Source: Gammaproteobacteria bacterium (GTDB lineage: Bacteria > Pseudomonadota > Gammaproteobacteria > Steroidobacterales > Steroidobacteraceae). From it: a stretch of DNA of 64,000 bases. The translations under genes were made by a program, and so were the position numbers. The stretch lies in contig JANYJY010000032.1 in NCBI GenBank assembly GCA_025358295.1, positions 1 through 64,000 of the forward strand. Direction: 5' to 3'. The notes below the pieces were generated by a model. The model did not search any database. It was not told the origin of the DNA and saw only the letters and a program-made list of their open reading frames with translations. Below are positions 1-64,000 of this stretch, piece by piece (within the stretch, counting starts at the first letter, position 1; each line of letters begins with the position of its first letter).

Positions 1-396
1 AAAATGCGCGCCGGCTCGCACATCGAATGCTGGCAGCTTCTACAAGCCTGGTTGACGGCGCGCGGCAGCGCTCCCGAGGACTACCGCTGGCTGTGCAGCC
101 GGGTGGCCAGTTGGGGCGATCCGCGCTATCTGTTGCGACTCACCCAGGACTATGTGGACTGCCTGCTGGAGCTGAATCGCAACGGCGAAGCGCTCGACGC
201 GGTCGCACAACGCCTGACTGAGGATCCCTCGTTCCGCCCCAAAACAGCGGCCGCCACTCTGCGTGTCGCGCGCATAGCCGCCGGCGGTGGAACTCCGCGC
301 GTGGCGCGCACCCTGCTCGCCGATTTCGCCACCCGATTTGCCGGCGACCCAACCGTCACGGCGGCTGCCGACCTCGCCCGTCAGATCGACACGTGA
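1..396 (+). CDS. C-terminal part of a helical-repeat (TPR-like) protein, probably cut by the window edge
   Basis: The frame is open to the first base of the window, and the ATG at base 4 need not be the true start. The visible 130 residues are rich in Ala, Leu and Arg and look all-helical, with paired helices around LLELNRNGEALDAV and TLLADFATRFAGDPTV, as in tetratricopeptide-type repeats. No catalytic motif is visible. The frame closes 141 bases before the ATP-grasp gene on the same strand, so it could belong to the same transcription unit, but nothing shows this. Family and function are unknown. Confidence 0.5.
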   Translation, partial: KMRAGSHIECWQLLQAWLTARGSAPEDYRWLCSRVASWGDPRYLLRLTQDYVDCLLELNRNGEALDAVAQRLTEDPSFRPKTAAATLRVARIAAGGGTPRVARTLLADFATRFAGDPTVTAAADLARQIDT

Positions 397-537
397 CGCA
401 CCAAAGTTGCGCGCGCCCCAGGCTGCGAGCGCATTGACTTGGTGCAACATTGCAGCGCAATTGATGTAAGTACATGATCGAGGCACCCTTGAGCCGATGG
501 CAGGGAACTTGCTCCTTGTCCAACCGAAGGGGGATTT

Positions 538-1953
538 TTGGTCAGTAAACCGTATAACGAAATGGCCTTGAGTGATGGTGCGGCGCGCGCACACTACCTC
601 CGCTATTCCGAATGGCTCAAACTACAGCCGGCCGATCGATTGGCGCAAAAGCGCGCCGAGGCCGACGCCCTCTTCCATCGAGTCGGCATTACCTTCGCCG
701 TGTACGGCCAGGAAGAAGGTGCGGAACGCCTGATTCCATTCGATATTGTCCCGCGCGTACTGCCGCTCGAAGAATGGATCCGTCTCGAGAGCGGCCTGAA
801 GCAACGCGTCCGCGCGCTCAATGCCTTCATTCACGACATTTACCATGAGCAGCAGATTCTCAAGGCGGGGCTGATTCCCGCAGAACAGGTGCTCTGCAAC
901 TCGCAGTACCGGCCCGAGATGCAAGGCGTCGACGTGCCCGGCGGCATCTATGCCCACATCGCCGGCATCGACATCGTGCGCGACGGCGCCGGCGAGTTCT
1001 GCGTCCTCGAAGACAACCTGCGCGTGCCCTCCGGCGTCTCGTACATGCTCGAGAACCGCAAAATGATGATGCGGCTGTTTCCCGAGCTTTTCTCCGGCCA
1101 CCGCGTGGCCCCCGTCGATCACTACCCCGACGTGCTGCTCGACAATTTGCGCAGCGTCGCGCCCGTCGGTGTCGCCGATCCCACCGTGGTTCTATTGACC
1201 GCGGGCGCCCACAACAGCGCCTATTTCGAACACGCCTTCTTGGCGCAGCAAATGGGTATCGAATTGGTCGAAGGACAGGACCTTTTCGTCCGTGACGAGG
1301 CGGTGTTCATGCGCACCACTCAGGGTCCGCGGCGAGTCGACGTCATTTACCGGCGCATCGACGACGATTTCTTGGATCCGCTCGTGTTCCGCCCCGACTC
1401 CATGCTGGGCGTTCCCGGATTGCTGACCGCCTACCGTGCCGGCCACGTCACCATCGCCAATGCCATCGGCACGGGGGTCGCCGATGACAAGTCGATTTAC
1501 CCCTATGTGCCCGAGATGATTCGTTTCTACCTGGGTCAATCACCCATCATCGGCAATGTGCACACCTGGATTCTGAGCCGCCAGGAAGACCGCGAGTATG
1601 TGCTCGCCCACCTGCCCGAGTTGGTGGTCAAAGAGGTTCACGGTGCCGGCGGCTACGGCATGCTCATTGGACCGGCCGCCACCAAAAACGAGATCGACCT
1701 TTTCCGCAAACAAATTATCGCCACTCCGGAGCGCTACATTGCTCAGCCCACGCTGGCCCTGTCGACCTGCCCCACTTTCTCCGATGAGAAATTGGCGCCT
1801 CGCCATATAGATCTTCGTCCCTTCGTGCTGTCGGGCCGCGATGTCACCATCGTTCCCGGCGGACTGACCCGCGTTGCTCTGCGCGAAGGCTCTCTGGTGG
1901 TGAATTCGTCGCAGGGCGGAGGCACCAAGGACACCTGGGTGCTGGAAACCTAG
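538..1953 (+). CDS. Circularly permuted ATP-grasp type 2 protein (DUF404/DUF407 family)
   Basis: The 471-residue product matches the circularly permuted ATP-grasp family in length and layout. It contains DIVRDGAGEFCVLEDNLRVP (about 145-165), NRKMMMRLFPELF, VVKEVHGAGGYGML and HIDLRPFV. These proteins are predicted ATP-dependent carboxylate-amine ligases; no substrate has been settled to my knowledge. The start is a TTG because AAGGGGG at 527-533 lies just ahead of it; the first ATG (562) is too far from that site. The stop is followed directly by the ATG of the alpha-E/transglutaminase gene, so the two are almost certainly co-transcribed. This ATP-grasp, alpha-E and transglutaminase set recurs in bacteria and is predicted to make and process a peptide or amide-linked product. 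Confidence 0.9.
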   Translation: MVSKPYNEMALSDGAARAHYLRYSEWLKLQPADRLAQKRAEADALFHRVGITFAVYGQEEGAERLIPFDIVPRVLPLEEWIRLESGLKQRVRALNAFIHDIYHEQQILKAGLIPAEQVLCNSQYRPEMQGVDVPGGIYAHIAGIDIVRDGAGEFCVLEDNLRVPSGVSYMLENRKMMMRLFPELFSGHRVAPVDHYPDVLLDNLRSVAPVGVADPTVVLLTAGAHNSAYFEHAFLAQQMGIELVEGQDLFVRDEAVFMRTTQGPRRVDVIYRRIDDDFLDPLVFRPDSMLGVPGLLTAYRAGHVTIANAIGTGVADDKSIYPYVPEMIRFYLGQSPIIGNVHTWILSRQEDREYVLAHLPELVVKEVHGAGGYGMLIGPAATKNEIDLFRKQIIATPERYIAQPTLALSTCPTFSDEKLAPRHIDLRPFVLSGRDVTIVPGGLTRVALREGSLVVNSSQGGGTKDTWVLET

Positions 1954-3708
1954 ATGCTCAGCCGTACCGCCGACCACCTGTACTGGATGTCACGCTATAT
2001 CGAGCGCGCCGAAAGCCTCGCGCGCCTGGTCGATGCCCATTATCGAATGTCCCTGCTGCCGCACTCCGGCGAGACTCTGGCGCAATCCCTGAGTTCCACC
2101 ATGCGCGCGCTGCAAATGGATGAAGCCTATCGAAAACGCCACTCCACCATCGAGCCGCGCACGGTATTCGCGTTCGTCAGCCTGGATCGGGACTTCAGCG
2201 GCAGCATAGTCAGTTGTCTGCGCGCCGCACGCGAGAACGCCCGCGCCGTGCGCGGCTCGTTGACCTCCGAGCTCTGGGAAACGCTCAATTCCACCTGGCT
2301 GGAAGCCCGCGCCCTCGGTACCCAGAACTCACGGCGGGATATTGGGCAATTCGTCGAATGGGTGAAGGAGCGCTCGCATCTGACTCGTGGCGTCATGATC
2401 GGCACCATGATGCGCGACGAAGCCTTTCATTTCACTCGCATCGGCACATTCCTTGAGCGCGCCGACAGCACGGCGCGCATTCTCTCGGCGCATCAACGCG
2501 ATCTCGTGCCCGGCGCGGACGCCGGAGCCGTGCCCGACCCCTACGAATGGAGCGTCCTGCTGCGCGCACTATCCGCCTTCGAAGTCTATCGTCGCGTATT
2601 TCGCGACGTGATCACGCCCCTGAAAGTCGCGCAGCTTCTGATTCTGCGAGATGACATGCCGCGCTCCCTGCTGCGCTGCTGCAAGGAGGTCTACCAGAAC
2701 GTGAAATCGGTGGCGAACGAACAATCGGACGAGACCGAGCGCCGCGCCGGCGAAATGCACGCCCTGCTGCACTTCTCCCGCATGGAAGAAATCACCGCCG
2801 GCGGTCTGCCGCGCTTCCTCGAGCAATTCCTATCCCGCCTGCGCGATCTCGGTGACCGCATCGCGTCGGATTTCCTACTACCCCCCGGCAGAGGCTTGAA
2901 GCGTATGCAAATGCACATTCGGCATGAGACGCGGTACCGCTACGAGCGGCCCGTCAAATACAGCGTGCAAAGTCTGCACCTCACGCCACGCCGCGACTTA
3001 AGTCAGCGCGCGCTGGCCTGGACCATTACCGCGCCCGGTCGCCGTCTCGAACAAGTCGATGCCTACGGCAACATTTCGCATCTGCTCACCATCGAAGAGC
3101 CGCACCGTGAGATTCAAATCGTGGTGCGCGGCGTGGTTGAAACCGTCGATACCGAAGGCCGTCAAGACGACGGACCTTTGTCGCATCTGGCCTACCTCGC
3201 GCCCACTCAACTGACCGCCCCCAACGATGAATTGCGCTCTTTCGCGCAACACGCTCTGCACTCGGTCAGCGAGCCGCGCGCGCGCGCGCAAGTCTTGGCG
3301 GAGGCCGTGTTCGATGCGGTGCGCTACAAAACAGGCACCAGCGACGTCGCCGACAGCGCGGCCGTTGCGTTCAGGAGCGGCGAAGGGGTTTGTCAGGATC
3401 ACGCGCACGTCTACATTGCCTCCGCCCGCGCGGTCGGCATGCCGGCGCGCTACGTCAGCGGCTATCTCTACACGGGCGACACCAGCGACGCTGCCAGTCA
3501 CGCCTGGGTCGACGTCTGGCTGGGCTCGGAACTCGGCTGGCAGAGCATGGATGTCACCCACAAACGACCCGCCGTACGCACCTACTGCCGGCTCGCCGTG
3601 GGCCGTGACTACTTGGATGCCGCGCCCGTCCGCGGTGTCCGTCAGGGCGGCGGCGGCGAGAAAATGGAGGCCAATGTGCTGGTCGCGGAATCAGCCCAAC
3701 AACAATAG
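1954..3708 (+). CDS. Alpha-E domain (DUF403) fused to a transglutaminase-like cysteine protease domain
   Basis: One uninterrupted 584-residue frame carries two domains that are normally separate neighbouring genes. Residues 1 to about 312 are the helical alpha-E domain (start MLSRTADHLYWMSRYIERAE). Residues about 318-584 start with MQMHIRHETRYRYERPVKYS, the usual N-terminus of bacterial transglutaminase-like proteins. The predicted catalytic triad is Cys480 (GEGVCQDHAH), His516 (SHAWVDVW) and Asp533 (WQSMDVTH). The internal ATGs at 2905 and 2911 sit at the expected start of the free-standing transglutaminase, with AGAGG shortly upstream, so a separate second product by internal initiation is possible. 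The gene abuts the ATP-grasp gene. Loss of a stop codon in evolution or an assembly error would both explain the fusion. Confidence 0.88.
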   Translation: MLSRTADHLYWMSRYIERAESLARLVDAHYRMSLLPHSGETLAQSLSSTMRALQMDEAYRKRHSTIEPRTVFAFVSLDRDFSGSIVSCLRAARENARAVRGSLTSELWETLNSTWLEARALGTQNSRRDIGQFVEWVKERSHLTRGVMIGTMMRDEAFHFTRIGTFLERADSTARILSAHQRDLVPGADAGAVPDPYEWSVLLRALSAFEVYRRVFRDVITPLKVAQLLILRDDMPRSLLRCCKEVYQNVKSVANEQSDETERRAGEMHALLHFSRMEEITAGGLPRFLEQFLSRLRDLGDRIASDFLLPPGRGLKRMQMHIRHETRYRYERPVKYSVQSLHLTPRRDLSQRALAWTITAPGRRLEQVDAYGNISHLLTIEEPHREIQIVVRGVVETVDTEGRQDDGPLSHLAYLAPTQLTAPNDELRSFAQHALHSVSEPRARAQVLAEAVFDAVRYKTGTSDVADSAAVAFRSGEGVCQDHAHVYIASARAVGMPARYVSGYLYTGDTSDAASHAWVDVWLGSELGWQSMDVTHKRPAVRTYCRLAVGRDYLDAAPVRGVRQGGGGEKMEANVLVAESAQQQ

Positions 3709-3749
3709 AAGTCCGCGCCTTGATTTGCTGCGTCGTCCTCCGGTCGCGG

Positions 3750-4385
3750 CTATTCCTTTGGATGCACCTTCTGATAGGCGGCTGTTTTATCAAACAAGTC
3801 GCCGCGCGCTGTGCTGGACTCGCCCGGACAGATGGTCTGGGGCAGCAACACGCCGATCGCGGCGTTCGCCGCTGAGCTCGCGATCTGGTAGCAACTGGCG
3901 TTGATCCATACTATCCAATCACCGGTGTCGGTCTTGTACTGTTCGCCGGCATAGTGGTACGCCCGCGGCCACCAATGCTCTTCCGCCGGCGAGCCCGACA
4001 GCGAGCTGTCGGTTGACGGTTCGCGTCTGCGAATCTCGAAGGCCTGCACGGCGCGGCGCGCTTCCGCCTTCCAGTCGACTCCCAACCCATTGCCCTGTGA
4101 CGCGGAGGATGGCGATGCCGGTGACGGTGAGGCCGCACCCAGCACCAGCGGCGCCACCCAGATGGCCGTATCTCCGCTCAGGCGTTGAGGATGTGAGTTC
4201 TCGGAGCGTATCTTGGGGACCGACGGCGGCGGCAGGAACAGCAATTCAACCGGATCATCCATCGAAGGGAATGTGTATCGGGGCCCAGGCGCCATCAAGA
4301 GGACCGCCAACACGAGCGCATGGAGAGCCAGCACGATGATCAGTGTGACGTGCCGTGGAAGTCCCCAGACCTGCGATTGATCCAT
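3750..4385 (-). CDS. Membrane-anchored hypothetical protein with a TonB-like N-terminus
   Basis: The 211-residue protein has one N-terminal membrane helix (about residues 13-32, VTLIIVLALHALVLAVLLMA) followed by a Pro-rich stretch (DDPVELLFLPPPSVP). That layout resembles the N-terminus of TonB-type energy transducers, but no TonB C-terminal domain follows. The rest should be periplasmic; it has a low-complexity Ser/Pro/Ala linker (about 80-100) and a C-terminal part with two cysteines (INASCYQI and PQTICPGE) that could form a disulfide. It ends 41 bases from the convergent transglutaminase gene. I do not recognise a family and assign no function. Confidence 0.6.
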   Translation of the reverse strand: MDQSQVWGLPRHVTLIIVLALHALVLAVLLMAPGPRYTFPSMDDPVELLFLPPPSVPKIRSENSHPQRLSGDTAIWVAPLVLGAASPSPASPSSASQGNGLGVDWKAEARRAVQAFEIRRREPSTDSSLSGSPAEEHWWPRAYHYAGEQYKTDTGDWIVWINASCYQIASSAANAAIGVLLPQTICPGESSTARGDLFDKTAAYQKVHPKE

Positions 4386-4781
4386 GTCCAGACTTCGCTC
4401 TTGTTGCTGGAGTCAGATGCCTGATGATTGACCCGCAACACGAGCTTTGGTTCCGGGTCGCCGTTCGTCGCAAATTTCTATTTGCAATCAAAGTCCGAGT
4501 TTTTCTGCCGATCTGCAGTTTTTACGCCGCGGCGCTAACCCTCTCGCGGGTCGGAAACCCTACCGTGAATACGCAGCCGCTTCAACGTTTCGCGTCGCAA
4601 GCGCACCGGACGCTTGTCAGTGCCCTCGACGTCGACCGTGAACAGCGGCGGCGGTGGGCCAGGCGAGCAGTTCCTCGGGCAGCTCGCCGAGGAAATACGT
4701 CGCCAAGTAACGACATACCCTCGAAAGCGGCTTACTGAAATAAAATGGACCTCGTAAAAATTCTTCAAAAGGAGGTCGAGA
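4386..4781 (+). other. 396-base gap between divergent genes, no gene supported
   Basis: This stretch separates the minus-strand TonB-like gene from the plus-strand glycine-zipper gene and should hold both promoters. A plus-strand open frame (4355-4738) crosses it, but it starts antisense inside the upstream gene, lacks a ribosome site and has no recognisable composition, so I do not call it. The last 40 bases carry the hairpin and Shine-Dalgarno sequence of the next gene. No clear -35/-10 pair could be picked by eye. Confidence 0.4.
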
Positions 4782-4784
4782 TTG
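4747..4784 (+). promoter_or_regulatory. Strong Shine-Dalgarno and TTG start, with a complementary upstream arm
   Basis: AAGGAGGT (4769-4776) lies five bases ahead of the TTG at 4782 and decides that start. GACCTC (4748-4753) is the exact complement of GAGGTC (4772-4777), so the leader can fold a 6-bp stem with an 18-base AT-rich loop that covers the ribosome site. This is a visible inverted repeat; a regulatory role is inference. Confidence 0.45.
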
Positions 4785-5312
4785 AACAAGTCATTTGTAG
4801 TGGGATCCATTCTAGGCGCCATTGTCGTTACCAGCGGCGCGGCATTTGCTGGATATAAGTATCTGGGTGCCGCCAACTCCGCCGAGGTTATCAGCGCCAA
4901 AGAGCTGCACAAGACCATCAAGACCCCGCGGCAGGAGTGCCACGACGAACAAGTGACGCGCACCAAGCAGCCCAAGGACACCAACCGCTTGGCTGGCACC
5001 GGCATCGGCGCGGTGGTCGGCGGCCTACTCGGCAATCAAGTCGGCGGCGGCAGCGGCAAAGTCCTGGCAACCGTGGCGGGCGCAGCGGCCGGCGGATTTG
5101 CCGGCAACAAAATCGAGCAGAAAGTACAACAAGGCAACACCTACACCGAGACGGAACAGCGCTGCGTGACGGCGTATGACAGCAGCGAACTACCCGCCGG
5201 CTACCAGGTGGTATACCTCTTGAACGGCAAGCAGCATCACGTCCATATGGATCACGACCCGGGCAAGAGCATCCCGTTGAAAGACGGACAGATCGTGATC
5301 GACACTAAGTAG
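4782..5312 (+). CDS. Glycine-zipper 2TM-domain envelope protein
   Basis: The 176-residue product begins with a membrane or signal segment (residues 1-24, ending GAAFAGYKYLG). It carries a glycine-zipper block at about 70-110, with GTGIGAVVGGLLGNQVGGGSG and VAGAAAGGFAGNKIEQK, typical of the 2TM glycine-zipper/Rickettsia 17 kDa antigen family of outer-membrane or periplasmic proteins. Two cysteines flank the zipper. There is no lipobox Cys at the signal end, so it is probably not a lipoprotein. TTG is preferred as start because of the perfect ribosome site. A strong hairpin follows the stop, so it looks monocistronic. The molecular role of the family is not well defined. Confidence 0.8.
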   Translation: MNKSFVVGSILGAIVVTSGAAFAGYKYLGAANSAEVISAKELHKTIKTPRQECHDEQVTRTKQPKDTNRLAGTGIGAVVGGLLGNQVGGGSGKVLATVAGAAAGGFAGNKIEQKVQQGNTYTETEQRCVTAYDSSELPAGYQVVYLLNGKQHHVHMDHDPGKSIPLKDGQIVIDTK

Positions 5313-6560
5313 CTAATTGCGAGAGGCCCGGCGCCGATCCTGCATCGGCGCCGGGACGTTTTGACGCATCGCGGGCTCGTTGTGAAAATTACCCTGATTT
5401 CGTGGCGGCTGCGCAAATGCCCGCTGCGACATCGCGTATTGCTCATTCCTCATGGTTGATTGCGGCACCTGTTGCGGCATCGGGTAGCGTTCGTTCCTAA
5501 TGGAGGGTTGCTGCGCCCTGGGCAGTGGCGTGTAGGACTGCGCCGCTCGATAAGTCGGCGCGGGTCGATACGACATCGATTGCGACCCACTCGCGGCGGG
5601 CGCCCGCGACTCGGACCGTCCGTAATTGAAGTTGGACGCCACCGGCCTTGAGAGCGTTCCGGGCGGCGCCGGGCTGGCCCTATGCAGATTCCGCATGGCC
5701 CAATCATTGCGCGGCGCCGCCTGCTGAGTCCGGCCATACACCGGCAACGGTTGCCGTGTCGATTCGCCGGCGCGCCCCACTGGGTACGAATGATCCACAC
5801 TGTTCGGCGGCTTGCGATTTGCGAGCGCGCTGTCCGCATACCGAGCCGGCACAACATTTGCCCCGTGGAATAGTCCCGGGCGCGCCGTCGCTGCAATACT
5901 CGGATGTCCATGATTGACCGATGCCAGCAGTGCGGGAGCCGACCGCGCGGACTGTTCCTGCAATCTCTGCGGTGCCGTGAAACCGCGATGCGTTTCGTGG
6001 CTCGCGACGAGTTCGGTTGGCGTGGGTCGGGCACGCACGCCATCGCCGCCATTGAAACTGGCGCGATTGCCGACGAAGCGATTGTTGATCACTGTGTTGT
6101 AGACATTGGTCACATTCACGTTGGTGACATTGGTCACGGCACGGTTGTAATAGAAATCTCGGTCTCGCCAATAGCCACCGGCGAAGCCGACACCGAAATA
6201 ACCGAAGCCGTAGTTGATGCCGCCGTAGAATCCCACATGGGGGGCCCAATAACCTTCCTGCCATTCATACGCATCGTCCACCATCGCCCAGTATCCGGGC
6301 GTCCAAAGCAATCCTGGTGACGGCGCGTTTACCCAGGTTCCGGGTACCCAGTAATAATCTTCATCCTCGTTCGAATACGCCCAGTATCCAGGCGTCCAAA
6401 GGTATCTCAGCGCCGGGCAGGGTGGCTGCACGTACACCGGCAACTCGGGTGGCGCAAAGCCCACCGTCACACCGACGTCCCAGTGTGCAAACGACGACGC
6501 GGGAAATGCGAGTGCGAGAAGCACCATCAACAGCACGCGAGGGAATATTGCGGCATTCAT
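5313..6560 (-). CDS. YXWGXW repeat-containing secreted protein
   Basis: The 415-residue protein has a signal peptide (residues 1-25, ending SSFAHWDV) and then aromatic repeats typical of the YXWGXW family: YLWTPGYWAY, YYWVPGTWV, LLWTPGYWAM and YEWQEGYWAPH (about 48-115). These are followed by a Gly/Tyr/Phe stretch and an Asn/Val block (VTNVTNVNVTNVYNTVIN). The remaining 230 residues are low-complexity, rich in Pro, Arg, Gln and Ser, and probably disordered. GGAGG ahead of the ATG supports the start. The protein is likely periplasmic or outer-membrane associated; the function of the family is unknown. Its last codons double as the terminator of the convergent gene, so its stop directly abuts that gene's stop. 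Confidence 0.85.
   Translation of the reverse strand: MNAAIFPRVLLMVLLALAFPASSFAHWDVGVTVGFAPPELPVYVQPPCPALRYLWTPGYWAYSNEDEDYYWVPGTWVNAPSPGLLWTPGYWAMVDDAYEWQEGYWAPHVGFYGGINYGFGYFGVGFAGGYWRDRDFYYNRAVTNVTNVNVTNVYNTVINNRFVGNRASFNGGDGVRARPTPTELVASHETHRGFTAPQRLQEQSARSAPALLASVNHGHPSIAATARPGLFHGANVVPARYADSALANRKPPNSVDHSYPVGRAGESTRQPLPVYGRTQQAAPRNDWAMRNLHRASPAPPGTLSRPVASNFNYGRSESRAPAASGSQSMSYRPAPTYRAAQSYTPLPRAQQPSIRNERYPMPQQVPQSTMRNEQYAMSQRAFAQPPRNQGNFHNEPAMRQNVPAPMQDRRRASRN
5328..5363 (+). terminator. Intrinsic terminator of the glycine-zipper gene, embedded in the convergent coding end
   Basis: CCCGGCGCCGAT (5328-5339) and ATCGGCGCCGGG (5345-5356) make a perfect 12-bp stem with a five-base loop, followed by ACG and TTTT (5360-5363). 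It starts 15 bases after the plus-strand stop. The same bases encode the last residues of the minus-strand YXWGXW protein. There is no T-run on the other side, so it should act on plus-strand transcripts only. Confidence 0.7.
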
Positions 6561-6856
6561 GGCTCGATCCTCCTAGCCGGCACCCGCACCGTCGGCGGCG
6601 GGCACGGCAACACACAAAACACACGCTTCGGGTATAGCAAAAACACGGCCGCAAGTGAGCGCCTGCGGGTGAAGTGTTCGTAACCTAGGACAGCCCATGA
6701 ACACTTCTTCATCATCGACAATAAATACTCGCCGCGCCCATCGAATAATGTCAACGCCGGCTTTTCCGGCGCGTTGCGTGCATGTCACTTGTAAATGTCA
6801 AAAGTAGAACCATTGTCTGAAACCGCGGTCCAAGTAAACGACAACAGGAGACGAGA

Positions 6857-7516
6857 ATGTCGCGAGCAATACTGGCCTCTTTATTCTTGACCGCCACCTT
6901 GACGGCCGCTGCCTCCGTCGCCGCAGCACAAGAGACCTCCCCGGTGCGATGGCATGTCATGGGCGGATACAGCGAGACCCTCGGATCCACACGTGATTAC
7001 CTACAAGGTGGTTACATGTTCGGTGGTGGATTGAGCATCACGCCCTCGCGCTACAGTCCTCTCGACGTGCGATTCGATTTCACCTACAGCGCGCACCAGG
7101 CAACCAATAACTTGCTGAACCTCGGCCAGCAGGCAGCGAACACTCAAGTGGACAATGGCACCGGCAGCTTCTGGTCGGGAACCGGCAACTTGGTCTATCA
7201 CGTGCCTCTTGCCTACGGCGTACGCGCCTACGGCATTGCCGGCGCCGGTGTGTATCACGCCCGTGTCGAGCTCACACAGTACGATTCCTACGGCGGCTAC
7301 TACTACTGCGATCCGTTCTCAGGCTTCTGTGACATCGGCGCATCTAGCACACTGGTCTCCTCGAGCGGAGTTACGAAATTCGGTTGGAACGCAGGCCTCG
7401 GCGTCGAGTTCGATCTGCCGTACGGACGAGCGTGGTTCATCGAAGCCCGCTACCACCGCATCACCACGGACAAGCCCATCGAGTACCTGCCAATCTCCAT
7501 CGGCTATCGGTTTTGA
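6857..7516 (+). CDS. Outer-membrane beta-barrel protein (OmpW/Ail-like size class)
   Basis: The 219-residue product has a clear signal peptide (residues 1-25, TLTAAASVAAAQE) followed by alternating amphipathic strands such as VRWHVMGGYSETLGS, YSPLDVRFDFTYS, AWFIEARYHRI and the terminal LPISIGYRF. The C-terminal Phe and strand pattern are the usual signal for BAM-dependent insertion, and about 195 mature residues fit an eight-stranded barrel. CAGGAGA ahead of the ATG supports the start. One loop carries CDPFSGFCDIG, probably a disulfide. The gene is divergent from the YXWGXW gene and convergent with the EAL gene. A ligand cannot be named. Confidence 0.8.
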   Translation: MSRAILASLFLTATLTAAASVAAAQETSPVRWHVMGGYSETLGSTRDYLQGGYMFGGGLSITPSRYSPLDVRFDFTYSAHQATNNLLNLGQQAANTQVDNGTGSFWSGTGNLVYHVPLAYGVRAYGIAGAGVYHARVELTQYDSYGGYYYCDPFSGFCDIGASSTLVSSSGVTKFGWNAGLGVEFDLPYGRAWFIEARYHRITTDKPIEYLPISIGYRF

Positions 7517-7532
7517 GATCGGTAACGGAACA

Positions 7533-8789
7533 CTAGCTGAGAGAACCGATACGCGGGCTGTGCTTCCTGCCGCGCCCGTGGCTGGATCCGCGCGCGAAAT
7601 CGTAGCCCGTCAGCGAGCGCGGTTTACCCAGCAAGAACCCTTGCGCATAGTCGACGCCGAGTGAGCGCACTGCCTGCAACTCTGCATCCAGCTCCACCGC
7701 CTCTGCGACCGTTTGAACGCCCAGATCACTCGCCATGCGAACGATGGCGGAAATCATCGCCCGCGCCACACGATCCGTGGGCGCGGCTCCTACCAGCGCG
7801 CTGTCGATTTTGAAATAGTGAGCCGGCACCGTTCGTAAATACCCATAGGACGGCGCGTGCCCGCCGAAATCATCCAGTGCGACCTCGCACCCCAGTGCCT
7901 CCAGCCGTTTCATGGAATCCGCCACACTGATATTGCCCGAGGACGCGAATTGCTCGGTGATTTCGAAACACAGCGCCTGCGGCGGCAAGCCGCTCTTGAG
8001 TACGCAAGATTCCACGTAGGCGACGAAGTTGACATCCGTCATGGATTGCGGCGAGAGATTGATTGAAAACACCGCCGGCACTCGAGCCCATAATTTGCGG
8101 TTGTTCACCAGCCACACCAGCAATGTACGCACCACCCAGCGATCAATGGCCGGCATAAGATGCCGATCGGCGGCGGTGCGCAGGAATGAGCCGGGCTCGA
8201 GCAAGCTGCCGTCCGAGGTGCGCAAACGCAACAACACCTCGTAATGCCCCATCCCCTCGTCCTCTCGCAAAGAACAGATGGGTTGCAAAAATAGCTCGAA
8301 GCGCTCCGCATGCAGCGCATTCTCGATCAGCGCCAACTGCTCCCGATCTCCCTGCGGCAATGACGGCAGCACGCCACGCCGTTCGAATTCCGCGGCCAGG
8401 CACACCAACACCGGTGCCAAGCGCTGCTCCAAGGGTTCGGCCGTGCGTGCATCGACGACCAGCGAATCGATGCTGAGCCGGACCGCACCATTGACCCTGC
8501 CGTGCACGTCGCGCACCGGAATCGCGACGGCATAGTACGCGCCGTCGTGTTCACCGTAAATCATCTCGGAGCCGCCCTGAGTGCTGCCCGACAAGGAATC
8601 CTCCACCAATTGATGATCCTCGGGAGGCAGGAAATCCTCGCTCAGCCACAGCGTGTCGGCGGCGATGTCGTGAAACGACACACTGCAAACCTCAGGCGCC
8701 AACGCGCGAATCACCTGCGCCAAGGCGGCGAGCGTCTGACTCGACGCGGCTTTCACCGCATCACTCACTCTGATTGTCACGTCGGGCAC
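7533..8789 (-). CDS. Cyclic-di-GMP phosphodiesterase (EAL domain) with an N-terminal GAF-like sensor
   Basis: Residues 1 to about 150 resemble a small GAF-type sensor domain, and about 160-405 form the EAL domain. The signature reads EVL instead of EAL (Glu184, HYEVLLRLR). The other catalytic positions look intact: Asn in SINLSP, the FEITE glutamate, DDFG with its acidic pair, the KID lysine and the AEAVE glutamate, then YAQGFLLGKP. Loop 6 is altered (DDFGGHAPSYGYL rather than DDFGTGYSSLSYL), which may lower activity or alter dimer control. No transmembrane segment is visible, so it should be cytosolic and hydrolyse c-di-GMP if active. Its neighbours give no target pathway. Confidence 0.88.
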   Translation of the reverse strand: MPDVTIRVSDAVKAASSQTLAALAQVIRALAPEVCSVSFHDIAADTLWLSEDFLPPEDHQLVEDSLSGSTQGGSEMIYGEHDGAYYAVAIPVRDVHGRVNGAVRLSIDSLVVDARTAEPLEQRLAPVLVCLAAEFERRGVLPSLPQGDREQLALIENALHAERFELFLQPICSLREDEGMGHYEVLLRLRTSDGSLLEPGSFLRTAADRHLMPAIDRWVVRTLLVWLVNNRKLWARVPAVFSINLSPQSMTDVNFVAYVESCVLKSGLPPQALCFEITEQFASSGNISVADSMKRLEALGCEVALDDFGGHAPSYGYLRTVPAHYFKIDSALVGAAPTDRVARAMISAIVRMASDLGVQTVAEAVELDAELQAVRSLGVDYAQGFLLGKPRSLTGYDFARGSSHGRGRKHSPRIGSLS

Positions 8790-8933
8790 CTTTAACTATG
8801 TGGTCGGGCGCCATGGTAGGGAAAGCTTACGGTCAGCGGCATGCCGCGGGACCGCGACGTACCGATCCAGCGACACGCAAAATCGCGGCGCTCAGGTCGA
8901 TTCGAAGATTAAGTTAAACGAATCGCCGACGAT

Positions 8934-9407
8934 TCATTTTGGCGCCGCTGGCGGGGGAGGATTCAAGGCTTTCAGCTTGTCTGAATCCATGTATTTCGCT
9001 AGATCCCGGGCGGATTCGGCTACGCGCGGATCCGTAAACAAACCGCGAGAAGCCTCCTGACCCAATATCTGGAAGGCATATTGAATGGTTAAGGCTCCCT
9101 CGTTGCGAATCGCCGCCTGAGTCTCGGCCTTGCACGATTCCGTCAAAAGGTGCTGAAACAAAGCGCCGGCCGCCTTGTTGATCGCTTCGCGTTGTTGAGT
9201 CGAGATAGTGGCCAACGGCGCCACATCCGGATGCAGAGCAACCGCGGCAAAAATCCACTTCACCAGCGCGGTGCGGTCCTGCCGCGACGTTGCAATGACC
9301 AGGCATTTCGCCATGTCGTCACCGAAGGGACCGGCGACGGCAGTCGTAGCCGCCGTACACGCAAATACCGCCAAGAGTTGGGCGGCGATGAGCTGGGGGA
9401 AACGCAT
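8934..9407 (-). CDS. Small secreted protein of unknown function
   Basis: The 157-residue protein starts with a signal peptide (residues 1-26, LLAVFACTAATTAVAGPFGDD), and GGAG ahead of the ATG supports that start. The mature part is helical with two cysteines (DDMAKCLVIATS and LLTESCKAETQ), probably a disulfide, and ends in a Pro-rich tail. The spacing around DDMAKCL...S.Q.R.AL.KWIF resembles uncharacterised periplasmic proteins common in gammaproteobacteria, which I cannot name. It stands alone between the EAL gene and the CPBP gene. No function is assigned. Confidence 0.65.
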   Translation of the reverse strand: MRFPQLIAAQLLAVFACTAATTAVAGPFGDDMAKCLVIATSRQDRTALVKWIFAAVALHPDVAPLATISTQQREAINKAAGALFQHLLTESCKAETQAAIRNEGALTIQYAFQILGQEASRGLFTDPRVAESARDLAKYMDSDKLKALNPPPPAAPK

Positions 9408-9475
9408 CCGATAGCTCCGTTGGACTGCGAAAACCTAAACTAGCGCCAAGCGGGCGCACGCCGCATCCGACTCTG

Positions 9476-10153
9476 TCACAGGTTTGAGTGCACGTATCTC
9501 AGGAGCGATGTCAGGTCGAACACCACATGCGCCACGACCACCGGCCACAATCGGCCTGTGCGGGCAAACCACCAGGCGCACACCAGACCGAAGGGAATGA
9601 TGCCAATGACGCCGATGCCGCCCTGATAGAGGTGGTAGGCCAGCCTGATCGCCACACTGGCGTTCACACCCGCCGACAGACGGTCGCTTTCCTTGGCCAG
9701 CGTAATCACATAGCCGCAGACGAATATTTCTTCGAACAGGGGATTGAGCAAACCCACCGCCACGACCGTGGGCAGTGCGAGAGCACCGATGACCAGACTA
9801 TGGTCGCCATGAAGATAAGTTGGCGAGGCATGCGCAAAAACGAGAAGCATCCAGAGCAGCGCATAGCAGGCATAGGCCACAGCCGCGAGGCCGGCGCCCT
9901 TTAGCGTATCCATGAGCCCCGGCTTGAACCCGATACGCTTGAAGCTCCAGCCTCTGACGTACAAGAAACTTCCCAGCAGCAACATGGCCACGGTTTCGTA
10001 GACGAGGAGATAATTCAGGTGCTGCTGCGAAATACTGGGCGCGGCGCGACTGAACAGCGAGGCGACAGCGCCGAGAATGAAATAGCCAAACGCCAGCCCA
10101 AGGACTATCGAGGCCTCGGCGCGGATGGAGAGGGCTCGAATGGCGTCGCGCAA
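9476..10153 (-). CDS. CPBP-family intramembrane metalloprotease-like protein
   Basis: The 225-residue protein has about six to eight hydrophobic segments and the two family motifs: NPLFEEIFVCGYV (the Glu-Glu pair) and LAYHLYQG, followed by VVAHVVFDL. The usual EExxxRG arginine is a Cys here (EEIFVCGY), and the final motif has Asp where Asn is common. Family members are membrane CAAX-type endopeptidases or immunity proteins. The start is a TTG 16 bases after the stop of the MFS gene on the same strand, so it is probably the third gene of an aldolase-MFS-CPBP operon. Whether it is catalytically active is uncertain because of the Cys replacement. Confidence 0.8.
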   Translation of the reverse strand: MRDAIRALSIRAEASIVLGLAFGYFILGAVASLFSRAAPSISQQHLNYLLVYETVAMLLLGSFLYVRGWSFKRIGFKPGLMDTLKGAGLAAVAYACYALLWMLLVFAHASPTYLHGDHSLVIGALALPTVVAVGLLNPLFEEIFVCGYVITLAKESDRLSAGVNASVAIRLAYHLYQGGIGVIGIIPFGLVCAWWFARTGRLWPVVVAHVVFDLTSLLRYVHSNL

Positions 10154-10169
10154 GCGCTGATCTCGCGCG

Positions 10170-11360
10170 CTACGCGCCCGCCGCGTCTGCGTGCTTCGCC
10201 GGCGCCCAGGTCAGCTCTTTCAGCGGCGGCACCATGACGATCCAGCCGATCAAGCCCAGCAAGCTCACGGCGGCCGCCACCACAAAGGCATAGGTGAAGT
10301 GCCCCGTGGTTTGCACAATGACCCCGGTGAGCCACGGCGCAATGATTCCCGGAAAATTACCCAACGAATTTTGGATGCCCACCCAACGCCCCGAGGCGCG
10401 CGGGCCCGCCAGAATCTGACACATGGCATACACGCCCGGCGATGCCGCCCCGGACAACGCCAAAAACACGAACATGCCGGTGAGCGCCAGAGTGGACGAA
10501 CCCTGCGCCATGCATAGCATGCACACCACCGAGCCCACGTGCGCGACGCCCATGACCCACTTGTAGGCCGCGTTGGCCGATCCGCCCCGTGAAATGTAGC
10601 GATCGATGGCCCAACCTGCCACCAGCGCGCTCACCGCGCATCCCACATAGGCCCAGGTCGCGTACTGCGTCATGCGCACGGTCGACATGCCTCGCTCGGT
10701 CTGCAAATACGAGGGCAGCCAATTGAGCATGAAGTAGTACACGTAGTTGCTCGAGAACAGCCCCAATGCCGTGCCCCACAACGACGGCTGCTTCAGGATC
10801 ATGCCCCAAGTCGGCGAATCCTGGGTCATAGGCCGCACCGCCGCGCGCACCTCGCCCGCCACGCGCGACCACGGCAGCAACCACAATAACGACAGCGCGC
10901 CGAACACCAGGAACGAGGAACGCCAACCGTAATGCGCCATCAACATGCCGCCGGCAAATGTCCCCACCGCCGGACCGATGAGATACGCGAGCGCCACGAT
11001 CCCGTTGGCAGTGCCCAAGCCCTTGGTAGGCACGACCGCCGCCAGTATTTTCGCCACGCTAGGGAACCCTGAACTCTCGCCCAAGCCCAACAACAATCTC
11101 AGCACCAACAAACCGGCGAAGGTGTGCGCGAAGCCGATGAACATGGTGGCCGAAGCCCAGATGGTGAGTCCGGCGGCGAGTATCCGATGCGCACCATACC
11201 GCTCGGCCAGCCAGCCCACGGGAACTTGCATCAGCGTGTAGGTCCAAAAGAACGCCGACATCAGCATGCCCATCTGCGCGTAATTCAGGTGCAGGTCCGC
11301 CTGCATCATGTGCGCCGCCGTCGGCATGGCGCCGCGATCCACGTAGTTGATGAACAACAC
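10170..11360 (-). CDS. MFS transporter, anion:cation symporter (ACS) type
   Basis: Twelve hydrophobic segments and the motifs INYVDRGAMPTAA, GWLAERYGAHR and GLGESSGFPS mark the ACS branch of the major facilitator superfamily, which takes up organic acids such as glucarate, phthalate or hexuronates with protons. The GTG at 11360 lies inside the first membrane helix, which really starts upstream at RAARSPIVFLCAAV. The open frame continues upstream to the aldolase stop with no ATG, GTG or TTG, but a CTG at 11435 overlaps that stop as CTGA. The true N-terminus is therefore probably about 25 residues longer. Coupling to a class II aldolase suggests import of a sugar acid or hydroxy acid that the aldolase processes. 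Confidence 0.85.
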   Translation of the reverse strand: MLFINYVDRGAMPTAAHMMQADLHLNYAQMGMLMSAFFWTYTLMQVPVGWLAERYGAHRILAAGLTIWASATMFIGFAHTFAGLLVLRLLLGLGESSGFPSVAKILAAVVPTKGLGTANGIVALAYLIGPAVGTFAGGMLMAHYGWRSSFLVFGALSLLWLLPWSRVAGEVRAAVRPMTQDSPTWGMILKQPSLWGTALGLFSSNYVYYFMLNWLPSYLQTERGMSTVRMTQYATWAYVGCAVSALVAGWAIDRYISRGGSANAAYKWVMGVAHVGSVVCMLCMAQGSSTLALTGMFVFLALSGAASPGVYAMCQILAGPRASGRWVGIQNSLGNFPGIIAPWLTGVIVQTTGHFTYAFVVAAAVSLLGLIGWIVMVPPLKELTWAPAKHADAAGA

Positions 11361-11431
11361 CGCGGCGCAAAGAAAAACGATGGGACTGCGGGCGGCCCGC
11401 TGCGGATTTACGGTCTCGGGAATCGGAAAGC

Positions 11432-12205
11432 TCAGCTCGCGTAATCCGATTGGCTGCGATCCAGAACCCGCTTCAAGGCGGCGAAGTGTTGATCCGCCCG
11501 GTCGCGGCCGCCGACCATGCCGCAGCCGGCAAATTGCGCCACCGTCTTTTTGATCATCGGCTCCGGAATGAGCTGCAAGGGCCGCCCCGTCGACAAAGCC
11601 AGCACCTGCGCCTGCGCCGCACGCTCTAAGAAATACAGTCTCTCGAAGGCCTGCGGAATCGTCTTGCCCACGACCAGCACGCCATGGTTGCCCATCATCA
11701 GCACCGACTTGTCACCCAGCGCCCGCGCCAGGCGCTCACCCTCCCCGATATCCAGTGCGAGGCCGTTGTAAGCAGGGTCATAGGCCACATCGTTGTAGTA
11801 GCCCAGTGCGGTTTGCACCGCCATTTCGAGGCGTGGATTTTGCAGCATGCACAGCGCGGTCGCATAAGGCATGTGAGTGTGCAGTACGCAATTACCCTGC
11901 GGCGACAGGCGATGCACCGGTTGGTGAATGTACAGAGCCGTGTCCTCCACCGCCCCCTGTCCGCTCAGCACCTTGCCGCTGAAATCGACCACCAGAAAAT
12001 CGCCCGCCTTAACCTCCGACCAGTGCAGGCCGAAGGGCGGCAAAAGGAAGCGGTCTGTATGGCCCGGCACCAACAGCGTCAGATGATTATCGATACCTTC
12101 GTTCATGCCGAAGCGATCCGCCAATCGATAACAGGCGGCGAGATCGACGCGTGCGCTGCGTTCGGCATCGGCCGACGTCGGGACCTGCTTGAGACTGGCA
12201 TTCAT
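11432..12205 (-). CDS. Class II aldolase/adducin family protein
   Basis: The 257-residue protein shows the class II aldolase layout: YRLADRFGMNEGIDNHLTLLVPG, FLLPPFGLHWSEV, then the metal-binding HTHMPYATAL and later GNHGVLVVG. Members are metal-dependent aldolases, epimerases or decarboxylases acting on phospho-sugars or on small hydroxy acids; the substrate here is unknown. It is the first gene of a tight minus-strand set with an organic-acid type MFS transporter, which favours a catabolic role. Genes of this kind next to ACS transporters often handle non-phosphorylated acids, but that is inference. Confidence 0.85.
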   Translation of the reverse strand: MNASLKQVPTSADAERSARVDLAACYRLADRFGMNEGIDNHLTLLVPGHTDRFLLPPFGLHWSEVKAGDFLVVDFSGKVLSGQGAVEDTALYIHQPVHRLSPQGNCVLHTHMPYATALCMLQNPRLEMAVQTALGYYNDVAYDPAYNGLALDIGEGERLARALGDKSVLMMGNHGVLVVGKTIPQAFERLYFLERAAQAQVLALSTGRPLQLIPEPMIKKTVAQFAGCGMVGGRDRADQHFAALKRVLDRSQSDYAS

Positions 12206-12281
12206 AGGATTAACCTCGCGGAATTCGACTGCCTGGCCACAAGTATAGCCTGGAGAATGGCGGCGACGACACGGCAGAATC

Positions 12282-14006
12282 CTAGTTCAACAAACGGTCG
12301 AGCACCGGCAGCGGCACGGCACCCTCCTTCAATGCACTCTCGTGAAAGGTCTTTAAGTTGAAGCCGGCATGCGCCGCCTGGTAGTGCTCACGCAGCTGCA
12401 GCCAGCCCTTGTATCCCGCGTAATAGGTGGGCAGCTGACAGGACGACAGCTTCGCGCGCTGCAGCTTGGCCGTGGCCTCTTCCGTCTCCTGATAAGCACT
12501 CAGGGTCATCAGATCGAGCGCCTGGCGGTCGGTCATCTTCATGGTCTGCAAGCGAATATCCAGAATGGTGTTGGCCAGCACCCGCAGCAATTGCTTTTGC
12601 AGAGTGAGACGATAGCCCGGCGTGTCGCTCAAATAGCCCTGATCCGCCATGAGTTGCTGCGCATACACCGCCCAACCCTCGATGTACGGACCATTGCCGA
12701 CAATATTGCGTAGCAGGCGGCGCGAGCGCGGCTGCAGTTCATTCACGTACTCCGCCTGCACATAATGCCCCGGCATGGCCTCGTGCACGGTCAGATGCTG
12801 CATCCCAGAATCATTGTATTCACGCAGCTTGGAATCGATGCGCGCCTGCGGCCAATTGGCAGGGATGGGCGTCACCCAATAGAACGCGCCCAATTTAGGC
12901 TCCAATGCCGGCGCCGAATTGAACCCTCCTACACCGTACACGCCGCGCATGAATTCCGGTGTGTCGATGACGTCAAGGTTCGCATTCGGCGGCAGCGTCA
13001 ACAAGTCTTTGCTTTTGACGAAAGCCGTCGCGGCCGCCAACGATTGCTTGGCCGAGGCCATGTAAGTCGCCGCCGTCGCATGCTGACGCGCCACATCCGC
13101 GAGCGCCTGCTCCACGGATTTAGGCGCGGCGAGCCGCCCCATCTCCGCTTGGGTCTTGACCAGATCCGCCTCCGCTTCGGCCAATAGCGCCTCCGGAGTC
13201 TTGCCCGTCGCCAGGCTCAGGCGAAATTTTTTGGCGTACAAATCCTTGCCCAGACGCCAATCGCTCACATGCTCCGCCAGATGATCCTCCAGCCATCGGT
13301 TGAACCCCTGCAGCGAGGCGATGGCGGCCGCGGCGGCCTGGTCGTAGCGCATGCGCGCCTCTGTGGGACAGCCGCTGCGCAAGGTGGTGTCGATGAGCGC
13401 GACATTGCCGTCATTTTCTTCGCGCGCCACGCGATTCCATATTTCCGGCGCATCCATGAGATTGGCCTCAGCCTGTCGGATCACCTCGGGAATCTTTTGC
13501 AATCGATTGATGATGTGGCGATATCGTTCGGGTGCACTGGCGTATTGCAGTACATAGGGCGAATACAGGCCATTGCCGATGATCTCCACATACGTCGTGG
13601 GATTGTGGCGATAGCTCTGGATTTCATCGAGTTCGAGCTTCGACGCCCCCAGCGCACCGCGCATGATGTCGACGTCCGCCTTCTGTTCCGCATTCAGCGA
13701 CGCCGTGTCGAGCCGGCCGATGCGTGCATCGATGTCGTGCAGCAAGCCCTGTGAGGCCGCAATGCCCGCCGCGGTGAAATCATCCCAGGCATCGTCCAGC
13801 GATACCCCGTGATGCAGGTGATAGCCGGATGCAGTGGCCGTGGTCGGCGACAGCGCCAGCGTGCCGAAGACGAAGTCATCGACCAGCGTTTCGAATTGCG
13901 CGTCGTTCGACGCCGCCTTGGTCACGGGTGCTGCCGCCCACGAACTCGAACTCAACAGAACACCCGCGAGCACACCCGAGAAGCTGCGAAAGAATTTCTT
14001 GTTCAT
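12282..14006 (-). CDS. DUF885 family secreted putative metallopeptidase
   Basis: The 574-residue protein has a signal peptide (residues 1-25, SGVLAGVLLSSSSWAAAPV) and the DUF885 hallmark HLTVHEAMPGHYVQAEYVNE, a variant HExxH-like zinc motif seen as HEaxPGH. The conserved EGWAVYAQQLM segment, which supplies the downstream acidic ligand, follows. Length and ending (KEGAVPLPVLDRLLN) fit the family. It should act in the periplasm, probably as a carboxypeptidase-like or aminopeptidase-like enzyme, but specificity is not known. It is divergent from the serine hydrolase gene, with 112 bases between the start codons. Confidence 0.9.
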   Translation of the reverse strand: MNKKFFRSFSGVLAGVLLSSSSWAAAPVTKAASNDAQFETLVDDFVFGTLALSPTTATASGYHLHHGVSLDDAWDDFTAAGIAASQGLLHDIDARIGRLDTASLNAEQKADVDIMRGALGASKLELDEIQSYRHNPTTYVEIIGNGLYSPYVLQYASAPERYRHIINRLQKIPEVIRQAEANLMDAPEIWNRVAREENDGNVALIDTTLRSGCPTEARMRYDQAAAAAIASLQGFNRWLEDHLAEHVSDWRLGKDLYAKKFRLSLATGKTPEALLAEAEADLVKTQAEMGRLAAPKSVEQALADVARQHATAATYMASAKQSLAAATAFVKSKDLLTLPPNANLDVIDTPEFMRGVYGVGGFNSAPALEPKLGAFYWVTPIPANWPQARIDSKLREYNDSGMQHLTVHEAMPGHYVQAEYVNELQPRSRRLLRNIVGNGPYIEGWAVYAQQLMADQGYLSDTPGYRLTLQKQLLRVLANTILDIRLQTMKMTDRQALDLMTLSAYQETEEATAKLQRAKLSSCQLPTYYAGYKGWLQLREHYQAAHAGFNLKTFHESALKEGAVPLPVLDRLLN

Positions 14007-14118
14007 TGGCCATTTTCAGGCAATTCGCTCTCCCTCGTCCAGCCGGAATGATCCTTTAGGTTAAACTGCCGGGCCGCAAACCCCACCCTGCTGACTGAGC
14101 TTCGCTGGTAGAGGCCCC

Positions 14119-15510
14119 ATGAACACACGCCATCTCGCCGGAAAAATCATCCGTCGCAGCCCTACCCTCATCATCTTGATCGCGGTGCTGGCCTTTGTAC
14201 TGTGGCTCAGGCCCCCCGACCTCCTGCGGGTCGGCGCCAATTACTCCGCCAAGATGGTTTGCTCCAATGTCTTCCTCGCCGGACGCGACCCGGATGAAGT
14301 ACTGCGCACCGACGTCCAGGCGCCCGGCATCGCACTGCTGCGACTGATGCGTGTCGCCGTCGATCGCGATCATCACCTGGTCCGCGCCGGGCTGTTGGGT
14401 TTCATCGGCGACGGCCTGGCCGTCGCCCGGCCGGGCACCGGCTGTGCCGCCGTGCCCGACGGCAATCTGGGCTACGCCACGCACATCCCTTCCGCCGCGC
14501 CTCGGGTCGGCGCCCTTGCCGCGTGGAGCCCCGGCGCCCCCTGGCCCGACGGCAACGTCGTCGCCACGACCGCGGCACTCGACCGCATTCTCAGCGACGA
14601 CACTCTCGCCGGACCCGGCATGCGCGCCTTGGTCGTGGTCAGTCACGGCCGCATCGTCGCCGAGCGCTACGGCGTGGGTTTCACCGCCGCGACGCCGCTG
14701 CTCGGCTGGTCCATGACCAAGAGTGTGATCGCGGGACTGGTCGGCGAACTCATCAAAGACGGACAGCTGACTCTCGATCAATCCGCCGGCTGGTCCACGC
14801 CGGCGGGCGATGCACGTGAACACATTCGCATCGCTGACTTGCTCGCCATGTCCAGCGGCCTCAAGTTCAACGAGACCTACGGTGTTGTGTCCGACGTCAC
14901 CCGCATGCTGTACCTGCAACCCGACATGGCAGGATTCGCGCATGCACAGCCGCTGCAGAATCCCGTTGGCGCGCACTGGAGCTATTCCAGCGGCTCCGCC
15001 AATATTCTCGCGCGCATCGTTCAAGACGCCGCCGGCGCCTTGGGCGCCGCTTTCCCTTCGGAGCGACTGTTCAAACCCCTAGGGATGACCTCGGCCATTA
15101 TCGAGACCGACGAGTACGGCACCCTGGTCGGCTCGTCTTATATGTATGCCACCGCTCGCGACTGGGCCAGGTACGGACTGTTCCTGGCGCAGGGCGGCAC
15201 CTGGCGCGGCCAAGAAATGCTTCCTCCCGGCTACGTCGCCAAGATGGCCGCCCCGGTCGCAGATTCCGGCGGCGAATACGGACAGGGACTGGTCTGGCTG
15301 TGGGGCTCCGACGCCGTCACGCCCGGCACGAATCCCGACACCGCCTTCGGCATTCCTGCCGACACATTTTGGATGTCAGGGCATGATGGTCAAACCACCG
15401 CCATCATTCCTTCACGTGAATTGGTGGTCGTGCGGCTGGGCCTCACGCCGGTGAGCGATCACTACCGCCCTCAACCCCTGATCAAAGCCCTGCTCGAGGC
15501 CACCCGGTAG
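14119..15510 (+). CDS. Serine hydrolase of the beta-lactamase/class C esterase superfamily
   Basis: The 463-residue protein has an N-terminal membrane anchor (about residues 12-30). Its catalytic motif is SMTK (SxxK, in LLGWSMTKSVIAGL), with the second motif in HWSYSSGSANIL and a C-terminal HDGQTTAII segment in place of KTG. This pattern matches the 6-aminohexanoate-dimer hydrolase/esterase EstB branch rather than true beta-lactamases. It probably faces the periplasm and hydrolyses ester or amide bonds; the substrate is unknown. AGAGG ahead of the ATG supports the start. It converges with the M20 peptidase gene. Confidence 0.88.
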   Translation: MNTRHLAGKIIRRSPTLIILIAVLAFVLWLRPPDLLRVGANYSAKMVCSNVFLAGRDPDEVLRTDVQAPGIALLRLMRVAVDRDHHLVRAGLLGFIGDGLAVARPGTGCAAVPDGNLGYATHIPSAAPRVGALAAWSPGAPWPDGNVVATTAALDRILSDDTLAGPGMRALVVVSHGRIVAERYGVGFTAATPLLGWSMTKSVIAGLVGELIKDGQLTLDQSAGWSTPAGDAREHIRIADLLAMSSGLKFNETYGVVSDVTRMLYLQPDMAGFAHAQPLQNPVGAHWSYSSGSANILARIVQDAAGALGAAFPSERLFKPLGMTSAIIETDEYGTLVGSSYMYATARDWARYGLFLAQGGTWRGQEMLPPGYVAKMAAPVADSGGEYGQGLVWLWGSDAVTPGTNPDTAFGIPADTFWMSGHDGQTTAIIPSRELVVVRLGLTPVSDHYRPQPLIKALLEATR

Positions 15511-15537
15511 GAGCCGACACTCAACCGACGTCGTGCC

Positions 15538-17004
15538 TCAATGAACCTGGGCGGCGTAGAGCTTGACCAACGCGTAGAGAAAGTCCCGTCCGTCGTATAG
15601 CGATTGCACCCGGATGCGTTCGTTCAGACCATGAATATTGCTGAGATCGGGATCGATGAACATGCCGCTGAGGCCATAAGTCGGAATGCCCGACTCGGCC
15701 AGATAAATCGCATCCGTCCCCGCCGCCTGCAACACCGGCACCACCTCGATGCCCGGATAGTACCGGCGCATGACCTGCTCGATGGGTTTCATGATGGCCG
15801 GGCTCAGCGGCGGCGGCAGCACCATAGGATCGGACGGCAAAACTGTGGTCACGGTGATGTCGGGCTCCGCCATCAGTCGTGCGAGGGTCTGTCGTACCTC
15901 CTCGATGACCACGCCCGGGAAAATACGACAATTCACATTGGCGCTTGCCCGCTGCGGCAGCGCATTGGTGGCATGGCCCGCATTCATCAAAGTTGCCACA
16001 CAAGTCGTGCGCAGCATGGCATTTAAGCGCGGATCCTGTGACACCGTAGCCGCCGCCTTTGAATCCGCGGGGTCCTTGACCAAGGCCGCCATCGCGGCCC
16101 CACTCGCGCCGCCGACAATGCGCGACATGCGGCTAAAGTAAAGTCGGGTCGTCTCGTTCAACTGCACCGGAAACTCATATTCGCCCAGACGCTTCAGGCC
16201 CGACGCGAGCTGGTAGATGGCGTTGTGCTTCACCGGCCGCGAACTATGACCGCCCGGGTTCACCACCTCGAGCCGAAAATCCTGATCCGTCTTCTCGCCC
16301 GCCTCGATTTCCATGACCACGCGATGGCCCCGCGCATCCAGAACGCCGTACGCGAACTCATTCAAGGCGAATGCCGCATCGATGAGCTGCCGCTGCTGCT
16401 GCACCAAGTACTGCGCACCTTCGAAAGCGGAACCCGCCTCCTCACCGCAAGTCAGCGCCATTTTGATGCCGCGTTTGGGGTGGTGGCCCTCCTGGCGCAA
16501 TCGGATGAGAGTGTCCACCCACACCGCCGCCATGGACTTATCATCGAACGTGCCGCGGCCGTAAAAATAGCCACCTTCTTCCCTGAGCACGAAGGGATCT
16601 CGGGTCCAATCCTCGCGGCGCGCCTCCACCACGTCCAGATGTGCCAGCAGCAAGATCGCCTTGGCACTCCGGTCCGTGCCCGGCAGCACTGCAACCAATC
16701 CGCCGTCCTGCGGATGCTCTGCCACCGCAAAGGGGTGTAGATCCGCTTCCGGGTATCCCGCAGCCCGCAGGCGCACCGCCATTTTCTCCGCCGCCGCCGT
16801 GCAGCTACCGATGGAATGGCTGGTGTTGGTCTCAATGAGCTCGCGATACAGCTCGCGAAACGCCTGCCTGTCGGCGCGCGGCGCATCAGCCGCTGCGACG
16901 CTCATCGGCAAGGTCACGCCCACGACTAACGCGGCGCCCGACAGCAATACCGCTCCCAACACCGACGTGGCACGACACCGACCCCGACGCCTCGCCTGCC
17001 GCAT
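15538..17004 (-). CDS. M20 family metallopeptidase, exported
   Basis: The product has a signal-type N-terminus (Arg-rich, then a hydrophobic stretch ending VAAADAP). The M20 ligands follow in order: LLLAHLDVV (His, Asp), GRGTFDDKSM (bridging Asp), TCGEEAG (Glu-Glu), and the dimerisation-domain motif NPGGHSSRP. A later DAIYLAESGIPTYGLSGMF completes the site. It is a di-zinc aminoacylase or carboxypeptidase. The junction with the APC permease gene reads TGA-GTG-ATG; I take the ATG at 17004, though the GTG at 17007 is equally possible. Permease and peptidase are directly adjacent on the same strand, which suggests peptide breakdown coupled to amino-acid uptake. Confidence 0.9.
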   Translation of the reverse strand: MRQARRRGRCRATSVLGAVLLSGAALVVGVTLPMSVAAADAPRADRQAFRELYRELIETNTSHSIGSCTAAAEKMAVRLRAAGYPEADLHPFAVAEHPQDGGLVAVLPGTDRSAKAILLLAHLDVVEARREDWTRDPFVLREEGGYFYGRGTFDDKSMAAVWVDTLIRLRQEGHHPKRGIKMALTCGEEAGSAFEGAQYLVQQQRQLIDAAFALNEFAYGVLDARGHRVVMEIEAGEKTDQDFRLEVVNPGGHSSRPVKHNAIYQLASGLKRLGEYEFPVQLNETTRLYFSRMSRIVGGASGAAMAALVKDPADSKAAATVSQDPRLNAMLRTTCVATLMNAGHATNALPQRASANVNCRIFPGVVIEEVRQTLARLMAEPDITVTTVLPSDPMVLPPPLSPAIMKPIEQVMRRYYPGIEVVPVLQAAGTDAIYLAESGIPTYGLSGMFIDPDLSNIHGLNERIRVQSLYDGRDFLYALVKLYAAQVH

Positions 17005-17007
17005 CAC

Positions 17008-18372
17008 TCAGGCCGCTGGCTTTGCCGCGGCCACGTCGCCCAAGCGGCGGCGTCGCGCCAGCCACACATACACGGGCACGCAGGAGATCAGCAGCAGTCC
17101 CGCAAAGGCCGCTGAGTGCCGGTCTTCCAAGATGGCGGCGATCAACAGAGCGGCGCAGCCCAGCAGCAACAGACCCGTGCTGAACGGAAAGCCGAATGTC
17201 CGATACGGTCGCGGCGTCGCGGGCTCTTTAACTCGCAGCACGAAGACCGCGACATAGGTCAACACGTAATTCAGCAGGAACAACACAGCGGCAATGGCCA
17301 CGATCTGCTCGAATGAGCCGCTCAAAATGAGCGCCGCGGTGCCGATGAAGGTGAATGCCAGCGCCGGGCGCGGTGTGCCCTTCTCGCTGACCACGGCGGC
17401 CTTCTGCGTGAAGAAGCCATTGCGTCCCACGGCCAACAGTATGCGCGGCGCCATCAGCAGAGTGGCATTGATCAAGCTCAACACCGTCAGCAGCGAAATC
17501 GCCGTCACCAATGCGCTGCCGCCGCGCGGCAGCACCAGATGGGCGACATCGGCAGCCGGCAGTTTGGATGCCGCCAATACCGACAGAGGCAGCACCCGCA
17601 AAATGGCGACATTGAACAACACGTACATGGATGCGAGCAGCACCGTCCCGCCGATCAGTGCACGCGGCAAGGTACGCGTGGGCTCGGTGCTTTCTTCCGC
17701 CATGTAAATGGGTGAATACCAGCCATCGTAAGTGAGGAACACCGCACGCAGTGCCGTGACCACGGCAGCGAGCATCCCCAACGAGAGCAGCGGCAACGAC
17801 ATCGCCGATGCCGCCAGCGGGGGATCCGCGGACACAGGCGACGGCGCACCGATGAAGCACGCCACCACCAACACCAGCATCATCACGCCCACGCTGAGAC
17901 TGATGATGCGTGTCGTCGTGCTGCCGATCCGCAGCCCGAACCAATGCAAAACCGTAAAGGCACCGATGGCGATGATCGCCACCAGGCGTGGCATGTCCGC
18001 GGCACCCGGCCACAACGTGCCGATGAACATGGCGGCGGTCAACGCAGCATAGGCAATGGCCGCCGCTTGATTCAGCCAGTCGCCCCAGCCCACCACGAAT
18101 CCCAGCCCATCGCCGAAAGCGCGCCGCGCGTACACATAGAAACCGCCGGCCTCGGGCATCATGGCCGCGAGTTCAGCCACTGCGGTCGCACCCATCAAGG
18201 CCCACACGCCCCCCAAGACCCAAAACAATATTACCAGCCGCGAATCACCCAGAGCCGCCGCCAGAGTGCCCGGCAGCCGCAATATCCCGACACCCACCGT
18301 GCCGCCGAATACCATCGCCAATCCGAACCCAAGCCCTAAAATTCGACTCAAGGGTCGCGCGGTCTGAGTCAT
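17008..18372 (-). CDS. APC-superfamily amino acid permease
   Basis: The 454-residue protein has about twelve hydrophobic segments and typical APC motifs: MVFGGTVGVGILRLPGTLA in the first helix, then PEAGGFYVYARRAFGDGLGFVVGW and the EESTEPTRTLPRALIGG loop. It probably carries an amino acid or polyamine across the inner membrane with protons or by exchange. It is transcribed just ahead of the M20 peptidase with no gap. The substrate cannot be told from sequence by eye. The 107 bases between its start and the soxR stop hold no gene. Confidence 0.88.
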   Translation of the reverse strand: MTQTARPLSRILGLGFGLAMVFGGTVGVGILRLPGTLAAALGDSRLVILFWVLGGVWALMGATAVAELAAMMPEAGGFYVYARRAFGDGLGFVVGWGDWLNQAAAIAYAALTAAMFIGTLWPGAADMPRLVAIIAIGAFTVLHWFGLRIGSTTTRIISLSVGVMMLVLVVACFIGAPSPVSADPPLAASAMSLPLLSLGMLAAVVTALRAVFLTYDGWYSPIYMAEESTEPTRTLPRALIGGTVLLASMYVLFNVAILRVLPLSVLAASKLPAADVAHLVLPRGGSALVTAISLLTVLSLINATLLMAPRILLAVGRNGFFTQKAAVVSEKGTPRPALAFTFIGTAALILSGSFEQIVAIAAVLFLLNYVLTYVAVFVLRVKEPATPRPYRTFGFPFSTGLLLLGCAALLIAAILEDRHSAAFAGLLLISCVPVYVWLARRRRLGDVAAAKPAA

Positions 18373-18479
18373 TATTATTTCGCCGTTGGCATGGTCACGG
18401 CGCCAGCTTGCGTGACGAAGCCCCCAATCGCAAGCACCAAGGCGGCGAGCGTGCCGGCGAACCTGAGCTCATCGGACAA

Positions 18480-18953
18480 TCACTCTGAATTCACTGGGTC
18501 CAACAACCTGGCGCCCGGACCCTGCTCGCCCAAGCGGTCGGCGGGATTACGCAACGGACATATTTTTAGCGATAGACAGCCGCATCCGATGCAGCCCGTG
18601 AGACTGTCTCGCAACCGCATCATCCGCTCGATGCGCTCATCCAGCCCCTGCTTCCAACGCGCCGACATGCGGCGCCAATCCGCCGCCGTGGGCGGCCGGC
18701 CCTTGGGCAAATTCGCCAACGCGGCTCGGATCTCGGCCAAGGGCATGCCGATGCGTTGCGCCACCTTGATCACCGCCACCAATCGTAGCGTGCCGCGCAG
18801 ATAGCGGCGTTGATTGCCGGCATTGCGGCGGCTGCGAATCAAACCCTTGGACTCATAGAAGTGAACCGCCGACACCGCGACGCCGCTGCGTGCCGCGAGT
18901 TCGCCCACGCTCAGCTCCTTGGGAACTCGCGCACTGTTGACTTTGCCGCCCAT
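18480..18953 (-). CDS. soxR: Redox-sensitive transcriptional activator SoxR
   Basis: The 157-residue MerR-family protein has an N-terminal winged-helix domain ([26 protein letters not shown], about 15-40), a dimerisation helix, and the [2Fe-2S] cluster motif C121-IG-C124-G-C126-LSLKI-C132 followed by [10 protein letters not shown]. All four cluster cysteines keep the spacing of Escherichia coli SoxR. Oxidation of the cluster by redox-cycling compounds activates transcription from promoters with an overlong spacer. It is divergent from an MFS exporter, and a near-perfect SoxR box lies between them, as in the many non-enteric bacteria where SoxR controls efflux genes directly rather than soxS. 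Confidence 0.95.
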
Positions 18954-18963
18954 GAAGACTCCC

Positions 18964-18994
18964 TTGACCTCAAGTTAACTTTAGGTTGTATCGT
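18964..18994 (+). promoter_or_regulatory. SoxR-box promoter for the MFS exporter
   Basis: CCTCAAGTTAACTTTAGG (18968-18985) matches the known SoxR operator (CCTCAAGTTAACTTGAGG) with one mismatch. It sits between a TTGACC -35 (18964-18969) and a TATCGT -10 (18989-18994). The spacer is 19 bases, the overlong spacing expected for SoxR/MerR-type activation. It faces the exporter gene; soxR starts only 11 bases to the other side, so autoregulation is also likely. Confidence 0.88.
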
Positions 18995-19031
18995 ATTCGC
19001 CATCAGCCTTCAACAACGGAGCCGACGAAAA

Positions 19032-19091
19032 ATGCCTGGCACAGAACATTCATGGTTCGACCACAGTTATCGGCTGGCGATATATAGATGA
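19032..19091 (+). CDS. Possible 19-codon leader peptide coupled to the exporter
   Basis: An ATG at 19032, ten bases after GGAG, opens a 19-codon frame (MPGTEHSWFDHSYRLAIYR). Its stop overlaps the exporter's ATG as ATGA. The exporter ATG itself has no good ribosome site, so the short frame may deliver ribosomes to it. No homologue is known to me. The alternative is that it is only a chance frame in the leader. Confidence 0.35.
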   Translation: MPGTEHSWFDHSYRLAIYR

Positions 19092-20485
19092 TTGCCGTCG
19101 AGCCCAGCCATACCTGGCGCGGACTCTGCGCCTCCGGGTTCATGGGCCGATTTGTCGTGCTCTGTGTCGGCATCTGGCTGTACGCCACCGACACGCTGGT
19201 CACCGCCACCATCGCGCCGGCCATCGTCGATGACATCGGCGGCATCGCCTATATCAACTGGACCATCACGCTGTATGAAGTCGGCGCCATAATCGCGGGT
19301 GTCACCACGCCGATGCTCTGCCGCCGCGGCGGGGTGAAACGCGTGTTGTGCGTGGCTGCGCTGCTCTATGGCGGCGGCTGTATCATCGCCGGGCTCGCAC
19401 CAACCATGGGCGCCCTGCTCGCGGCGCGACTCGCTCAAGGAATGGGGGGCGGCGTGCTGCTCTCCCTTTGCTATTTGGCGATTCAAGCATGGTTTACCCA
19501 GTCCTGGTGGAGTCGCCTTTTCGGCATCGTCGCCGTGATCTGGGGCGCGGGTTCCCTGCTCGGCCCATTGATCGGCGGCATATTCGCCGGCCTGCATGCC
19601 TGGCGCCTGACCTTCACCGTATTTGCGGCCGAGGCCGCTCTGCTCTGGCTCATGGCAACCCTATGGCTACCCTCGGACAGTCCGGCGCGTCGGACTGCGA
19701 CACCCTGGCCCGTGTTGCCGTTATTGACCCTGACGGCGGGCACTCTCTTGATAGCACAGAGCAGCGTCACGAACAGCGTGGCAGCCGCCGTTTTGAGTTC
19801 ATTCGCGGGCGTCGGCCTCCTGTTCCTGGCAGCTCGACTGGATAAGCGCGCCGGCGCGAGACTGTTTCCGGGACGCACTCTGGATTTTCGCCATCCCATC
19901 GGCGCAGGTCTCTTCATGGTGTTCGCCCTGTCGGCCGCCACCACCGGCTTCTGGGCTTATGGTCCCCTGATACTAAAGACATTGTTTGGCACCCAGCCGC
20001 TCGTCGCCGGCTACATCTTTGCCGGTGAAGGCGTGGCTTGGAGCCTCGCCACTTTGGCTGTCTCCAAAGTCCCCGAATCTTCCGACCGTGTCTTGATTCG
20101 GGTGGGCGCCGCTCTGGTCGCGCTCGGTGCCGGCGGCTTTGCTCTGGCGGTGCCTGCCGGTGCGTTGCTGGGTATTGTGCTGTGCGCGCTCTTACAGGGG
20201 CTGGGATTCGGTCTGTGCTGGCCATCGATCGTGCTCCGCATGGCGCGCTACTCGGAAGAGGCCGAGCGCGGACTCGCCGTGACCTCGCCCGACACTCTGC
20301 AGCGCATCGGCTATGCGGTGGGCGCGGCCGCCGTCGGCATCGCGGCCAATTTCGCCGGCCTCGGACAGGGACTGTCCATTGCCGCCGTGAAGGCCGCCGC
20401 CTTCTGGGTGTTCGCCGCCTTTATTCCTCTGCTGATGCTCGCCCTAGTCGCCGCATGGACATTCACTCGGGAACGCGCCCGCTAG
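19088..20485 (+). CDS. SoxR-controlled MFS multidrug exporter
   Basis: The 465-residue protein has 12 to 14 hydrophobic segments and drug-exporter type motifs: LYATDTLVTATIAPAIVDDIGGIAYINWTITLYEVG (motif D-like region), TPMLCRRGGVKRVL (motif A-like), and ARLAQGMGGGVLLSLCYLAIQAWF (motif B/C-like). It fits drug:proton antiporters of the DHA group. The upstream SoxR box means it is probably induced by redox-active compounds such as phenazines or quinones, which would then be its substrates; the substrate part is inference. The 3' end overlaps the convergent SRPBCC gene by 42 bases. Confidence 0.88.
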   Translation: MIAVEPSHTWRGLCASGFMGRFVVLCVGIWLYATDTLVTATIAPAIVDDIGGIAYINWTITLYEVGAIIAGVTTPMLCRRGGVKRVLCVAALLYGGGCIIAGLAPTMGALLAARLAQGMGGGVLLSLCYLAIQAWFTQSWWSRLFGIVAVIWGAGSLLGPLIGGIFAGLHAWRLTFTVFAAEAALLWLMATLWLPSDSPARRTATPWPVLPLLTLTAGTLLIAQSSVTNSVAAAVLSSFAGVGLLFLAARLDKRAGARLFPGRTLDFRHPIGAGLFMVFALSAATTGFWAYGPLILKTLFGTQPLVAGYIFAGEGVAWSLATLAVSKVPESSDRVLIRVGAALVALGAGGFALAVPAGALLGIVLCALLQGLGFGLCWPSIVLRMARYSEEAERGLAVTSPDTLQRIGYAVGAAAVGIAANFAGLGQGLSIAAVKAAAFWVFAAFIPLLMLALVAAWTFTRERAR

Positions 20486-20935
20486 CGGCAGTCCGCGCGC
20501 AAGCGCGGCGGTGGTGGCGTCCCGCCATTCCTCCATCATGCGAGCGTAGTGCGCAGGGCTGAGGAATTCTTCGACGTAGCCTTCCGCCCCCGCATGCAAG
20601 GGGGTCAACGTGTAAGTCACGTCGATATTCGTTCCGCCGCCCTCAGCCTCCGTGCAGAGGACGTCCACCAAGCCGATATGGGAGTCCTGCGCCAGCCGCG
20701 CGTAACTGGCCCGGCCCTCCGACGGCCGGTGATCGACCACAATCCAGGTCGTGACCTGCCCCGCAGCATGGCGGGTTTGGAAGGCACTGCCGCGCTCCTC
20801 CTCGCCGCTCAGCAGCAAGGGATCCCAACCCGGCGCCCACGCCTTTTCGCCACGGGCCGTAAACAACGGCATGACATGGCAGCGCGGCGCGTCTAAGTGA
20901 AAGCGGCCGTTCTGCTTGCGTGGAGCCCGGGGCAT
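20444..20935 (-). CDS. SRPBCC-fold protein (polyketide cyclase/START-like)
   Basis: I start the 163-residue protein at the ATG at 20935 because GGAG lies six bases ahead of it. A GTG at 20974 is also in frame but would run through the repeat boxes. The body reads FHLDAPRCHVMPLFTARGEKAWAPGWDP, then TWIVVDHRPSEGRASYAR, TNIDVTYTLTPL and a long C-terminal helix, which fits the helix-grip SRPBCC fold that binds small hydrophobic ligands. No catalytic residue can be assigned. It is divergent from a ribbon-helix-helix protein gene with 78 bases between the starts, so that protein probably controls it. Confidence 0.65.
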   Translation of the reverse strand: MPRAPRKQNGRFHLDAPRCHVMPLFTARGEKAWAPGWDPLLLSGEEERGSAFQTRHAAGQVTTWIVVDHRPSEGRASYARLAQDSHIGLVDVLCTEAEGGGTNIDVTYTLTPLHAGAEGYVEEFLSPAHYARMMEEWRDATTAALARGLPLAGAFPSECPCGD

Positions 20936-20949
20936 GACGATCTCCAATT

Positions 20950-20973
20950 TGGTACAATGGTACCACGGTACCA
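20950..20973. promoter_or_regulatory. Three tandem 8-bp boxes, likely ribbon-helix-helix operator
   Basis: Three head-to-tail 8-bp units, TGGTACAA (20950-20957), TGGTACCA (20958-20965) and CGGTACCA (20966-20973), lie between the SRPBCC and ribbon-helix-helix genes. TGGTACCA is itself a palindrome. Tandem 8-bp boxes, one repressor dimer per box, are the known DNA-binding mode of MetJ-type ribbon-helix-helix repressors. Assignment to the adjacent gene is inference. Confidence 0.55.
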
Positions 20974-21013
20974 CTAGTGCGGGACCGGCGCAAACCTGCG
21001 ATCATTGCGCGCC

Positions 21014-21298
21014 ATGAGCACCAAAAAAGCCGTCGCGCCGCCGCTGCGCGAGATCGAACGCATCCAAACCGGGGTGCGTTTGGAAAAGCGCCTCCTCAAG
21101 GTTCTCAAGGGCCTGGCGGAGTACCTCGACCTGTCGCTCGGTGATCTTCTCGAGGGCATCGCTCTGCATGCGCTCGAGAATAAGCCGCCCTTCAAGCGCC
21201 TCACCTTGGAAAAAATCGTGCAACTGCGACGGGTATACGGCTTCGATCTGGTTGCCGCGGATAGTCACCGCCTGCGCGAACAGGATGGCGGCAGTTAA
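21014..21298 (+). CDS. Ribbon-helix-helix (CopG-like) DNA-binding protein
   Basis: The 94-residue protein has a short strand (IERIQTGVRLEKRLLKV, about 12-28) followed by two helices (LLKVLKGLAEYLDLSLGDLLEGIALHALE), the order of a ribbon-helix-helix domain. A basic C-terminal helix follows (FKRLTLEKIVQLRRVYGFDLVAADSHRLRE). I take the ATG at 21014; a TTG at 21005 is in frame but less likely. No clear Shine-Dalgarno sequence precedes it. It sits next to three tandem 8-bp boxes, which suggests that it represses itself and the divergent SRPBCC gene. The ligand or signal is unknown. Confidence 0.6.
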   Translation: MSTKKAVAPPLREIERIQTGVRLEKRLLKVLKGLAEYLDLSLGDLLEGIALHALENKPPFKRLTLEKIVQLRRVYGFDLVAADSHRLREQDGGS

Positions 21299-21314
21299 TT
21301 TACCGGCGAACACC

Positions 21315-21995
21315 ATGGCACTCACGACCACCTTTCTGCTCGCTTTCGGCGCCCTGTTCTCCATCGTCAACCCGCTCTCCGGCGCATTCATATTTTTCGG
21401 CGCCACACGCGAGCTCGATCCGCGTGTGCGTGCGCAGGTGTCGCGCTGGGTGGCAATCTACGCCTTCGCCATCGTCACCGCATCGCTGTACGTCGGCGCT
21501 TATGTTCTGAGCTTCTTCGGCATTTCTATTCCCGTGCTGCGGGTGGCCGGCGGAATCGTCGTCGCCATGTCCGGCTGGCGCATGTTGAACGAACCGGATG
21601 CCACCGAGCAACGGCGCAGCGAAACCCCGAGCCCACGTTCCATCGATGTCTCGCCGAGCCGGCTGGCCTTCTACCCTCTTACCATGCCGCTCACCACGGG
21701 CCCCGGAACCATTTCCGTCGCTATTTCACTGGGCGCCGGCCGCCCGCGCGGCTTTCACGCCTCATCGGTCGCCTTCTTCATCCAAACCCTGGCTGCCGTC
21801 GCTCTGCTCGCCGTGCTGGTGTACGCTTTCTATCGAAATTCCGCGCGGCTGGCGGGTTTGATGGGCGCGACGGGAACCTCCATCGTGGTTCGACTGTCTG
21901 CCTTTCTGTTGATCTGCATCGGCATTCAAGTTCTATGGAACGGAGCATCGGAGCTCCTAAGCACTCTGCCGCTCGGCTCCGCCGGCGTCAGCTAG
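21315..21995 (+). CDS. MarC family integral membrane protein
   Basis: The 226-residue protein has six hydrophobic segments and MarC-family motifs: FLLAFGALFSIVNPLSGAFIFFGAT, LRVAGGIVVAMSGWRML, and YPLTMPLTTGPGTISVAISLG. The two NP/TGPG loops are characteristic. MarC proteins were once linked to multiple antibiotic resistance but have no proven transport function. I choose the ATG at 21315 because the first helix follows at once; an earlier ATG at 21285 inside the preceding gene is possible. It follows the ribbon-helix-helix gene by 16 bases on the same strand and may be co-transcribed. Confidence 0.85.
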   Translation: MALTTTFLLAFGALFSIVNPLSGAFIFFGATRELDPRVRAQVSRWVAIYAFAIVTASLYVGAYVLSFFGISIPVLRVAGGIVVAMSGWRMLNEPDATEQRRSETPSPRSIDVSPSRLAFYPLTMPLTTGPGTISVAISLGAGRPRGFHASSVAFFIQTLAAVALLAVLVYAFYRNSARLAGLMGATGTSIVVRLSAFLLICIGIQVLWNGASELLSTLPLGSAGVS

Positions 21996-22010
21996 ACATC
22001 GGGGGAGAGC

Positions 22011-24194
22011 ATGAAAACAAGAATCGACCGCCGGCAATTTCTCGGCGGCGGCGCTGCATCTTTGGCGCTGTTGCCCAAGACTTTGTGGGCGGGCACCATT
22101 TCCACCGCAGCCGCTACGCCCGCCGCACCTCGGGTGCCGGCCGCTCCCGTTGCCCGCGTCGAGGTCGTCCACGACACCTATTTCGGTGAAACGCTGAACG
22201 ATCCCTATCGCTGGATGGAAAGCGGCAAGGACCCTGAATGGCTGCCCTTCCTCAAGGGCCAGAACGCTCATACTCGCGCCGTGCTCGATGCCCTGCCGAC
22301 TCGGGCAGCGCTGCTCAAGCGGGTCGAAAAATTATCCGGCGATACGGTGGCGACGGCACGCGTGCAGCGGGCCAGCGGACTGATCTTCTTTACGCAACGG
22401 CCGCTGGGCGCCGACAACTTCAAGCTCTTTGTCCGCGATGCCGCCGGGCACGACCGCGTGTTGGTCGATCCGACCACGGCGGCGAGCGCCCACGGCCATG
22501 TCTCGCTCGACTGGTGGCGCGCCTCACCGGACGGGCGCTACGTGGTCTATGGTGTGTCGAAGGACGGCAGCGAGGATTCCACTCTGCATGTGCTCACCGT
22601 CGCCGACGGCCACCACTTCCCCGAGACAATCACCAACACCCAGGACGCCAATCCCGCATGGCTCGACGACGCCAGCGGCTTTTTCTACAATCAGCTCACC
22701 GGCGCGGTCGCCACGCCTGAGCGATTTCTTGACAGCCAGGCGCGCTTTCACCGCTTGGGCACTGATCCTAAAGACGATCCCGTGCTGGTGAAGCGCGGCG
22801 TCGCCGGCGGGATCGAGTACGACAACATTCAATCCCCCGTCATCGTGACATTCACGGGCGCCACCCATGCGGTGCTGTTGCTGAGAGACGTCCGGCCCGA
22901 GGCGCGCGGTTTCATTGCGCCGCTCGCCGATGTGATTGGGGGCCGCGCGCACTGGACGCCGTTTGCCGGCTTCGAGGACGAGGTCACGGACATTGAACTT
23001 GCCGGCGATGATCTGTACCTGCTGGTCAACAAGGGAACGCCGCGCGGGCGCCTGGTCAAGACCTCCGCCACAGCGCCGCATATTGCGGGCGCAACCGACG
23101 TTGTGCCCCAGGCGGCCGATGTCATCGAGAACACCGCGAAAGCGCGCGATGGCATCTACCTTAAGATCATGGACGGCGGCATCAGCCGCCTGCGCCGGCT
23201 GGGGAATGACGGCCGGGTAACCGACATCGCCCTGCCCTTCGACGGCACCATCGGCGCGCTCTACACCGTAGCCACGGAAGACGGCGCACTCATTTCTCTG
23301 ACAGGCTGGTTAACACCGGCGGGGATCTACTCCGTCGACAGCGACGGCCGCGTTGCCGACACCGGCATTACGCCCAAGCCCGCCATCGATGTGAGCGCGT
23401 ACGAGGCCAAACGATTCTTCGCCACCGCCAAGGACGGGGCCAAGATTCCCTACACCCTCATCTACCGCAAGGGTATAAAGCTCGACGGCCGTAATCCCAC
23501 CTGGATTTCCGCCTACGGTTCCTACGGCCTCGCTGCCTACACGCCGAGCTTCGCTGGACGCTCGCTCGCGCTGGTCGATGCCGGCGGCATCGTCGGCTAC
23601 GCCAATGTGCGCGGTGGCGGTGAATACGGCCGCGAATGGCACAAGGCCGGGCAGCTCGCCAACAAGCCCAACACCTGGCGCGATCTCATCGCGGTCTGCG
23701 AAGAACTCGTCGCCAAGAAATATACGTCACCGCAACATCTCGCCATCGGCGGCCGCTCCGCCGGAGGCATTACCGTCGGACGCGCCCTCACCGAGCGTCC
23801 GGATCTGTTCGGCGCCGTCATCGATGGCGTGGGCTGGTCCAATCCGCTACGCTACGTGGTCGAGCAAGACGGCTATGGCGAAGAACCCGAATGGGGCGCG
23901 ATCAGCGATCCATCGGGCTATCGCGCTCTGAAAAGCATCGACAGCTACCAAGCCGTGAAGGACGGCACGCCGTATCCGGCCGTGCTGTTGACCACCGGCG
24001 TGACTGACCCCAGGGTCGCACCCTTTCACGTCGCGAAAATGGCCGCCCGCCTCCAGGCAGCCACCAGTTCCGGCAAGCCCATCCTGCTGCGGGTCGACTA
24101 CGACGCCGGCCACGGCATCGGCTCCACTCGCTCACAACAGGATCGCGAGAGCGCCGATACCTACGCCTTCCTGCTCTGGCAATTGCGCGCCTAG
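22011..24194 (+). CDS. Prolyl oligopeptidase family serine peptidase (S9A), Tat-exported
   Basis: The 727-residue protein starts with a twin-arginine signal (RRQFLGGGAASLALLP, from about residue 7). The N-terminal beta-propeller opens with DTYFGETLNDPYRWMES. The hydrolase domain carries the S9A triad: Ser in GGRSAGGITVG (about 585), Asp in TTGVTDPRVAPFH (about 665) and His in DAGHGIGSTRSQ (about 705). Length is normal for a prolyl oligopeptidase plus signal. It should cleave short peptides after proline in the periplasm. It converges with, and overlaps by four bases, an amidohydrolase gene of the type often annotated as Xaa-Pro dipeptidase, so both may serve peptide scavenging. Confidence 0.92.
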   Translation: MKTRIDRRQFLGGGAASLALLPKTLWAGTISTAAATPAAPRVPAAPVARVEVVHDTYFGETLNDPYRWMESGKDPEWLPFLKGQNAHTRAVLDALPTRAALLKRVEKLSGDTVATARVQRASGLIFFTQRPLGADNFKLFVRDAAGHDRVLVDPTTAASAHGHVSLDWWRASPDGRYVVYGVSKDGSEDSTLHVLTVADGHHFPETITNTQDANPAWLDDASGFFYNQLTGAVATPERFLDSQARFHRLGTDPKDDPVLVKRGVAGGIEYDNIQSPVIVTFTGATHAVLLLRDVRPEARGFIAPLADVIGGRAHWTPFAGFEDEVTDIELAGDDLYLLVNKGTPRGRLVKTSATAPHIAGATDVVPQAADVIENTAKARDGIYLKIMDGGISRLRRLGNDGRVTDIALPFDGTIGALYTVATEDGALISLTGWLTPAGIYSVDSDGRVADTGITPKPAIDVSAYEAKRFFATAKDGAKIPYTLIYRKGIKLDGRNPTWISAYGSYGLAAYTPSFAGRSLALVDAGGIVGYANVRGGGEYGREWHKAGQLANKPNTWRDLIAVCEELVAKKYTSPQHLAIGGRSAGGITVGRALTERPDLFGAVIDGVGWSNPLRYVVEQDGYGEEPEWGAISDPSGYRALKSIDSYQAVKDGTPYPAVLLTTGVTDPRVAPFHVAKMAARLQAATSSGKPILLRVDYDAGHGIGSTRSQQDRESADTYAFLLWQLRA

Positions 24195-25519
24195 CGAGCG
24201 CCGCTGCCGCCCAGGTAAATCGTCCCCTCCTTCATCACCAACAGCGGATGCTCGGTCGCGTGGATATCGGCGAGCGGATTGCCCGCCACCGCCACGATGT
24301 CCGCATATTTTCCCGGCACCAGTGTGCCGGTCTTGTCGGCGATGCCGAGCAGGTCCGCACCGTTCGCCGTGCCCGCGATCAAGGCCTGCGCCGGCGCCAT
24401 GCCGTTCTTGACCATCAATCCAAATTCGCGCGCATTCAAGCCATGCGGTTCGACGCCGGCATCCGTTCCCATCGCAATCGGCACGCCGATTTTCACCGCA
24501 TGCTGGAACATCTGCTGGCTCTGCGCCGACGCGGCGCGCGCCTTGGCCGCAATTACCGGCGGGTAGGTGTCCAGATGCTCGCCGGTCCAAGCCCCGGCGA
24601 ACAGGGTCGCGACCAGGTATACATGCTTCTTTTTCATCTCTTGCAGAGTGTCGTCCTGTAAAAAGCTGCCATGCTCAATCGAATCGACACCCGCCGCGAT
24701 CGCCATCTTGGCGGGACGGTCGCCGTGGCAGTGAGCCGCGACCTTGCGGTTCCACGCATGCGCCTCGGTTACGATGGCATTCATTTCATCCTGGGTCAGC
24801 TGCGCGTTGTCCACAGGATCGGACAGCGACAGCACGCCACCCGAGGGCATGAATTTGATGACATCGGCCCCGTACTTCACCTGGTAGCGCACGGCAGCGC
24901 GGCACTCATCCGCGCCATTGCACACGCCTAAGATCGGCCCCGCCACCGCAATGCGCTGCGGCGGCACCGGATCCTGGTCGGCATGGCCGCCCGTCGATCC
25001 CACCGCGTAATTCGACACCAGCATGCGCGGACCCGGAATCATGCCCGCCGTGATGGCGTTGCGCATGCCGAGCGCCGTGTAATCATTGGAACCAAGATCG
25101 CGCACCGACGTGATGCCGGCTTCGAGAGTGGCCTTGGCATAGTGAGCGCCGTACAGCGCCTGCTCGGCGGGAAAGCGCAGAATGCCCTCGTAAAAATCGA
25201 GATACCAATTCGGCCCTGACTCCGCCGACAAGTGCACATGCGCATCGATGAATCCCGGCATCAATGTCGCCTCGCCCAGATCGATGACCTGCGCATTGGC
25301 GGGAATCTTCAAATCGCTGCCCACGGCCTCGATCCGGGTACCCGACACCACCACCATGCCATGGTCCAACAATTTGCCGGACACCGAATCGAACAGGTGC
25401 GCGGCCTTCAGCACGATGGGGCGCCCCGCCGCGGGAGCGCTGTCCGCAAGGCTGGCTTGAGCAAGCAGCATTGCCGCGGTCCCGACCAGCCAATGGCATA
25501 TCGTTGTCTGTCGACTCAT
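24191..25519 (-). CDS. Amidohydrolase family protein (imidazolonepropionase/prolidase-like), exported
   Basis: The 442-residue protein has a signal peptide (residues 1-25, VGTAAMLLAQASLADSAP) and metal ligands of the amidohydrolase superfamily in order: DAHVHLSAESG (about 93-97), a Lys-bearing segment VKYGADVIKFMPSGG, AAHCHGDRPAKMAI, DSIEHGSFLQDD and AMGTDAGVEPHGLN. This pattern is shared by prolidase-like and imidazolonepropionase-like proteins that hydrolyse dipeptides such as Xaa-Pro or Xaa-Arg. The signal places it in the periplasm. The precise substrate is not readable from sequence. Confidence 0.88.
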   Translation of the reverse strand: MSRQTTICHWLVGTAAMLLAQASLADSAPAAGRPIVLKAAHLFDSVSGKLLDHGMVVVSGTRIEAVGSDLKIPANAQVIDLGEATLMPGFIDAHVHLSAESGPNWYLDFYEGILRFPAEQALYGAHYAKATLEAGITSVRDLGSNDYTALGMRNAITAGMIPGPRMLVSNYAVGSTGGHADQDPVPPQRIAVAGPILGVCNGADECRAAVRYQVKYGADVIKFMPSGGVLSLSDPVDNAQLTQDEMNAIVTEAHAWNRKVAAHCHGDRPAKMAIAAGVDSIEHGSFLQDDTLQEMKKKHVYLVATLFAGAWTGEHLDTYPPVIAAKARAASAQSQQMFQHAVKIGVPIAMGTDAGVEPHGLNAREFGLMVKNGMAPAQALIAGTANGADLLGIADKTGTLVPGKYADIVAVAGNPLADIHATEHPLLVMKEGTIYLGGSGAR

Positions 25520-25606
25520 AGATTTCTTCCCCTAAGCCCGTACGAAATTTCAGGCGGGGAGAATACTCCATATTCTTCTAGACGGCCGACGCGCCGCGAA
25601 TTCCAT

Positions 25607-27130
25607 TTATGGACGGCGGCGTAATCCCGCGGGAATCAACACCATGCCGAGCAATTCGAATACCCCATGGGCCACCAGGGCCATCAGCGCCGCGGGGATG
25701 GCGCCGGTCAAAATGGTGGGCACGTCGTTTAAAGACAGTCCCGACACAATGGGCGCGCCATAGCCGCCCGCCCCCACCAAGGCGGCAAGCGTCGCGGTGC
25801 CGATGCTGACGATGGTCGCCGTCTTGATGCCCGCCAACAGGGTCGGACTCGCCAGAGGCAGCACTACCTTGAATAAAATCTGCCGGCCGTTCAATCCGAA
25901 GGCGCGCGCATTCTCCATATGGATGGGATTCACCGCACGAATGCCCGTAAAGGTATTGAGCACCACGGGCAACAAGCTATACAGGCACAGCGCCGCCAAC
26001 GCCGGCTTAGTGCCCACGCCAAACACCGGAATGAGAAAGCACAGCAGCGCCAGCGATGGCACCGTTTGAATCACCGCACTCGACAACAGAATCGCCTGGC
26101 CCGCCTTGGGGAAGCGCACCGCCGCCACGCCCAATGGAATGCCGACCAACACCGAGAACAGCAAGGACACGCCCACCAGCCACAAATGCTCCTTGGTGCG
26201 GCGCGCGACCTCGTGCAGCCACCCTACCGAGTCCGGCGCCGAAGCACCCAAAAATTGCGAGGCGATTTTACCAAAGCTGATTTTTTGAATGTCGGCCTGC
26301 GCATTCATATCCAGCATGGACTCCTCGTCGATCTTGCCCTCCAGGCCGCGCAGCGCCTGCCATTCCTGCGGATGCTTCTCCACAAAGGCCTGTCGCGCGA
26401 CCCACACGGCTTGATAGACGGGGAAATAATGATGATCGTCCTTGAGTACGCGCAAATGCAGCTTCTTGATTTTGGCGTCGGTCGAATACACATCGATCAA
26501 GTCGACGGCATTCTGACCGATGGCCTGGAAGCTCAAGGAATGCTCCATGCGACTGACTTTCTGCGCATTGAACTTCAGATGATAGTTGTCCACCAATCCC
26601 GGATAGCCATCCTTCCTGTCCATGAACTCATAGCTGAAGGCCGCCCGGATGTCATCTTGCAAAGAGAGTAAATCGCCGATGGTATGCAGATCGTGCTGCT
26701 CCGCGAACTCCTCTTTCACCGCCAGCGCGTAGGTATCGTTGAATCCCAGCGAATCGGAAATGGTCAACCCCATCCCGGCCAGTGCAGTGCGAATCTCATC
26801 CAACGACTTCAATTCAGGGCGCTTCAGAATCGCCTCCGACAGAGTACCGGTGTAATCCGAATACACATCGATTGCGCCGCTCTTCAAGGCCTCGAACAAA
26901 ATCCCTGTGCTGCCCATGCCGAGCTTGCGGGTGACGGACACCTTGGAACTTACTTCGATGGTCTGGGCGCCGATCTCACCCAGCACATAGCCCTCGGTGA
27001 AAATCTTGCCGCCGACGACGATGTTGTCTGCGGCCCGCGCAACGCCGCTGGGCAATGCACCCACCAGCCACGCGCCGGCCGTCAGCGCGAGCGCACCCAT
27101 AACCCTTGACGTGAGCGGCGCCGCGCTCAC
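25607..27130 (-). CDS. Quaternary-ammonium ABC importer: substrate-binding protein fused to permease
   Basis: The 507-residue protein has a signal peptide (to about residue 34). An OpuC/ProX-type binding domain follows (about 35-290: VGGKIFTEGYVLGEIGAQTIE, DVYSDYTGTLSEAIL, FMDRKDGYPGLVDNY), then a permease domain (about 315-500) with the EAA loop ENARAFGLNGRQILFKVVLPLASPTLLAGIKTA. Such systems import glycine betaine, choline, carnitine or similar osmolytes. The order here, binding domain first, is the reverse of the better-known OpuABC/OpuFB permease-first fusions. Its start overlaps the stop of the ATPase gene by four bases, so the pair forms the complete importer. The Tyr-rich pocket fits a quaternary amine; the exact ligand is unknown. 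Confidence 0.9.
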   Translation of the reverse strand: MSAAPLTSRVMGALALTAGAWLVGALPSGVARAADNIVVGGKIFTEGYVLGEIGAQTIEVSSKVSVTRKLGMGSTGILFEALKSGAIDVYSDYTGTLSEAILKRPELKSLDEIRTALAGMGLTISDSLGFNDTYALAVKEEFAEQHDLHTIGDLLSLQDDIRAAFSYEFMDRKDGYPGLVDNYHLKFNAQKVSRMEHSLSFQAIGQNAVDLIDVYSTDAKIKKLHLRVLKDDHHYFPVYQAVWVARQAFVEKHPQEWQALRGLEGKIDEESMLDMNAQADIQKISFGKIASQFLGASAPDSVGWLHEVARRTKEHLWLVGVSLLFSVLVGIPLGVAAVRFPKAGQAILLSSAVIQTVPSLALLCFLIPVFGVGTKPALAALCLYSLLPVVLNTFTGIRAVNPIHMENARAFGLNGRQILFKVVLPLASPTLLAGIKTATIVSIGTATLAALVGAGGYGAPIVSGLSLNDVPTILTGAIPAALMALVAHGVFELLGMVLIPAGLRRRP

Positions 27131-27873
27131 TGCAGCTCACCCGCGTCGGGCAGCGTGCGCTGCGCATTGATGAATTGACTGACGAAGGGAGTGGCAGGAT
27201 GCTGTAGCAGGTCGCGGTAACTGCCGCTCTGCACCATCCTACCCTCGTGCAGCAGTGTGATTTTCTCAGCGAGGTACACCGCCTCGCCAAGATCATGCGT
27301 CACCAACAACACGGTCTTGCCCAGCCGCTGGAATATGGATTTCAATTCCTGCTGCAGGCTGCGCCGTATCAAAGGATCCAAGGCGGCCATCGGTTCATCC
27401 AGCAACATGACGGCCGGATCCATCATCGCGGCGCGCATGATGGCGACCCGCTGCTTCTGCCCCCCGCTCATTTCACGCGGAAAATGCCCCAGGATCTCCG
27501 GATCCAAGTCGACGATCTTGCGCAATTCCTCCACCCGCGCATCGATTTTCGCCTTGTTCCAGCCACGCAGCGTCGCCACCAGCGCCACATTGCCTTTCGC
27601 CGTGATGTGCGGGAACAAGCCGCCGTCCTGCGGAACGTAACCGATACGATCGGCCCACTCGACCGGGGTGAACGACAGCAGCGCCTGCTCGTTGATCTTG
27701 ACGTAGCCCCGATCGAAGGGAATGAGCCCCAAGGTGATCCGCAACAGCGTGGTCTTCCCGGAACCGCTCGAGCCGATCAGCGCATGAGTCGCGCCCTTCG
27801 GAACGCTCAGGTTCACGTCGGCAAGGACGGTCCTCCCCTCGAAGGTCTTGTAGATGTTTTGCAGCTCGAGCAT
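27127..27873 (-). CDS. ATP-binding subunit of the quaternary-ammonium ABC importer
   Basis: The 248-residue ATPase has Walker A GSSGSGKTT (about 34-42), the Q-loop IGYVPQDGGLFPHITAKGNV, the signature MSGGQKQRVAIMRA, Walker B VMLLDEPMAALD and the switch His in LVTHDLGEAV. It lacks the C-terminal CBS domains that ProV/OpuAA use as an ionic-strength sensor, so it is closer to the short osmoprotectant ATPases. It is followed with a four-base overlap by the binding-protein/permease fusion and preceded by a RidA gene 51 bases upstream. Confidence 0.92.
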   Translation of the reverse strand: MLELQNIYKTFEGRTVLADVNLSVPKGATHALIGSSGSGKTTLLRITLGLIPFDRGYVKINEQALLSFTPVEWADRIGYVPQDGGLFPHITAKGNVALVATLRGWNKAKIDARVEELRKIVDLDPEILGHFPREMSGGQKQRVAIMRAAMMDPAVMLLDEPMAALDPLIRRSLQQELKSIFQRLGKTVLLVTHDLGEAVYLAEKITLLHEGRMVQSGSYRDLLQHPATPFVSQFINAQRTLPDAGELQ

Positions 27874-27924
27874 GCCGATGAGCCGAATGTATTCTGGTGG
27901 GCCGAATGCAACCTTAAGGCTCGT

Positions 27925-28275
27925 CTAGGGCTGCGCAGCGATGACGGCGATTTCAATCTTGTACTCCGCCGATGCAAGGCGGGCACTGACCACTGTCGCG
28001 CGCGCCGGCGTTTTTCCCGGCACCACCCACGCCTCCCACACAGCATTCATTTCCCCGAAGGTCGCCATATCCGTCAGCCAGATGGTTGCCGACAAAATCC
28101 GGCTCTTGTCGGTTTTCGCTTCCGCCAGCAATTCGTCGATCGAGGCCAGAATGGCCCGCGTTTGAATGGCGACGCTGACGCCCGTGCCGACTTGCCCCGC
28201 CAGGTACACGGTCTTATTGTGAATGACCGCCTGGGACATCCGTGGCCCGGTTTGAATGCGTGTGATCGTCATCAT
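27925..28275 (-). CDS. RidA/YjgF family protein
   Basis: The 116-residue protein fits the trimeric RidA family. It has SQAVIHNKTVYLAGQVGTG, SATIWLTDMATFGEMNAVWEAWV and the conserved PARATVVSARLASAEYKIEIAVIA, whose Arg is the one that contacts the substrate carboxylate in enamine/imine deaminases. GGGAG ahead of the ATG supports the start. RidA removes reactive imines or enamines made by PLP enzymes and amine oxidases. It lies 51 bases ahead of the ABC importer on the same strand and may share its transcript, which would point to handling of imported nitrogen compounds. Confidence 0.9.
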   Translation of the reverse strand: MMTITRIQTGPRMSQAVIHNKTVYLAGQVGTGVSVAIQTRAILASIDELLAEAKTDKSRILSATIWLTDMATFGEMNAVWEAWVVPGKTPARATVVSARLASAEYKIEIAVIAAQP

Positions 28276-28391
28276 GGCTCCCTACTGTTGATTGTACTGC
28301 TAGCCTATACCGGCCATACGGACGATTCGCGATCATTTCAAGCCAACCGGCCATTTTGTAATTCTGACAATTCACTCGACGAGGAGACCCC

Positions 28392-29171
28392 ATGGATTTA
28401 GGAATACGCGGACGCACCGCCATCGTGTGCGCATCGAGCCAGGGACTGGGGAAGGCCTGCGCCCGCGCGCTCGCCGAGGCCGGAGTGTCGCTCGTTATCA
28501 ACGGCCGCAATCGGACCCTGCTCGAGCAAACCGCCGCGGAAATTCGCCAAGCCACCGGGGCGGACGTGATCCCGGTCGTCGCCGACGTGTCCACTACGGA
28601 AGGGCAGGCGGCATTGCTCGCAGCCTGCCCCTCGCCCGACATTCTCATCAACAACAACGGCGGGCCGCCGTTTCGCGATTTTCGCGAACTCGATCGTCAA
28701 TCCATGCTGGCCGGCGTCACCATGAACATGGTGACGCCCATCGAACTCATTCAAAAGGTCATCGATCCCATGGCGGCGCGCGGCTTCGGCCGAATCGTCA
28801 ATATCACCTCGATCAGCGTCCGCATGCCGGTGCCCGGATTGGATTTATCCAGCGCATCGCGGGCCGGGCTCACTGCCTTCGTCGCCGGCGTCGCGCGCAA
28901 GGTGGCCGACAAGAACATCACCATCAATAATCTGCTGCCCGGGAACTTCGACACCCAGCGACTTCGCAACGGCTTCGTTGCCGCGTCCAAGAAATCCGGG
29001 CAATCCGAAGCGGCCATGGCCGCAGCGGCGCGGGCGGCAATTCCCGCCCAACGTTTCGGCACTCCGGAGGAGTTCGGACAAACCTGCGCCTTCCTCTGCA
29101 GCGTGCATGCCGCCTACATGACGGGACAAAACATTCTGCTCGACGGCGGGGTATATCCGGCCGCGTTCTAG
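28392..29171 (+). CDS. Atypical short-chain dehydrogenase/reductase lacking the catalytic Tyr and Lys
   Basis: The 259-residue protein has the SDR fold signature: an ASSQGLGKACARAL cofactor loop, the INNNGG motif, and NITSISVRMP with the usual Ser. The YxxxK position reads SxxxR (LSSASRAGLTAF), so both the catalytic Tyr and Lys are replaced. This matches the known subgroup of beta-ketoacyl reductase-like SDRs that lack the standard tetrad. The C-terminus (YMTGQNILLDGGVYPAAF) is typical. GAGGAG ahead of the ATG supports the start. It may bind NAD(P) without ordinary reductase activity. Confidence 0.88.
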   Translation: MDLGIRGRTAIVCASSQGLGKACARALAEAGVSLVINGRNRTLLEQTAAEIRQATGADVIPVVADVSTTEGQAALLAACPSPDILINNNGGPPFRDFRELDRQSMLAGVTMNMVTPIELIQKVIDPMAARGFGRIVNITSISVRMPVPGLDLSSASRAGLTAFVAGVARKVADKNITINNLLPGNFDTQRLRNGFVAASKKSGQSEAAMAAAARAAIPAQRFGTPEEFGQTCAFLCSVHAAYMTGQNILLDGGVYPAAF

Positions 29172-29207
29172 CACGCGCTTGAGCATCTCTACACTCGAAC
29201 CTCATGC

Positions 29208-30683
29208 CTACGACTCCGTAAGCTTGTACCAAGCAAAGCCCACTTCGGCGGCCAGCCAGCGAAACGGCTCGTTCGGTACATAGTCCAGCGAGGCATTGTA
29301 GAAGGGGTAGTGCTTCCAGGCGGCGTCGTTCCCCGCCTCGAGATCGGCAATGATTCTGCCGAACACCGATGTCAGATTGACGCCATGTCCGCTATAGCCC
29401 AAGCCATAAAAGATATTGCCGTTCTTACCGGTGCGGCCCACCGACGGCGAAGCATCCAAGGACCAGTCCACCACGCCATTCCAATCGATCTCAAACTCCA
29501 TGCCCGCCAGCGTCGGAAACAGCCGCGCCAATTCGCGCTGCAATTGCGCTACGTGCACGCGCGCATCGCCGGCCTTGCCGCCGCCATTGTCGAAGTCATA
29601 GCGCGGCCCGCCGCCGCCGATGTGAATGCGCCGATCCCGCGTCAATCCCAGATAAAAAGTCTCGTTGCGCGCGTCGTTGAACGGAACCCCGCTGCGCCAG
29701 CCGATGTCCGCCAACTGCGCGTCGCTCAATGGACGCGTCATGGCGACGAACTCACGGATCGGCACCACGGAATTGCGCAGCAACCCAAGATTCGGCGTAA
29801 ACGCATTGCTCGCCAACACCAGCGAACGCGCCCTGACGGTGCGGCCGGCGGCGGTGCGCAGCACGATCTGCCGTCCCTCCTCGATGCTATCCACCCGCGT
29901 GCCCTCGTAAATCGTCGCCCCCGCGGTCTGCGCCGCGATCTTGAACGCGTGCACCAGCCTCATGGGGTGCACCTGACCGCCGCTCGGATCAAAGAAACCA
30001 CCCGTGTACACCGCCGCACCGATGGCATCGGTCACTTTCTTCGCATCCCAGTACTCCACCGGCATGCCGATGGAATTCGCGCGCCTCACATAGTCCCTGG
30101 CCGCGGCTGCGCCCTCGGTGTTCGTGAACACCTGCAGGGCGCCGTGAGTGTCTAATTCACAGTCGATGCCGGTCGCGCCGCCAAGCGTCGACAAGAACCC
30201 GACATTGCCGGCGGTTAAGTCGTAAATTTGTTTGTCCATGGCCGGCGACGCGCTGAAATTCATGTAGCGGTCCGCCGTCATGGTCAACACCATGGCGCCG
30301 TTGCGCCCCGATGCACCGTTGCCACAGCCCATGGCCTCAAGCACCGCCACACTTTTTTGCGGCGACACCCGGCGGATGAAATACGCCGCGGACAGGCCCG
30401 TGAGTCCACCGCCCAGTACCGCCACATCGACATTCAAGTCCGTCGTCAGCGGCGCATTCTGCGGCGGCTGACTGCGCGCCCAATAACTCCCGTTCAGGTC
30501 TAAGTGCAGCGGCTCACGCCAGATCAGTGGTGAGACTGCATTCACGCCCGCGGCTCCCAGCAATACACCGCCGCCCGCCAGCGCCGAATTCTTCAAGAAT
30601 CGCCTACGGCTCGAGGACACGGCGGACTTCTGGCCGGCCTGCCTCACAGCGAACCAATTTCTGTCGGGGTGAGCATGCGCCAT
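29208..30683 (-). CDS. FAD-dependent oxidoreductase (DAO family), Tat-exported
   Basis: I take the ATG at 30683 (MAHAHPDRNW). It gives a twin-arginine signal SSSRRRFLKNSALAGGGVLLGAA at about 25-45 and overlaps the upstream pseudouridine synthase by 40 bases; the ribosome site AAGGGAGG is unusually close to it. The body has a dinucleotide-binding loop VAVLGGGLTGLSAAYFI, GCGNGASGRNGAM, and a C-terminal NIFYGLGYSGHGVNLTSVFG, as in DAO-family amine oxidases such as PuuB-like gamma-glutamylputrescine or glycine oxidases. It would oxidise a primary or secondary amine, in the periplasm if the Tat signal is used, which is unusual for this family. The substrate is unknown. Confidence 0.85.
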   Translation of the reverse strand: MAHAHPDRNWFAVRQAGQKSAVSSSRRRFLKNSALAGGGVLLGAAGVNAVSPLIWREPLHLDLNGSYWARSQPPQNAPLTTDLNVDVAVLGGGLTGLSAAYFIRRVSPQKSVAVLEAMGCGNGASGRNGAMVLTMTADRYMNFSASPAMDKQIYDLTAGNVGFLSTLGGATGIDCELDTHGALQVFTNTEGAAAARDYVRRANSIGMPVEYWDAKKVTDAIGAAVYTGGFFDPSGGQVHPMRLVHAFKIAAQTAGATIYEGTRVDSIEEGRQIVLRTAAGRTVRARSLVLASNAFTPNLGLLRNSVVPIREFVAMTRPLSDAQLADIGWRSGVPFNDARNETFYLGLTRDRRIHIGGGGPRYDFDNGGGKAGDARVHVAQLQRELARLFPTLAGMEFEIDWNGVVDWSLDASPSVGRTGKNGNIFYGLGYSGHGVNLTSVFGRIIADLEAGNDAAWKHYPFYNASLDYVPNEPFRWLAAEVGFAWYKLTES

Positions 30684-31390
30684 CCTCCCTTCGCCAATTC
30701 TCCCAATAACAAGGTGCCTATGGCGACGCGAACCAAACGCAGCACCGCAACGTCGAAGGCCTCCAGTAATCGCCGTATATGCCGATTGCGCCCCTCCCCG
30801 AGCACAATCTCCAGCCACGCATTTTTATCGCCGCTGCGCAGACAGCGCGCCGAACTCGCCCGCAGGCGCTCGCCCTCGCACAAGACACCGCCCCCCAGAT
30901 CGGCGAGCAACGCAGCGTCCGGCAACCGATCGATCTGCACATGGTAGGTTTTCGGCGGTCCCGACTCAGGATTGGTGATGCGCGCCGACCAGACCGGATC
31001 ATTGCTGAACAGCAATAGGCCTTCGCTGGCCTTGTCGAGCCGGCCGACCGGCGCCAGCCACGGCAGCCCCGCATCGGCAAAACAGCCATACACCGTTGCA
31101 CGCCCCTGCTCATCCTCGGCCGTGGTCAACACCCCTCTCGGTTTGTTCAACATGAGCACGAGGCGTTCCGCCGACCGGCTCTCTCGGCCGTCAATCTCGA
31201 TGCGATCCAGCGACTGGCGCACCGGGAATTCTGCATCTCGAACCACGCGGCCATTGACTCGCACCCGACCCTCGCTCACCCAGTGCGCCGCCTGAGTGCG
31301 CGAGCCCAATCCCATCTTGGAGATCACCCGGGCGACGCCGTGGCGCGGCACAGAAGGCAACCGGCGCGGCGCTTTACTCCTATCTTGCAT
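30644..31390 (-). CDS. Ribosomal RNA pseudouridine synthase, RsuA/RluB/E/F family
   Basis: The 248-residue protein has an S4 RNA-binding domain (about 16-65, ISKMGLGSRTQAAHWVSEGRVRVNG) and a synthase domain. Its catalytic motif is GRLDKASEGLLLFSND, where the Asp is the nucleophile, and NKPRGVLTT is the family loop. EGRNRHIRRLLEAF near the C-terminus completes the pattern. It isomerises one uridine in 16S or 23S rRNA; the exact site cannot be told by eye, though the length suits RluB/RluE types. The 3' end overlaps the FAD oxidoreductase start, perhaps only by compaction. Confidence 0.9.
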   Translation of the reverse strand: MQDRSKAPRRLPSVPRHGVARVISKMGLGSRTQAAHWVSEGRVRVNGRVVRDAEFPVRQSLDRIEIDGRESRSAERLVLMLNKPRGVLTTAEDEQGRATVYGCFADAGLPWLAPVGRLDKASEGLLLFSNDPVWSARITNPESGPPKTYHVQIDRLPDAALLADLGGGVLCEGERLRASSARCLRSGDKNAWLEIVLGEGRNRHIRRLLEAFDVAVLRLVRVAIGTLLLGELAKGGWRMLTPTEIGSL

Positions 31391-31417
31391 TGCGCTCTCC
31401 CCGTGAATCAGCCGAAT

Positions 31418-32680
31418 TCATGGCCGTGTCGTCGACACCGGCGTCCGCGGTGTCGACGCCGCCACGCCCCTCATGATCAACACTGCGATGGCATTGGTGG
31501 CAGCGCCGGCCAAGATTGGCAGCGTGTAACTATGCTTCAAGTCGAAGGCGAAGCCCGCGGCACTGGGGCCCACCAGAGTGCCGAATGCCACGCTGGTGTA
31601 CAGCACCCCGATGATGCTGCTGACCTGGCGCCCGCCGAAATAATCCATGACCAAGGCCGGCAGGATGGCGACGAAGCCGCCGTAGCACACACCATAGGCC
31701 AGGGCGAAGGCCACCATTCCCCAGTACGCCGTCGCAAACACCCAGGAGAGCAAAGCCACCGCCATGCCGACGAACATGAGCAGGAGCGAGGACTCGCGTC
31801 CCAGCTTGTCCGCCAAGCTGCCCAGAAAAAAGCGTCCCGCCGTACTGCCCACGCCCACCGCGCCGAGCAATAGCACGGCCAGGGAACGGGGCACGCCATG
31901 ATCCAACGCATAGGGAATGAGATGCACGAAGGGCACGAATAGTCCGAACGAGCAAGCGAGACATGCCGCATACAGCCCCAAGAAACGACGCGTCCGGATG
32001 GCCTCGCGCACCGAGAACCCCGGCGCTGTCTCGGCATTCACCGCCGCCGGGCGCAGCGGTTCACCGTCGGGCGAGAGACCCCGATCGCGCGGATCGTTCT
32101 CGATCATCATCGCCATGCCGACTCCCACGACGGCAGCCAGAACACCGAGCAGCAAATAAGCGTGTCGCCACCCCAAGAGAGCGATCAGGTAGGCCGCCAG
32201 AGGCGGCATTATCAGCGTGCCGACGCCGATCCCGCTCACCGCCAACCCCGAGGCGAATCCGCGCCGCTTCAGAAACCAACGCTGCACTGCGCCTACAGCG
32301 GGAACATAGGAGCAGCCGATGCCCAGCCCCACGCCGAGACCATAGGCCACATACACCTCACCCAAGGTGCGCGCCAAGCCGGCGAACCACAGACCCAAGC
32401 CGACCAGCAACATTCCAATCACACTGAGACGGCGCGAACCCCAACGATCGGCGAGCGGACCGCTGAGTATCCCCAGCCCGAAATACAAAAAGCCGGCCAG
32501 CGAGAACACCAAGGACACCGACCCACGCGAAGCAGCGAAATCCCTCTGCAACGACTCCAGGAAGGCACTGAAGGTATAGGCACAGCCGAAGCCGACGAAG
32601 GTGACCGCAAAGGCGCCCGCCACCACGAACCAGCCATAGAACACCCGTGGCGGCACTTGCCCTGCCGATAGATCCCGCAT
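31418..32680 (-). CDS. MFS transporter, oxalate/formate antiporter (MCT-like) type
   Basis: Twelve hydrophobic segments occur with RVFYGWFVVAGAFAVTFVGFG at the N-terminus and GPLADRWGSRRLSVIG (motif A), then SYVPAVGAVQRWFLKRRGFASGLAVSGIGVG. This combination marks the monocarboxylate/oxalate-formate antiporter branch. I prefer the ATG at 32680, six bases after AGGA; a GTG at 32701 is in frame. It probably carries a monocarboxylate. It lies 27 bases downstream of the pseudouridine synthase start region and is divergent from the MDR dehydrogenase. Confidence 0.85.
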   Translation of the reverse strand: MRDLSAGQVPPRVFYGWFVVAGAFAVTFVGFGCAYTFSAFLESLQRDFAASRGSVSLVFSLAGFLYFGLGILSGPLADRWGSRRLSVIGMLLVGLGLWFAGLARTLGEVYVAYGLGVGLGIGCSYVPAVGAVQRWFLKRRGFASGLAVSGIGVGTLIMPPLAAYLIALLGWRHAYLLLGVLAAVVGVGMAMMIENDPRDRGLSPDGEPLRPAAVNAETAPGFSVREAIRTRRFLGLYAACLACSFGLFVPFVHLIPYALDHGVPRSLAVLLLGAVGVGSTAGRFFLGSLADKLGRESSLLLMFVGMAVALLSWVFATAYWGMVAFALAYGVCYGGFVAILPALVMDYFGGRQVSSIIGVLYTSVAFGTLVGPSAAGFAFDLKHSYTLPILAGAATNAIAVLIMRGVAASTPRTPVSTTRP

Positions 32681-32750
32681 TCTTATTCCTGTTGATTCCA
32701 CCGCGGCGCAATGGACGGGGCTGAAATTCTATCTGGTCGCGCGGTCCTCC

Positions 32751-32795
32751 GCCGCCCCGCGGTCGGCCGCCCCGCGGTTGGCCGCCCCGCGGTGT
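32751..32795. repeat. Three 15-bp tandem repeats in a divergent intergenic region
   Basis: Units GCCGCCCCGCGGTCG (32751-32765), GCCGCCCCGCGGTTG (32766-32780) and GCCGCCCCGCGGTGT (32781-32795) share their first 13 bases. Each contains the palindrome CCGCGG, so the binding face would recur every one and a half helical turns. They lie between the MFS start and the MDR dehydrogenase start. They may be an operator array or a simple slippage repeat. Confidence 0.75.
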
Positions 32796-32838
32796 AGCAT
32801 GGGCCGCTTCACTTTCACTCGCTGTGAGGTTTCCCCGC

Positions 32839-33993
32839 ATGCACACCGATAGCACTCGTAGCGGCCTGCAGCTTCGCTCCCTGGTGAAAAGCGATGGCAC
32901 GCTGGAATTGTCTCTCGCCACCGTGTCCACCCCCGTCCCCGCCGCCAACGAAGTCGTCGTGCGCGTCGATGCGGCGCCCATCAATCCCTCGGATCTCGTC
33001 TTGCTGCTGGCCGGCGCGGATGTGACCAAGGCGGAGCGACGCGGTACGGCCGCACAATCGCTGGTGGCGGCGCGGGTTCCCGACGCCCTGTTGAAGGGCA
33101 TGACCGGGCGATTCGGAGAATCCATGCCCATCGGCAATGAGGGCGCGGGCGTGGTCATCGAGGCCGGCGCATCGCCGGCTGCGCAGGCACTGATGGGAAA
33201 GACCGTCGCCATGCTCGGCGGCGCCATGTATTCGCAGTATCGCTGCGTCTCGCTCGCTCAAACCCTAGCGCTGCCCGACGGCACGGCGCCGGCCGACGGC
33301 GCCTCCTCCTTCGTCAACCCGCTCACCGCCCTGTGCATGGTTGAAACCATGCGCGGCGAAGGCCACACCGCTCTGGTGCACACTGCGGCAGCCTCCAACC
33401 TCGGCCGCATGCTCAACCGGGTTTGCATCGGCGAGAACATTGCGCTGGTCAACATCGTCCGCAGCCCAGACCACGTCGCGCAACTCCGCGAACAGGGCGC
33501 GGCCCATGTGTGCGACTCGAGTTCACCCTCCTTCATTCAAGATCTCATCGCGGCGTTGACGGCAACCGGCGCCACGTTGGCCTTCGATGCCATCGGCGGC
33601 GGCAAGCTGGCCAGCCAGATCCTCATGTGCATGGAAATTGCCATCAATAAGAAGGCCACTCAGTACAGCCGCTACGGCTCAGCCGTTCACAAGCAGGTGT
33701 ATGTGTACGGCGGCTTGGGATCAGGCCCCCTCGAACTGACGCGCAGTTACGGCATGGCCTGGGGAGTGGGTGGCTGGCTGGTCACGCCCTTCCTACAAAA
33801 GCTCGGCCCCGCTGCCACTCAAAAGCTCAAGGAGCGCATCGCTGCCGAGCTGAAAACGACTTTCGCCAGCCACTATGCCGGCGAGATTTCGCTCATCGAG
33901 GCCCTGGACCTCGCGACAATAGCGGTTTACAGCAAGAGCGCGACCGGTCAAAAATACCTGATCAACCCGAACAAGGGGCTGGGCGGGAAATAA
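32839..33993 (+). CDS. Zinc-type alcohol dehydrogenase-like protein (MDR superfamily, quinone oxidoreductase branch)
   Basis: The protein follows the medium-chain dehydrogenase/reductase plan: APINPSDLVLLLAG near residue 55, the segment IGNEGAGVVIEAG, and a nucleotide-binding domain with VHTAAASNLGRML in place of the usual GxGxxG. The catalytic-zinc Cys and His of true alcohol dehydrogenases are not evident, so it is probably a zinc-free NAD(P)H reductase or enoyl reductase. I take the ATG at 32839, which follows GAGGT; an upstream GTG (32824) is in frame. Its length (384 residues) is slightly above average for the branch. It stands alone, divergent from the MFS gene. Confidence 0.82.
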   Translation: MHTDSTRSGLQLRSLVKSDGTLELSLATVSTPVPAANEVVVRVDAAPINPSDLVLLLAGADVTKAERRGTAAQSLVAARVPDALLKGMTGRFGESMPIGNEGAGVVIEAGASPAAQALMGKTVAMLGGAMYSQYRCVSLAQTLALPDGTAPADGASSFVNPLTALCMVETMRGEGHTALVHTAAASNLGRMLNRVCIGENIALVNIVRSPDHVAQLREQGAAHVCDSSSPSFIQDLIAALTATGATLAFDAIGGGKLASQILMCMEIAINKKATQYSRYGSAVHKQVYVYGGLGSGPLELTRSYGMAWGVGGWLVTPFLQKLGPAATQKLKERIAAELKTTFASHYAGEISLIEALDLATIAVYSKSATGQKYLINPNKGLGGK

Positions 33994-34044
33994 CGAGCTC
34001 GATGAGGCGCCTGCTCGGGTAAGAGCCTTGGCGTCGTTGGGGCC

Positions 34045-34091
34045 CGGGTCGCACCGGTCCCGCCGGCTTTTGGGGAACCTCCGGCGACCCG
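34045..34091 (+). other. Hairpin between the MDR dehydrogenase and the MoxR operon
   Basis: CGGGTCGC (34045-34052) and GCGACCCG (34084-34091) are exact complements, and inner GGT (34056-34058) can pair with ACC (34077-34079). No T-run follows, so it is not a standard intrinsic terminator for either strand. It may separate the upstream transcript from the operon or lie in the operon leader. The rest of the 156-base gap shows nothing. Confidence 0.4.
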
Positions 34092-34149
34092 CAAGTTCCA
34101 ACGGATTTGCTCACCACCGCTTCGCGTCGAGTCTGTCAAAGAGGATTTA

Positions 34150-35172
34150 ATGTTAACGAATCAAAGACCTGCGTCGATCGAATCCGATGCCGCCATGCGT
34201 GCGGGGCGCGAGACCGTGCTCGAACACTCGACCTGGGTGGCACCCCTGCAGGCGGAAATGGCCCGCGTCATCGTCGGCCAGAAGCACCTGCTCGATCGGT
34301 TGTTGATCGCGCTGCTGACCAACGGCCATGTGCTGCTGGAGGGCGTGCCCGGCCTCGCCAAGACCTTGGCCCTCAAGTCGCTGGCAGGTGGCCTCGCGGT
34401 GCGCTTCAAGCGACTGCAATTCACGCCGGACATGCTGCCGGCCGACATCGTCGGCACCATGATCTACAACCCCCAGGACGGTGAATTCCGCACCAAGCAC
34501 GGGCCCATCTTCAGCAATCTCATTCTCGCCGACGAAATCAATCGCGCGCCGGCCAAGGTCCAGAGCGCCCTGCTCGAAGCCATGCAAGAGCGTCAGGTCA
34601 CTATCGGCGATGAGACCTATCCCCTGCCGAACCCCTTTATGGTGCTGGCCACTCAGAACCCGATCGAACAGGAGGGCACCTACCCTCTGCCCGAGGCGCA
34701 GATCGACCGCTTTATGATGAAAGTGGTGGTGACCTACCCCAACCGCGCAGAAGAGCGCGCCATTCTCGATGCCATGGCCACCTCCGAACCCAGCCTCGGC
34801 GTCCGCCCCGTGGTCAGCGCGGCGCAAATTCTGGGCGCCCGGTATGTGGTGAACACTCTGTATGTGGACGACAAGATCCGCGACTACATCGTCGATCTCG
34901 TGCTCGCCACCCGCCCACCCCAGCCCAAGGCACTGAACATCGACGGCTTTATCCAGACCGGTGCCTCGCCGCGCGCCACCATCAATCTCACGCTCGCCGC
35001 CCGCGCCATGGCGTTTTTGAGCGGCCGGCACTACGTCACTCCGCAGGACGTGAAGAACATCGCCCTGGATGTGCTGCGCCATCGCGTCTCCGTGACCTAC
35101 GAGGCCGAGGCCGAAAACGTCACCTCCGAGGATGTGATCCGCAAAATTCTCGACGCGCTGCCCGTACCCTAA
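34150..35172 (+). CDS. MoxR-family AAA+ ATPase
   Basis: The 340-residue ATPase has Walker A GVPGLAKTL (about residue 63), Walker B LADEINRAPAKVQSALLEAM (about 127), sensor 1 LATQNPIEQEGTYPLPEAQIDRF and a C-terminal helical lid. This is the MRP/APE-type MoxR pattern. MoxR proteins act as chaperones that activate von Willebrand-factor-A domain partners. AGAGGA ahead of the ATG supports the start. It is the first gene of a seven-gene operon with DUF58, VWA and Bat proteins, which are its probable clients. Confidence 0.95.
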   Translation: MLTNQRPASIESDAAMRAGRETVLEHSTWVAPLQAEMARVIVGQKHLLDRLLIALLTNGHVLLEGVPGLAKTLALKSLAGGLAVRFKRLQFTPDMLPADIVGTMIYNPQDGEFRTKHGPIFSNLILADEINRAPAKVQSALLEAMQERQVTIGDETYPLPNPFMVLATQNPIEQEGTYPLPEAQIDRFMMKVVVTYPNRAEERAILDAMATSEPSLGVRPVVSAAQILGARYVVNTLYVDDKIRDYIVDLVLATRPPQPKALNIDGFIQTGASPRATINLTLAARAMAFLSGRHYVTPQDVKNIALDVLRHRVSVTYEAEAENVTSEDVIRKILDALPVP

Positions 35173-35179
35173 CCCCCGC

Positions 35180-36100
35180 ATGCCGGCCGATACGTCCAAG
35201 TCCACCAAGACCATCATGAGCGGCATGCGGCAGCTCGAAATCCGCACGCGCCGCATGGTCAACGACAGCCTCGCCGGCGAATACCATTCGGTATTCAAAG
35301 GTCGCGGCATGGACTTCGACGAAGTGCGCGAATACAGCCCGGGCGACGAAGTTCGCACCATCGACTGGAATGTCACCGCCCGCGCCGGCCGCCCCTTCGT
35401 CAAGAAATTCACCGAAGAGCGCGAACTCACCATCCTGTTGATGGTGGACATCAGCGCCTCGGGCAATTTCGGCTCCGCTGCCATGAGCAAACGCGATCTC
35501 GCCGCCGAACTCGCCAGCGTTCTGGCCTTCTCCGCCATTCGCAACAGCGACAAGGTTGGACTGCTGCTGTACACCGATCGCATCGAGCGCTACCTGCCGC
35601 CCAAGAAAGGCCGCCGCCACGTGCTGCGAGTGGTCCGCGACATTCTGTATCACGAGCCGCAAGGCAGGCGCACCGACAGCGTCAAGGCTCTCGATGTCGC
35701 CAATCACGTGCTGCATCGGCGCGCCATCGTGTTTCTCATTTCTGATTTTCAGTCGCCCGGCGATCCCGTCCGCGAGCGCGCCGATCTGCGCCGCGCCATG
35801 CGCCAGACCAACCGCCGCCACGACCTCATCGCCGTGCAAGTCGCCGATCCGCGCGAGAAAGTACTGCCCAATGTCGGCGTCGTCGCACTCGAGGACGCCG
35901 AAACCGGTGAGATCATCGAGCTCGACACCGCCAACGCCGGCGTGCGCAAACGCTTCAACGAGCTGGCGCTCGAGCGCGCCAAGCGCCTGGTGAACGATTT
36001 CCGCTCCGAAGGCGTCGACACCCTGGAACTGAGCACCGGTGCGCCCTACATGCCTGCGTTACAACGGTTCTTCAAAACCCGCGAGCGCCGGCGCGCATGA
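35180..36100 (+). CDS. DUF58 domain-containing protein
   Basis: The 306-residue protein has the DUF58 core GRGMDFDEVREYSPGDEVRTIDWNVTAR (about 44-72) followed by a degenerate VWA-like domain. The metal site in that domain reads DISASGNF (about 90). No membrane helix is visible, so it is likely cytosolic. DUF58 proteins are consistent partners of MoxR ATPases and probably the direct chaperone client. It starts eight bases after the MoxR stop. Confidence 0.95.
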   Translation: MPADTSKSTKTIMSGMRQLEIRTRRMVNDSLAGEYHSVFKGRGMDFDEVREYSPGDEVRTIDWNVTARAGRPFVKKFTEERELTILLMVDISASGNFGSAAMSKRDLAAELASVLAFSAIRNSDKVGLLLYTDRIERYLPPKKGRRHVLRVVRDILYHEPQGRRTDSVKALDVANHVLHRRAIVFLISDFQSPGDPVRERADLRRAMRQTNRRHDLIAVQVADPREKVLPNVGVVALEDAETGEIIELDTANAGVRKRFNELALERAKRLVNDFRSEGVDTLELSTGAPYMPALQRFFKTRERRRA

Positions 36101-36110
36101 GTCCACGGGC

Positions 36111-36668
36111 ATGACCCTTCGCGCATCCCCGGTGTGCGCCGTGCTGGCGGCTGGACTGCTCGCCGCCCTGTCGGGCATCGCCGGCGCCGACGACATCCGT
36201 GACATCCGCGGTCCGAAGGCCCTGTTCCCGATGGCGTTGCTGCTGGAGTTGCTGGCCGCAGGCATCCTGCTCGCCGCCGCCGGCTACGCCGTGTGGCGCA
36301 GCAGACAGCGCCGCCGCTCCCGCGCCCTCAAATACTTCGAGATTACGCTGCGCGATCTCGAGAAACTCCGATCGCTCATGCATCCATCGACGGTGCGTGA
36401 ATTCTCCTCCGCCATTTCCGATACCGTGCGCCGCTACATCGAGGCAGGATTCAAAGTCACCGCCACGCACCAGACCACCGAAGAATTTCTGCACGGCATT
36501 CTCAAGGACGCAAAATCGCCGTTGGTCAGGCATCGCGCCCTGCTGGACGAATTCCTGCAGCAATGCGACCTCGCCAAATTCGCCGGCGTGTCCTTGTCGC
36601 GTGACAACATGGAAGCGCTGTATCAAAGCGCGCGCAGCTTCGTCGTCGGCACGGCACCCGCCGCATGA
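36111..36668 (+). CDS. DUF4381-like membrane protein of the Bat operon
   Basis: The 185-residue protein has an N-terminal signal-like segment (CAVLAAGLLAALSGIAGADD), a second hydrophobic helix (LFPMALLLELLAAGILLAAAGYAVW, about 40-63) followed at once by RSRQRRRSR, and a cytosolic helical domain. The composition and the position between DUF58 and BatA match the small DUF4381-type protein found in these operons. I choose the ATG at 36111 because the signal follows directly. Its stop overlaps the next start as ATGA. The role is unknown beyond operon membership. Confidence 0.75.
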   Translation: MTLRASPVCAVLAAGLLAALSGIAGADDIRDIRGPKALFPMALLLELLAAGILLAAAGYAVWRSRQRRRSRALKYFEITLRDLEKLRSLMHPSTVREFSSAISDTVRRYIEAGFKVTATHQTTEEFLHGILKDAKSPLVRHRALLDEFLQQCDLAKFAGVSLSRDNMEALYQSARSFVVGTAPAA

Positions 36669-37666
36669 TCACCTTCCTGCAACCCCAGTGGCTATGGCTC
36701 TTGGCGCTGCTGCCCCTGGTCATGCTGTTGCGCGGCCGCCGTGGTCCGGTGGCAGCGGTCGAATTCACCGACATCGGTCTCGCCCGTGAAGTGGCACGCC
36801 GCAGCCGTTCCCGCATCGGTGGCTGGATCTGGCTGCTGCCCCTGCTCGCGGCTGCGCTGATGATAGTCGGGCTCGCCCGCCCGCAGCGCGGCCAAAGCCG
36901 CACCGAGATCACCGCCAACGGCATCGACATCGTGCTCGGACTCGATGTGTCCGGCTCCATGCAAGCACTCGATTTCTTGGTTGACGACCGTCGCGTCAAC
37001 CGCATCGAAGTCGTCAAATCCGTGGTCTCTAAATTCATCGAAGAGCGCCCCGACGACCGCATCGGCCTCATCGCCTTTGCCGCCGCGCCCTACCTCGTCA
37101 GCCCGCTCACCCTGGATCACGACTGGTTGCTGCAAAATCTCGAGCGCGTCACTACCGCCGTGGGCAACGACGACGGTACCGCCATTGGCTCCGCCATCGC
37201 CGCGGGGGTCAATCGCCTGCGCTTCACGCATGCCAAATCGAAGGTGATGATCCTGCTCACCGACGGCATGAACAACACCGGAAAGATTTCACCACTGGCC
37301 GCGGCCGAAGCCGCCAAGGCCCTGGGCGTGAAGATCTACACCATCGGCGTCGGCGTACGCGGCATGGCACCCATTCCCGTCCACGACTTGGACGGTCACG
37401 TACGCGTGATGATGGACAAGGTCGACGTGGACGAGCAGACCCTGCAAACCATTGCCGGCGAAACCGGCGGTACTTTCTACCGGGCGACCGACACGGATTC
37501 CCTGAAGAAAATCTACGACCAGATCAATCGCCTGGAGAAAACCGCCCAGACGGTGCAGAAGTTCGAACACTACGACGAACTCTATTCCTGGGCCGTGATT
37601 CCCTGTATCGGCATCCTGGGATTCAGCCTGCTGCTGCAGCACACCCGCTTCCGGAGGCTGCCATGA
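36665..37666 (+). CDS. BatA-like VWA-domain membrane protein
   Basis: The 333-residue protein has two N-terminal membrane helices (about 8-20 and 55-75), a von Willebrand A domain with an intact MIDAS motif DVSGSM (Asp94), the later Thr and LTDGMNNTG acidic positions, and a C-terminal helix (YSWAVIPCIGILGFSLLLQ). This anchor-VWA-anchor layout is typical of BatA. The VWA domain should face the periplasm and bind divalent metal. Bat proteins were linked to aerotolerance in Bacteroides and to stress in Leptospira; the role in proteobacteria is unclear. Four-base overlaps link it to both neighbours. Confidence 0.9.
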   Translation: MITFLQPQWLWLLALLPLVMLLRGRRGPVAAVEFTDIGLAREVARRSRSRIGGWIWLLPLLAAALMIVGLARPQRGQSRTEITANGIDIVLGLDVSGSMQALDFLVDDRRVNRIEVVKSVVSKFIEERPDDRIGLIAFAAAPYLVSPLTLDHDWLLQNLERVTTAVGNDDGTAIGSAIAAGVNRLRFTHAKSKVMILLTDGMNNTGKISPLAAAEAAKALGVKIYTIGVGVRGMAPIPVHDLDGHVRVMMDKVDVDEQTLQTIAGETGGTFYRATDTDSLKKIYDQINRLEKTAQTVQKFEHYDELYSWAVIPCIGILGFSLLLQHTRFRRLP

Positions 37667-39723
37667 TGTTCAGCCATCCCACCTGGCTCGCTGCCGGTGC
37701 CGCCGCCTGCCTGCTGTTGATTCTGTTATGGCGGCGCCACGATGCCGGCCAGAACGCTGCGCTCGCGCGCTTCGTCTCGGAGCACCTGCGCGTCGAACTG
37801 ACCCAATCCGTGTCGCACGGCCGGCGCCGCATTCAACGCTTCTGCATGTTCGTCTGCGTCGCGCTGGCCTTCGTCGCGCTGGCGGGGCCGCTGTGGGGAT
37901 ACCGCTGGGAACTCGCCAAACGCCGCGGCAATGACATTGTCTTTGCCATTGACACGTCGCGCAGCATGTCGACTCCAGATGTGAAACCCGATCGGCTGAC
38001 GCGCGCCAAGCTGGCCATCGATGACTTCACCAACCAACTGGACGGCGACGCCGTCGGACTCGTCGCCTTCGCCGGCGACGCGTTCCTGGTCTGCCCCATC
38101 ACGCTCGACTATGGCGCGTTCCACGAATCACTGAACGCCATCGACACCAACACCATACCGCACGGCGGCACCGATATCGCCAGCGCCATCCGCGAGGCGC
38201 AATCCGCGCTGCGGCGCCGGCCTGGCAGCGATAAGATTTTGATTCTGGTCACCGACGGCGAAGATCTCCAAGGCGAAGCACTGGTCGCGGCGCAGGATGC
38301 CGCGCGCCTGGACCGAATGAAGATTTTCACCGTCGGCGTCGGCACCGCACAGGGCGATCTGATTCCCGTTGCGGCCGGTGGCAACAGCGGCTTCGTCAAA
38401 GACGAGTCAGGCGCCTTCGTCAAATCGCGACTCGACGAACCTGCGCTCAAAGCGATTGCGGCTGCCGCCGGCGGACTCTACGCACCACTCGGCTCCCAAG
38501 CCGAAGGCTTCGAGTACATTTACAAAACCGCCCTCGCCCCCATGCTCAAGCACGACTTGGCCTCACGCCAGCAGAAGGTCTACACCCAGCGCTATCAATG
38601 GCCGCTCGCTGCCTCCCTGGCATTCCTGTTGTTAAGCCTGCTCGTCGGCAACCGCCGTCGATCGCGCGCCCAAATTCCCGCACCGGCGCCCGCCACGCGT
38701 TCGATCGCTCGTTCAGCCGCGCGCCCGACTGCGCGCCCCGCGTCGATCAATCCCACGGCAGCGGCCGCCGTGTTGCTGACGCTGACACTGATGTTATCCC
38801 CGACACCGTCGCACGCGTCCACCACCGCTGCCGAGGCCGCCTACAAGAAGGGCGACTACGCCGCTGCCGCCAAGGAATACGCCGCCGCCGCACAGCGCGC
38901 CCCCGACAAGCCCGTCCTCGCCTTCAACGCCGGAACGGCCGCCTACAGGGCCGGACAATTTTCGCAGGCCGCGACGGCGTTTCAGCAATCCATCAGCCGC
39001 GCTCCTTCCGGGGATGCCAAGCGGCTGGCCGAGCAGGAAGACGCGTACTACAACCTCGGCAACACCCAGTACCGCGCGGGACAAGCCACCGAGAAATCCT
39101 CGCCGCAACAAACCATCGACACCTGGAATTCCGCGGTAAAGTCCTATGATAGCGCGCTGCGCCTGCGCCCCGATGACGCCGACAGCAAATACAATCGCGA
39201 CTTCGTGAAACGCAAGATCGATGAGCTGAAGCAGCAACAGAATCCGCCGCCTAATCAGCCACAGAATCAGAATCAAAATCAGCCGCCCCAAGGACAACCC
39301 CCGCCGGGTCAACAGCCGCCGCAGGGACAGCCCCCTCCCAATGGTCAGCAGCCCCCATCAGGACAGCAACCACCGGGTCAACAACCTCCGCAAGGCCAAC
39401 CGCCTCCGCAGGGTCAGCAATCACCCCAAGGTCAACCTCCACCTCAGGGGCAACAACCTCCCCAGGGCCAGCAACCGCCGCAGGCGCAGCAACCTCCTCC
39501 GGGCGGCGGTCAACCCAAGGCCGCTCCCGGCGGCGAGCCGCCGCAGGATTCGCCCGACACCGCTGAGAACCAGGATGCGCAACGCGTACCCGGTCAGATG
39601 AGCCAGGAAGAGGCGCGCCAACTGCTCGACTCGCAGAAGGGCGAGGAGCGCCGCGCGCAGGGGGTACCGTTCGCGCGCCGCGGCACCGATTCATCGCCCG
39701 ACAAGCCGGTGAAAGACTGGTGA
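37663..39723 (+). CDS. BatB/BatC-like fusion: VWA domain plus TPR and a Pro/Gln/Gly-rich tail
   Basis: The 686-residue protein joins a BatB-like part, with N-terminal anchors, a VWA domain and MIDAS DTSRSM (Asp97), and a helix near 315-330, to a BatC-like part. The latter has a second hydrophobic helix (about 368-385), TPR repeats (AYKKGDYAAAAKEYAAAAQRAPDKP and following, about 388-515) and a Pro/Gln/Gly linker (about 525-625). It ends in a charged helix (GQMSQEEARQLLDSQKGEER) of the kind that closes BatC. TPRs probably dock partner proteins in the periplasm. Bat operons often carry batB and batC as one gene, so the fusion is expected. Confidence 0.9.
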   Translation: MMFSHPTWLAAGAAACLLLILLWRRHDAGQNAALARFVSEHLRVELTQSVSHGRRRIQRFCMFVCVALAFVALAGPLWGYRWELAKRRGNDIVFAIDTSRSMSTPDVKPDRLTRAKLAIDDFTNQLDGDAVGLVAFAGDAFLVCPITLDYGAFHESLNAIDTNTIPHGGTDIASAIREAQSALRRRPGSDKILILVTDGEDLQGEALVAAQDAARLDRMKIFTVGVGTAQGDLIPVAAGGNSGFVKDESGAFVKSRLDEPALKAIAAAAGGLYAPLGSQAEGFEYIYKTALAPMLKHDLASRQQKVYTQRYQWPLAASLAFLLLSLLVGNRRRSRAQIPAPAPATRSIARSAARPTARPASINPTAAAAVLLTLTLMLSPTPSHASTTAAEAAYKKGDYAAAAKEYAAAAQRAPDKPVLAFNAGTAAYRAGQFSQAATAFQQSISRAPSGDAKRLAEQEDAYYNLGNTQYRAGQATEKSSPQQTIDTWNSAVKSYDSALRLRPDDADSKYNRDFVKRKIDELKQQQNPPPNQPQNQNQNQPPQGQPPPGQQPPQGQPPPNGQQPPSGQQPPGQQPPQGQPPPQGQQSPQGQPPPQGQQPPQGQQPPQAQQPPPGGGQPKAAPGGEPPQDSPDTAENQDAQRVPGQMSQEEARQLLDSQKGEERRAQGVPFARRGTDSSPDKPVKDW
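39241..39520 (+). repeat. In-frame Pro/Gln/Gly-coding degenerate repeat
   Basis: About 280 bases encode imperfect copies of PPQGQ and PPGQQ, with variants such as NGQQ, SGQQ and AQQ. The third bases vary freely, which argues for selection on the protein tract rather than recent DNA slippage. It forms the linker between the TPR region and the C-terminal helix of the BatB/C fusion. Confidence 0.8.
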
Positions 39724-39724
39724 C

Positions 39725-41590
39725 ATGAGAAAGGCATTGCATCGACGGGCAATTCGCGCGCCGGCGGCAGTCACCCTACTGTTGGCGGTGCTGACCGCGG
39801 CCTTTACGCATGCAGCCCCGGCTGCTGCGGCCGCGCCTTCCATCGATGCCACCATCGAGCCCGCGCAGATATCCTTGGGCGAATCCGCGCAACTCACCAT
39901 CACGACCTCGGGCAGCGGATCCCTGTCGGTGAACCTGCCTGTCGTCGCCGGATTGGAATTTCGCGTGGTCGGCCAATCTCGCCGTATCGAAATAATCAAC
40001 GGCGCCACCCTTGACTCCACGTCCACCATCATTCGCGTCACACCCGACGAGGTGGGCGTATTCACCATTCCCGGTCCATCGCCGCATTCGCCGCCATTGG
40101 TGCTGAAAGTGCTGCAGGCCGGCGGCTCCGGCCCGTCACTCACTCCCAGTCACCCCGGCTCGGCGGCGCTCAATTCATTCCTGCGTGGCGGCTCCGAAGC
40201 CAACGGCATTCGTCTGAGTCCCGATGGCTCCGCCTACATTCGGCTCGAAGTACCCAAGCGCGAAATCTACGTGGGTGAAAGCGTTCCCGCGGAAATTCAA
40301 GTCGGTATGCGCAATGGATTTGCCGCCTCCAACAGTCTGCCCACCCTCAACACCAGCGACTTCACGCTGAATAATTTATCGCTCAAGCCTGATCAGAGCG
40401 GCAAGGCCATCGACGGCAAGCCGTTCACGGTGTTCACCTGGCACACCCTTCTCGCCGCCATCAAACCCGGCACCTACTCGGTCTCGTTCTCGGCCCCCTT
40501 CGTGGTTCGCATACGCAGCCAACCACGCAGCGACTCCCTGATCGACGACCTGCTGGGCGACCCGTTCATGCAGAATCTATTCGGCGCCTCGGTATCGAAG
40601 AACATCACCGTCGCCAGTCCGGAAACGGAATTCACCGTTCTGCCCCTTCCGGCGGAAGGCAGGCCCACTGACTTCGGCGGCGCCGTCGGCGCTTTCAAAA
40701 TCACCACGGACGTCTCCTCCCCCACAAATATCGCCGGCGACCCGCTCACTCTGCGCATGCATGTGACCGGCATCGGCAACTTCGACCGCGTCGAGAGCAA
40801 CATGCTCACCGGCGATCCGCAGTGGAAGACTTATCAACCCAAGGCGACTTTCAACAAGACCGACTCAGCGGGCTATCACGGCGAGAAAATCTTCGAGCAG
40901 CCGCTCATCGCCTCTCAAGCCGGCGAACAAACCATCCCGGCACTGAGCTTCAGTTATTTCGATCCCGCCGCACGTCGCTACGAAACCGTGCATAGCGCAC
41001 CGCTTCGCGTCCGGGTTGCTCCCTCGGCGGCCGACAGTGCGGCCACATTGCCGCCGGCGCTCGCCAGCCGTGCCGGCGTGCCTGCCGCGAACCCGACCAA
41101 CGGCCACCGTCCCGATCATGCGGTTACCGAGGCGCGCGCCAATTCCTTGGTGCCACTGTATCTACGCCCGGCATTCCTAAGTATTCAGTCGGCCCTTGCC
41201 GTTTTTTTCGCCGCCGCCTGGGCGGTGCTGCGGCGTCACGAACGCAATGCCCGCGATTTGCGGCTGCAGCGGGAGCGCCTGCGGCAGGAAGCCCTCCAGG
41301 CATCGCAGAAACAAATGGCCGCTGCGGCAGCCGCGGGCAAGGCCGCCGAATTCTTCAGCGCGGCACGCACCGCCCTGCAACTGGCCCTCAGCCCCTTGTT
41401 GCAGAAAGAGCCCGAACACATCATGGCCGCCGATATCGACACCCGCGCAGGATCGGACAGCGAGGCCATACGCAAGCTGTTCGCCTACGCCGATGAAGCC
41501 AATTACTCAGGCAGCGCCCCCGGCGCCGTCGATTTCGAACGCTGGACCCGCGTCGTCAGCCGCCGCGTAACGGCCGAGAAAGCGCCATGA
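39725..41590 (+). CDS. BatD (oxygen-tolerance) family protein
   Basis: The 621-residue protein has a signal peptide (to about residue 38, THAAPAAAAAPS). It then has Ig-like beta domains with the BatD signatures IDATIEPAQISLGESAQLTIT and YVGESVPAEIQV, a membrane helix at about 478-500 (LSIQSALAVFFAAAWAVL), and a cytosolic helical tail. It should be a periplasmic scaffold anchored from the C-terminal side, working with the VWA proteins encoded just upstream. The start lies one base after the preceding stop, and the stop overlaps the next gene as ATGA. Confidence 0.9.
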   Translation: MRKALHRRAIRAPAAVTLLLAVLTAAFTHAAPAAAAAPSIDATIEPAQISLGESAQLTITTSGSGSLSVNLPVVAGLEFRVVGQSRRIEIINGATLDSTSTIIRVTPDEVGVFTIPGPSPHSPPLVLKVLQAGGSGPSLTPSHPGSAALNSFLRGGSEANGIRLSPDGSAYIRLEVPKREIYVGESVPAEIQVGMRNGFAASNSLPTLNTSDFTLNNLSLKPDQSGKAIDGKPFTVFTWHTLLAAIKPGTYSVSFSAPFVVRIRSQPRSDSLIDDLLGDPFMQNLFGASVSKNITVASPETEFTVLPLPAEGRPTDFGGAVGAFKITTDVSSPTNIAGDPLTLRMHVTGIGNFDRVESNMLTGDPQWKTYQPKATFNKTDSAGYHGEKIFEQPLIASQAGEQTIPALSFSYFDPAARRYETVHSAPLRVRVAPSAADSAATLPPALASRAGVPAANPTNGHRPDHAVTEARANSLVPLYLRPAFLSIQSALAVFFAAAWAVLRRHERNARDLRLQRERLRQEALQASQKQMAAAAAAGKAAEFFSAARTALQLALSPLLQKEPEHIMAADIDTRAGSDSEAIRKLFAYADEANYSGSAPGAVDFERWTRVVSRRVTAEKAP

Positions 41591-42252
41591 TCCGCATTGC
41601 CAAAGTCGCGCTCTCGGCCGCCGCAATGGTCTTCACGGCGGCCGCCGCCGATACGGCATCCGTGCCGACCGGAGGCTACTCCGCCGCAGCCTTCTACAAC
41701 CTCGCGAACGCTTACGCCCGTGCCAACAAACCGGGCTTGGCGGTTTTGAACTATGAGCGTGCGAAACTGTTGGATCCCCGGGATCCCGACGTCGCCGCAA
41801 ATCTGCTCCGCGTTCGACAGTCCGCCTCCTTGCCGGCGGTATCCGCGGGCCGTCTCGATCGGCTGACGCAACTCGCCTCGCCCACCGCGCTGTCATGGAT
41901 CGGTCTCTTGGGATTGCTGCTGGCGGGTACCGCCATGCTGGCTCGGGAGAAATTCTCCGCACATCGGGGCAAGTTGTTGCTGTCGGCTCTGGTCGGATTC
42001 TGCCTGCTCGGCGTGAGCGCGGGTGCCGCCATGGCCGTCTGGCCTACGCTGCATTCAGCCGTCGTGGTTGGTCACTCGGTCGAGGTTCGCGTCTCGCCAG
42101 TGCTGATCGAAGAACCCCTGTTCGTGCTCCCCGAAGGCGAAATCGTCCGGGTTGGCGATGAACACGATGGATTTGTGCTGGTCAGAACTCGCGCCGGCCG
42201 TTCAGGCTGGGCGCCCAGTTCCAACCTCGCCCTCATCGCCCTGCAGCGCTAG
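41587..42252 (+). CDS. BatE-like protein: TPR plus SH3-type domain
   Basis: The 221-residue protein has a signal peptide (1-20), a TPR pair (AAFYNLANAYARANKPGLAVLNYERAKLL, about 30-60), two hydrophobic helices (about 97-112 and 128-150), and a C-terminal bacterial SH3-like domain (VEVRVSPVLIEEPLFVLPEGEIVRVGDEHDGFVLVR). This is the BatE layout and the last gene of the operon. Its 3' end overlaps the convergent DUF2891 gene by 20 bases, across an 18-base duplication. Confidence 0.82.
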   Translation: MIRIAKVALSAAAMVFTAAAADTASVPTGGYSAAAFYNLANAYARANKPGLAVLNYERAKLLDPRDPDVAANLLRVRQSASLPAVSAGRLDRLTQLASPTALSWIGLLGLLLAGTAMLAREKFSAHRGKLLLSALVGFCLLGVSAGAAMAVWPTLHSAVVVGHSVEVRVSPVLIEEPLFVLPEGEIVRVGDEHDGFVLVRTRAGRSGWAPSSNLALIALQR

Positions 42253-43357
42253 GAATCCCTGCAGCGCTGGTCAAGTACACCGCGAATGTCCCCAGCCAAT
42301 GACCGCCCTCGTAATGCTCACCCGTCACGGCGGGCAGCGCGGCCTCGGCATGGCGAGCCGCCAACGCATACAGCACCGGCGCACGCGCATCGCCCGGCAG
42401 CAGCCGGGACGCGATGCCTTCCAGCATCCACGCTCGGCTCAGATTGAGCCCGTCCAAATGCGCGAGCTTCGGGTCGGCGCGATCGGTTATCACCGCCGGC
42501 GGCAGCCACGCCGCAGTCGTCTGGGCTGAAATTCCCGGTAGAAAATCCGTTAGCCAACGGCTGAATACCGCCGGACTCTGGACCCGACGCATGAAATCCG
42601 CCTCGGCCAAGCAGGGCGACAGAAAGTCCTGTCCGGAGGGCTCGTAGTCGATGGGGCAATCGCGATCGTTGAGGTAGAAGCGATGCGCCGCATCCGCCAG
42701 CAACGAACGCATCTCCGTGTCGCCGACGACGCCGGCCCAATCCCAGATCAAGCCAAAGGAAAATGCCGTCTGATCGTGTTCACCGATTCGAATGGGATAG
42801 TGAAGCTTCGGCAACCAGCTCTTCAAGCGCGCCGCCGCCTCGGCCTCGAGCGGCTGCAGCGTGTGCGCCCACTCCCGTGCCTGGGGGTCATCCCAGGTGC
42901 GCAATTCCGCCGACAGCTGCAATACCCACGCAAGTCCGTACGGCCGCTCGAAATTGGCACGCCCCGGTCGCTGCAAATAAGCGACTTCGCCCGCGATATT
43001 CTTCGCGGTCAGGCTGCGCGCAACTTCGGACTTCGCCAGAGCCGCAAACGGTGCGTTGGGATACAAGCGCAGCAACCGCACCAACAGCCAATGGCCATGC
43101 ACATCCGAGTGCCAGTCGAAGCATCCGTAGAAGGCGGGATACAAGGCATGCGGAGGCAGCGCATCCGCGCTGCTATCCATGGTTTGGCTGATATGATTGG
43201 GATATTCCGCATGCAGGCAGCGGAGCGCCAGACCGGCAAAGCGTGTGGCCGCCGCCGCATCCAACGCCGGCACCGCATCGCCCTTGACAGGCGCCGTGGC
43301 GGCGGTCGCGCCAATCATTGCCACGAGAATCGCCACAAGGTAGGTTGTTCGGTGCAT
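42233..43357 (-). CDS. DUF2891 family secreted protein
   Basis: The 374-residue protein has a signal peptide (1-22, VAILVAMIGATAATAPV) and the DUF2891 hallmark HALYPAFYGCFDWHSDVHGHWLLVRLL (about 72-98). It is followed by a helical body with an alpha/alpha-barrel feel (YGLAWVLQLSAELRTW, DFLSPCLAEADFMRRV) like other all-helical carbohydrate-active or linker proteins. The conserved His-rich motif suggests an enzyme, but no reaction is known. It is divergent from the DUF5996 gene across a 20-base palindrome. Confidence 0.85.
   Translation of the reverse strand: MHRTTYLVAILVAMIGATAATAPVKGDAVPALDAAAATRFAGLALRCLHAEYPNHISQTMDSSADALPPHALYPAFYGCFDWHSDVHGHWLLVRLLRLYPNAPFAALAKSEVARSLTAKNIAGEVAYLQRPGRANFERPYGLAWVLQLSAELRTWDDPQAREWAHTLQPLEAEAAARLKSWLPKLHYPIRIGEHDQTAFSFGLIWDWAGVVGDTEMRSLLADAAHRFYLNDRDCPIDYEPSGQDFLSPCLAEADFMRRVQSPAVFSRWLTDFLPGISAQTTAAWLPPAVITDRADPKLAHLDGLNLSRAWMLEGIASRLLPGDARAPVLYALAARHAEAALPAVTGEHYEGGHWLGTFAVYLTSAAGIPSAAGR
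42239..42268. repeat. 18-base tandem duplication across two convergent stop codons
   Basis: CCCTGCAGCGCT occurs at 42239-42250 and again at 42257-42268, one period of 18 bases apart. On the minus strand this makes the C-terminal repeat SAAGIP-SAAG of the DUF2891 protein. The BatE stop codon (42250-42252) begins in the first copy. It looks like a recent in-frame duplication that lengthened the overlap of the two genes. Confidence 0.7.
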
Positions 43358-43372
43358 GAGGACCCTCCATTG

Positions 43373-43392
43373 ACGATTGATCGATCAATCGT
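43373..43392. promoter_or_regulatory. 20-base perfect palindrome between the DUF2891 and DUF5996 genes
   Basis: ACGATTGATCGATCAATCGT is identical to its own reverse complement over all 20 bases. It begins 16 bases upstream of the DUF2891 ATG and 66-85 bases upstream of the chosen DUF5996 start. No loop and no T-run are present, so it looks like a repressor site (TetR-like length) rather than a terminator. No regulator gene lies next to it. Confidence 0.6.
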
Positions 43393-43457
43393 ACATCGAA
43401 AGCGCAGCCCTCATCGATGGCGGCCTGCTGAATGACTCGGCAACGGAGATGGAAAAT

Positions 43458-44405
43458 ATGGCTAATGCGGCGACCTCACCCTGGCCTGAGATCAACTACT
43501 CCGCCTGGAAGGACACGAAAGAGACATTGCAGCTATGGACGCAAATCGCGGGCAAGATCCGTCTGACCCAAACGCCCTGGTTGAATCACAGCTGGCACGT
43601 GACGCTCTACGTCAATTCCAGGGGCTTGACGACTTCGCCCATTCCCCATGGAACCCGGTACTTCGACATTCAATTCAATTTCATCGAGCATCTGCTCGAC
43701 ATCACTGTCAGCGACGGCGGCGTGCGGCGTATCTCCTTGCGACCGCAGAGTGTTGCAGATTTCTACACCGCCCTCATGGAGGCGCTCGGCGAACTCGGTG
43801 TACCCGTGCTCATTCGCGAAAAGCCCTGCGAGATCGCCGCCGCAACGGACTTCAGTCGCGACCGCAGACACGCATCCTACGATCCCGAGTACGCCTGGCG
43901 CTTCTGGCAGGCTCTGGTGCAAGCCGACCGCGTCATGAAGAAGTTCCGCACCGGCTTTCTCGGCAAGTGCAGTCCCGTGCATTTCTTTTGGGGCAGCTTC
44001 GATCTCGCAGTGACCCGCTTCTCCGGCCGCCACGCCCCCATCTTTCCCGGCACCGCTCCCGGAGTGGCTGCGAAAGTCATGCAGGAGGCCTATTCGCATG
44101 AAGTCAGCAGCGCCGGATTCTGGCCGGGCGGCGGCGGCATCGACTACCCGGCATTCTATTCTTACGCCTATCCGCCGCCCGCCGGCTTCAAAGACTTCGC
44201 GGTGCGCCCGGCGGGGGCTTTGTTCAGCGAATCACTGGGTGAGTTCTTGCTCCCCTACGACGTGGTGCGCAAAGCCGCCGACCCCGATGCAACCCTGCTG
44301 GCCTTTCTGCAAAGCACGTACGAGGCAGCCGCCGTCCTCGGCGGCTGGGATCGCGCCGCACTCGAATGCCCGAGCGGCAGCCCTGCCGTCTGCCGCGCCC
44401 TATAG
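43458..44405 (+). CDS. DUF5996 family protein
   Basis: The family is recognised from WPEINYSAWKDTKETLQLWTQIAGKIRL, TPWLNHSWHVTLYVNSRGLTT, RYFDIQFNFIEHLLDI and HFFWGSFDLAVTRFSGR. I choose the ATG at 43458, nine bases after GGAG; the frame is also open upstream (to a codon at 43377), but that would overlap the palindrome. The product is about 315 residues, cytosolic, with no membrane segment. The function of the family is unknown. It is divergent from DUF2891 and may share an operator with it. Confidence 0.85.
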   Translation: MANAATSPWPEINYSAWKDTKETLQLWTQIAGKIRLTQTPWLNHSWHVTLYVNSRGLTTSPIPHGTRYFDIQFNFIEHLLDITVSDGGVRRISLRPQSVADFYTALMEALGELGVPVLIREKPCEIAAATDFSRDRRHASYDPEYAWRFWQALVQADRVMKKFRTGFLGKCSPVHFFWGSFDLAVTRFSGRHAPIFPGTAPGVAAKVMQEAYSHEVSSAGFWPGGGGIDYPAFYSYAYPPPAGFKDFAVRPAGALFSESLGEFLLPYDVVRKAADPDATLLAFLQSTYEAAAVLGGWDRAALECPSGSPAVCRAL

Positions 44406-44470
44406 ACCTTAGGACATCGACTTCGAACTACATTCGGCCTATACATGTCTCATGTTGGGGGGGACGTTGC

Positions 44471-45562
44471 ATGAATCACCATAAATCTTTTTCCATGGCC
44501 CGATTGCCGCGGTGCGCACTGCGCATGGCTTTCCTCGCAGGCACCGCCCTTGCCGGCGGCGCGCTCGGCGGCGCCGCATGGGCGGCCGCGACCTCACCGG
44601 CGGATGCTCAATTCGGGGGTCAATGCACGGAAGCTCTCGCCGAGGGGCGCCATGTGTCCACCCCGTGCACGACCACCTGGACCGACAAGGACGGCAAGGT
44701 TTATTGCTTCAGCAATGACTCCGCCAAGAAATCATTCTTGGAAAATCCAGTCGAGAATCTACAGCGCGCCCACTCGTTCATGGCGGCGAGCAGCGTGGAA
44801 TCCACGGAGAAAGCCATGCAGGATTTCACCGGCACGGATGCCGAAGCGGTGGTCAAGGAACTCATCGGCGCCAAGCTCAAGGCCAACAATGGAATTTTTC
44901 CGTTCGAGGATCCGCTGACCGGCGAGCATCTGAAATTCAGTTACGACGATATCGATTTCACCCGCACCATCGACGGCTACGGATTCTTTCCCGACGTGAA
45001 ATTTCACGACTCTCAGGACGCACAGAAAAGGTATCTCATTGATTTCTGGGTAGTGCCGGAGGGCGGCAAGCTGCAGGTGCAGGAAACCCGCATCTATAAG
45101 GAGCCGCTGAACTCGGACGGCAAATGGACCACCATCGCGCGCCAACCCATCCCCTGGTGGTGGATCCCAGCCTCCGAACACCCCGGCCATCTGGCAACCA
45201 AGCGCGGCTGGGAAGTCATGTCCGCCGTAGAACAGAATGCCGTGAAGGAGAGCTTGAAGAACCACGGCGTGTTCAAACTCAAGGACGAGAAGACGGGCAA
45301 GGAATTGGAGCTACAGTTCGTCGACACTCACCAGCCGGTACGGCAGCTCGACGACGGCCACTATTTTGCCTGCACTGATTTTCGTGTCGTCGGCACCAAG
45401 GATCAGATCTATGACATTGATTTTTGGGTCAACGACAAGGACGGCACCATGACCGTCGACCAGACCAAGGTACACAAAGTGCCGGAACTCAAGAGCGGTC
45501 AGTGGATCCAGGTGCCTCGTTACGAGTGGAAGGACGTGGGCACATCGCATGTCGTGCCGTAA
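44471..45562 (+). CDS. Secreted protein with a YHS-like domain and an internally duplicated module
   Basis: The start is the ATG at 44471 (MNHHKSFSM), which follows a G-rich run. A signal peptide (about 14-40, LAGTALAGGALGGAAWAAATS) is followed by a YHS-like motif (WTDKDGKVYCFSNDSAKKSFLENP, about 76-99). Two copies of a module come next: GIFPFEDPLTGEHLKFSYDDID to WTTIAR (about 140-225), and GVFKLKDEKTGKELELQFVDTH to WIQVPR (about 273-355). Each contains an IDFWV strand and a VxxTKxxK-like segment. The YHS fold often binds metal or heme-linked partners. Function is unknown; it appears monocistronic and periplasmic. Confidence 0.7.
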   Translation: MNHHKSFSMARLPRCALRMAFLAGTALAGGALGGAAWAAATSPADAQFGGQCTEALAEGRHVSTPCTTTWTDKDGKVYCFSNDSAKKSFLENPVENLQRAHSFMAASSVESTEKAMQDFTGTDAEAVVKELIGAKLKANNGIFPFEDPLTGEHLKFSYDDIDFTRTIDGYGFFPDVKFHDSQDAQKRYLIDFWVVPEGGKLQVQETRIYKEPLNSDGKWTTIARQPIPWWWIPASEHPGHLATKRGWEVMSAVEQNAVKESLKNHGVFKLKDEKTGKELELQFVDTHQPVRQLDDGHYFACTDFRVVGTKDQIYDIDFWVNDKDGTMTVDQTKVHKVPELKSGQWIQVPRYEWKDVGTSHVVP

Positions 45563-45574
45563 GTACCATCCCGC

Positions 45575-46192
45575 TCATTGTAAGTGACGGGAGTTTTCCA
45601 CCAACAGTTTCAAATGTTCGAGGTCGGTAATCCCCGGCAGAACCTGCCGGCCGACCACCAGGCCCGGAGTACCGCCCAATTCGAGCGCCCTCGCTTCCCC
45701 ATCGTTACGCTCCAGCAACGCGGCGATCTCCCCGGCATGGCTCATGCGGTCCTTGACTAAGGCCTCCATATTCACGCCCGCCGTGCGCAGAATCTCGTCC
45801 ACCTGATCGTACTTTGAGAGACGCGGCCCGTTGATCAGCGCGTCGTGCGCCGCCTGATACTTTCCTTGATAGCCTGCCGCCAATGCGCAGGATGCCGCGT
45901 ACACCGACATCTGGCCCAATATCGGCCAATCCTTGTACACGATGGCCACTTTCGGATCCGACGCCAGCAACGCTTGCAGTGTCGGCACCACCTTCTTGCA
46001 ATACGGGCAGTTGTAGTCAAAGTACTCGACCACGACGACCTCCGGCTTGGCCGCGCCCACAGGCTCGGTGCCCGGCTTGGTGAGCATTTGCTTCTGGCCG
46101 TCAGCGGTAATGATGGCAGTATCTTGGGCGCAAGCCGCTTCAACGAAAAACATGCACGCCAGGCCGAGGAGAATAATACGGGTCGTTTGCAT
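45575..46192 (-). CDS. DsbA-family thiol:disulfide oxidoreductase-like protein, periplasmic
   Basis: The 205-residue protein has a signal peptide (1-22, LACMFFVEAACAQDT) and the DsbA active site YFDYNCPYCKKVVPTL. The CPYC pair is at about residues 70-73; a cis-Pro loop GGTPGLVVG follows. The inserted helical domain is present, and the length is close to the Com1/BdbD-like branch of DsbA proteins. It should oxidise or isomerise disulfides in the periplasm. It is convergent with the YHS-domain gene and not linked to any obvious substrate. Confidence 0.9.
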   Translation of the reverse strand: MQTTRIILLGLACMFFVEAACAQDTAIITADGQKQMLTKPGTEPVGAAKPEVVVVEYFDYNCPYCKKVVPTLQALLASDPKVAIVYKDWPILGQMSVYAASCALAAGYQGKYQAAHDALINGPRLSKYDQVDEILRTAGVNMEALVKDRMSHAGEIAALLERNDGEARALELGGTPGLVVGRQVLPGITDLEHLKLLVENSRHLQ

Positions 46193-46205
46193 AGACTCAT
46201 CCTAT

Positions 46206-46218
46206 CCTAAACATTAGG
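46206..46218. promoter_or_regulatory. Short inverted repeat ahead of the DsbA-like gene
   Basis: CCTAA-ACA-TTAGG is a perfect 5-bp inverted repeat with a three-base centre, 14 bases upstream of the DsbA-like ATG on the minus strand. It overlaps the leader and might be an operator, but a repeat this short is often chance. The remaining 191-base gap holds no gene. Confidence 0.25.
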
Positions 46219-46383
46219 CTCAGGAACCATGTCGACCTCATCGACCTCATGGTCGTGCACCCTAATTTGATCGACCGTCCCATTGTCGTGACGCCCAAGG
46301 GCGCCGCCTTATGCAGGCCCGCGGAGACAGTGCTGGAATTATTGCCGCCAGTAACGCGAACCGTCGCAGCGCCACTCGCCGCG

Positions 46384-47154
46384 TTAGGACATTCCTTGCA
46401 CAAAGCATCGCTCGGCAGCTCTCAAGGCGCGCGTGATGCGCTGTGCCCACTCGGACTGTCCCGCCGCGTCGCTGACCAGATCCTGCCGAATTTCGATTTC
46501 CACATGCGGCAGTGCGCGTGCCTCGCCGTGCTGCGGAATCGTGTAGTCGGTAGCATCGCTGACGAAGTAAGGTTCGTTGTCGGCGATCAACAGATGAGTT
46601 TCGCTGCGCAACGCATCGAGAACCAATCCGGCAAAGCGGTGATCGCGGTTGTACAGCACAGCGGCATGCATCGCGCGGCGAGCGCCTTTATAGATGTCGG
46701 TCATGGTGTGCTGCGCCACCAATAGAGTGGTTCGCTTCGCCGCCAGTCGCTCGTCGAGCAGCGCGCCAATGTGGCGGTGATACGGATCGAAGACTTCGGC
46801 GCGGCGGGCGGCGATTTCCGCTTCGCTCAAGGCCGCATTGCCGGGAATTTCAGTTGACTCGCTCAATCGCGGGATGGAGGTCGGCACCTTGGGATCTCGA
46901 TTGCAGTCGATCACTAGCCGCGAATAGCGTTGCGCGATCAACGCCGCATCCAACGACGCGGCCATCTCACTCGCCACGGCCAGGGCGCCGATGTCCCAGG
47001 CAATATGACGCTGCAATTCGGACGGCGGCAGGCCGAGATCGCGCAATCGGCGTGGAATGCGGTTGCCGGCATGATCGACCACGATGACGAAATTCGACTT
47101 CCCCTGCCGTCCGGCGTCGATGACCGGCGACGGTTCGTCGGCGTCGAGCAGCAT
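46384..47154 (-). CDS. N-formylglutamate amidohydrolase family protein
   Basis: The protein of about 256 residues matches the N-formylglutamate amidohydrolase fold: FVIVVDHAGNRIPRRL near the N-terminus, HIAWDIGALAVASEMAASLDAALIAQRYSRLVIDCNRDP in the core, and HRHIGALLDERL and VAQHTMTDIYKG later. The His/Glu metal ligands are in place. The start junction is TGA-GTG-ATG with the upstream GST gene; I take the ATG. There is no histidine-utilisation gene nearby, so the physiological substrate may be another N-acyl amino acid. Confidence 0.85.
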   Translation of the reverse strand: MLLDADEPSPVIDAGRQGKSNFVIVVDHAGNRIPRRLRDLGLPPSELQRHIAWDIGALAVASEMAASLDAALIAQRYSRLVIDCNRDPKVPTSIPRLSESTEIPGNAALSEAEIAARRAEVFDPYHRHIGALLDERLAAKRTTLLVAQHTMTDIYKGARRAMHAAVLYNRDHRFAGLVLDALRSETHLLIADNEPYFVSDATDYTIPQHGEARALPHVEIEIRQDLVSDAAGQSEWAQRITRALRAAERCFVQGMS

Positions 47155-47157
47155 CAC

Positions 47158-47841
47158 TCAGGTCGCTCGCAGATCTTCCAGCACCGTGCCGAAGTGCAAC
47201 ACGTCGGCCTCATGCGGCTCATCCCGCAGCGTCTCTTTGAGGGCAGCGTCATACCATTCACGCATGGCGCGAATGCTCAGGAGCCTTTCAACATAGGCGC
47301 TGGCCGCCGAGTCCAATGCCAGATCATAGGTCTGGATTCTGAACGCCACCGGCGCAAAGAAGGCATCGACCGCCATAAACGCGTCGCCCGCCAGGAAGGG
47401 TCCACCGAAGCGGTTGAGGCCGTCGTTCCATAGCGCGTTGAGCCGGGCGATATCCGGCTTGAGCGCGCCCGACAGATTGTGCAGCCGTATGCGCTGCCCG
47501 CAGGTCATCGAGCAGCAGCGGCGCAATTCCCCAAAGCCGGAGTGCATTTCCGCCGCCGCGCTTCGTGCCCACGCCCGCGCGCTCGACCGCTGCGGCCACA
47601 CCGCATCGTGCCGTTCGGCCAGGTACTCCACGATGGCCAGAGAATCCCAGACCACAGTCTCGCCGTCGACCAGACAAGGCACTTTCCCGCTGGGGGAGAT
47701 GTTGCGAAAGCTATGCCAGACTGATTCCTCCCCAAAGGGCAATAAGTGTTCGCGAAACGCGATCTCCAGCTCGCGCATCAACACCCACGGCCGCAGTGAC
47801 CACGACGAATAGTTTTTGTTCGCGATATACAAGTCATACAT
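47158..47841 (-). CDS. Glutathione S-transferase family protein
   Basis: The 227-residue protein has the thioredoxin-like N-domain (LYIANKNYSSWSLRPWVLMRELEI), where the Ser of NYSSWSLR is the likely catalytic residue, and the cis-Pro loop GKVPCLVDGETVVWDSLAIVEYLAER. A helical C-domain follows. The Y(S)SWSLRPW start is the mark of a common proteobacterial GST subgroup. It is transcribed just ahead of the amidohydrolase gene with no gap. Confidence 0.9.
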   Translation of the reverse strand: MYDLYIANKNYSSWSLRPWVLMRELEIAFREHLLPFGEESVWHSFRNISPSGKVPCLVDGETVVWDSLAIVEYLAERHDAVWPQRSSARAWARSAAAEMHSGFGELRRCCSMTCGQRIRLHNLSGALKPDIARLNALWNDGLNRFGGPFLAGDAFMAVDAFFAPVAFRIQTYDLALDSAASAYVERLLSIRAMREWYDAALKETLRDEPHEADVLHFGTVLEDLRAT

Positions 47842-48001
47842 TCGATTGCTCCTGAGCGCTTGGCTGTCACAGAATCATAGGCCAGCCGACAGATCAGGAC
47901 GATCATTTTCCAACAAAAAGTGGACCTCGTCACTCTCAAGAACCACAATGGTTGCCCGGTTGCCCAAGCAAGCGGACCCATAATGCGAGGACCTGCCGGT
48001 C

Positions 48002-48895
48002 ATGTCGGGCATATTCATCTATCAGATCTTGACTCACTACACCAAGCGCGAGGACTTAGATCCTGGCTTCCTAGTGTTGGATAATTCCTCGAACGAAAGA
48101 CCCGATTGGTTCGAATACTGGCCCATGCGAACGTTCCTGCGCAACGAACCGCTCGACGAAGACTCCTTTTACGGATTTCTGTCGCCGAAGTTCAAACACA
48201 AAACAAACTTAAGCGCGGCAGCGACTCACGAGTTTGTAATCCGTCAAGCCGACTCCAGCGATGTGATTCTATTGAGTCAGAGCGTTCACTTGCCGGCATA
48301 TCACTTGAATACCTTCAAATATGGCGAGTCCCTTCATCCGGGCCTTCTAAATGTCGCGACTCAGTTCTTCAATCGTATTGGCGAGCCCACCAATCTCAAC
48401 TCGCTGATAACAACCTCGCGCAACGAGGTGTATTCCAATTATTTAATCGCCAAACCCCGCTTTTGGCGAGCATGGCTTCACATCACCGAGCAGCTATTTG
48501 CGATTGCGGAGTCGCCGACAGATCCCTTAGGCGCAGAACTTCGCAAGGGCACCTTATATCGGAAGCGCCAGGACTATCCGATGAAAATATTTATTGTGGA
48601 GCGGATTGCCACGTGGATAATCGCTCGTAACCCGCAATTCATAGTGCGTGTCCGCGATCCATTTACGGCTCGTTCGCGAATTTACAAATTGCCGGCTGCA
48701 ATTGTCTGCGACGCCTTAAAAATCTCGTATCTCACGACCGGCAAAGAAGAGTACAAGGAATTGTTTTATTTTTTTAGTAAGTTCGGTCGGTTTCTAAGCT
48801 GGCAGATCAAGCTCGGATCTCTGCTCGGCGTCAAACACGTGCGCTCATGCCTGAAAACGCTTTCCTCTTACTGGATCAAGACCGGTCAGTCGTAA
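48002..48895 (+). CDS. Hypothetical protein in an AT-richer island
   Basis: I do not recognise this 297-residue protein. It is rich in aromatic and charged residues with no signal peptide or transmembrane helix, and has a Lys/Arg-rich C-terminus (KHVRSCLKTLSSYWIKTG). Its start MSGIFIYQILTHYTKREDLDPGFLVLDNS and MRTFLRNEPL give the feel of surface-glycan biosynthesis proteins. That impression is weak, and position next to methyltransferase-like and oxygenase genes is the only support. Base composition is visibly AT-richer than the surroundings (48721-48780 contains 20 G+C in 60). It is likely to have been acquired by transfer. Confidence 0.55.
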   Translation: MSGIFIYQILTHYTKREDLDPGFLVLDNSSNERPDWFEYWPMRTFLRNEPLDEDSFYGFLSPKFKHKTNLSAAATHEFVIRQADSSDVILLSQSVHLPAYHLNTFKYGESLHPGLLNVATQFFNRIGEPTNLNSLITTSRNEVYSNYLIAKPRFWRAWLHITEQLFAIAESPTDPLGAELRKGTLYRKRQDYPMKIFIVERIATWIIARNPQFIVRVRDPFTARSRIYKLPAAIVCDALKISYLTTGKEEYKELFYFFSKFGRFLSWQIKLGSLLGVKHVRSCLKTLSSYWIKTGQS

Positions 48896-48965
48896 TTGAC
48901 ACGGGGCGCGTCTTCGCCATCACTGTCCACCGGCTGCGGCTTCCCGTCAAAACGACTACAGTCGC

Positions 48966-49826
48966 TCAAATCGGTAGCTGCTGATTCTCCTCGCTGATGA
49001 ATTCATTGTATTGACGATGCTTAAAATCATGATAAATGAAAATCTGGTGATACCAAGATTCGACGCTTTTGCGGCTTATGAGATGGTAGGGAACCGCCAA
49101 TTTCTTGGACTCATGGGCCTGGTTGAATTCGTGGATTGCCAATCTTTGTCCAGTGTAGTCGTTGTATAGCGAAGTTTCGTCGCCGACAGTATCGTCAAAA
49201 TAACAGTAGATCCTGGGCAAGAAATACTTCTCGTTCTCATCGAAGAGCTTGAGCGCCATTGCGGTGGACGAATAAAAATCGAAGTCGTGTATGACCGCAC
49301 CAATGGGCGCCGGTTCGTGCTCGGCAAAAAAGCGCTCCGCGGTGACGTCAACATTCCCCAAAACCAACTTCGCGAAATTCAGCTTTGACCGTAGCTCCGG
49401 GATATCCATTTTGAAAAATCCCTCCTTCCAATGATAAGGAAGATCTCGATAATCGACCGGCCGCGGCAACCCTTCTCCCGTATCGAAGCCATAAATATCA
49501 ATTTTTATGGGTACCAGCGCCTCGATTTGTCGGACATGATATTCAAGATTCAGAAGGCCTCGACCTCCCGCCACGCCGAATTCCAAAACACTCATGCGCT
49601 TATGATTCAATTTCTGGGCAAGTCGAGCCGCGTTATAGACAATGTAGCCGTAGTGGGGACGTTCCACCGCGCCAATCTTCAAACGGAATTTATAGCTGCC
49701 GAGATGCGCTTTTCGGATCAGTCCGATGAGGGCGGACCGAACCAGTGAAGGCTGCAAAAAAATATTCAACACGGACTCCCATTTAACTCTCGAGGTAACG
49801 CGCAGGCGCGCCGAGGGCTCTTTCAC
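48966..49826 (-). CDS. SAM-dependent methyltransferase-like protein (class I)
   Basis: The 286-residue protein has a motif I-like segment VLEFGVAGGRGLLNLEYHV (about 78-96), an acidic post-motif segment IDIYGFDTGEGLP, and a later IGAVIHDFDFYSSTAMALKLFDENEKYF, as in class I methyltransferases of the TylF/cephalosporin-hydroxylase-like group. Conserved Asp residues in DFDF suggest metal use. The target may be a sugar or surface polymer. It lies six bases downstream of the 2OG oxygenase stop on the same strand and is AT-rich, so the two probably form one unit. Confidence 0.65.
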   Translation of the reverse strand: MKEPSARLRVTSRVKWESVLNIFLQPSLVRSALIGLIRKAHLGSYKFRLKIGAVERPHYGYIVYNAARLAQKLNHKRMSVLEFGVAGGRGLLNLEYHVRQIEALVPIKIDIYGFDTGEGLPRPVDYRDLPYHWKEGFFKMDIPELRSKLNFAKLVLGNVDVTAERFFAEHEPAPIGAVIHDFDFYSSTAMALKLFDENEKYFLPRIYCYFDDTVGDETSLYNDYTGQRLAIHEFNQAHESKKLAVPYHLISRKSVESWYHQIFIYHDFKHRQYNEFISEENQQLPI

Positions 49827-49832
49827 GACTTA

Positions 49833-50672
49833 TTAGACTTCAGTCACTTTCTCGCCTTTGGCCAATCGTTTAATCGCTCGAATGGACTTGCGAAAAATCG
49901 GCGGCGTCAGGTCCTGCACAAAAGCTTTAAGGATGCGATCGAGCCTCAGACGCACTCGGTTATTTTGGGAAATGTAATAGAGGGTCGAATGCTCTTGGGC
50001 CGCCGGCTCCCACGTGTTGGTGTAGTAGTACAAGGCAATGGACATTCGATCGACGTCCGCAGGAGTGGCAAGCGGCGTTGGATGGCCGTGCAGCGATTCC
50101 TTGGTGGTGGAAAATACGACACAACGATTGAATAGAGGCGCCACTGAAGCCACGCGCTCCATGCACGGTCGGTCCCACAATTCAAGCTCACCATTATAGG
50201 AAGGCAACCAGTCTTTGTTGAGGTACAAGAGAAGATTCAGCCGGCGCTCGAGGTTGTAGCGTTTCAAATGATTGAAATCAGCATGGACCTCGAGAAACCC
50301 GCCCGCCTGAATTTTGTGCAATCCGCCCCCGAAATACGAAGGGTCCGTGAGCAGGCCGCTGATCCCGGTGAGCTTCTCCAAGTAGCTGACAAAAGCGCCG
50401 GAATTCAAGAAATTGACCAAGCGCGAAGTCTCCGGACCGACAATGTCAGGGGCGAAAGCAAACTTGTTGTGGGTGGTCTTGGTGTCCAAGAACTTCGCGT
50501 AGCGGCGGGCTCGGTCGACGGCAATCGCCTCCTCGCGCACGCGCTCCAGACACTCGGGATCAATGAAGTCATCAATCACGATATGCGGCCACGGCTTGTT
50601 TTCGGTGTAAGTGGCGTTAAGTCCCTCCCCGATTGTCGACAGCGTGGCTTGATCCGATGTGTAGCTAATCAT
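49833..50672 (-). CDS. 2-oxoglutarate/Fe(II)-dependent oxygenase
   Basis: The 279-residue protein shows the prolyl-4-hydroxylase type core: FLEVHADFN (HxD iron ligands, about 141-147), a beta-strand ERRLNLLLYLNKDW, the distal iron His in ESLHGHPTP, and the 2-oxoglutarate Arg in DRMSIALYYYTN. All four key positions are present, so it is likely active. An N-terminal Trp-Pro-His-Ile-Val-Ile-Asp-Asp-Phe (WPHIVIDDF) segment is common in this group. The neighbouring methyltransferase-like gene suggests a pathway that hydroxylates and methylates one substrate. Confidence 0.85.
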   Translation of the reverse strand: MISYTSDQATLSTIGEGLNATYTENKPWPHIVIDDFIDPECLERVREEAIAVDRARRYAKFLDTKTTHNKFAFAPDIVGPETSRLVNFLNSGAFVSYLEKLTGISGLLTDPSYFGGGLHKIQAGGFLEVHADFNHLKRYNLERRLNLLLYLNKDWLPSYNGELELWDRPCMERVASVAPLFNRCVVFSTTKESLHGHPTPLATPADVDRMSIALYYYTNTWEPAAQEHSTLYYISQNNRVRLRLDRILKAFVQDLTPPIFRKSIRAIKRLAKGEKVTEV

Positions 50673-50836
50673 TCGATGGGCAATACCTATGGGCGAGCGC
50701 AGAATTCAATGCCGCTGCGCTGAATTGCTGCCTGTCATCTGCGATAGATCTCTCAACAAGGGGTCATTTTACTCGCTGTTCTTCAAAATTAATGGCCATT
50801 TGGATCTTGGGGCGAACAATGCACCCCGCCACGGCG

Positions 50837-51784
50837 TCACTGCGCCGACTGCAACGCGGCTAGCGTCTGCCTCACCCCTTCGGAATACGGGGTCTTGCGA
50901 ATGGGTCCGATCAACTGCTGCAGAGCGGTGTCGTCCATAATGAGAGGATCAGTCTGCAGGTAGTGCATCTCGACCAACTCCCGCATGAAGGGCTTGAACA
51001 GGCCGATCAACCGCAGCATGGTTTTGCCGGCGATCCGACGCTTGATCGCGCGGCCGACTTGGCGCTCCATTTCCCGCACCAGATCAGCCTGGGTCGTGAC
51101 ACCGGCGCCGGCGAAGTTCCAGAATTTGCCGTAAGCCGCCGGCGTATTGGCGAGCTTGAGCACCACGGGACCGACGTCCGGAACATAGACGAATTCATGG
51201 GGACGATCGATCGGGCCCACCATGTCGGCCGTACCACCGTTCACGGCGGCGTTGGCCGCGCCGTGGATCAAGCTCGCTTCGACACCAGGGCCATAAAAAT
51301 CCGGCAGGCGCAGCACAGTCGCCTTGATGCGTCCATCGGTGTCGGCTTGCATCACGATGTCCTCTTGAGCCTTGCGCATCCTGCCTTTGAACGTAAGGGG
51401 ATTGCGCGGATGGTCTTCGCGCACTGACGCGCTTTGCGCTCTGCCGTAGGGATACACCGTGCCGATCAGCACGATTTGCTTTACCCCAGCCGCAAGCGCG
51501 CCGTCCAACGTCTTCTGCATCAACAGGGGGTGCAGTTCGAACTGCCAGTAGTTCACTCCCACCATATAAATAAGCGTCTCGATACCACTGGCGGCCGCCA
51601 GTACCGATTCCGGCAAATCGGGATTCCAAGTCACGATTTCCGCGAGAGGATCCTGACCGAATGCCTTGCGCAGCGAACTCTCGGAGCGTCCGACGACTCG
51701 ATAGGGCTGACCCTGCGAGCGCAAAGCGCCGGCGACGCTTTGGCCAATGACGCCGGTGGCGCCGAATAGTGCAATCTTTGACAT
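50837..51784 (-). CDS. NAD(P)-binding extended SDR (NmrA/epimerase-like)
   Basis: The 315-residue protein has an N-terminal Rossmann motif ALFGATGVIGQSVAGAL (about 5-21), GRSESSLRKAFG, and NPLTFKGRMRKAQEDIV around the catalytic region. The usual Tyr-x-x-x-Lys is not clear; GRMRKAQ lies at that point, so it may be an NmrA-like regulator or an atypical reductase. It is divergent from a LysR gene with two inverted repeats between them, so the LysR protein probably controls it. Confidence 0.85.
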   Translation of the reverse strand: MSKIALFGATGVIGQSVAGALRSQGQPYRVVGRSESSLRKAFGQDPLAEIVTWNPDLPESVLAAASGIETLIYMVGVNYWQFELHPLLMQKTLDGALAAGVKQIVLIGTVYPYGRAQSASVREDHPRNPLTFKGRMRKAQEDIVMQADTDGRIKATVLRLPDFYGPGVEASLIHGAANAAVNGGTADMVGPIDRPHEFVYVPDVGPVVLKLANTPAAYGKFWNFAGAGVTTQADLVREMERQVGRAIKRRIAGKTMLRLIGLFKPFMRELVEMHYLQTDPLIMDDTALQQLIGPIRKTPYSEGVRQTLAALQSAQ

Positions 51785-51864
51785 GACCTTTCTCCTTGAA
51801 ATTAGCGTTCCCAGACGGGCAGTTCAATTGCGCCCGAGTGAGGTCAGTGTGGCTCTGGACTCGA

Positions 51865-51892
51865 CCAATTGAAATTGGCTAGAGTGGTCTAG
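51865..51892. promoter_or_regulatory. Two inverted repeats between the SDR gene and the LysR gene
   Basis: CCAATT-GA-AATTGG (51865-51878) and CTAGA-GTGG-TCTAG (51879-51892) are adjacent and each symmetrical. They lie 14 bases ahead of the LysR ATG at 51906. Two adjoining symmetric sites are what a LysR-type tetramer would bind, at recognition and activation sites of a divergent promoter. The assignment is inference. Confidence 0.5.
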
Positions 51893-51905
51893 CTTCTATA
51901 CATAT

Positions 51906-52814
51906 ATGAATAGTAAAGTTGAACCGAACTGGGCGTGGTACCGCGCTTTCTTGAGCGTCATGGAACACGGATCGCTCTCCGCTGCTGCCCGTGCATTGGG
52001 CCTCACGCAGCCGACCATCGGCCGACATATCGATGGCTTGGAAGCCGCGTTGGGTTTGAAGCCATTCACTCGGTCGTTTGACGGCTTCGCCCCTACGGAT
52101 GCCGGCCTGGAACTCAAGCCTTACGCGCGCGGTTTGAGCGCCACGGCGGCGGCACTCAGGCGCGCCGCCGACAGCCAGGGCGAGGGTGTTCGCGGTACCG
52201 TTCGGCTGACCGCCAGCGAGATAGTCGGGGTTGAGGTCTTGCCGTCGATCCTGGCGAAGCTCAGGCGCAACCATCCGAATTTGAGCATCGAGCTCATGCT
52301 CTCCAACCGCGTGGACGACCTGCTACATCGCGAAGCCGACATTGCAGTGCGTATGCTCCCTCCCGCCCAAGAGGGGCTGGTGGCGCGACGCATTGGCGGA
52401 ATCGAAGTGGGGTTGCATGCGCACCAGAACTACCTGGAACGTCATGGGACGCCAAAAACGCTGCACGAACTTGGCAGCCATACTTTGATCGGATTTGACC
52501 GCGAGAATGAATTGATTCGGCGGCTGCAGAAGCAACACAGCGCATTTATCCGCTCGAGCCTGGCGTTCCGGGCCGACAGCGACCTTGCGCAGCTTGCGGC
52601 CATTCGCGCCGGATTTGGCATCGGCATGTGTCAATCGGCGTTGGCCAAAAGGGATGCGAAGCTGGTACGGATATTGCCCCGTCAGGTTTCGGTTGCGCTC
52701 GACACATGGGTCGCCATGCACGAAGACCTGCGCGGCAACCCGCGGTGCTCGGTCACATTCGCCGCCCTTGCCGAGGGTATCGCCGCGTACCTGAACAATA
52801 GGAGCCCCGCATGA
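51906..52814 (+). CDS. LysR-family transcriptional regulator
   Basis: The 302-residue protein has the LysR winged-helix N-terminus (FLSVMEHGSLSAAARALGLTQPTIGRHIDGLEAALGLKPFTRS, about 16-58) and a C-terminal periplasmic-binding-like effector domain (VRLTASEIVGVEVLPSILAKLRRNHPNLSIEL onward). It is divergent from the SDR gene, the usual arrangement for a regulator and its target, and overlaps the downstream thioesterase gene as ATGA. The effector is unknown. Confidence 0.93.
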   Translation: MNSKVEPNWAWYRAFLSVMEHGSLSAAARALGLTQPTIGRHIDGLEAALGLKPFTRSFDGFAPTDAGLELKPYARGLSATAAALRRAADSQGEGVRGTVRLTASEIVGVEVLPSILAKLRRNHPNLSIELMLSNRVDDLLHREADIAVRMLPPAQEGLVARRIGGIEVGLHAHQNYLERHGTPKTLHELGSHTLIGFDRENELIRRLQKQHSAFIRSSLAFRADSDLAQLAAIRAGFGIGMCQSALAKRDAKLVRILPRQVSVALDTWVAMHEDLRGNPRCSVTFAALAEGIAAYLNNRSPA

Positions 52815-53254
52815 AGGACACGCTGAAACCGGGCATCAAATACGAACACCGATTCGTTCTGCCCCGCTCCAAAACCGTTCCCGCGCTTTATCCGGAAGCC
52901 GCGGAGTTTCAAGTCATGCCGGAGGTCTTTGCAACCGGGTTCCTGGTCGGTTTTCTGGAATGGGCCTGCATTCGAGCCATCAATCCCCACTTGGATTGGC
53001 CCGCGGAGCTCACCTTGGGCACGCACATCGATGTCAGTCACGAAGCCGCGACCCCGGCCGGACTCGAAGTCATCGCCAGCGTCGAATTGATCGCAGTAGA
53101 AGGCCGGAAACTCACTTTTACCGTCAGCGCCCACGACGGAGTCGATTTGATCTCGCAGGGACGGCACGAGCGGCACATCGTCGATAGGCAGAGGTTCGAC
53201 GCCAAAACGAGTGCCAAGGCAAAATTACCCGCAGCCGACGTGGGAGATGCCTAA
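52811..53254 (+). CDS. Thioesterase of the FlK-like hot-dog family
   Basis: The 147-residue protein resembles fluoroacetyl-CoA thioesterase-like proteins. It has KYEHRFVLPRSKTVPALYPEAAEF, then TGFLVGFLEWACIRAINPHLDWPAELTLGTHIDVSH, a hot-dog core that holds the conserved Glu (about 44) and His, and VEGRKLTFTVSAHDGVDLISQGRHERHIV. It should hydrolyse an acyl-CoA or similar thioester in the cytosol. Its start overlaps the LysR stop as ATGA, so it is co-transcribed with that gene, and its end overlaps qhpE by four bases from the opposite strand. Confidence 0.85.
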   Translation: MKDTLKPGIKYEHRFVLPRSKTVPALYPEAAEFQVMPEVFATGFLVGFLEWACIRAINPHLDWPAELTLGTHIDVSHEAATPAGLEVIASVELIAVEGRKLTFTVSAHDGVDLISQGRHERHIVDRQRFDAKTSAKAKLPAADVGDA

Positions 53255-53940
53255 TCCAGCAGTGGTGCGCGCCCTCTGCGCTCCGCTCCCACATAGCGTG
53301 CCCTCGCCTCCAAGGCCGCGACCACCGCGCCCGCCGTCGCCTGCTTGGGGCCGTTCAGAATAAGGCGTGTAACCCAGGCTGCGCCGACGCTGGCCCCCGC
53401 CGCCGTATTTGCGCCCGCCATGTGCGGGCATCCGCCGAAGAACCAGGGGCCGAGCAGCGACAGTTCGCCCGCAGCACAACGCGCATCGCCCGTGGCGCGA
53501 ATCACGCCGGCATAGCCCGCTGGATAGACCACTGCGCCTCGAGCCGGCATGGACGCGATGATGATGCAGCCCGAAGCGACCGCGCGTTGCACTGCCGCCG
53601 CGAACACCGCCCGGTCGGCGCTGAGCCCGAGGCTGAGGTGCAGGAGATCAGCGCCGCCGGCAACCGCCCAGTCGATCGCGGCCGCCACTGCTGCGGGGCT
53701 CGTAGGGCCGCCCGCCAAAAACACTTGGCCCAGCAGCAATTCGAAGGCAGCACCGCCGGCCACCCACAATTGCAGAATGCGCGAACCATGGCCGCTCGGA
53801 TCCGGCACCGTGTCGCGGCATTGGACCCGCTCGCCATCGGCGACGAAAGCCGCCGCATCGACCAGCGACACCGCGCCCGCGGCGGCCTCCGCCCAACCAC
53901 CGCAACTGTCGATGAGCCCAGCGCGCCAGGTCACGGTCAA
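53251..53940 (-). CDS. qhpE: QhpE: subtilisin-like leader protease of the quinohemoprotein amine dehydrogenase system
   Basis: The 229-residue protein is a compact S8-type protease: Asp in GLIDSCGGW, His in GHGSRILQL, and Ser in GASVGAAWVTRLI. That is shorter than classical subtilisins but matches QhpE, which removes the leader of the gamma subunit after crosslinking. The start overlaps the qhpF stop as TTGA (a GTG two codons later is possible). It is the last gene of the operon. No signal peptide is visible, so it should work in the cytoplasm. Confidence 0.88.
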   Translation of the reverse strand: MTVTWRAGLIDSCGGWAEAAAGAVSLVDAAAFVADGERVQCRDTVPDPSGHGSRILQLWVAGGAAFELLLGQVFLAGGPTSPAAVAAAIDWAVAGGADLLHLSLGLSADRAVFAAAVQRAVASGCIIIASMPARGAVVYPAGYAGVIRATGDARCAAGELSLLGPWFFGGCPHMAGANTAAGASVGAAWVTRLILNGPKQATAGAVVAALEARARYVGAERRGRAPLLD

Positions 53941-55628
53941 CCGGCGAGACGCGCGGGGTGTAATCTGCCGGCCTCCAGTTGCCAGCAGACATCCGTGCCT
54001 TCGACATCATCCGCTCGGTGCGTGATGATGATCCGGGTGCGTTTGGCAAAGGCCGCATCCAGCGAGCGATGCACCGCGCGGGCCGAGGCCGTATCGAGTC
54101 CGCTGGTCGCCTCATCCAGAATGACAATCAGCGGCTCCGCCAAGGCGGCGCGCGCAATGGCGATTCTCTGTCGTTGGCCGGTGGACAGTCCCGCGCCCCC
54201 CTCACCCACCCAGGTGGCGTAACCCTCGGGCAGCGCGCTAACGAACTCATCGACCTGAGCCTGACGCGCCGCCTCGATCGCCTGCGCATCGTCGACCAGC
54301 GGATGCCCGTAGCGCAGATTGTCCAAGATGGAACCGCGGAACAAAACCGGGGAGTGCTCGACCACGACGACGCGTCGGCGCAGATCGGACAGCTTGTAGG
54401 CCTCGAGCGGCCGGCCGTCCAAGAGTATCCGTCCGGACTCCGGTTCAACAAAACGGCGCAGTAAATCGGCCAGCGTGGACTTGCCTGCGCCGGAGGCGCC
54501 GCGCAACACCAACTTGCAGCCGGCGGGAATGTCCGCCGTCACAGCGTCGAGCAGCGGTCGACCGTCGATGTTCGCGCCGATGCTCAGCGCCTCGAAGCGC
54601 AGCGCCCCCAGTGCAGATGCCGGCAGCCCGATGGCAGCAGCGGATTCGTGCACACAGGGAAGATCGAGCAACTCCTCCACCCGTTCCAGGCTGACTCGTG
54701 CGCGCTGGTAGCCCGTATACAAAGAAGCGATGGACGCCGCGGACCCTGAGCTGCGTCCCAAATAGGCGACGAACGCGACCAGTGTCCCCACGCTCAATTG
54801 TCCCTGCAGCACATACCAGCCACCCAGAACGAACACTCCGGCAGTCGCCAAGTGACCCAGAAGTCCGGCGAACGAACCCGTGGCGTAAATGACCATTTGC
54901 TGCCGCAGCACGCGCACCAAGTACAGATGTCCCAGGCCGGCGAGTCGCTGTCCCTCAATTTCCTCCGCCGCCGCGGCCTGCACCTGGCGCGCACCCGACA
55001 AGGTCTCCACTAAAAAGCCGCTCAACCGGCTCGCTGCTTCACGCAGGGCGCGCGTGCTCGCCTCGATGCGTGGCCGCGCATGGTGTCGCACTATTAATTG
55101 CAGCGGCAGCAGCGCAGCAATGAGCAGGGTCAGTCGCCATGACAGCCCCAGCATGACGGCGCCCACCGCGATCAACGTCAACAGGCTGCTGATCAAGGAC
55201 GGCGCCGCATCGGTGCCGAAGCGTTGCACTTCGGCAATGTCGCCGTCGAGGCGGCTGACCATGTCGCCTACCGGAACGCGCGCCAGTCGCCGCGGCGACA
55301 CACGCAGCAGGTGCGCATACACCGCGCCGCGCAAAGAAAATAGAGCGCGGCCCGATGCGCGCACGTAGATCACCCGGTGCAGGCCGCCGAGCGCGAAACC
55401 AGCCAGTGCAAGTCCCAGCATGCCGAGGCAGGCACCGACAAGGCGCGGAAACTGGCGGCCGATGAGGCCCTGATCGATGACGATGCGTGTGAGCAGCGGC
55501 TGGGCCGCCGATAGTGCCGCAATCATTAGCCCGAGCAGCAGCGCCAGGCTCAGCAGCCCGAGCTGGGGCCTTACATGCGGCCACAGCAACTGCCGGATGC
55601 CGCGACTGTTAGTGGTCGTGGATGACAC
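53937..55628 (-). CDS. qhpF: QhpF: ABC exporter of the quinohemoprotein amine dehydrogenase system
   Basis: The 563-residue half-transporter has a six-helix membrane domain (about 15-300) and an ATPase domain with Walker A GASGAGKST, signature LSTGQRQRIAIARA, and Walker B LIVILDEATSGLD. It is fused in the order of type I exporters. In Paracoccus the equivalent protein is required to make active enzyme and is proposed to move the gamma peptide to the periplasm. The GTG start overlaps the qhpB end by 20 bases. The signature Thr in LSTGQ replaces the usual Gly (LSGGQ), a common benign variant. Confidence 0.92.
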   Translation of the reverse strand: MSSTTTNSRGIRQLLWPHVRPQLGLLSLALLLGLMIAALSAAQPLLTRIVIDQGLIGRQFPRLVGACLGMLGLALAGFALGGLHRVIYVRASGRALFSLRGAVYAHLLRVSPRRLARVPVGDMVSRLDGDIAEVQRFGTDAAPSLISSLLTLIAVGAVMLGLSWRLTLLIAALLPLQLIVRHHARPRIEASTRALREAASRLSGFLVETLSGARQVQAAAAEEIEGQRLAGLGHLYLVRVLRQQMVIYATGSFAGLLGHLATAGVFVLGGWYVLQGQLSVGTLVAFVAYLGRSSGSAASIASLYTGYQRARVSLERVEELLDLPCVHESAAAIGLPASALGALRFEALSIGANIDGRPLLDAVTADIPAGCKLVLRGASGAGKSTLADLLRRFVEPESGRILLDGRPLEAYKLSDLRRRVVVVEHSPVLFRGSILDNLRYGHPLVDDAQAIEAARQAQVDEFVSALPEGYATWVGEGGAGLSTGQRQRIAIARAALAEPLIVILDEATSGLDTASARAVHRSLDAAFAKRTRIIITHRADDVEGTDVCWQLEAGRLHPARLAG

Positions 55629-56733
55629 GCAGGGTCGACAAGGTCTGATCGCTGCAACCCGGCAGCTTCAGTATGGCGTTCTTTGCAAGCGTCTTGGCAT
55701 CGTAAAAGCCCACGTCGCAGTTGGTGCCGCCGACATAGATTTCGCGCCCGTCGGTCGACACATTCACCGCATAAAAAGTGTGATCCAGCGGTACCCGCTT
55801 CTCGAGGCGATGACCTGCCATGTCCACACTGGTCAGGGTCGTATACACGCCATAGGCGTGGGACCGATCCGGACTCAGTACCGTCGAGAAAATCAGCGCC
55901 GACAACGGCTCGAAATCCGCGTAGGCAAGCTCGCCGGACTTCAGATTCAGCGACATCAGCGCCGTCATAGGCACGCCCTTGTCATCCTTCTTCAGCTCCG
56001 AATAAACGGGGCTGGTAAATACTCCGGTGGGCTCGGTCACCGGCCAGAACGCCAGCAAGTCCGGCTGCGAATGATCTGCCAGCGCCCACTTCTGAATGCC
56101 GCGAGTGTCCAACAGCTTCCCCGTCTTGACGTCGTACTCATACAGATCGAATCCCAGGGCATAGAAGGTCGATCCGTTCGGCCGCATCAGCAGCATGTGA
56201 ATGCGGCGCGGCGCCGGATAACTGCGCACCGGTTTTGCGGCCAGGCCTGCGTCGGTGCGGAACACGGCGAAGCGCGGCTCCTCCACGATGTACTCGCTGG
56301 GTTTGAGCCGGGTCGGCAACTCATACGCAATGAGTTCCTTGCCGTCCGGAGTGACCGTCAAGGCAAAGAAATCCTTCACCCGTTCATCCGGCGCGGACAG
56401 GTCCGCGCGGAACACCTCGCGGCCGGTGGCCAGTTCGATACCGAGAATTCGCTCCATTTTGTCGACCAACAAATACGCGATGCGCTGATCGGGGGATGTC
56501 ACAATGGTAAAAATCTGGCCATTGGCGCCGGCGAGGTGATATTCGGTGCGTATGCTGCGCGTCGCCGCATCGATAATGAACAGTTGATCCGGCTTCGCTC
56601 CCGTGATCAGCAGATCAGCCGCCGGCGTTGCGGCACGCGCGGCGCCCGATGCGTTCAATGGCAGTGCCAGCGTTGCCGAAATCGCCATTGCGGCGCCCAT
56701 CGCCCAGGAACCCAGTGACCGTACCAACTCCAT
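55609..56733 (-). CDS. qhpB: QhpB: beta-propeller subunit of quinohemoprotein amine dehydrogenase
   Basis: The product is about 374 residues. I start at the ATG at 56733, which follows AGGAG; a GTG at 56751 is in frame and overlaps qhpC as GTGA. A signal peptide (MELVRSLGSWAMGAAMAISATLALPLNASGAARA, about 1-35) precedes propeller blades such as DLLITGAKPDQLFIIDAATRSIRTEYHLAGANGQIFTIVTSPD. It should be exported and form the seven-bladed beta subunit that sits against the gamma subunit. The catalytic quinone is in gamma, not here. Confidence 0.93.
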   Translation of the reverse strand: MELVRSLGSWAMGAAMAISATLALPLNASGAARAATPAADLLITGAKPDQLFIIDAATRSIRTEYHLAGANGQIFTIVTSPDQRIAYLLVDKMERILGIELATGREVFRADLSAPDERVKDFFALTVTPDGKELIAYELPTRLKPSEYIVEEPRFAVFRTDAGLAAKPVRSYPAPRRIHMLLMRPNGSTFYALGFDLYEYDVKTGKLLDTRGIQKWALADHSQPDLLAFWPVTEPTGVFTSPVYSELKKDDKGVPMTALMSLNLKSGELAYADFEPLSALIFSTVLSPDRSHAYGVYTTLTSVDMAGHRLEKRVPLDHTFYAVNVSTDGREIYVGGTNCDVGFYDAKTLAKNAILKLPGCSDQTLSTLRVIHDH

Positions 56734-56747
56734 CCTGACTCTCCTGC

Positions 56748-57068
56748 TCACTTCTTCGGAAACACTGAATCAAGATCGCGCCAATCGCCCGGTGCCGATG
56801 GCTTGCCCGCATCCCAATTCGGATAGGTACTCATGGTGTCCGGCACCTGTGCCGGCCACCAGCACGGATCCGAACAGCCGTACAGATCCGCCTCCATCGG
56901 CTGGCACAGCGATGCGACGCCGCCGAAGGGATCGACTTCCCAGCCCGGATCGAAGGTCGTGGCGCAGCCGGCGACCGTCTCCATGGCCAGCACTTCGGCA
57001 ACATGGCCCTCGGCCACGGCATCGAGCAGCAATTCGGCTTTACGGTTGGTGGGTTTCAGTTCGCTCAT
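56748..57068 (-). CDS. qhpC: QhpC: gamma subunit, cysteine tryptophylquinone-bearing peptide
   Basis: The 106-residue protein carries the signature [15 protein letters not shown] and [19 protein letters not shown]. All crosslinking residues of Paracoccus gamma are conserved with an offset of 28. Three thioethers should form: C35-E44, C55-D61 and C69-D77. The cofactor pair is C65-W71. The offset implies that the first 28 residues ([28 protein letters not shown]) are a leader that QhpE removes. It overlaps both qhpD and qhpB by four bases. It has no signal peptide, which is consistent with export through QhpF. Confidence 0.95.
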
Positions 57069-58519
57069 GCGAGGGCACTCCGCGGTTCAAGGTGACGGGT
57101 AAAGAAGCTTGGATTGTTGCGCTGGATGTCGGCGTATACACGCACGCCGAAATCGACCCAGCTGCGCAGCAGGTCGCAATAGTGATAAGTACGGTGATGG
57201 GCATCGCCGAAGCGCGAATACGATTCGTGATAACAGCCTCCGGCGCACAAATTGCGGATTCGGCAGGTCTCACAGTGGGTGCCTTCGCGATTGATTGCCT
57301 TGTCGATGAAGGCGCCAAGCCGCTCGCCGTCGATCCCGGAGCTCACATTGCCGAAGGCCGGTAGATCCGAACCCGTGAACCGATGACAGAGATTCAAATC
57401 GCCGTCGCCGTCGACCGCAAGCAGGCCGACGCCGGCGCCGCAGGGCAGGGACTTGCGTCGCCCCTCGTGGAGATCCGTCATCAACTGATGCATGTTGGAG
57501 AAGCCGTTGTTCGCGCCGCGCAAAGCCGCCCGGCGGTAATCCTCACCGAGCCGCTCGAAGGCCCTGTGCACCTCCTGAAGCTCCGCGTCCGACAGTGCGT
57601 GCGCCGCTTCGGCAGCCGCCGTCACCGGCGCATAGCCCACCTCATGAAAGCCGATCTCGCCCCGCAGATGCGCGTGAATCGCCTCGACCTCCGTCGTGCC
57701 TCCCCCCAAAGTCACGCGGGCGCCCACGGCACGCGAGCGATAGCGCTCCAGCAGCACGCGCACCTTGCGAGCGACCACCTCGTACGTGCCCTTGCCGCCG
57801 ACGCTTTTACGATGACGGTCATGAATGTCCTTCGGGCCGTCGATGGAAATCGAAATTCCGAAGCGGTGCGCATCGAAGTAATCGATCAACCCCGGCGTCA
57901 ACAACGTCGCATTCGTGGTCATCGAAAAGTCCATCTGCTGCCCCGCTCGAGCGGCTTCCGCTTCGGCGTAGCCCACCACCTGCTTGATGAGCGCGACATT
58001 GCTCAGGGGCTCGCCGCCGAAGAACACAATGTTGACGCGCTCCCGGGCCGCACCTACCTTCAGTAGCAGATCGACGCTGCGCGCTGCCGTAACGAAATCC
58101 ATTTTGCGGCCGTCGGCCGGCTTGGCGAGATCTTCTTTGTAGCAATACGTACAAGACAGGTTGCAGCCGGTGTTGACGTTCAACACCAGCGTGCTCAAGG
58201 GATAGGAGCTGACTTTGACACTGCCGGGATTGATGGGCCTCAAGCTGCCGGATGGCTGCAGCATTTCCAGCTTGCGCAATTCGGCGGCGAAACTGCGCAC
58301 CCGGCTGGGCGGATAGCGATCGGCGAGCAGAGCGACCAATCCATCGACGCTGTGGCCGCCCTTCTCGCGGCAAAGTTCGATGACGGAGAGGCCAAGTGAA
58401 TCCACGCCGAATACCGCCGTGGTCGGCACGTGCAACAGATAGGCGTCGGCGTCGGCGCGAACCAGATGGCCGTTCCAGGAATTCCATTCGAGGCGTTCGG
58501 TTGTGTCGATGGTGTGCAT
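57065..58519 (-). CDS. qhpD: QhpD: radical SAM enzyme making thioether links in the gamma subunit
   Basis: The 484-residue protein has the radical SAM cluster motif at C119, C123 and C126 (CNLSCTYC), preceded by a PqqD-like N-terminal domain. It has a SPASM C-terminal region with [33 protein letters not shown] (about 431-463). It reduces SAM and links cysteines to Asp/Glu in QhpC. AAGGA ahead of the ATG supports the start, and the stop overlaps qhpC. It shares family traits with other peptide-modifying SPASM enzymes, but context and partner make QhpD the clear call. Confidence 0.95.
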
Positions 58520-58526
58520 GGGGTCC

Positions 58527-60104
58527 TTAATAAATGGGTGGGGTAATCCAGCGCTGCACGGTTACCACGAGATGGCCGCGCCCCTCGACGCTGCGGCTGC
58601 CGTCCGTTGCGCGGGCGACCACGGTGAGATTGCCCACATTGTCGCCCGAAAATTCGCGGGCCGGATTCGGGCCGGCGGCACTCGGCAGAAACCGGCCGCG
58701 TGCATCGAAGTGTCCGGCGTATTTGAAATCCTCAGTGCGCTTGGCCTCCGCATCGAAAGGGATGCTCGTCCAGTCGGCCGTCATGGGTCCGAGCGGCAGT
58801 AGCTCTCCATTCGGCAGACGTGTTGATGCCATGGCTTCGAACTGCGCGGCCACCGGCGCCGCCTTGCCGCCGCCGAGGCGCGCGATGGCATAGGCCGGCA
58901 CCACATCGATCTGGTCGATCTGGGTGTACACCGCGACCTTGCCCGTGGCGCCGCCCGTCGACACCTTGCGCATCCCGGGCGTCGCATTCGCCGCCAATTT
59001 CACCAGCACACGAACCCGGTTTGCCTCATTTTGCACCACGGTGACTTTCGCCGTATCGCCAAACGACGCCGGCGCACCCCGCGTCGATGCCAGTCCGTTG
59101 CCTACCATGGTCACGAGAGTCGTCGAGCCGGCACGCAGCGATTGCGGGAACAGGGCGAGCACCTCAGCGGCTCCTCCTTCGCGTATCGCGGTCCATTCCC
59201 CGCCTTCTTCGGCATGTTCGCTGTCGAACCATCGGCCCGAGAGGCGATTGCCGTCCTCCGACAGCGCGTATACCTCGCGCCAGGAACGATCGCGCACCTG
59301 CGCGCTGCCACGCCATTCGTAGCCCGTATAAACGAGAGCCTTAGACTCCCCCGCAAATTCGAAGTCTGTGACATCGGTCAGCTGATAGGCCGCCTTGTAG
59401 CCACCGCCCTCCTCACGATCAATGCGCGCCTTGCCGAAAAAATCCTTGCCGCCGGGCATATGACCCGAGACCACCCAGTTGCCGGTCAAATCGCGCGCAG
59501 GGAGCGCCTTCCAATCGGTCCATGCCGTCGTGGACAAGGGATATAACGCCGCCAGCTTGGCCGGCAGCGGACCGCTCGCAATCTGCCACCAAGGCCGATC
59601 GCGGCCCGAGGCAGAATATTCAATGGAAGTCCACTGACCCACGTGCGTATGCGCGAGCTTTCGCCATTCCTCTTCGTCGCGCCGCTGCAGCGCCGCGCGC
59701 GCGATCGAATGACAACGTCCGCACATCACGCTGATCTCCGGCCCCAGATCCATATCTTGCGCATTCGGCCGCCGCTCCAGCGCGAAGCGTCCCGCCGCCG
59801 ACTCGGAGGGCGCAAGGCCCTGAGTATCCGCGAGATAGCGGACGATGGAATCGTGCACCGCATCCTCGAGCACGAGACCGTGTACCTGACGCATGCGAAA
59901 CAAGGTCATGACCCAGCCTTCGGGCGTCTTACGGATTGCGCTGATTCGTTCAAATGACCCGGAATTCTCCCGATGGCAGCCGCTGCAATAGGTGCGCACC
60001 AGTTCCTGACCCGGCACAGCCGGTGCCGCCGCGGCGTGTCCGCCCATGCCGATCACGAGCGCACTCACCACCAATTTCCAATACTTTGCGAGACCGATCG
60101 ACAC
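58527..60104 (-). CDS. qhpA: QhpA: diheme alpha subunit of quinohemoprotein amine dehydrogenase
   Basis: The start is the GTG at 60104, seven bases after AGGAGGT; longer open frames upstream would read into qhpG. The 525-residue product has a signal peptide (1-27, ending HAAAAP), heme c motifs CSGCH (40-44) and CGRCH (128-132), and a chain of beta domains to the C-terminus. The two hemes pass electrons from the quinone to an acceptor, probably a cytochrome c or cupredoxin. The stop lies seven bases from the qhpD start. It is the first structural gene after qhpG. Confidence 0.95.
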   Translation of the reverse strand: MSIGLAKYWKLVVSALVIGMGGHAAAAPAVPGQELVRTYCSGCHRENSGSFERISAIRKTPEGWVMTLFRMRQVHGLVLEDAVHDSIVRYLADTQGLAPSESAAGRFALERRPNAQDMDLGPEISVMCGRCHSIARAALQRRDEEEWRKLAHTHVGQWTSIEYSASGRDRPWWQIASGPLPAKLAALYPLSTTAWTDWKALPARDLTGNWVVSGHMPGGKDFFGKARIDREEGGGYKAAYQLTDVTDFEFAGESKALVYTGYEWRGSAQVRDRSWREVYALSEDGNRLSGRWFDSEHAEEGGEWTAIREGGAAEVLALFPQSLRAGSTTLVTMVGNGLASTRGAPASFGDTAKVTVVQNEANRVRVLVKLAANATPGMRKVSTGGATGKVAVYTQIDQIDVVPAYAIARLGGGKAAPVAAQFEAMASTRLPNGELLPLGPMTADWTSIPFDAEAKRTEDFKYAGHFDARGRFLPSAAGPNPAREFSGDNVGNLTVVARATDGSRSVEGRGHLVVTVQRWITPPIY

Positions 60105-60108
60105 GGAT

Positions 60109-61437
60109 TTAACCTCCTGACGAAACGTTGGGCGGAACTTGCCGTAGCAGGGTGCCCGTCTTCTGTAGCCAATGAATGGCGGAAACCACCGCCGCCTGCG
60201 GTCGGTCGAGTGCCGCAACCGCTCCGGCGATGGTGGCCGACTCCGCCGTATCGAAATAATTTTTCAGCGACGCCAGCGGGACGCCGCCGATGTGCCACAC
60301 GCCTCTCGGATGTTGCGCGGTGACGATGACGTCGCGCTCGAGAATGCGTCCCTCGACCAGCACTGGTCGGCGCTCAATGCGCGGCGCCACGGCGGGCTGC
60401 GCGAGCGGCGCCTGTTCGGGCAACAGCCTTGCATACGCCGCGGCGGTGTCGCGCCAAAATGCACCGCGCTCGCCGAGCTCGCGATAGAATTCTGCCGCCC
60501 TGGCGACGCCACGCTGCCAGACCTCGTCCTGCCTGTCGGCGACGAAGCGATAGGCGCACAGCGCATCGCCGCCCTCACGCAGCGATTGGACGGCCGTCGC
60601 CACCAGCTGCGCGCCACGCAGCGCTTCATAAATCCCCTGGCCGGACAGCGGATCGTGCGCCACAGCCGCATCGCCCACCTGCCAGCGCGTGGGGTCACCG
60701 TGGCCCAAACCGAGCCGCGCGTGCGCCGGCCTGGCGACGGGCTCGCCCGCGGCCACGGCAAACGTCAGCGCCTCTTGCAGCGCCGGAATCTGTGCCGCCG
60801 CTGCCGCCAACCACGATGCCGGGTGTCCCGCCCGCGGCTGTCCCACAATCTGGACCCACAGCAGGTCGTCGTGCCAAGCCCACCAGCACCACGAAGAATC
60901 GGTCACACCGATCCCCGTCCCGGCGCGCCCGGTCGCTGGGGTGCGAAACCGCTGACCAAAGCTCAGCAGACAGGGTCCGCGGCGCTGCGGGCCGCGACGG
61001 CCGCGGGCGTCGATGAGCAGCGGCGCCGCCAGCACTTTGCCGCTACGCAATCGCACCCACCAATGATCCGCCGAACGCGTGGCAGTCAACGCCAAGTCCG
61101 GCTCATGTACGGCGCCGGCGCTGATTGCAAGCGCCCGCAAGGCGGTGGCCAGCCGTGAACGTTCCACCAGCCATTCGGTCCCTGCGACGACTCGACCGCC
61201 GGCCCAGATCCCGCGGCGCGCGACTGGGCCCACCAGAATATCCGTTTCGCGACCGAAGCCTGCCTCGCCGGGCAGGGCACCTGCCTCGATCAGCAGAGCC
61301 CGGCTGCGAGCCGACAATCCCTCCCAGCTCGGCCGCGAGTCCATCCCCACCAGCGCCACGCGCGCACCCGCCGCCGCCAGCCGTTGCGCGACCACACTGC
61401 CCGCAGGCCCGGCGCCGCAGACGATGATGTCGGGCAT
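60109..61437 (-). CDS. qhpG: QhpG: FAD-dependent tryptophan monooxygenase of cofactor biogenesis
   Basis: I start at the ATG at 61437 ([14 protein letters not shown]), which overlaps the stop of the acyl-CoA ligase as ATGA. Longer in-frame starts would lie inside that gene. The 442-residue product has a dinucleotide loop GAGPAGSVVAQRLAAAG, the RARVAL-type binding segment, and VGDAAVAHDPLSGQGIYEALRG (about 265-285), as in flavoprotein monooxygenases such as tryptophan halogenase relatives. In Paracoccus, QhpG hydroxylates the gamma-subunit tryptophan on the way to the cofactor. It lies four bases ahead of the qhpA start. Confidence 0.9.
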   Translation of the reverse strand: MPDIIVCGAGPAGSVVAQRLAAAGARVALVGMDSRPSWEGLSARSRALLIEAGALPGEAGFGRETDILVGPVARRGIWAGGRVVAGTEWLVERSRLATALRALAISAGAVHEPDLALTATRSADHWWVRLRSGKVLAAPLLIDARGRRGPQRRGPCLLSFGQRFRTPATGRAGTGIGVTDSSWCWWAWHDDLLWVQIVGQPRAGHPASWLAAAAAQIPALQEALTFAVAAGEPVARPAHARLGLGHGDPTRWQVGDAAVAHDPLSGQGIYEALRGAQLVATAVQSLREGGDALCAYRFVADRQDEVWQRGVARAAEFYRELGERGAFWRDTAAAYARLLPEQAPLAQPAVAPRIERRPVLVEGRILERDVIVTAQHPRGVWHIGGVPLASLKNYFDTAESATIAGAVAALDRPQAAVVSAIHWLQKTGTLLRQVPPNVSSGG

Positions 61438-63140
61438 CACGCGTGCTCTTCCTCGTTGAGATTGAGCTCGGCGCGCAGCTGCTCGCGAATCAGAAACTTC
61501 TGCACCTTGCCGCTGACCGTGAGCGGAAAGCTTTGCATGAAGCGCACGTAGCGCGGCACCTTGTAGTGCGCAATCTGGCTGCGGCAAAACTCGCGGATGT
61601 CCTCTTCACTGGCGCTCATGCCGCTGCGCAACTGAATGCACGCGCAGACGGCTTCGCCGTACTTGGGGTCGGGAACACCGACCACGGTGACGTCCAGGAC
61701 GGCCGGATGGCGGTAGAGAAATTCTTCGACTTCCCGCGGGTAAACATTTTCGCCGCCGCGAATGATCATGTCCTTCACCCGACCGACTATGTTGCAGTAG
61801 CCTTGCTCATCGATCAGCGCCAGGTCGCCGGTGTGCATCCAGCCGCCTGCATCGATGGCGTCCCTCGTACGTTCCGGCTCGTTCCAGTAACCGCGCATCA
61901 CGCTATAGCCGCGAGTCAGCAGCTCGCCGGCCGCTCCACGCGGAGTAACGTTCCCGTCGGCGTCGATGATTTTCACTTGCACATGGGGGTGCACGCGGCC
62001 GACCGTCGTGACACGCAATTCCAGCGGATCGTCGGTGCAGCTCTGAAAACTGACGGGACTGGTTTCCGTCATGCCATAACAGATCGTCACCTCCGGCATG
62101 TGCATGTCGGCAACCACCCGGCGCATCACGGCGGTCGGACAGGGGGACCCGGCCATGATGCCGGTGCGCAGCGACGACAAGTCGAACTCGCCGAAGCGCG
62201 GATGTTCCAGTTGTGCGATGAACATGGTCGGCACGCCATGCAATACCGTGCAGCGCTCGCGCGCCACGGTCTCGAGCACCGCCAAAGGCTCAAAACCCTC
62301 GCTGGGAAACACGCTCGCAGCGCCGTGGGTCATGGCGGCGAGCACACCGAGCACCATGCCGAAGCAGTGATACAAGGGCACGGGAATACAGACGCTGTCC
62401 TCAGGCTTGAGCCGCATGCCTTCGCCGACGAAGAATCCATTGTTCACGATATTGAAGTGCGTCAGCGTCGCGCCCTTCGGCGTCCCCGTCGTGCCGCTGG
62501 TGAACTGAATATTAAAAATCTGATCGGCATCCAGTTGTTCCGGGATTTCCCCCGCCGCCGCGTCGGCGGCGCGTCCCAACGCGATGACGTCGTCGAATGA
62601 CATGCTCCCTTGCATGGGCGCCGCGCTCAATTGAATCAGCAGATTGAGTTCCGGAAAGGCGGCACAATCCAGCGACCCGGGCGTGGCGTTGCCCAGCTCC
62701 GGAATGAGCGCTTGCAGCATGCCCACGTAATCGCTGGTCTTGAAACGCGGTGCGAACACCAGCGCACGGCAGCCGACCAGACGCAGGACGAACTCAAGTT
62801 CCGTGGTGCGGTACGCCGGATTGATATTCACCAGCACCAGCCCGGCGCGGGCGGCGGCGAATAGGCTCAGGACCCATTCCGCGCAATTCGGTGCCCAAAT
62901 GCCGATGCGCTCGCCCGACCGCAGGCCGCAGGCCAGCAAGCCGCGCGCAACCAGATCGACCTCGCGATCGAATTCGGCGTAGGTGTAGCGCAGCGACTGA
63001 AACGGCACCACCAGCGCGGTTCGATTCGGACCCTCGGCGGCGGCTGCTTTTAGCACGCCGTCGACGGTGCGATAGAGCAGCGGCGCCTCACTGGTACCCG
63101 ACACGAAACTCAAGGAGCGTGGCCCAGTCATCGGGTACAT
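61437..63140 (-). CDS. AMP-binding acyl-CoA ligase, first gene of the qhp transcript
   Basis: The 567-residue enzyme has the acyl-adenylate motifs [16 protein letters not shown] (P-loop), [54 protein letters not shown] (the hinge) and the C-terminal [12 protein letters not shown] Lys. It fits medium/long-chain fatty acid CoA ligases. Its stop overlaps qhpG as ATGA, so it is transcribed with the amine dehydrogenase genes. A role in activating the carboxylic acid formed after amine oxidation is inferred from that location. The start could be the ATG at 63140 or at 63131. Confidence 0.9.
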
Positions 63141-63146
63141 GTGCCC

Positions 63147-63166
63147 TTAGCCGCTTCGGCGGCTAA
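63147..63166. other. Hairpin spanning the TonB receptor stop, just ahead of the ligase start
   Basis: TTAGCCGC (63147-63154) and GCGGCTAA (63159-63166) form an 8-bp stem; the top pair closes a TTCG tetraloop on the plus strand (CGAA on the minus). The stop codon of the TonB receptor (63163-63165) is in the stem. The ribosome site of the acyl-CoA ligase (AAGGG) starts within the 3' arm on the minus strand. There is no trailing T-run in the direction of transcription. It could tune mRNA decay or mask the ribosome site. Confidence 0.5.
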
Positions 63167-64000
63167 AAATGGTATTGCGCATCGACCCCAAACATACGCG
63201 GAGTGCCGACATGGCGATAGTCAAAGCCAAAGCCCTGCACGTCGACCGCGTTCGTCAGATAGAACTTGTCTCCGATGTTGCGTCCCCACACACCCACGTC
63301 CCACTTGTCGGCTGCGACACTGACGCGCGCATTCAGCAACGCATAGCCGCCCTGCGCAATCGCCTCCTCGTTGGGCAATGCCAGGTACTGCTTCGAATTG
63401 TAATTCGTATCCACGTGGATGTTGAACTTCAATGCGTCGATTTGCCAGGCCTGCCAATCCGCGGCCAGAGTGCCGGAGAAATGCGGCGCATACGGCAGCT
63501 CCTGCCCGATGATGGAACCCGTGGCGAGAGTGCCCTCCTGGACTTCAGAATGCAGGAAGCCAGCGCTGGCGCGCAGCGTCAGGGCGCGGACCGGCCGGGT
63601 CACGATCTCGAGTTCGCCGCCGTCGATCTTGGACTTGCCAAGATTGATCAGCGGCTGCTGGCCGGTCGGATACACATTAATGATCTGCTGCTCCTTGTAC
63701 TGGTAGTGGAACAGAGCGCCGTCCACCTGCACGCGGTGATCCAACCAAGACGTCTTGAATCCCACTTCGTACGCATTCAGCGTCTCCGGCTTGACCGTCG
63801 TCAAATCGTCCGGTGTGAACAGAAATTGGGCATTGAAGGCCGCCGAGCGGTAACCCTTGCTGTAATTGAAATACAGCAAGGAATCCGGCGTCAAAGTGAC
63901 GTCGATGCCTGCACGCCCCGTGACTGCCGTGTTGTGCAGGTCCTGCCGGCGGGTCTGATTGATGATGGCGTCATAGTTGGGCGAGCCCGGCAGGGCCAGT
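63163..64000 (-). CDS. TonB-dependent receptor, C-terminal part (continues past the window)
   Basis: The frame is open to the last base of the window (about 278 residues seen). It has barrel strands typical of TonB-dependent receptors (SLLYFNYSKGYRSAAFN, TLNAYEVGFKTSWLDHRVQVDGALFHYQYKEQQI) and ends in the outer-membrane signature DAQYHF with the final aromatic. The N-terminal plug and TonB box lie outside the window. Such proteins import scarce ligands across the outer membrane. Position just upstream of the ligase and qhp genes suggests that the ligand may be an amine or an amine-bearing compound. Confidence 0.88.
   Translation of the reverse strand, partial: LALPGSPNYDAIINQTRRQDLHNTAVTGRAGIDVTLTPDSLLYFNYSKGYRSAAFNAQFLFTPDDLTTVKPETLNAYEVGFKTSWLDHRVQVDGALFHYQYKEQQIINVYPTGQQPLINLGKSKIDGGELEIVTRPVRALTLRASAGFLHSEVQEGTLATGSIIGQELPYAPHFSGTLAADWQAWQIDALKFNIHVDTNYNSKQYLALPNEEAIAQGGYALLNARVSVAADKWDVGVWGRNIGDKFYLTNAVDVQGFGFDYRHVGTPRMFGVDAQYHF

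Follow-up and report, generated by a model that had tools for sequence, protein, structure and literature searches.

The closest described counterparts of the locus examined here are the qhp/pea operons of Paracoccus, Pseudomonas, Cupriavidus and Leisingera, which carry the same structural and maturation genes. As far as the available part of the account by Oozeki et al. goes (PMC7876137), maturation of quinohemoprotein amine dehydrogenase (QHNDH) involves crosslinking by QhpD, hydroxylation of Trp by QhpG, trimming by QhpE and export by QhpF, and the known operon has an n-butylamine-inducible regulator. A second point of comparison is the CrbS/R (MxtR/ErdR) system of Pseudomonas, whose response regulator (CrbR/ErdR) is known for its role in acetate and ethanol metabolism (PMC12997753, PMC5715377; available portions of both).

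We analysed a 64,000-nucleotide stretch of gammaproteobacterial DNA (the window) and the adjoining part of its contig. The window contains a qhp gene set, and upstream of it lies an island of genes, about half of it beyond the window's edge, that probably belongs to the same regulon.

An intact qhp gene set

The genes qhpG-A-D-C-B-F-E occupy the minus strand from position 61437 down to 53251 (Table 1), and an open-frame check found 0/7 frames broken. Six of the seven products pass their NCBIfam cut-offs, the exception being QhpF. The genes for the alpha, beta and gamma subunits of QHNDH all score above their family cut-offs (NCBIfam), as do the maturation genes qhpD, qhpE and qhpG; the passes of QhpG (250.7/240) and QhpE (171.7/165) are narrow. 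The ABC exporter gene qhpF completes the maturation set by domain and position. It matches generic ABC exporter models alone (NCBIfam, Pfam) and was assigned because of its position and because it shares 44-85% identity with the gene found at this position in loci of the window's group. The first-pass annotation had described an intact minus-strand set in this order, complete in structural (QhpA, QhpB, QhpC) and maturation (QhpD, QhpE, QhpF, QhpG) genes, and frames, cut-offs and positions agree with it.

The motifs that it had listed (heme motifs, radical SAM cysteines and crosslink residues) are likewise all found in the alignments. QhpA contains two CxxCH heme motifs (CSGCH and CGRCH) and four Pfam QHNDH alpha domains. 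In QhpD, CxxxCxxC and seven further Cys make up ten Cys common to three named relatives. QhpC residues C35, E44, C55, D61, C65, C69, W71 and D77 are invariant across 12 family sequences and shared by both solved gamma subunits (1jju and 1jmx); we take them to be the thioether-crosslink pairs and the CTQ residues. Asp, His and Ser align between QhpE and three named relatives and presumably form the subtilisin triad. QhpC can be aligned to 1jju_C and 1jmx_G starting at residue 29-30, which implies a leader of ~28 residues; the gamma-subunit leader given in the available part of PMC7876137 is likewise ~28 residues long. The top solved relative of QhpG is a peptidyl tryptophan dihydroxylase (7ctq_A). 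QhpG is much less conserved than the other Qhp proteins (inside the window's group, 32-62% identity versus 67-96% for QhpC).

Translation of qhpA probably starts at GTG 60104 and that of qhpB at ATG 56733, and qhpE begins at TTG 53940 or GTG 53934. Because of the likely qhpB start, the gap between qhpC and qhpB is 14 bases; the genes are consecutive, as had been noted, but the accompanying statement that overlaps or gaps stay under ten bases fails at this junction. Judged by sequence, the seven genes encode a QHNDH with a cysteine tryptophylquinone (CTQ) cofactor, and it is sound to predict that this enzyme oxidises primary amines in the periplasm. Taken alone, the seven-gene set is a further member of a known, widespread operon.

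Table 1. Features of the qhp locus and the upstream island. Coordinates past 64000 lie on the same contig beyond the window, with numbering continuous with the window.
Feature	Coordinates	Strand	Basis
qhpE, subtilisin-like protease removing QhpC leader (predicted)	53251..53940	-	NF049966 171.7 bits, cut-off 165
qhpF, ABC exporter for processed QhpC (predicted)	53937..55628	-	ABC_membrane + ABC_tran
qhpB, beta subunit	55609..56733	-	TIGR03907 343.7 bits, cut-off 223.2
qhpC, gamma subunit	56748..57068	-	NF037958 160.2 bits, cut-off 50
qhpD, radical SAM thioether-forming enzyme	57065..58519	-	TIGR03906 680.5 bits, cut-off 453
qhpA, di-heme alpha subunit	58527..60104	-	TIGR03908 519.4 bits, cut-off 274.35
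qhpG, flavin monooxygenase (peptidyl-Trp dihydroxylase)	60109..61437	-	NF049967 250.7 bits, cut-off 240
AMP-forming acyl-CoA ligase	61437..63140	-	PF00501 + PF13193; same place at related loci
TonB-dependent receptor (C-terminal part in window)	63163..64000, gene to 65550	-	open frame + ortholog scan
Aldehyde dehydrogenase (ALDH)	65610-67091	-	best model StyD
Candidate box ATACCAAAGTAT	67267-67278		regulator-ALDH gap
LuxR-type response regulator, divergent, ErdR-like	67285-67935	+	best models ErdR, MctR
Hybrid kinase, NahK/ErcS-like	67929-69512	-	best models NahK/ErcS
NosP-like FIST protein	69347-70495	-	best model NosP
MbcS-like CoA ligase	70492-72171	-	best model MbcS

Gene order across qhp loci

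Synteny was surveyed by tblastn at 98 loci (the best 80 of at least 507 confirmed relatives, 13 family loci and 5 plasmids), of which 87 were distinct once 11 on the same contigs had been removed; drawn in this way, the survey leans towards close relatives. The loci of the window's group numbered L039-L060 are, by their titles, all from metagenome bins. In this deduplicated set, built on the best 80 of at least 507 relatives and 18 others, GADCBFE is contiguous in 26/87 distinct loci and the ADCB core is present in 85/87. The two loci lacking ADCB are L033, where the contig ends early, and L129, a divergent plasmid locus of Novosphingobium sp. RL4 (QhpD 39% identical) in which A, D, C, F and E are present and tblastn found no match to QhpB. 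Within the same best-80-based set, qhpG was detected by tblastn in 57/87 distinct loci and an F-E-G run, many of them in Pseudomonas, in 18/87.

The order with qhpG first also occurs in Azospirillum, a Minwuiaceae bin, a Rhodospirillales bin and the Leisingera plasmid, and on the Paracoccus plasmid a qhpG relative (34% identical) is divergent and lies upstream of qhpA. Variable gene order and strands are also reported by Oozeki et al. (PMC7876137, available part). The leading position of qhpG, which the first-pass annotation had set apart from an expected place at the end of the cluster, is thus neither an oddity nor a novelty: compared with Paracoccus and Pseudomonas loci the placement of qhpG varies, and the 26/87 loci, the Leisingera plasmid and the published variability do not bear out a special status.

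The upstream island

The stop codon of the ligase gene overlaps the start of qhpG, the receptor gene ends 22 bases ahead of the ligase, and the ALDH lies 59 bases ahead of the receptor start. The transcription unit likely begins upstream of qhpG, past the window edge, and likely comprises ten genes, ALDH - TonB receptor - acyl-CoA ligase - qhpGADCBFE, over ~14 kb. The island had gone unnoticed in the first-pass annotation because half of it is beyond the window. Among the 87 distinct loci (set built on the best 80 of at least 507), TonB-lig-GADCBFE occurs in 11, in 6 of which an ALDH stands immediately ahead; the QhpA proteins of these loci are 46-74% identical to that of the window. The best paralog of the receptor within its own genome is 35% identical.

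The best models of the other island proteins (StyD, ErdR/MctR, NahK/ErcS, NosP and MbcS) all score under their cut-offs. The regulator scores 150.3 bits with ErdR (cut-off 390) and 123.6 with MctR (cut-off 300), the hybrid kinase 344 bits with NahK/ErcS (cut-off 400), and the FIST protein 244.9 bits with NosP (NF041558, cut-off 450). Phenylacetaldehyde dehydrogenase provides both the best model (StyD, NF045735) and the nearest solved relative (4o5h, 625 bits) of the ALDH, which scores under the StyD cut-off (684.3 bits, cut-off 850). The genome also encodes PaaA of phenylacetyl-CoA catabolism (521 bits, above cut-off).

An ALDH is likewise found near qhp on plasmids of Paracoccus, Cupriavidus, P. 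nitroreducens and Leisingera, and the Leisingera plasmid has an AMP-binding protein near qhp, as here. In contrast to the qhp/pea plasmids, a TonB receptor and ligase precede qhpG at this locus, and two-component genes with a box take the place of the AraC/helix-turn-helix or sigma-54 regulators found there. The LuxR-type regulator, with ErdR and MctR as its best models, resembles that of CrbS/R; the kinase here is NahK/ErcS-like and has a NosP-like FIST partner, whereas a symporter-like domain is described for the CrbS homolog (PMC12997753, available part), and the target here is an amine locus. The island, with its receptor and two-component control, seems to be a variant new to qhp loci; among the papers listed, in a search of titles and abstract openings that covered few subscription papers, we found none that links QHNDH as one locus to a TonB receptor or to control by a two-component system.

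Co-occurrence of the island genes with qhp

The ortholog scans, identical in settings, size and genome handles, are taken as one draw of 246 genomes of the same order, 14 of which have a QhpC above cut-off. Orthologs of the receptor occur in 9/246 genomes, all qhp-positive and all nine at the qhp locus, and the score falls from 764 bits for the last of them to 442 bits for the best match elsewhere. The regulator (one threshold, E 1e-50) and the ALDH (at least 870 bits, with a gap from 874 to 681 bits) each have orthologs in 10/246 genomes, again all qhp-positive, 9 of them on the qhp contig; in one genome (G134) both are on other contigs than qhp. For the receptor and ALDH scans the best 4 and best 6 first-look candidates, respectively, were scored per genome. 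Fisher tests gave p = 3e-13 (receptor), 5e-15 (regulator) and 5e-15 (ALDH) with genomes counted as independent, values that kinship inflates. Neither receptor, regulator nor ALDH was found at these limits in four qhp-less genomes of the same genus (G182, G223, G225, G233). In a sample of the phylum, 7/398 genomes have a QhpC above cut-off, the window's genome among them.

Four genomes of the order (G069, G076, G098, G168) gave weak QhpC matches, which were rejected as evidence of qhp carriage. For G069 and G098 a QhpC-like frame was not found among the frames listed, and the candidate frame in G098 is acyl-CoA-dehydrogenase-like by eye. A 36-residue frame at G168:C17:28378-28470 (L018), with CWWPAQIP, resembles the CTQ region of QhpC; the other qhp genes were not matched in the surrounding 12.6 kb, and the frame is perhaps a qhp remnant.

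A candidate box and -10-like element

The exact 12-mer ATACCAAAGTAT is present once in the 4.02-Mb genome (assembly, 74 contigs), in the gap between regulator and ALDH. Five further copies have one mismatch, giving six in all; a reversed-pattern control also gave six, and the five are therefore taken as chance. Across the 103 loci (1.79 Mb) the inner 10-mer matches 9 times, against 3.4 times expected if all bases were used equally; a single site accounts for two of the 9, and every match precedes an ALDH or receptor gene. In the window's group, 12/12 loci in which the regulator immediately adjoins ALDH or receptor carry a site in the gap (the window, L023, L024, L025, L027, L028, L031, L032, L045, L047 and, at the upstream ends of L039 and L041, L148 and L149). 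In L031, ALDH-lig is separate from the qhp unit and both units carry the box, which there heads TonB-G-A-D-C-B-F-E; in L024, L027, L032 and L045 it heads TonB-lig-G-A-D-C-B-F-E, all five without an intervening ALDH. A GATACT-like hexamer, a pattern picked after looking at the sites, stands 45-50 bases past the box in 15/15 group sites and is exactly GATACT in 11.

A matrix was trained on ten group sites; L148, L149, L022 and the ALDH sites of L029/L031 were outside training. At 17 bits or more, a limit chosen after the outside scores had been seen, it finds sites in 5/61 loci outside the group (1.10 Mb), always in the ALDH-receptor gap: L066, L073 and L075 (Emcibacter), L068 ('Alphaproteobacteria bacterium') and L103 (Haliea). 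Their scores are 17.1-22.2, the next being 15.4, and 47 strand-hits of at least 9 bits are scattered over the 61 loci; three runs of a Markov null each yielded 1 site per 1.10 Mb. Since four of the five loci are probably closely related to one another, they amount to nearer two independent cases. Next to L073 and L075, a regulator (42-43% identical to that of the window's contig), the kinase and the FIST gene likewise lie beside ALDH, box and qhp. The receptors of the Emcibacter/Haliea loci are 24-27% identical to that of the window and are therefore putative orthologs at most.

In genomes where no regulator ortholog was found (G097 = G645, G114, G646, G649) the stretch read has no site of 14 bits or more; the exception is G085 (L022), with a box and no regulator at E 1e-50. 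G134 has no box site in the 20 kb around qhp. At L072 (Rhodospirillales) a regulator relative (45%) is beside qhpA and relatives of the kinase and FIST protein are nearby, with no site of even 9 bits. This counter-case and the after-the-fact 17-bit limit lower our confidence slightly, both in the regulon reading and in the more tentative phosphorelay design proposed below.

Compared by eye, the putative box core is similar to the ACTU motif, an imperfect palindrome such as TAATACTAAGGTCGTCT (PMC5715377, available part). The candidate box here may likewise be an imperfect palindrome; it ends in GTAT where the ACTU motif ends in GTC.

Proposed pathway and alternatives

Gene content, intactness, linkage, co-occurrence and the box with its spacing are facts at the level of sequence. 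We think it probable that ALDH, receptor, ligase and qhp form an amine-to-acyl-CoA regulon under two-component control at the box. The receptor would carry the amine, as such or in some bulky form, through the outer membrane; QHNDH would turn it into the aldehyde in the periplasm, its two c hemes passing on the electrons; the ALDH, whose closest relatives are phenylacetaldehyde dehydrogenases, would convert the aldehyde to the acid, and the ligase the acid to acyl-CoA. The NahK/ErcS-like hybrid kinase and NosP-like FIST protein may feed the divergent ErdR/CrbR-like response regulator, which would bind ATACCAAAGTAT and activate the unit from the GATACT -10-like element 45-50 bases on, standing in for an AraC-type QhpR. 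What we infer in this scheme is that the genes are transcribed as a single unit and that the regulator binds the box, and likewise the signal, the substrate and the receptor's cargo. An arylethylamine such as 2-phenylethylamine is a fair guess for the substrate, because the ALDH resembles phenylacetaldehyde dehydrogenase and PaaA is present.

That no QhpR gene is in the window had been reported, and the absence extends further: 0/14 of the genome's HTH_18 matches lie anywhere on the contig, so that no linked AraC-type qhpR was detected there. Since the published arrangement varies (PMC7876137, available part), a missing linked qhpR does not exclude membership of the qhp operons. The locus could be an ordinary qhp operon under an unlinked QhpR, with receptor, ligase, ALDH and two-component genes as mere neighbours; 13 AraC-type domains score above cut-off elsewhere in the genome, an AraC gene (three seeds) is found at 11/87 distinct loci (set built on the best 80 of at least 507), and the known operon is controlled by its n-butylamine-inducible regulator (PMC7876137, same part). 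We regard this as quite improbable. Orthologs of the receptor, the regulator and the high-scoring ALDH are confined to qhp-positive genomes among the 246, the box stands at the head of the unit, and the 11 AraC loci and 17 regulator/kinase loci (3 of them weak regulator matches in Azospirillum) do not overlap among the 87 (best 80 of at least 507).

It is unlikely, too, that the two-component module is an acid/CoA switch resembling CrbS/R for acetate, its box driving ALDH and receptor while qhp is carried along or has its own promoter: the regulator ortholog (E 1e-50) is found in 0/232 genomes without a QhpC above cut-off, and in L031, L024, L027, L032 and L045 the box directly heads the TonB-(lig)-GADCBFE genes. 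Such a switch would nonetheless agree with ErdR and MctR as the regulator's best models, with the adjacent MbcS-like CoA ligase, with the similar CrbR motif of acetate genes (PMC5715377, available part) and with L029, where the box is before ALDH-lig and none is before qhpG. As CrbR/ErdR is known for acetate and ethanol metabolism, the switch may, even within the amine regulon that we favour, answer the acid or aldehyde rather than the amine. The receptor might instead supply iron or heme, since QHNDH and its maturation are rich in heme and FeS. Among NCBIfam models a siderophore receptor subfamily comes top (175 bits, under the cut-off of 223.5), and among PDB sequences siderophore, pesticin and colicin receptors match best (top 67 bits), yet the receptor exceeds none of the curated cut-offs shown, and an iron receptor beside ALDH and ligase under one box would be unexpected; we consider this role rather doubtful and substrate uptake the preferred reading.

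More tentatively, and with the case for and against nearly in balance, a NosP/NahK-ErdR-like phosphorelay acting via ATACYAWAGTAT, together with a TonB receptor dedicated to the amine or to a carrier of it, could constitute an alternative way of controlling CTQ enzymes and importing their substrate in Gamma- and Alphaproteobacteria, one that we did not meet in the literature consulted. If so, CTQ enzymes would have a second mode of regulation, and the motif could be used as a search marker elsewhere. The regulon, if true, would place behind a single box a testable pathway that runs from the receptor through amine and aldehyde oxidation to CoA activation, and it predicts TonB-dependent amine entry in little-cultured Gammaproteobacteria.

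Flanking genes

A LysR-type regulator and a FlK-like thioesterase on the plus strand (51906-53254) run into the end of qhpE. They were rejected as island members: FlK occurs once in 98 loci (L072), and LysR was not found among the matches listed for the 98 loci, an earlier scan having given it once (as LysR' in L084). Beyond the island, contig positions 74703-81896 (L002 10703-17896) carry an amino-acid permease, a glutamine-synthetase-like gene, a second ALDH and an iron-type alcohol dehydrogenase, which looks like another amine or polyamine route.
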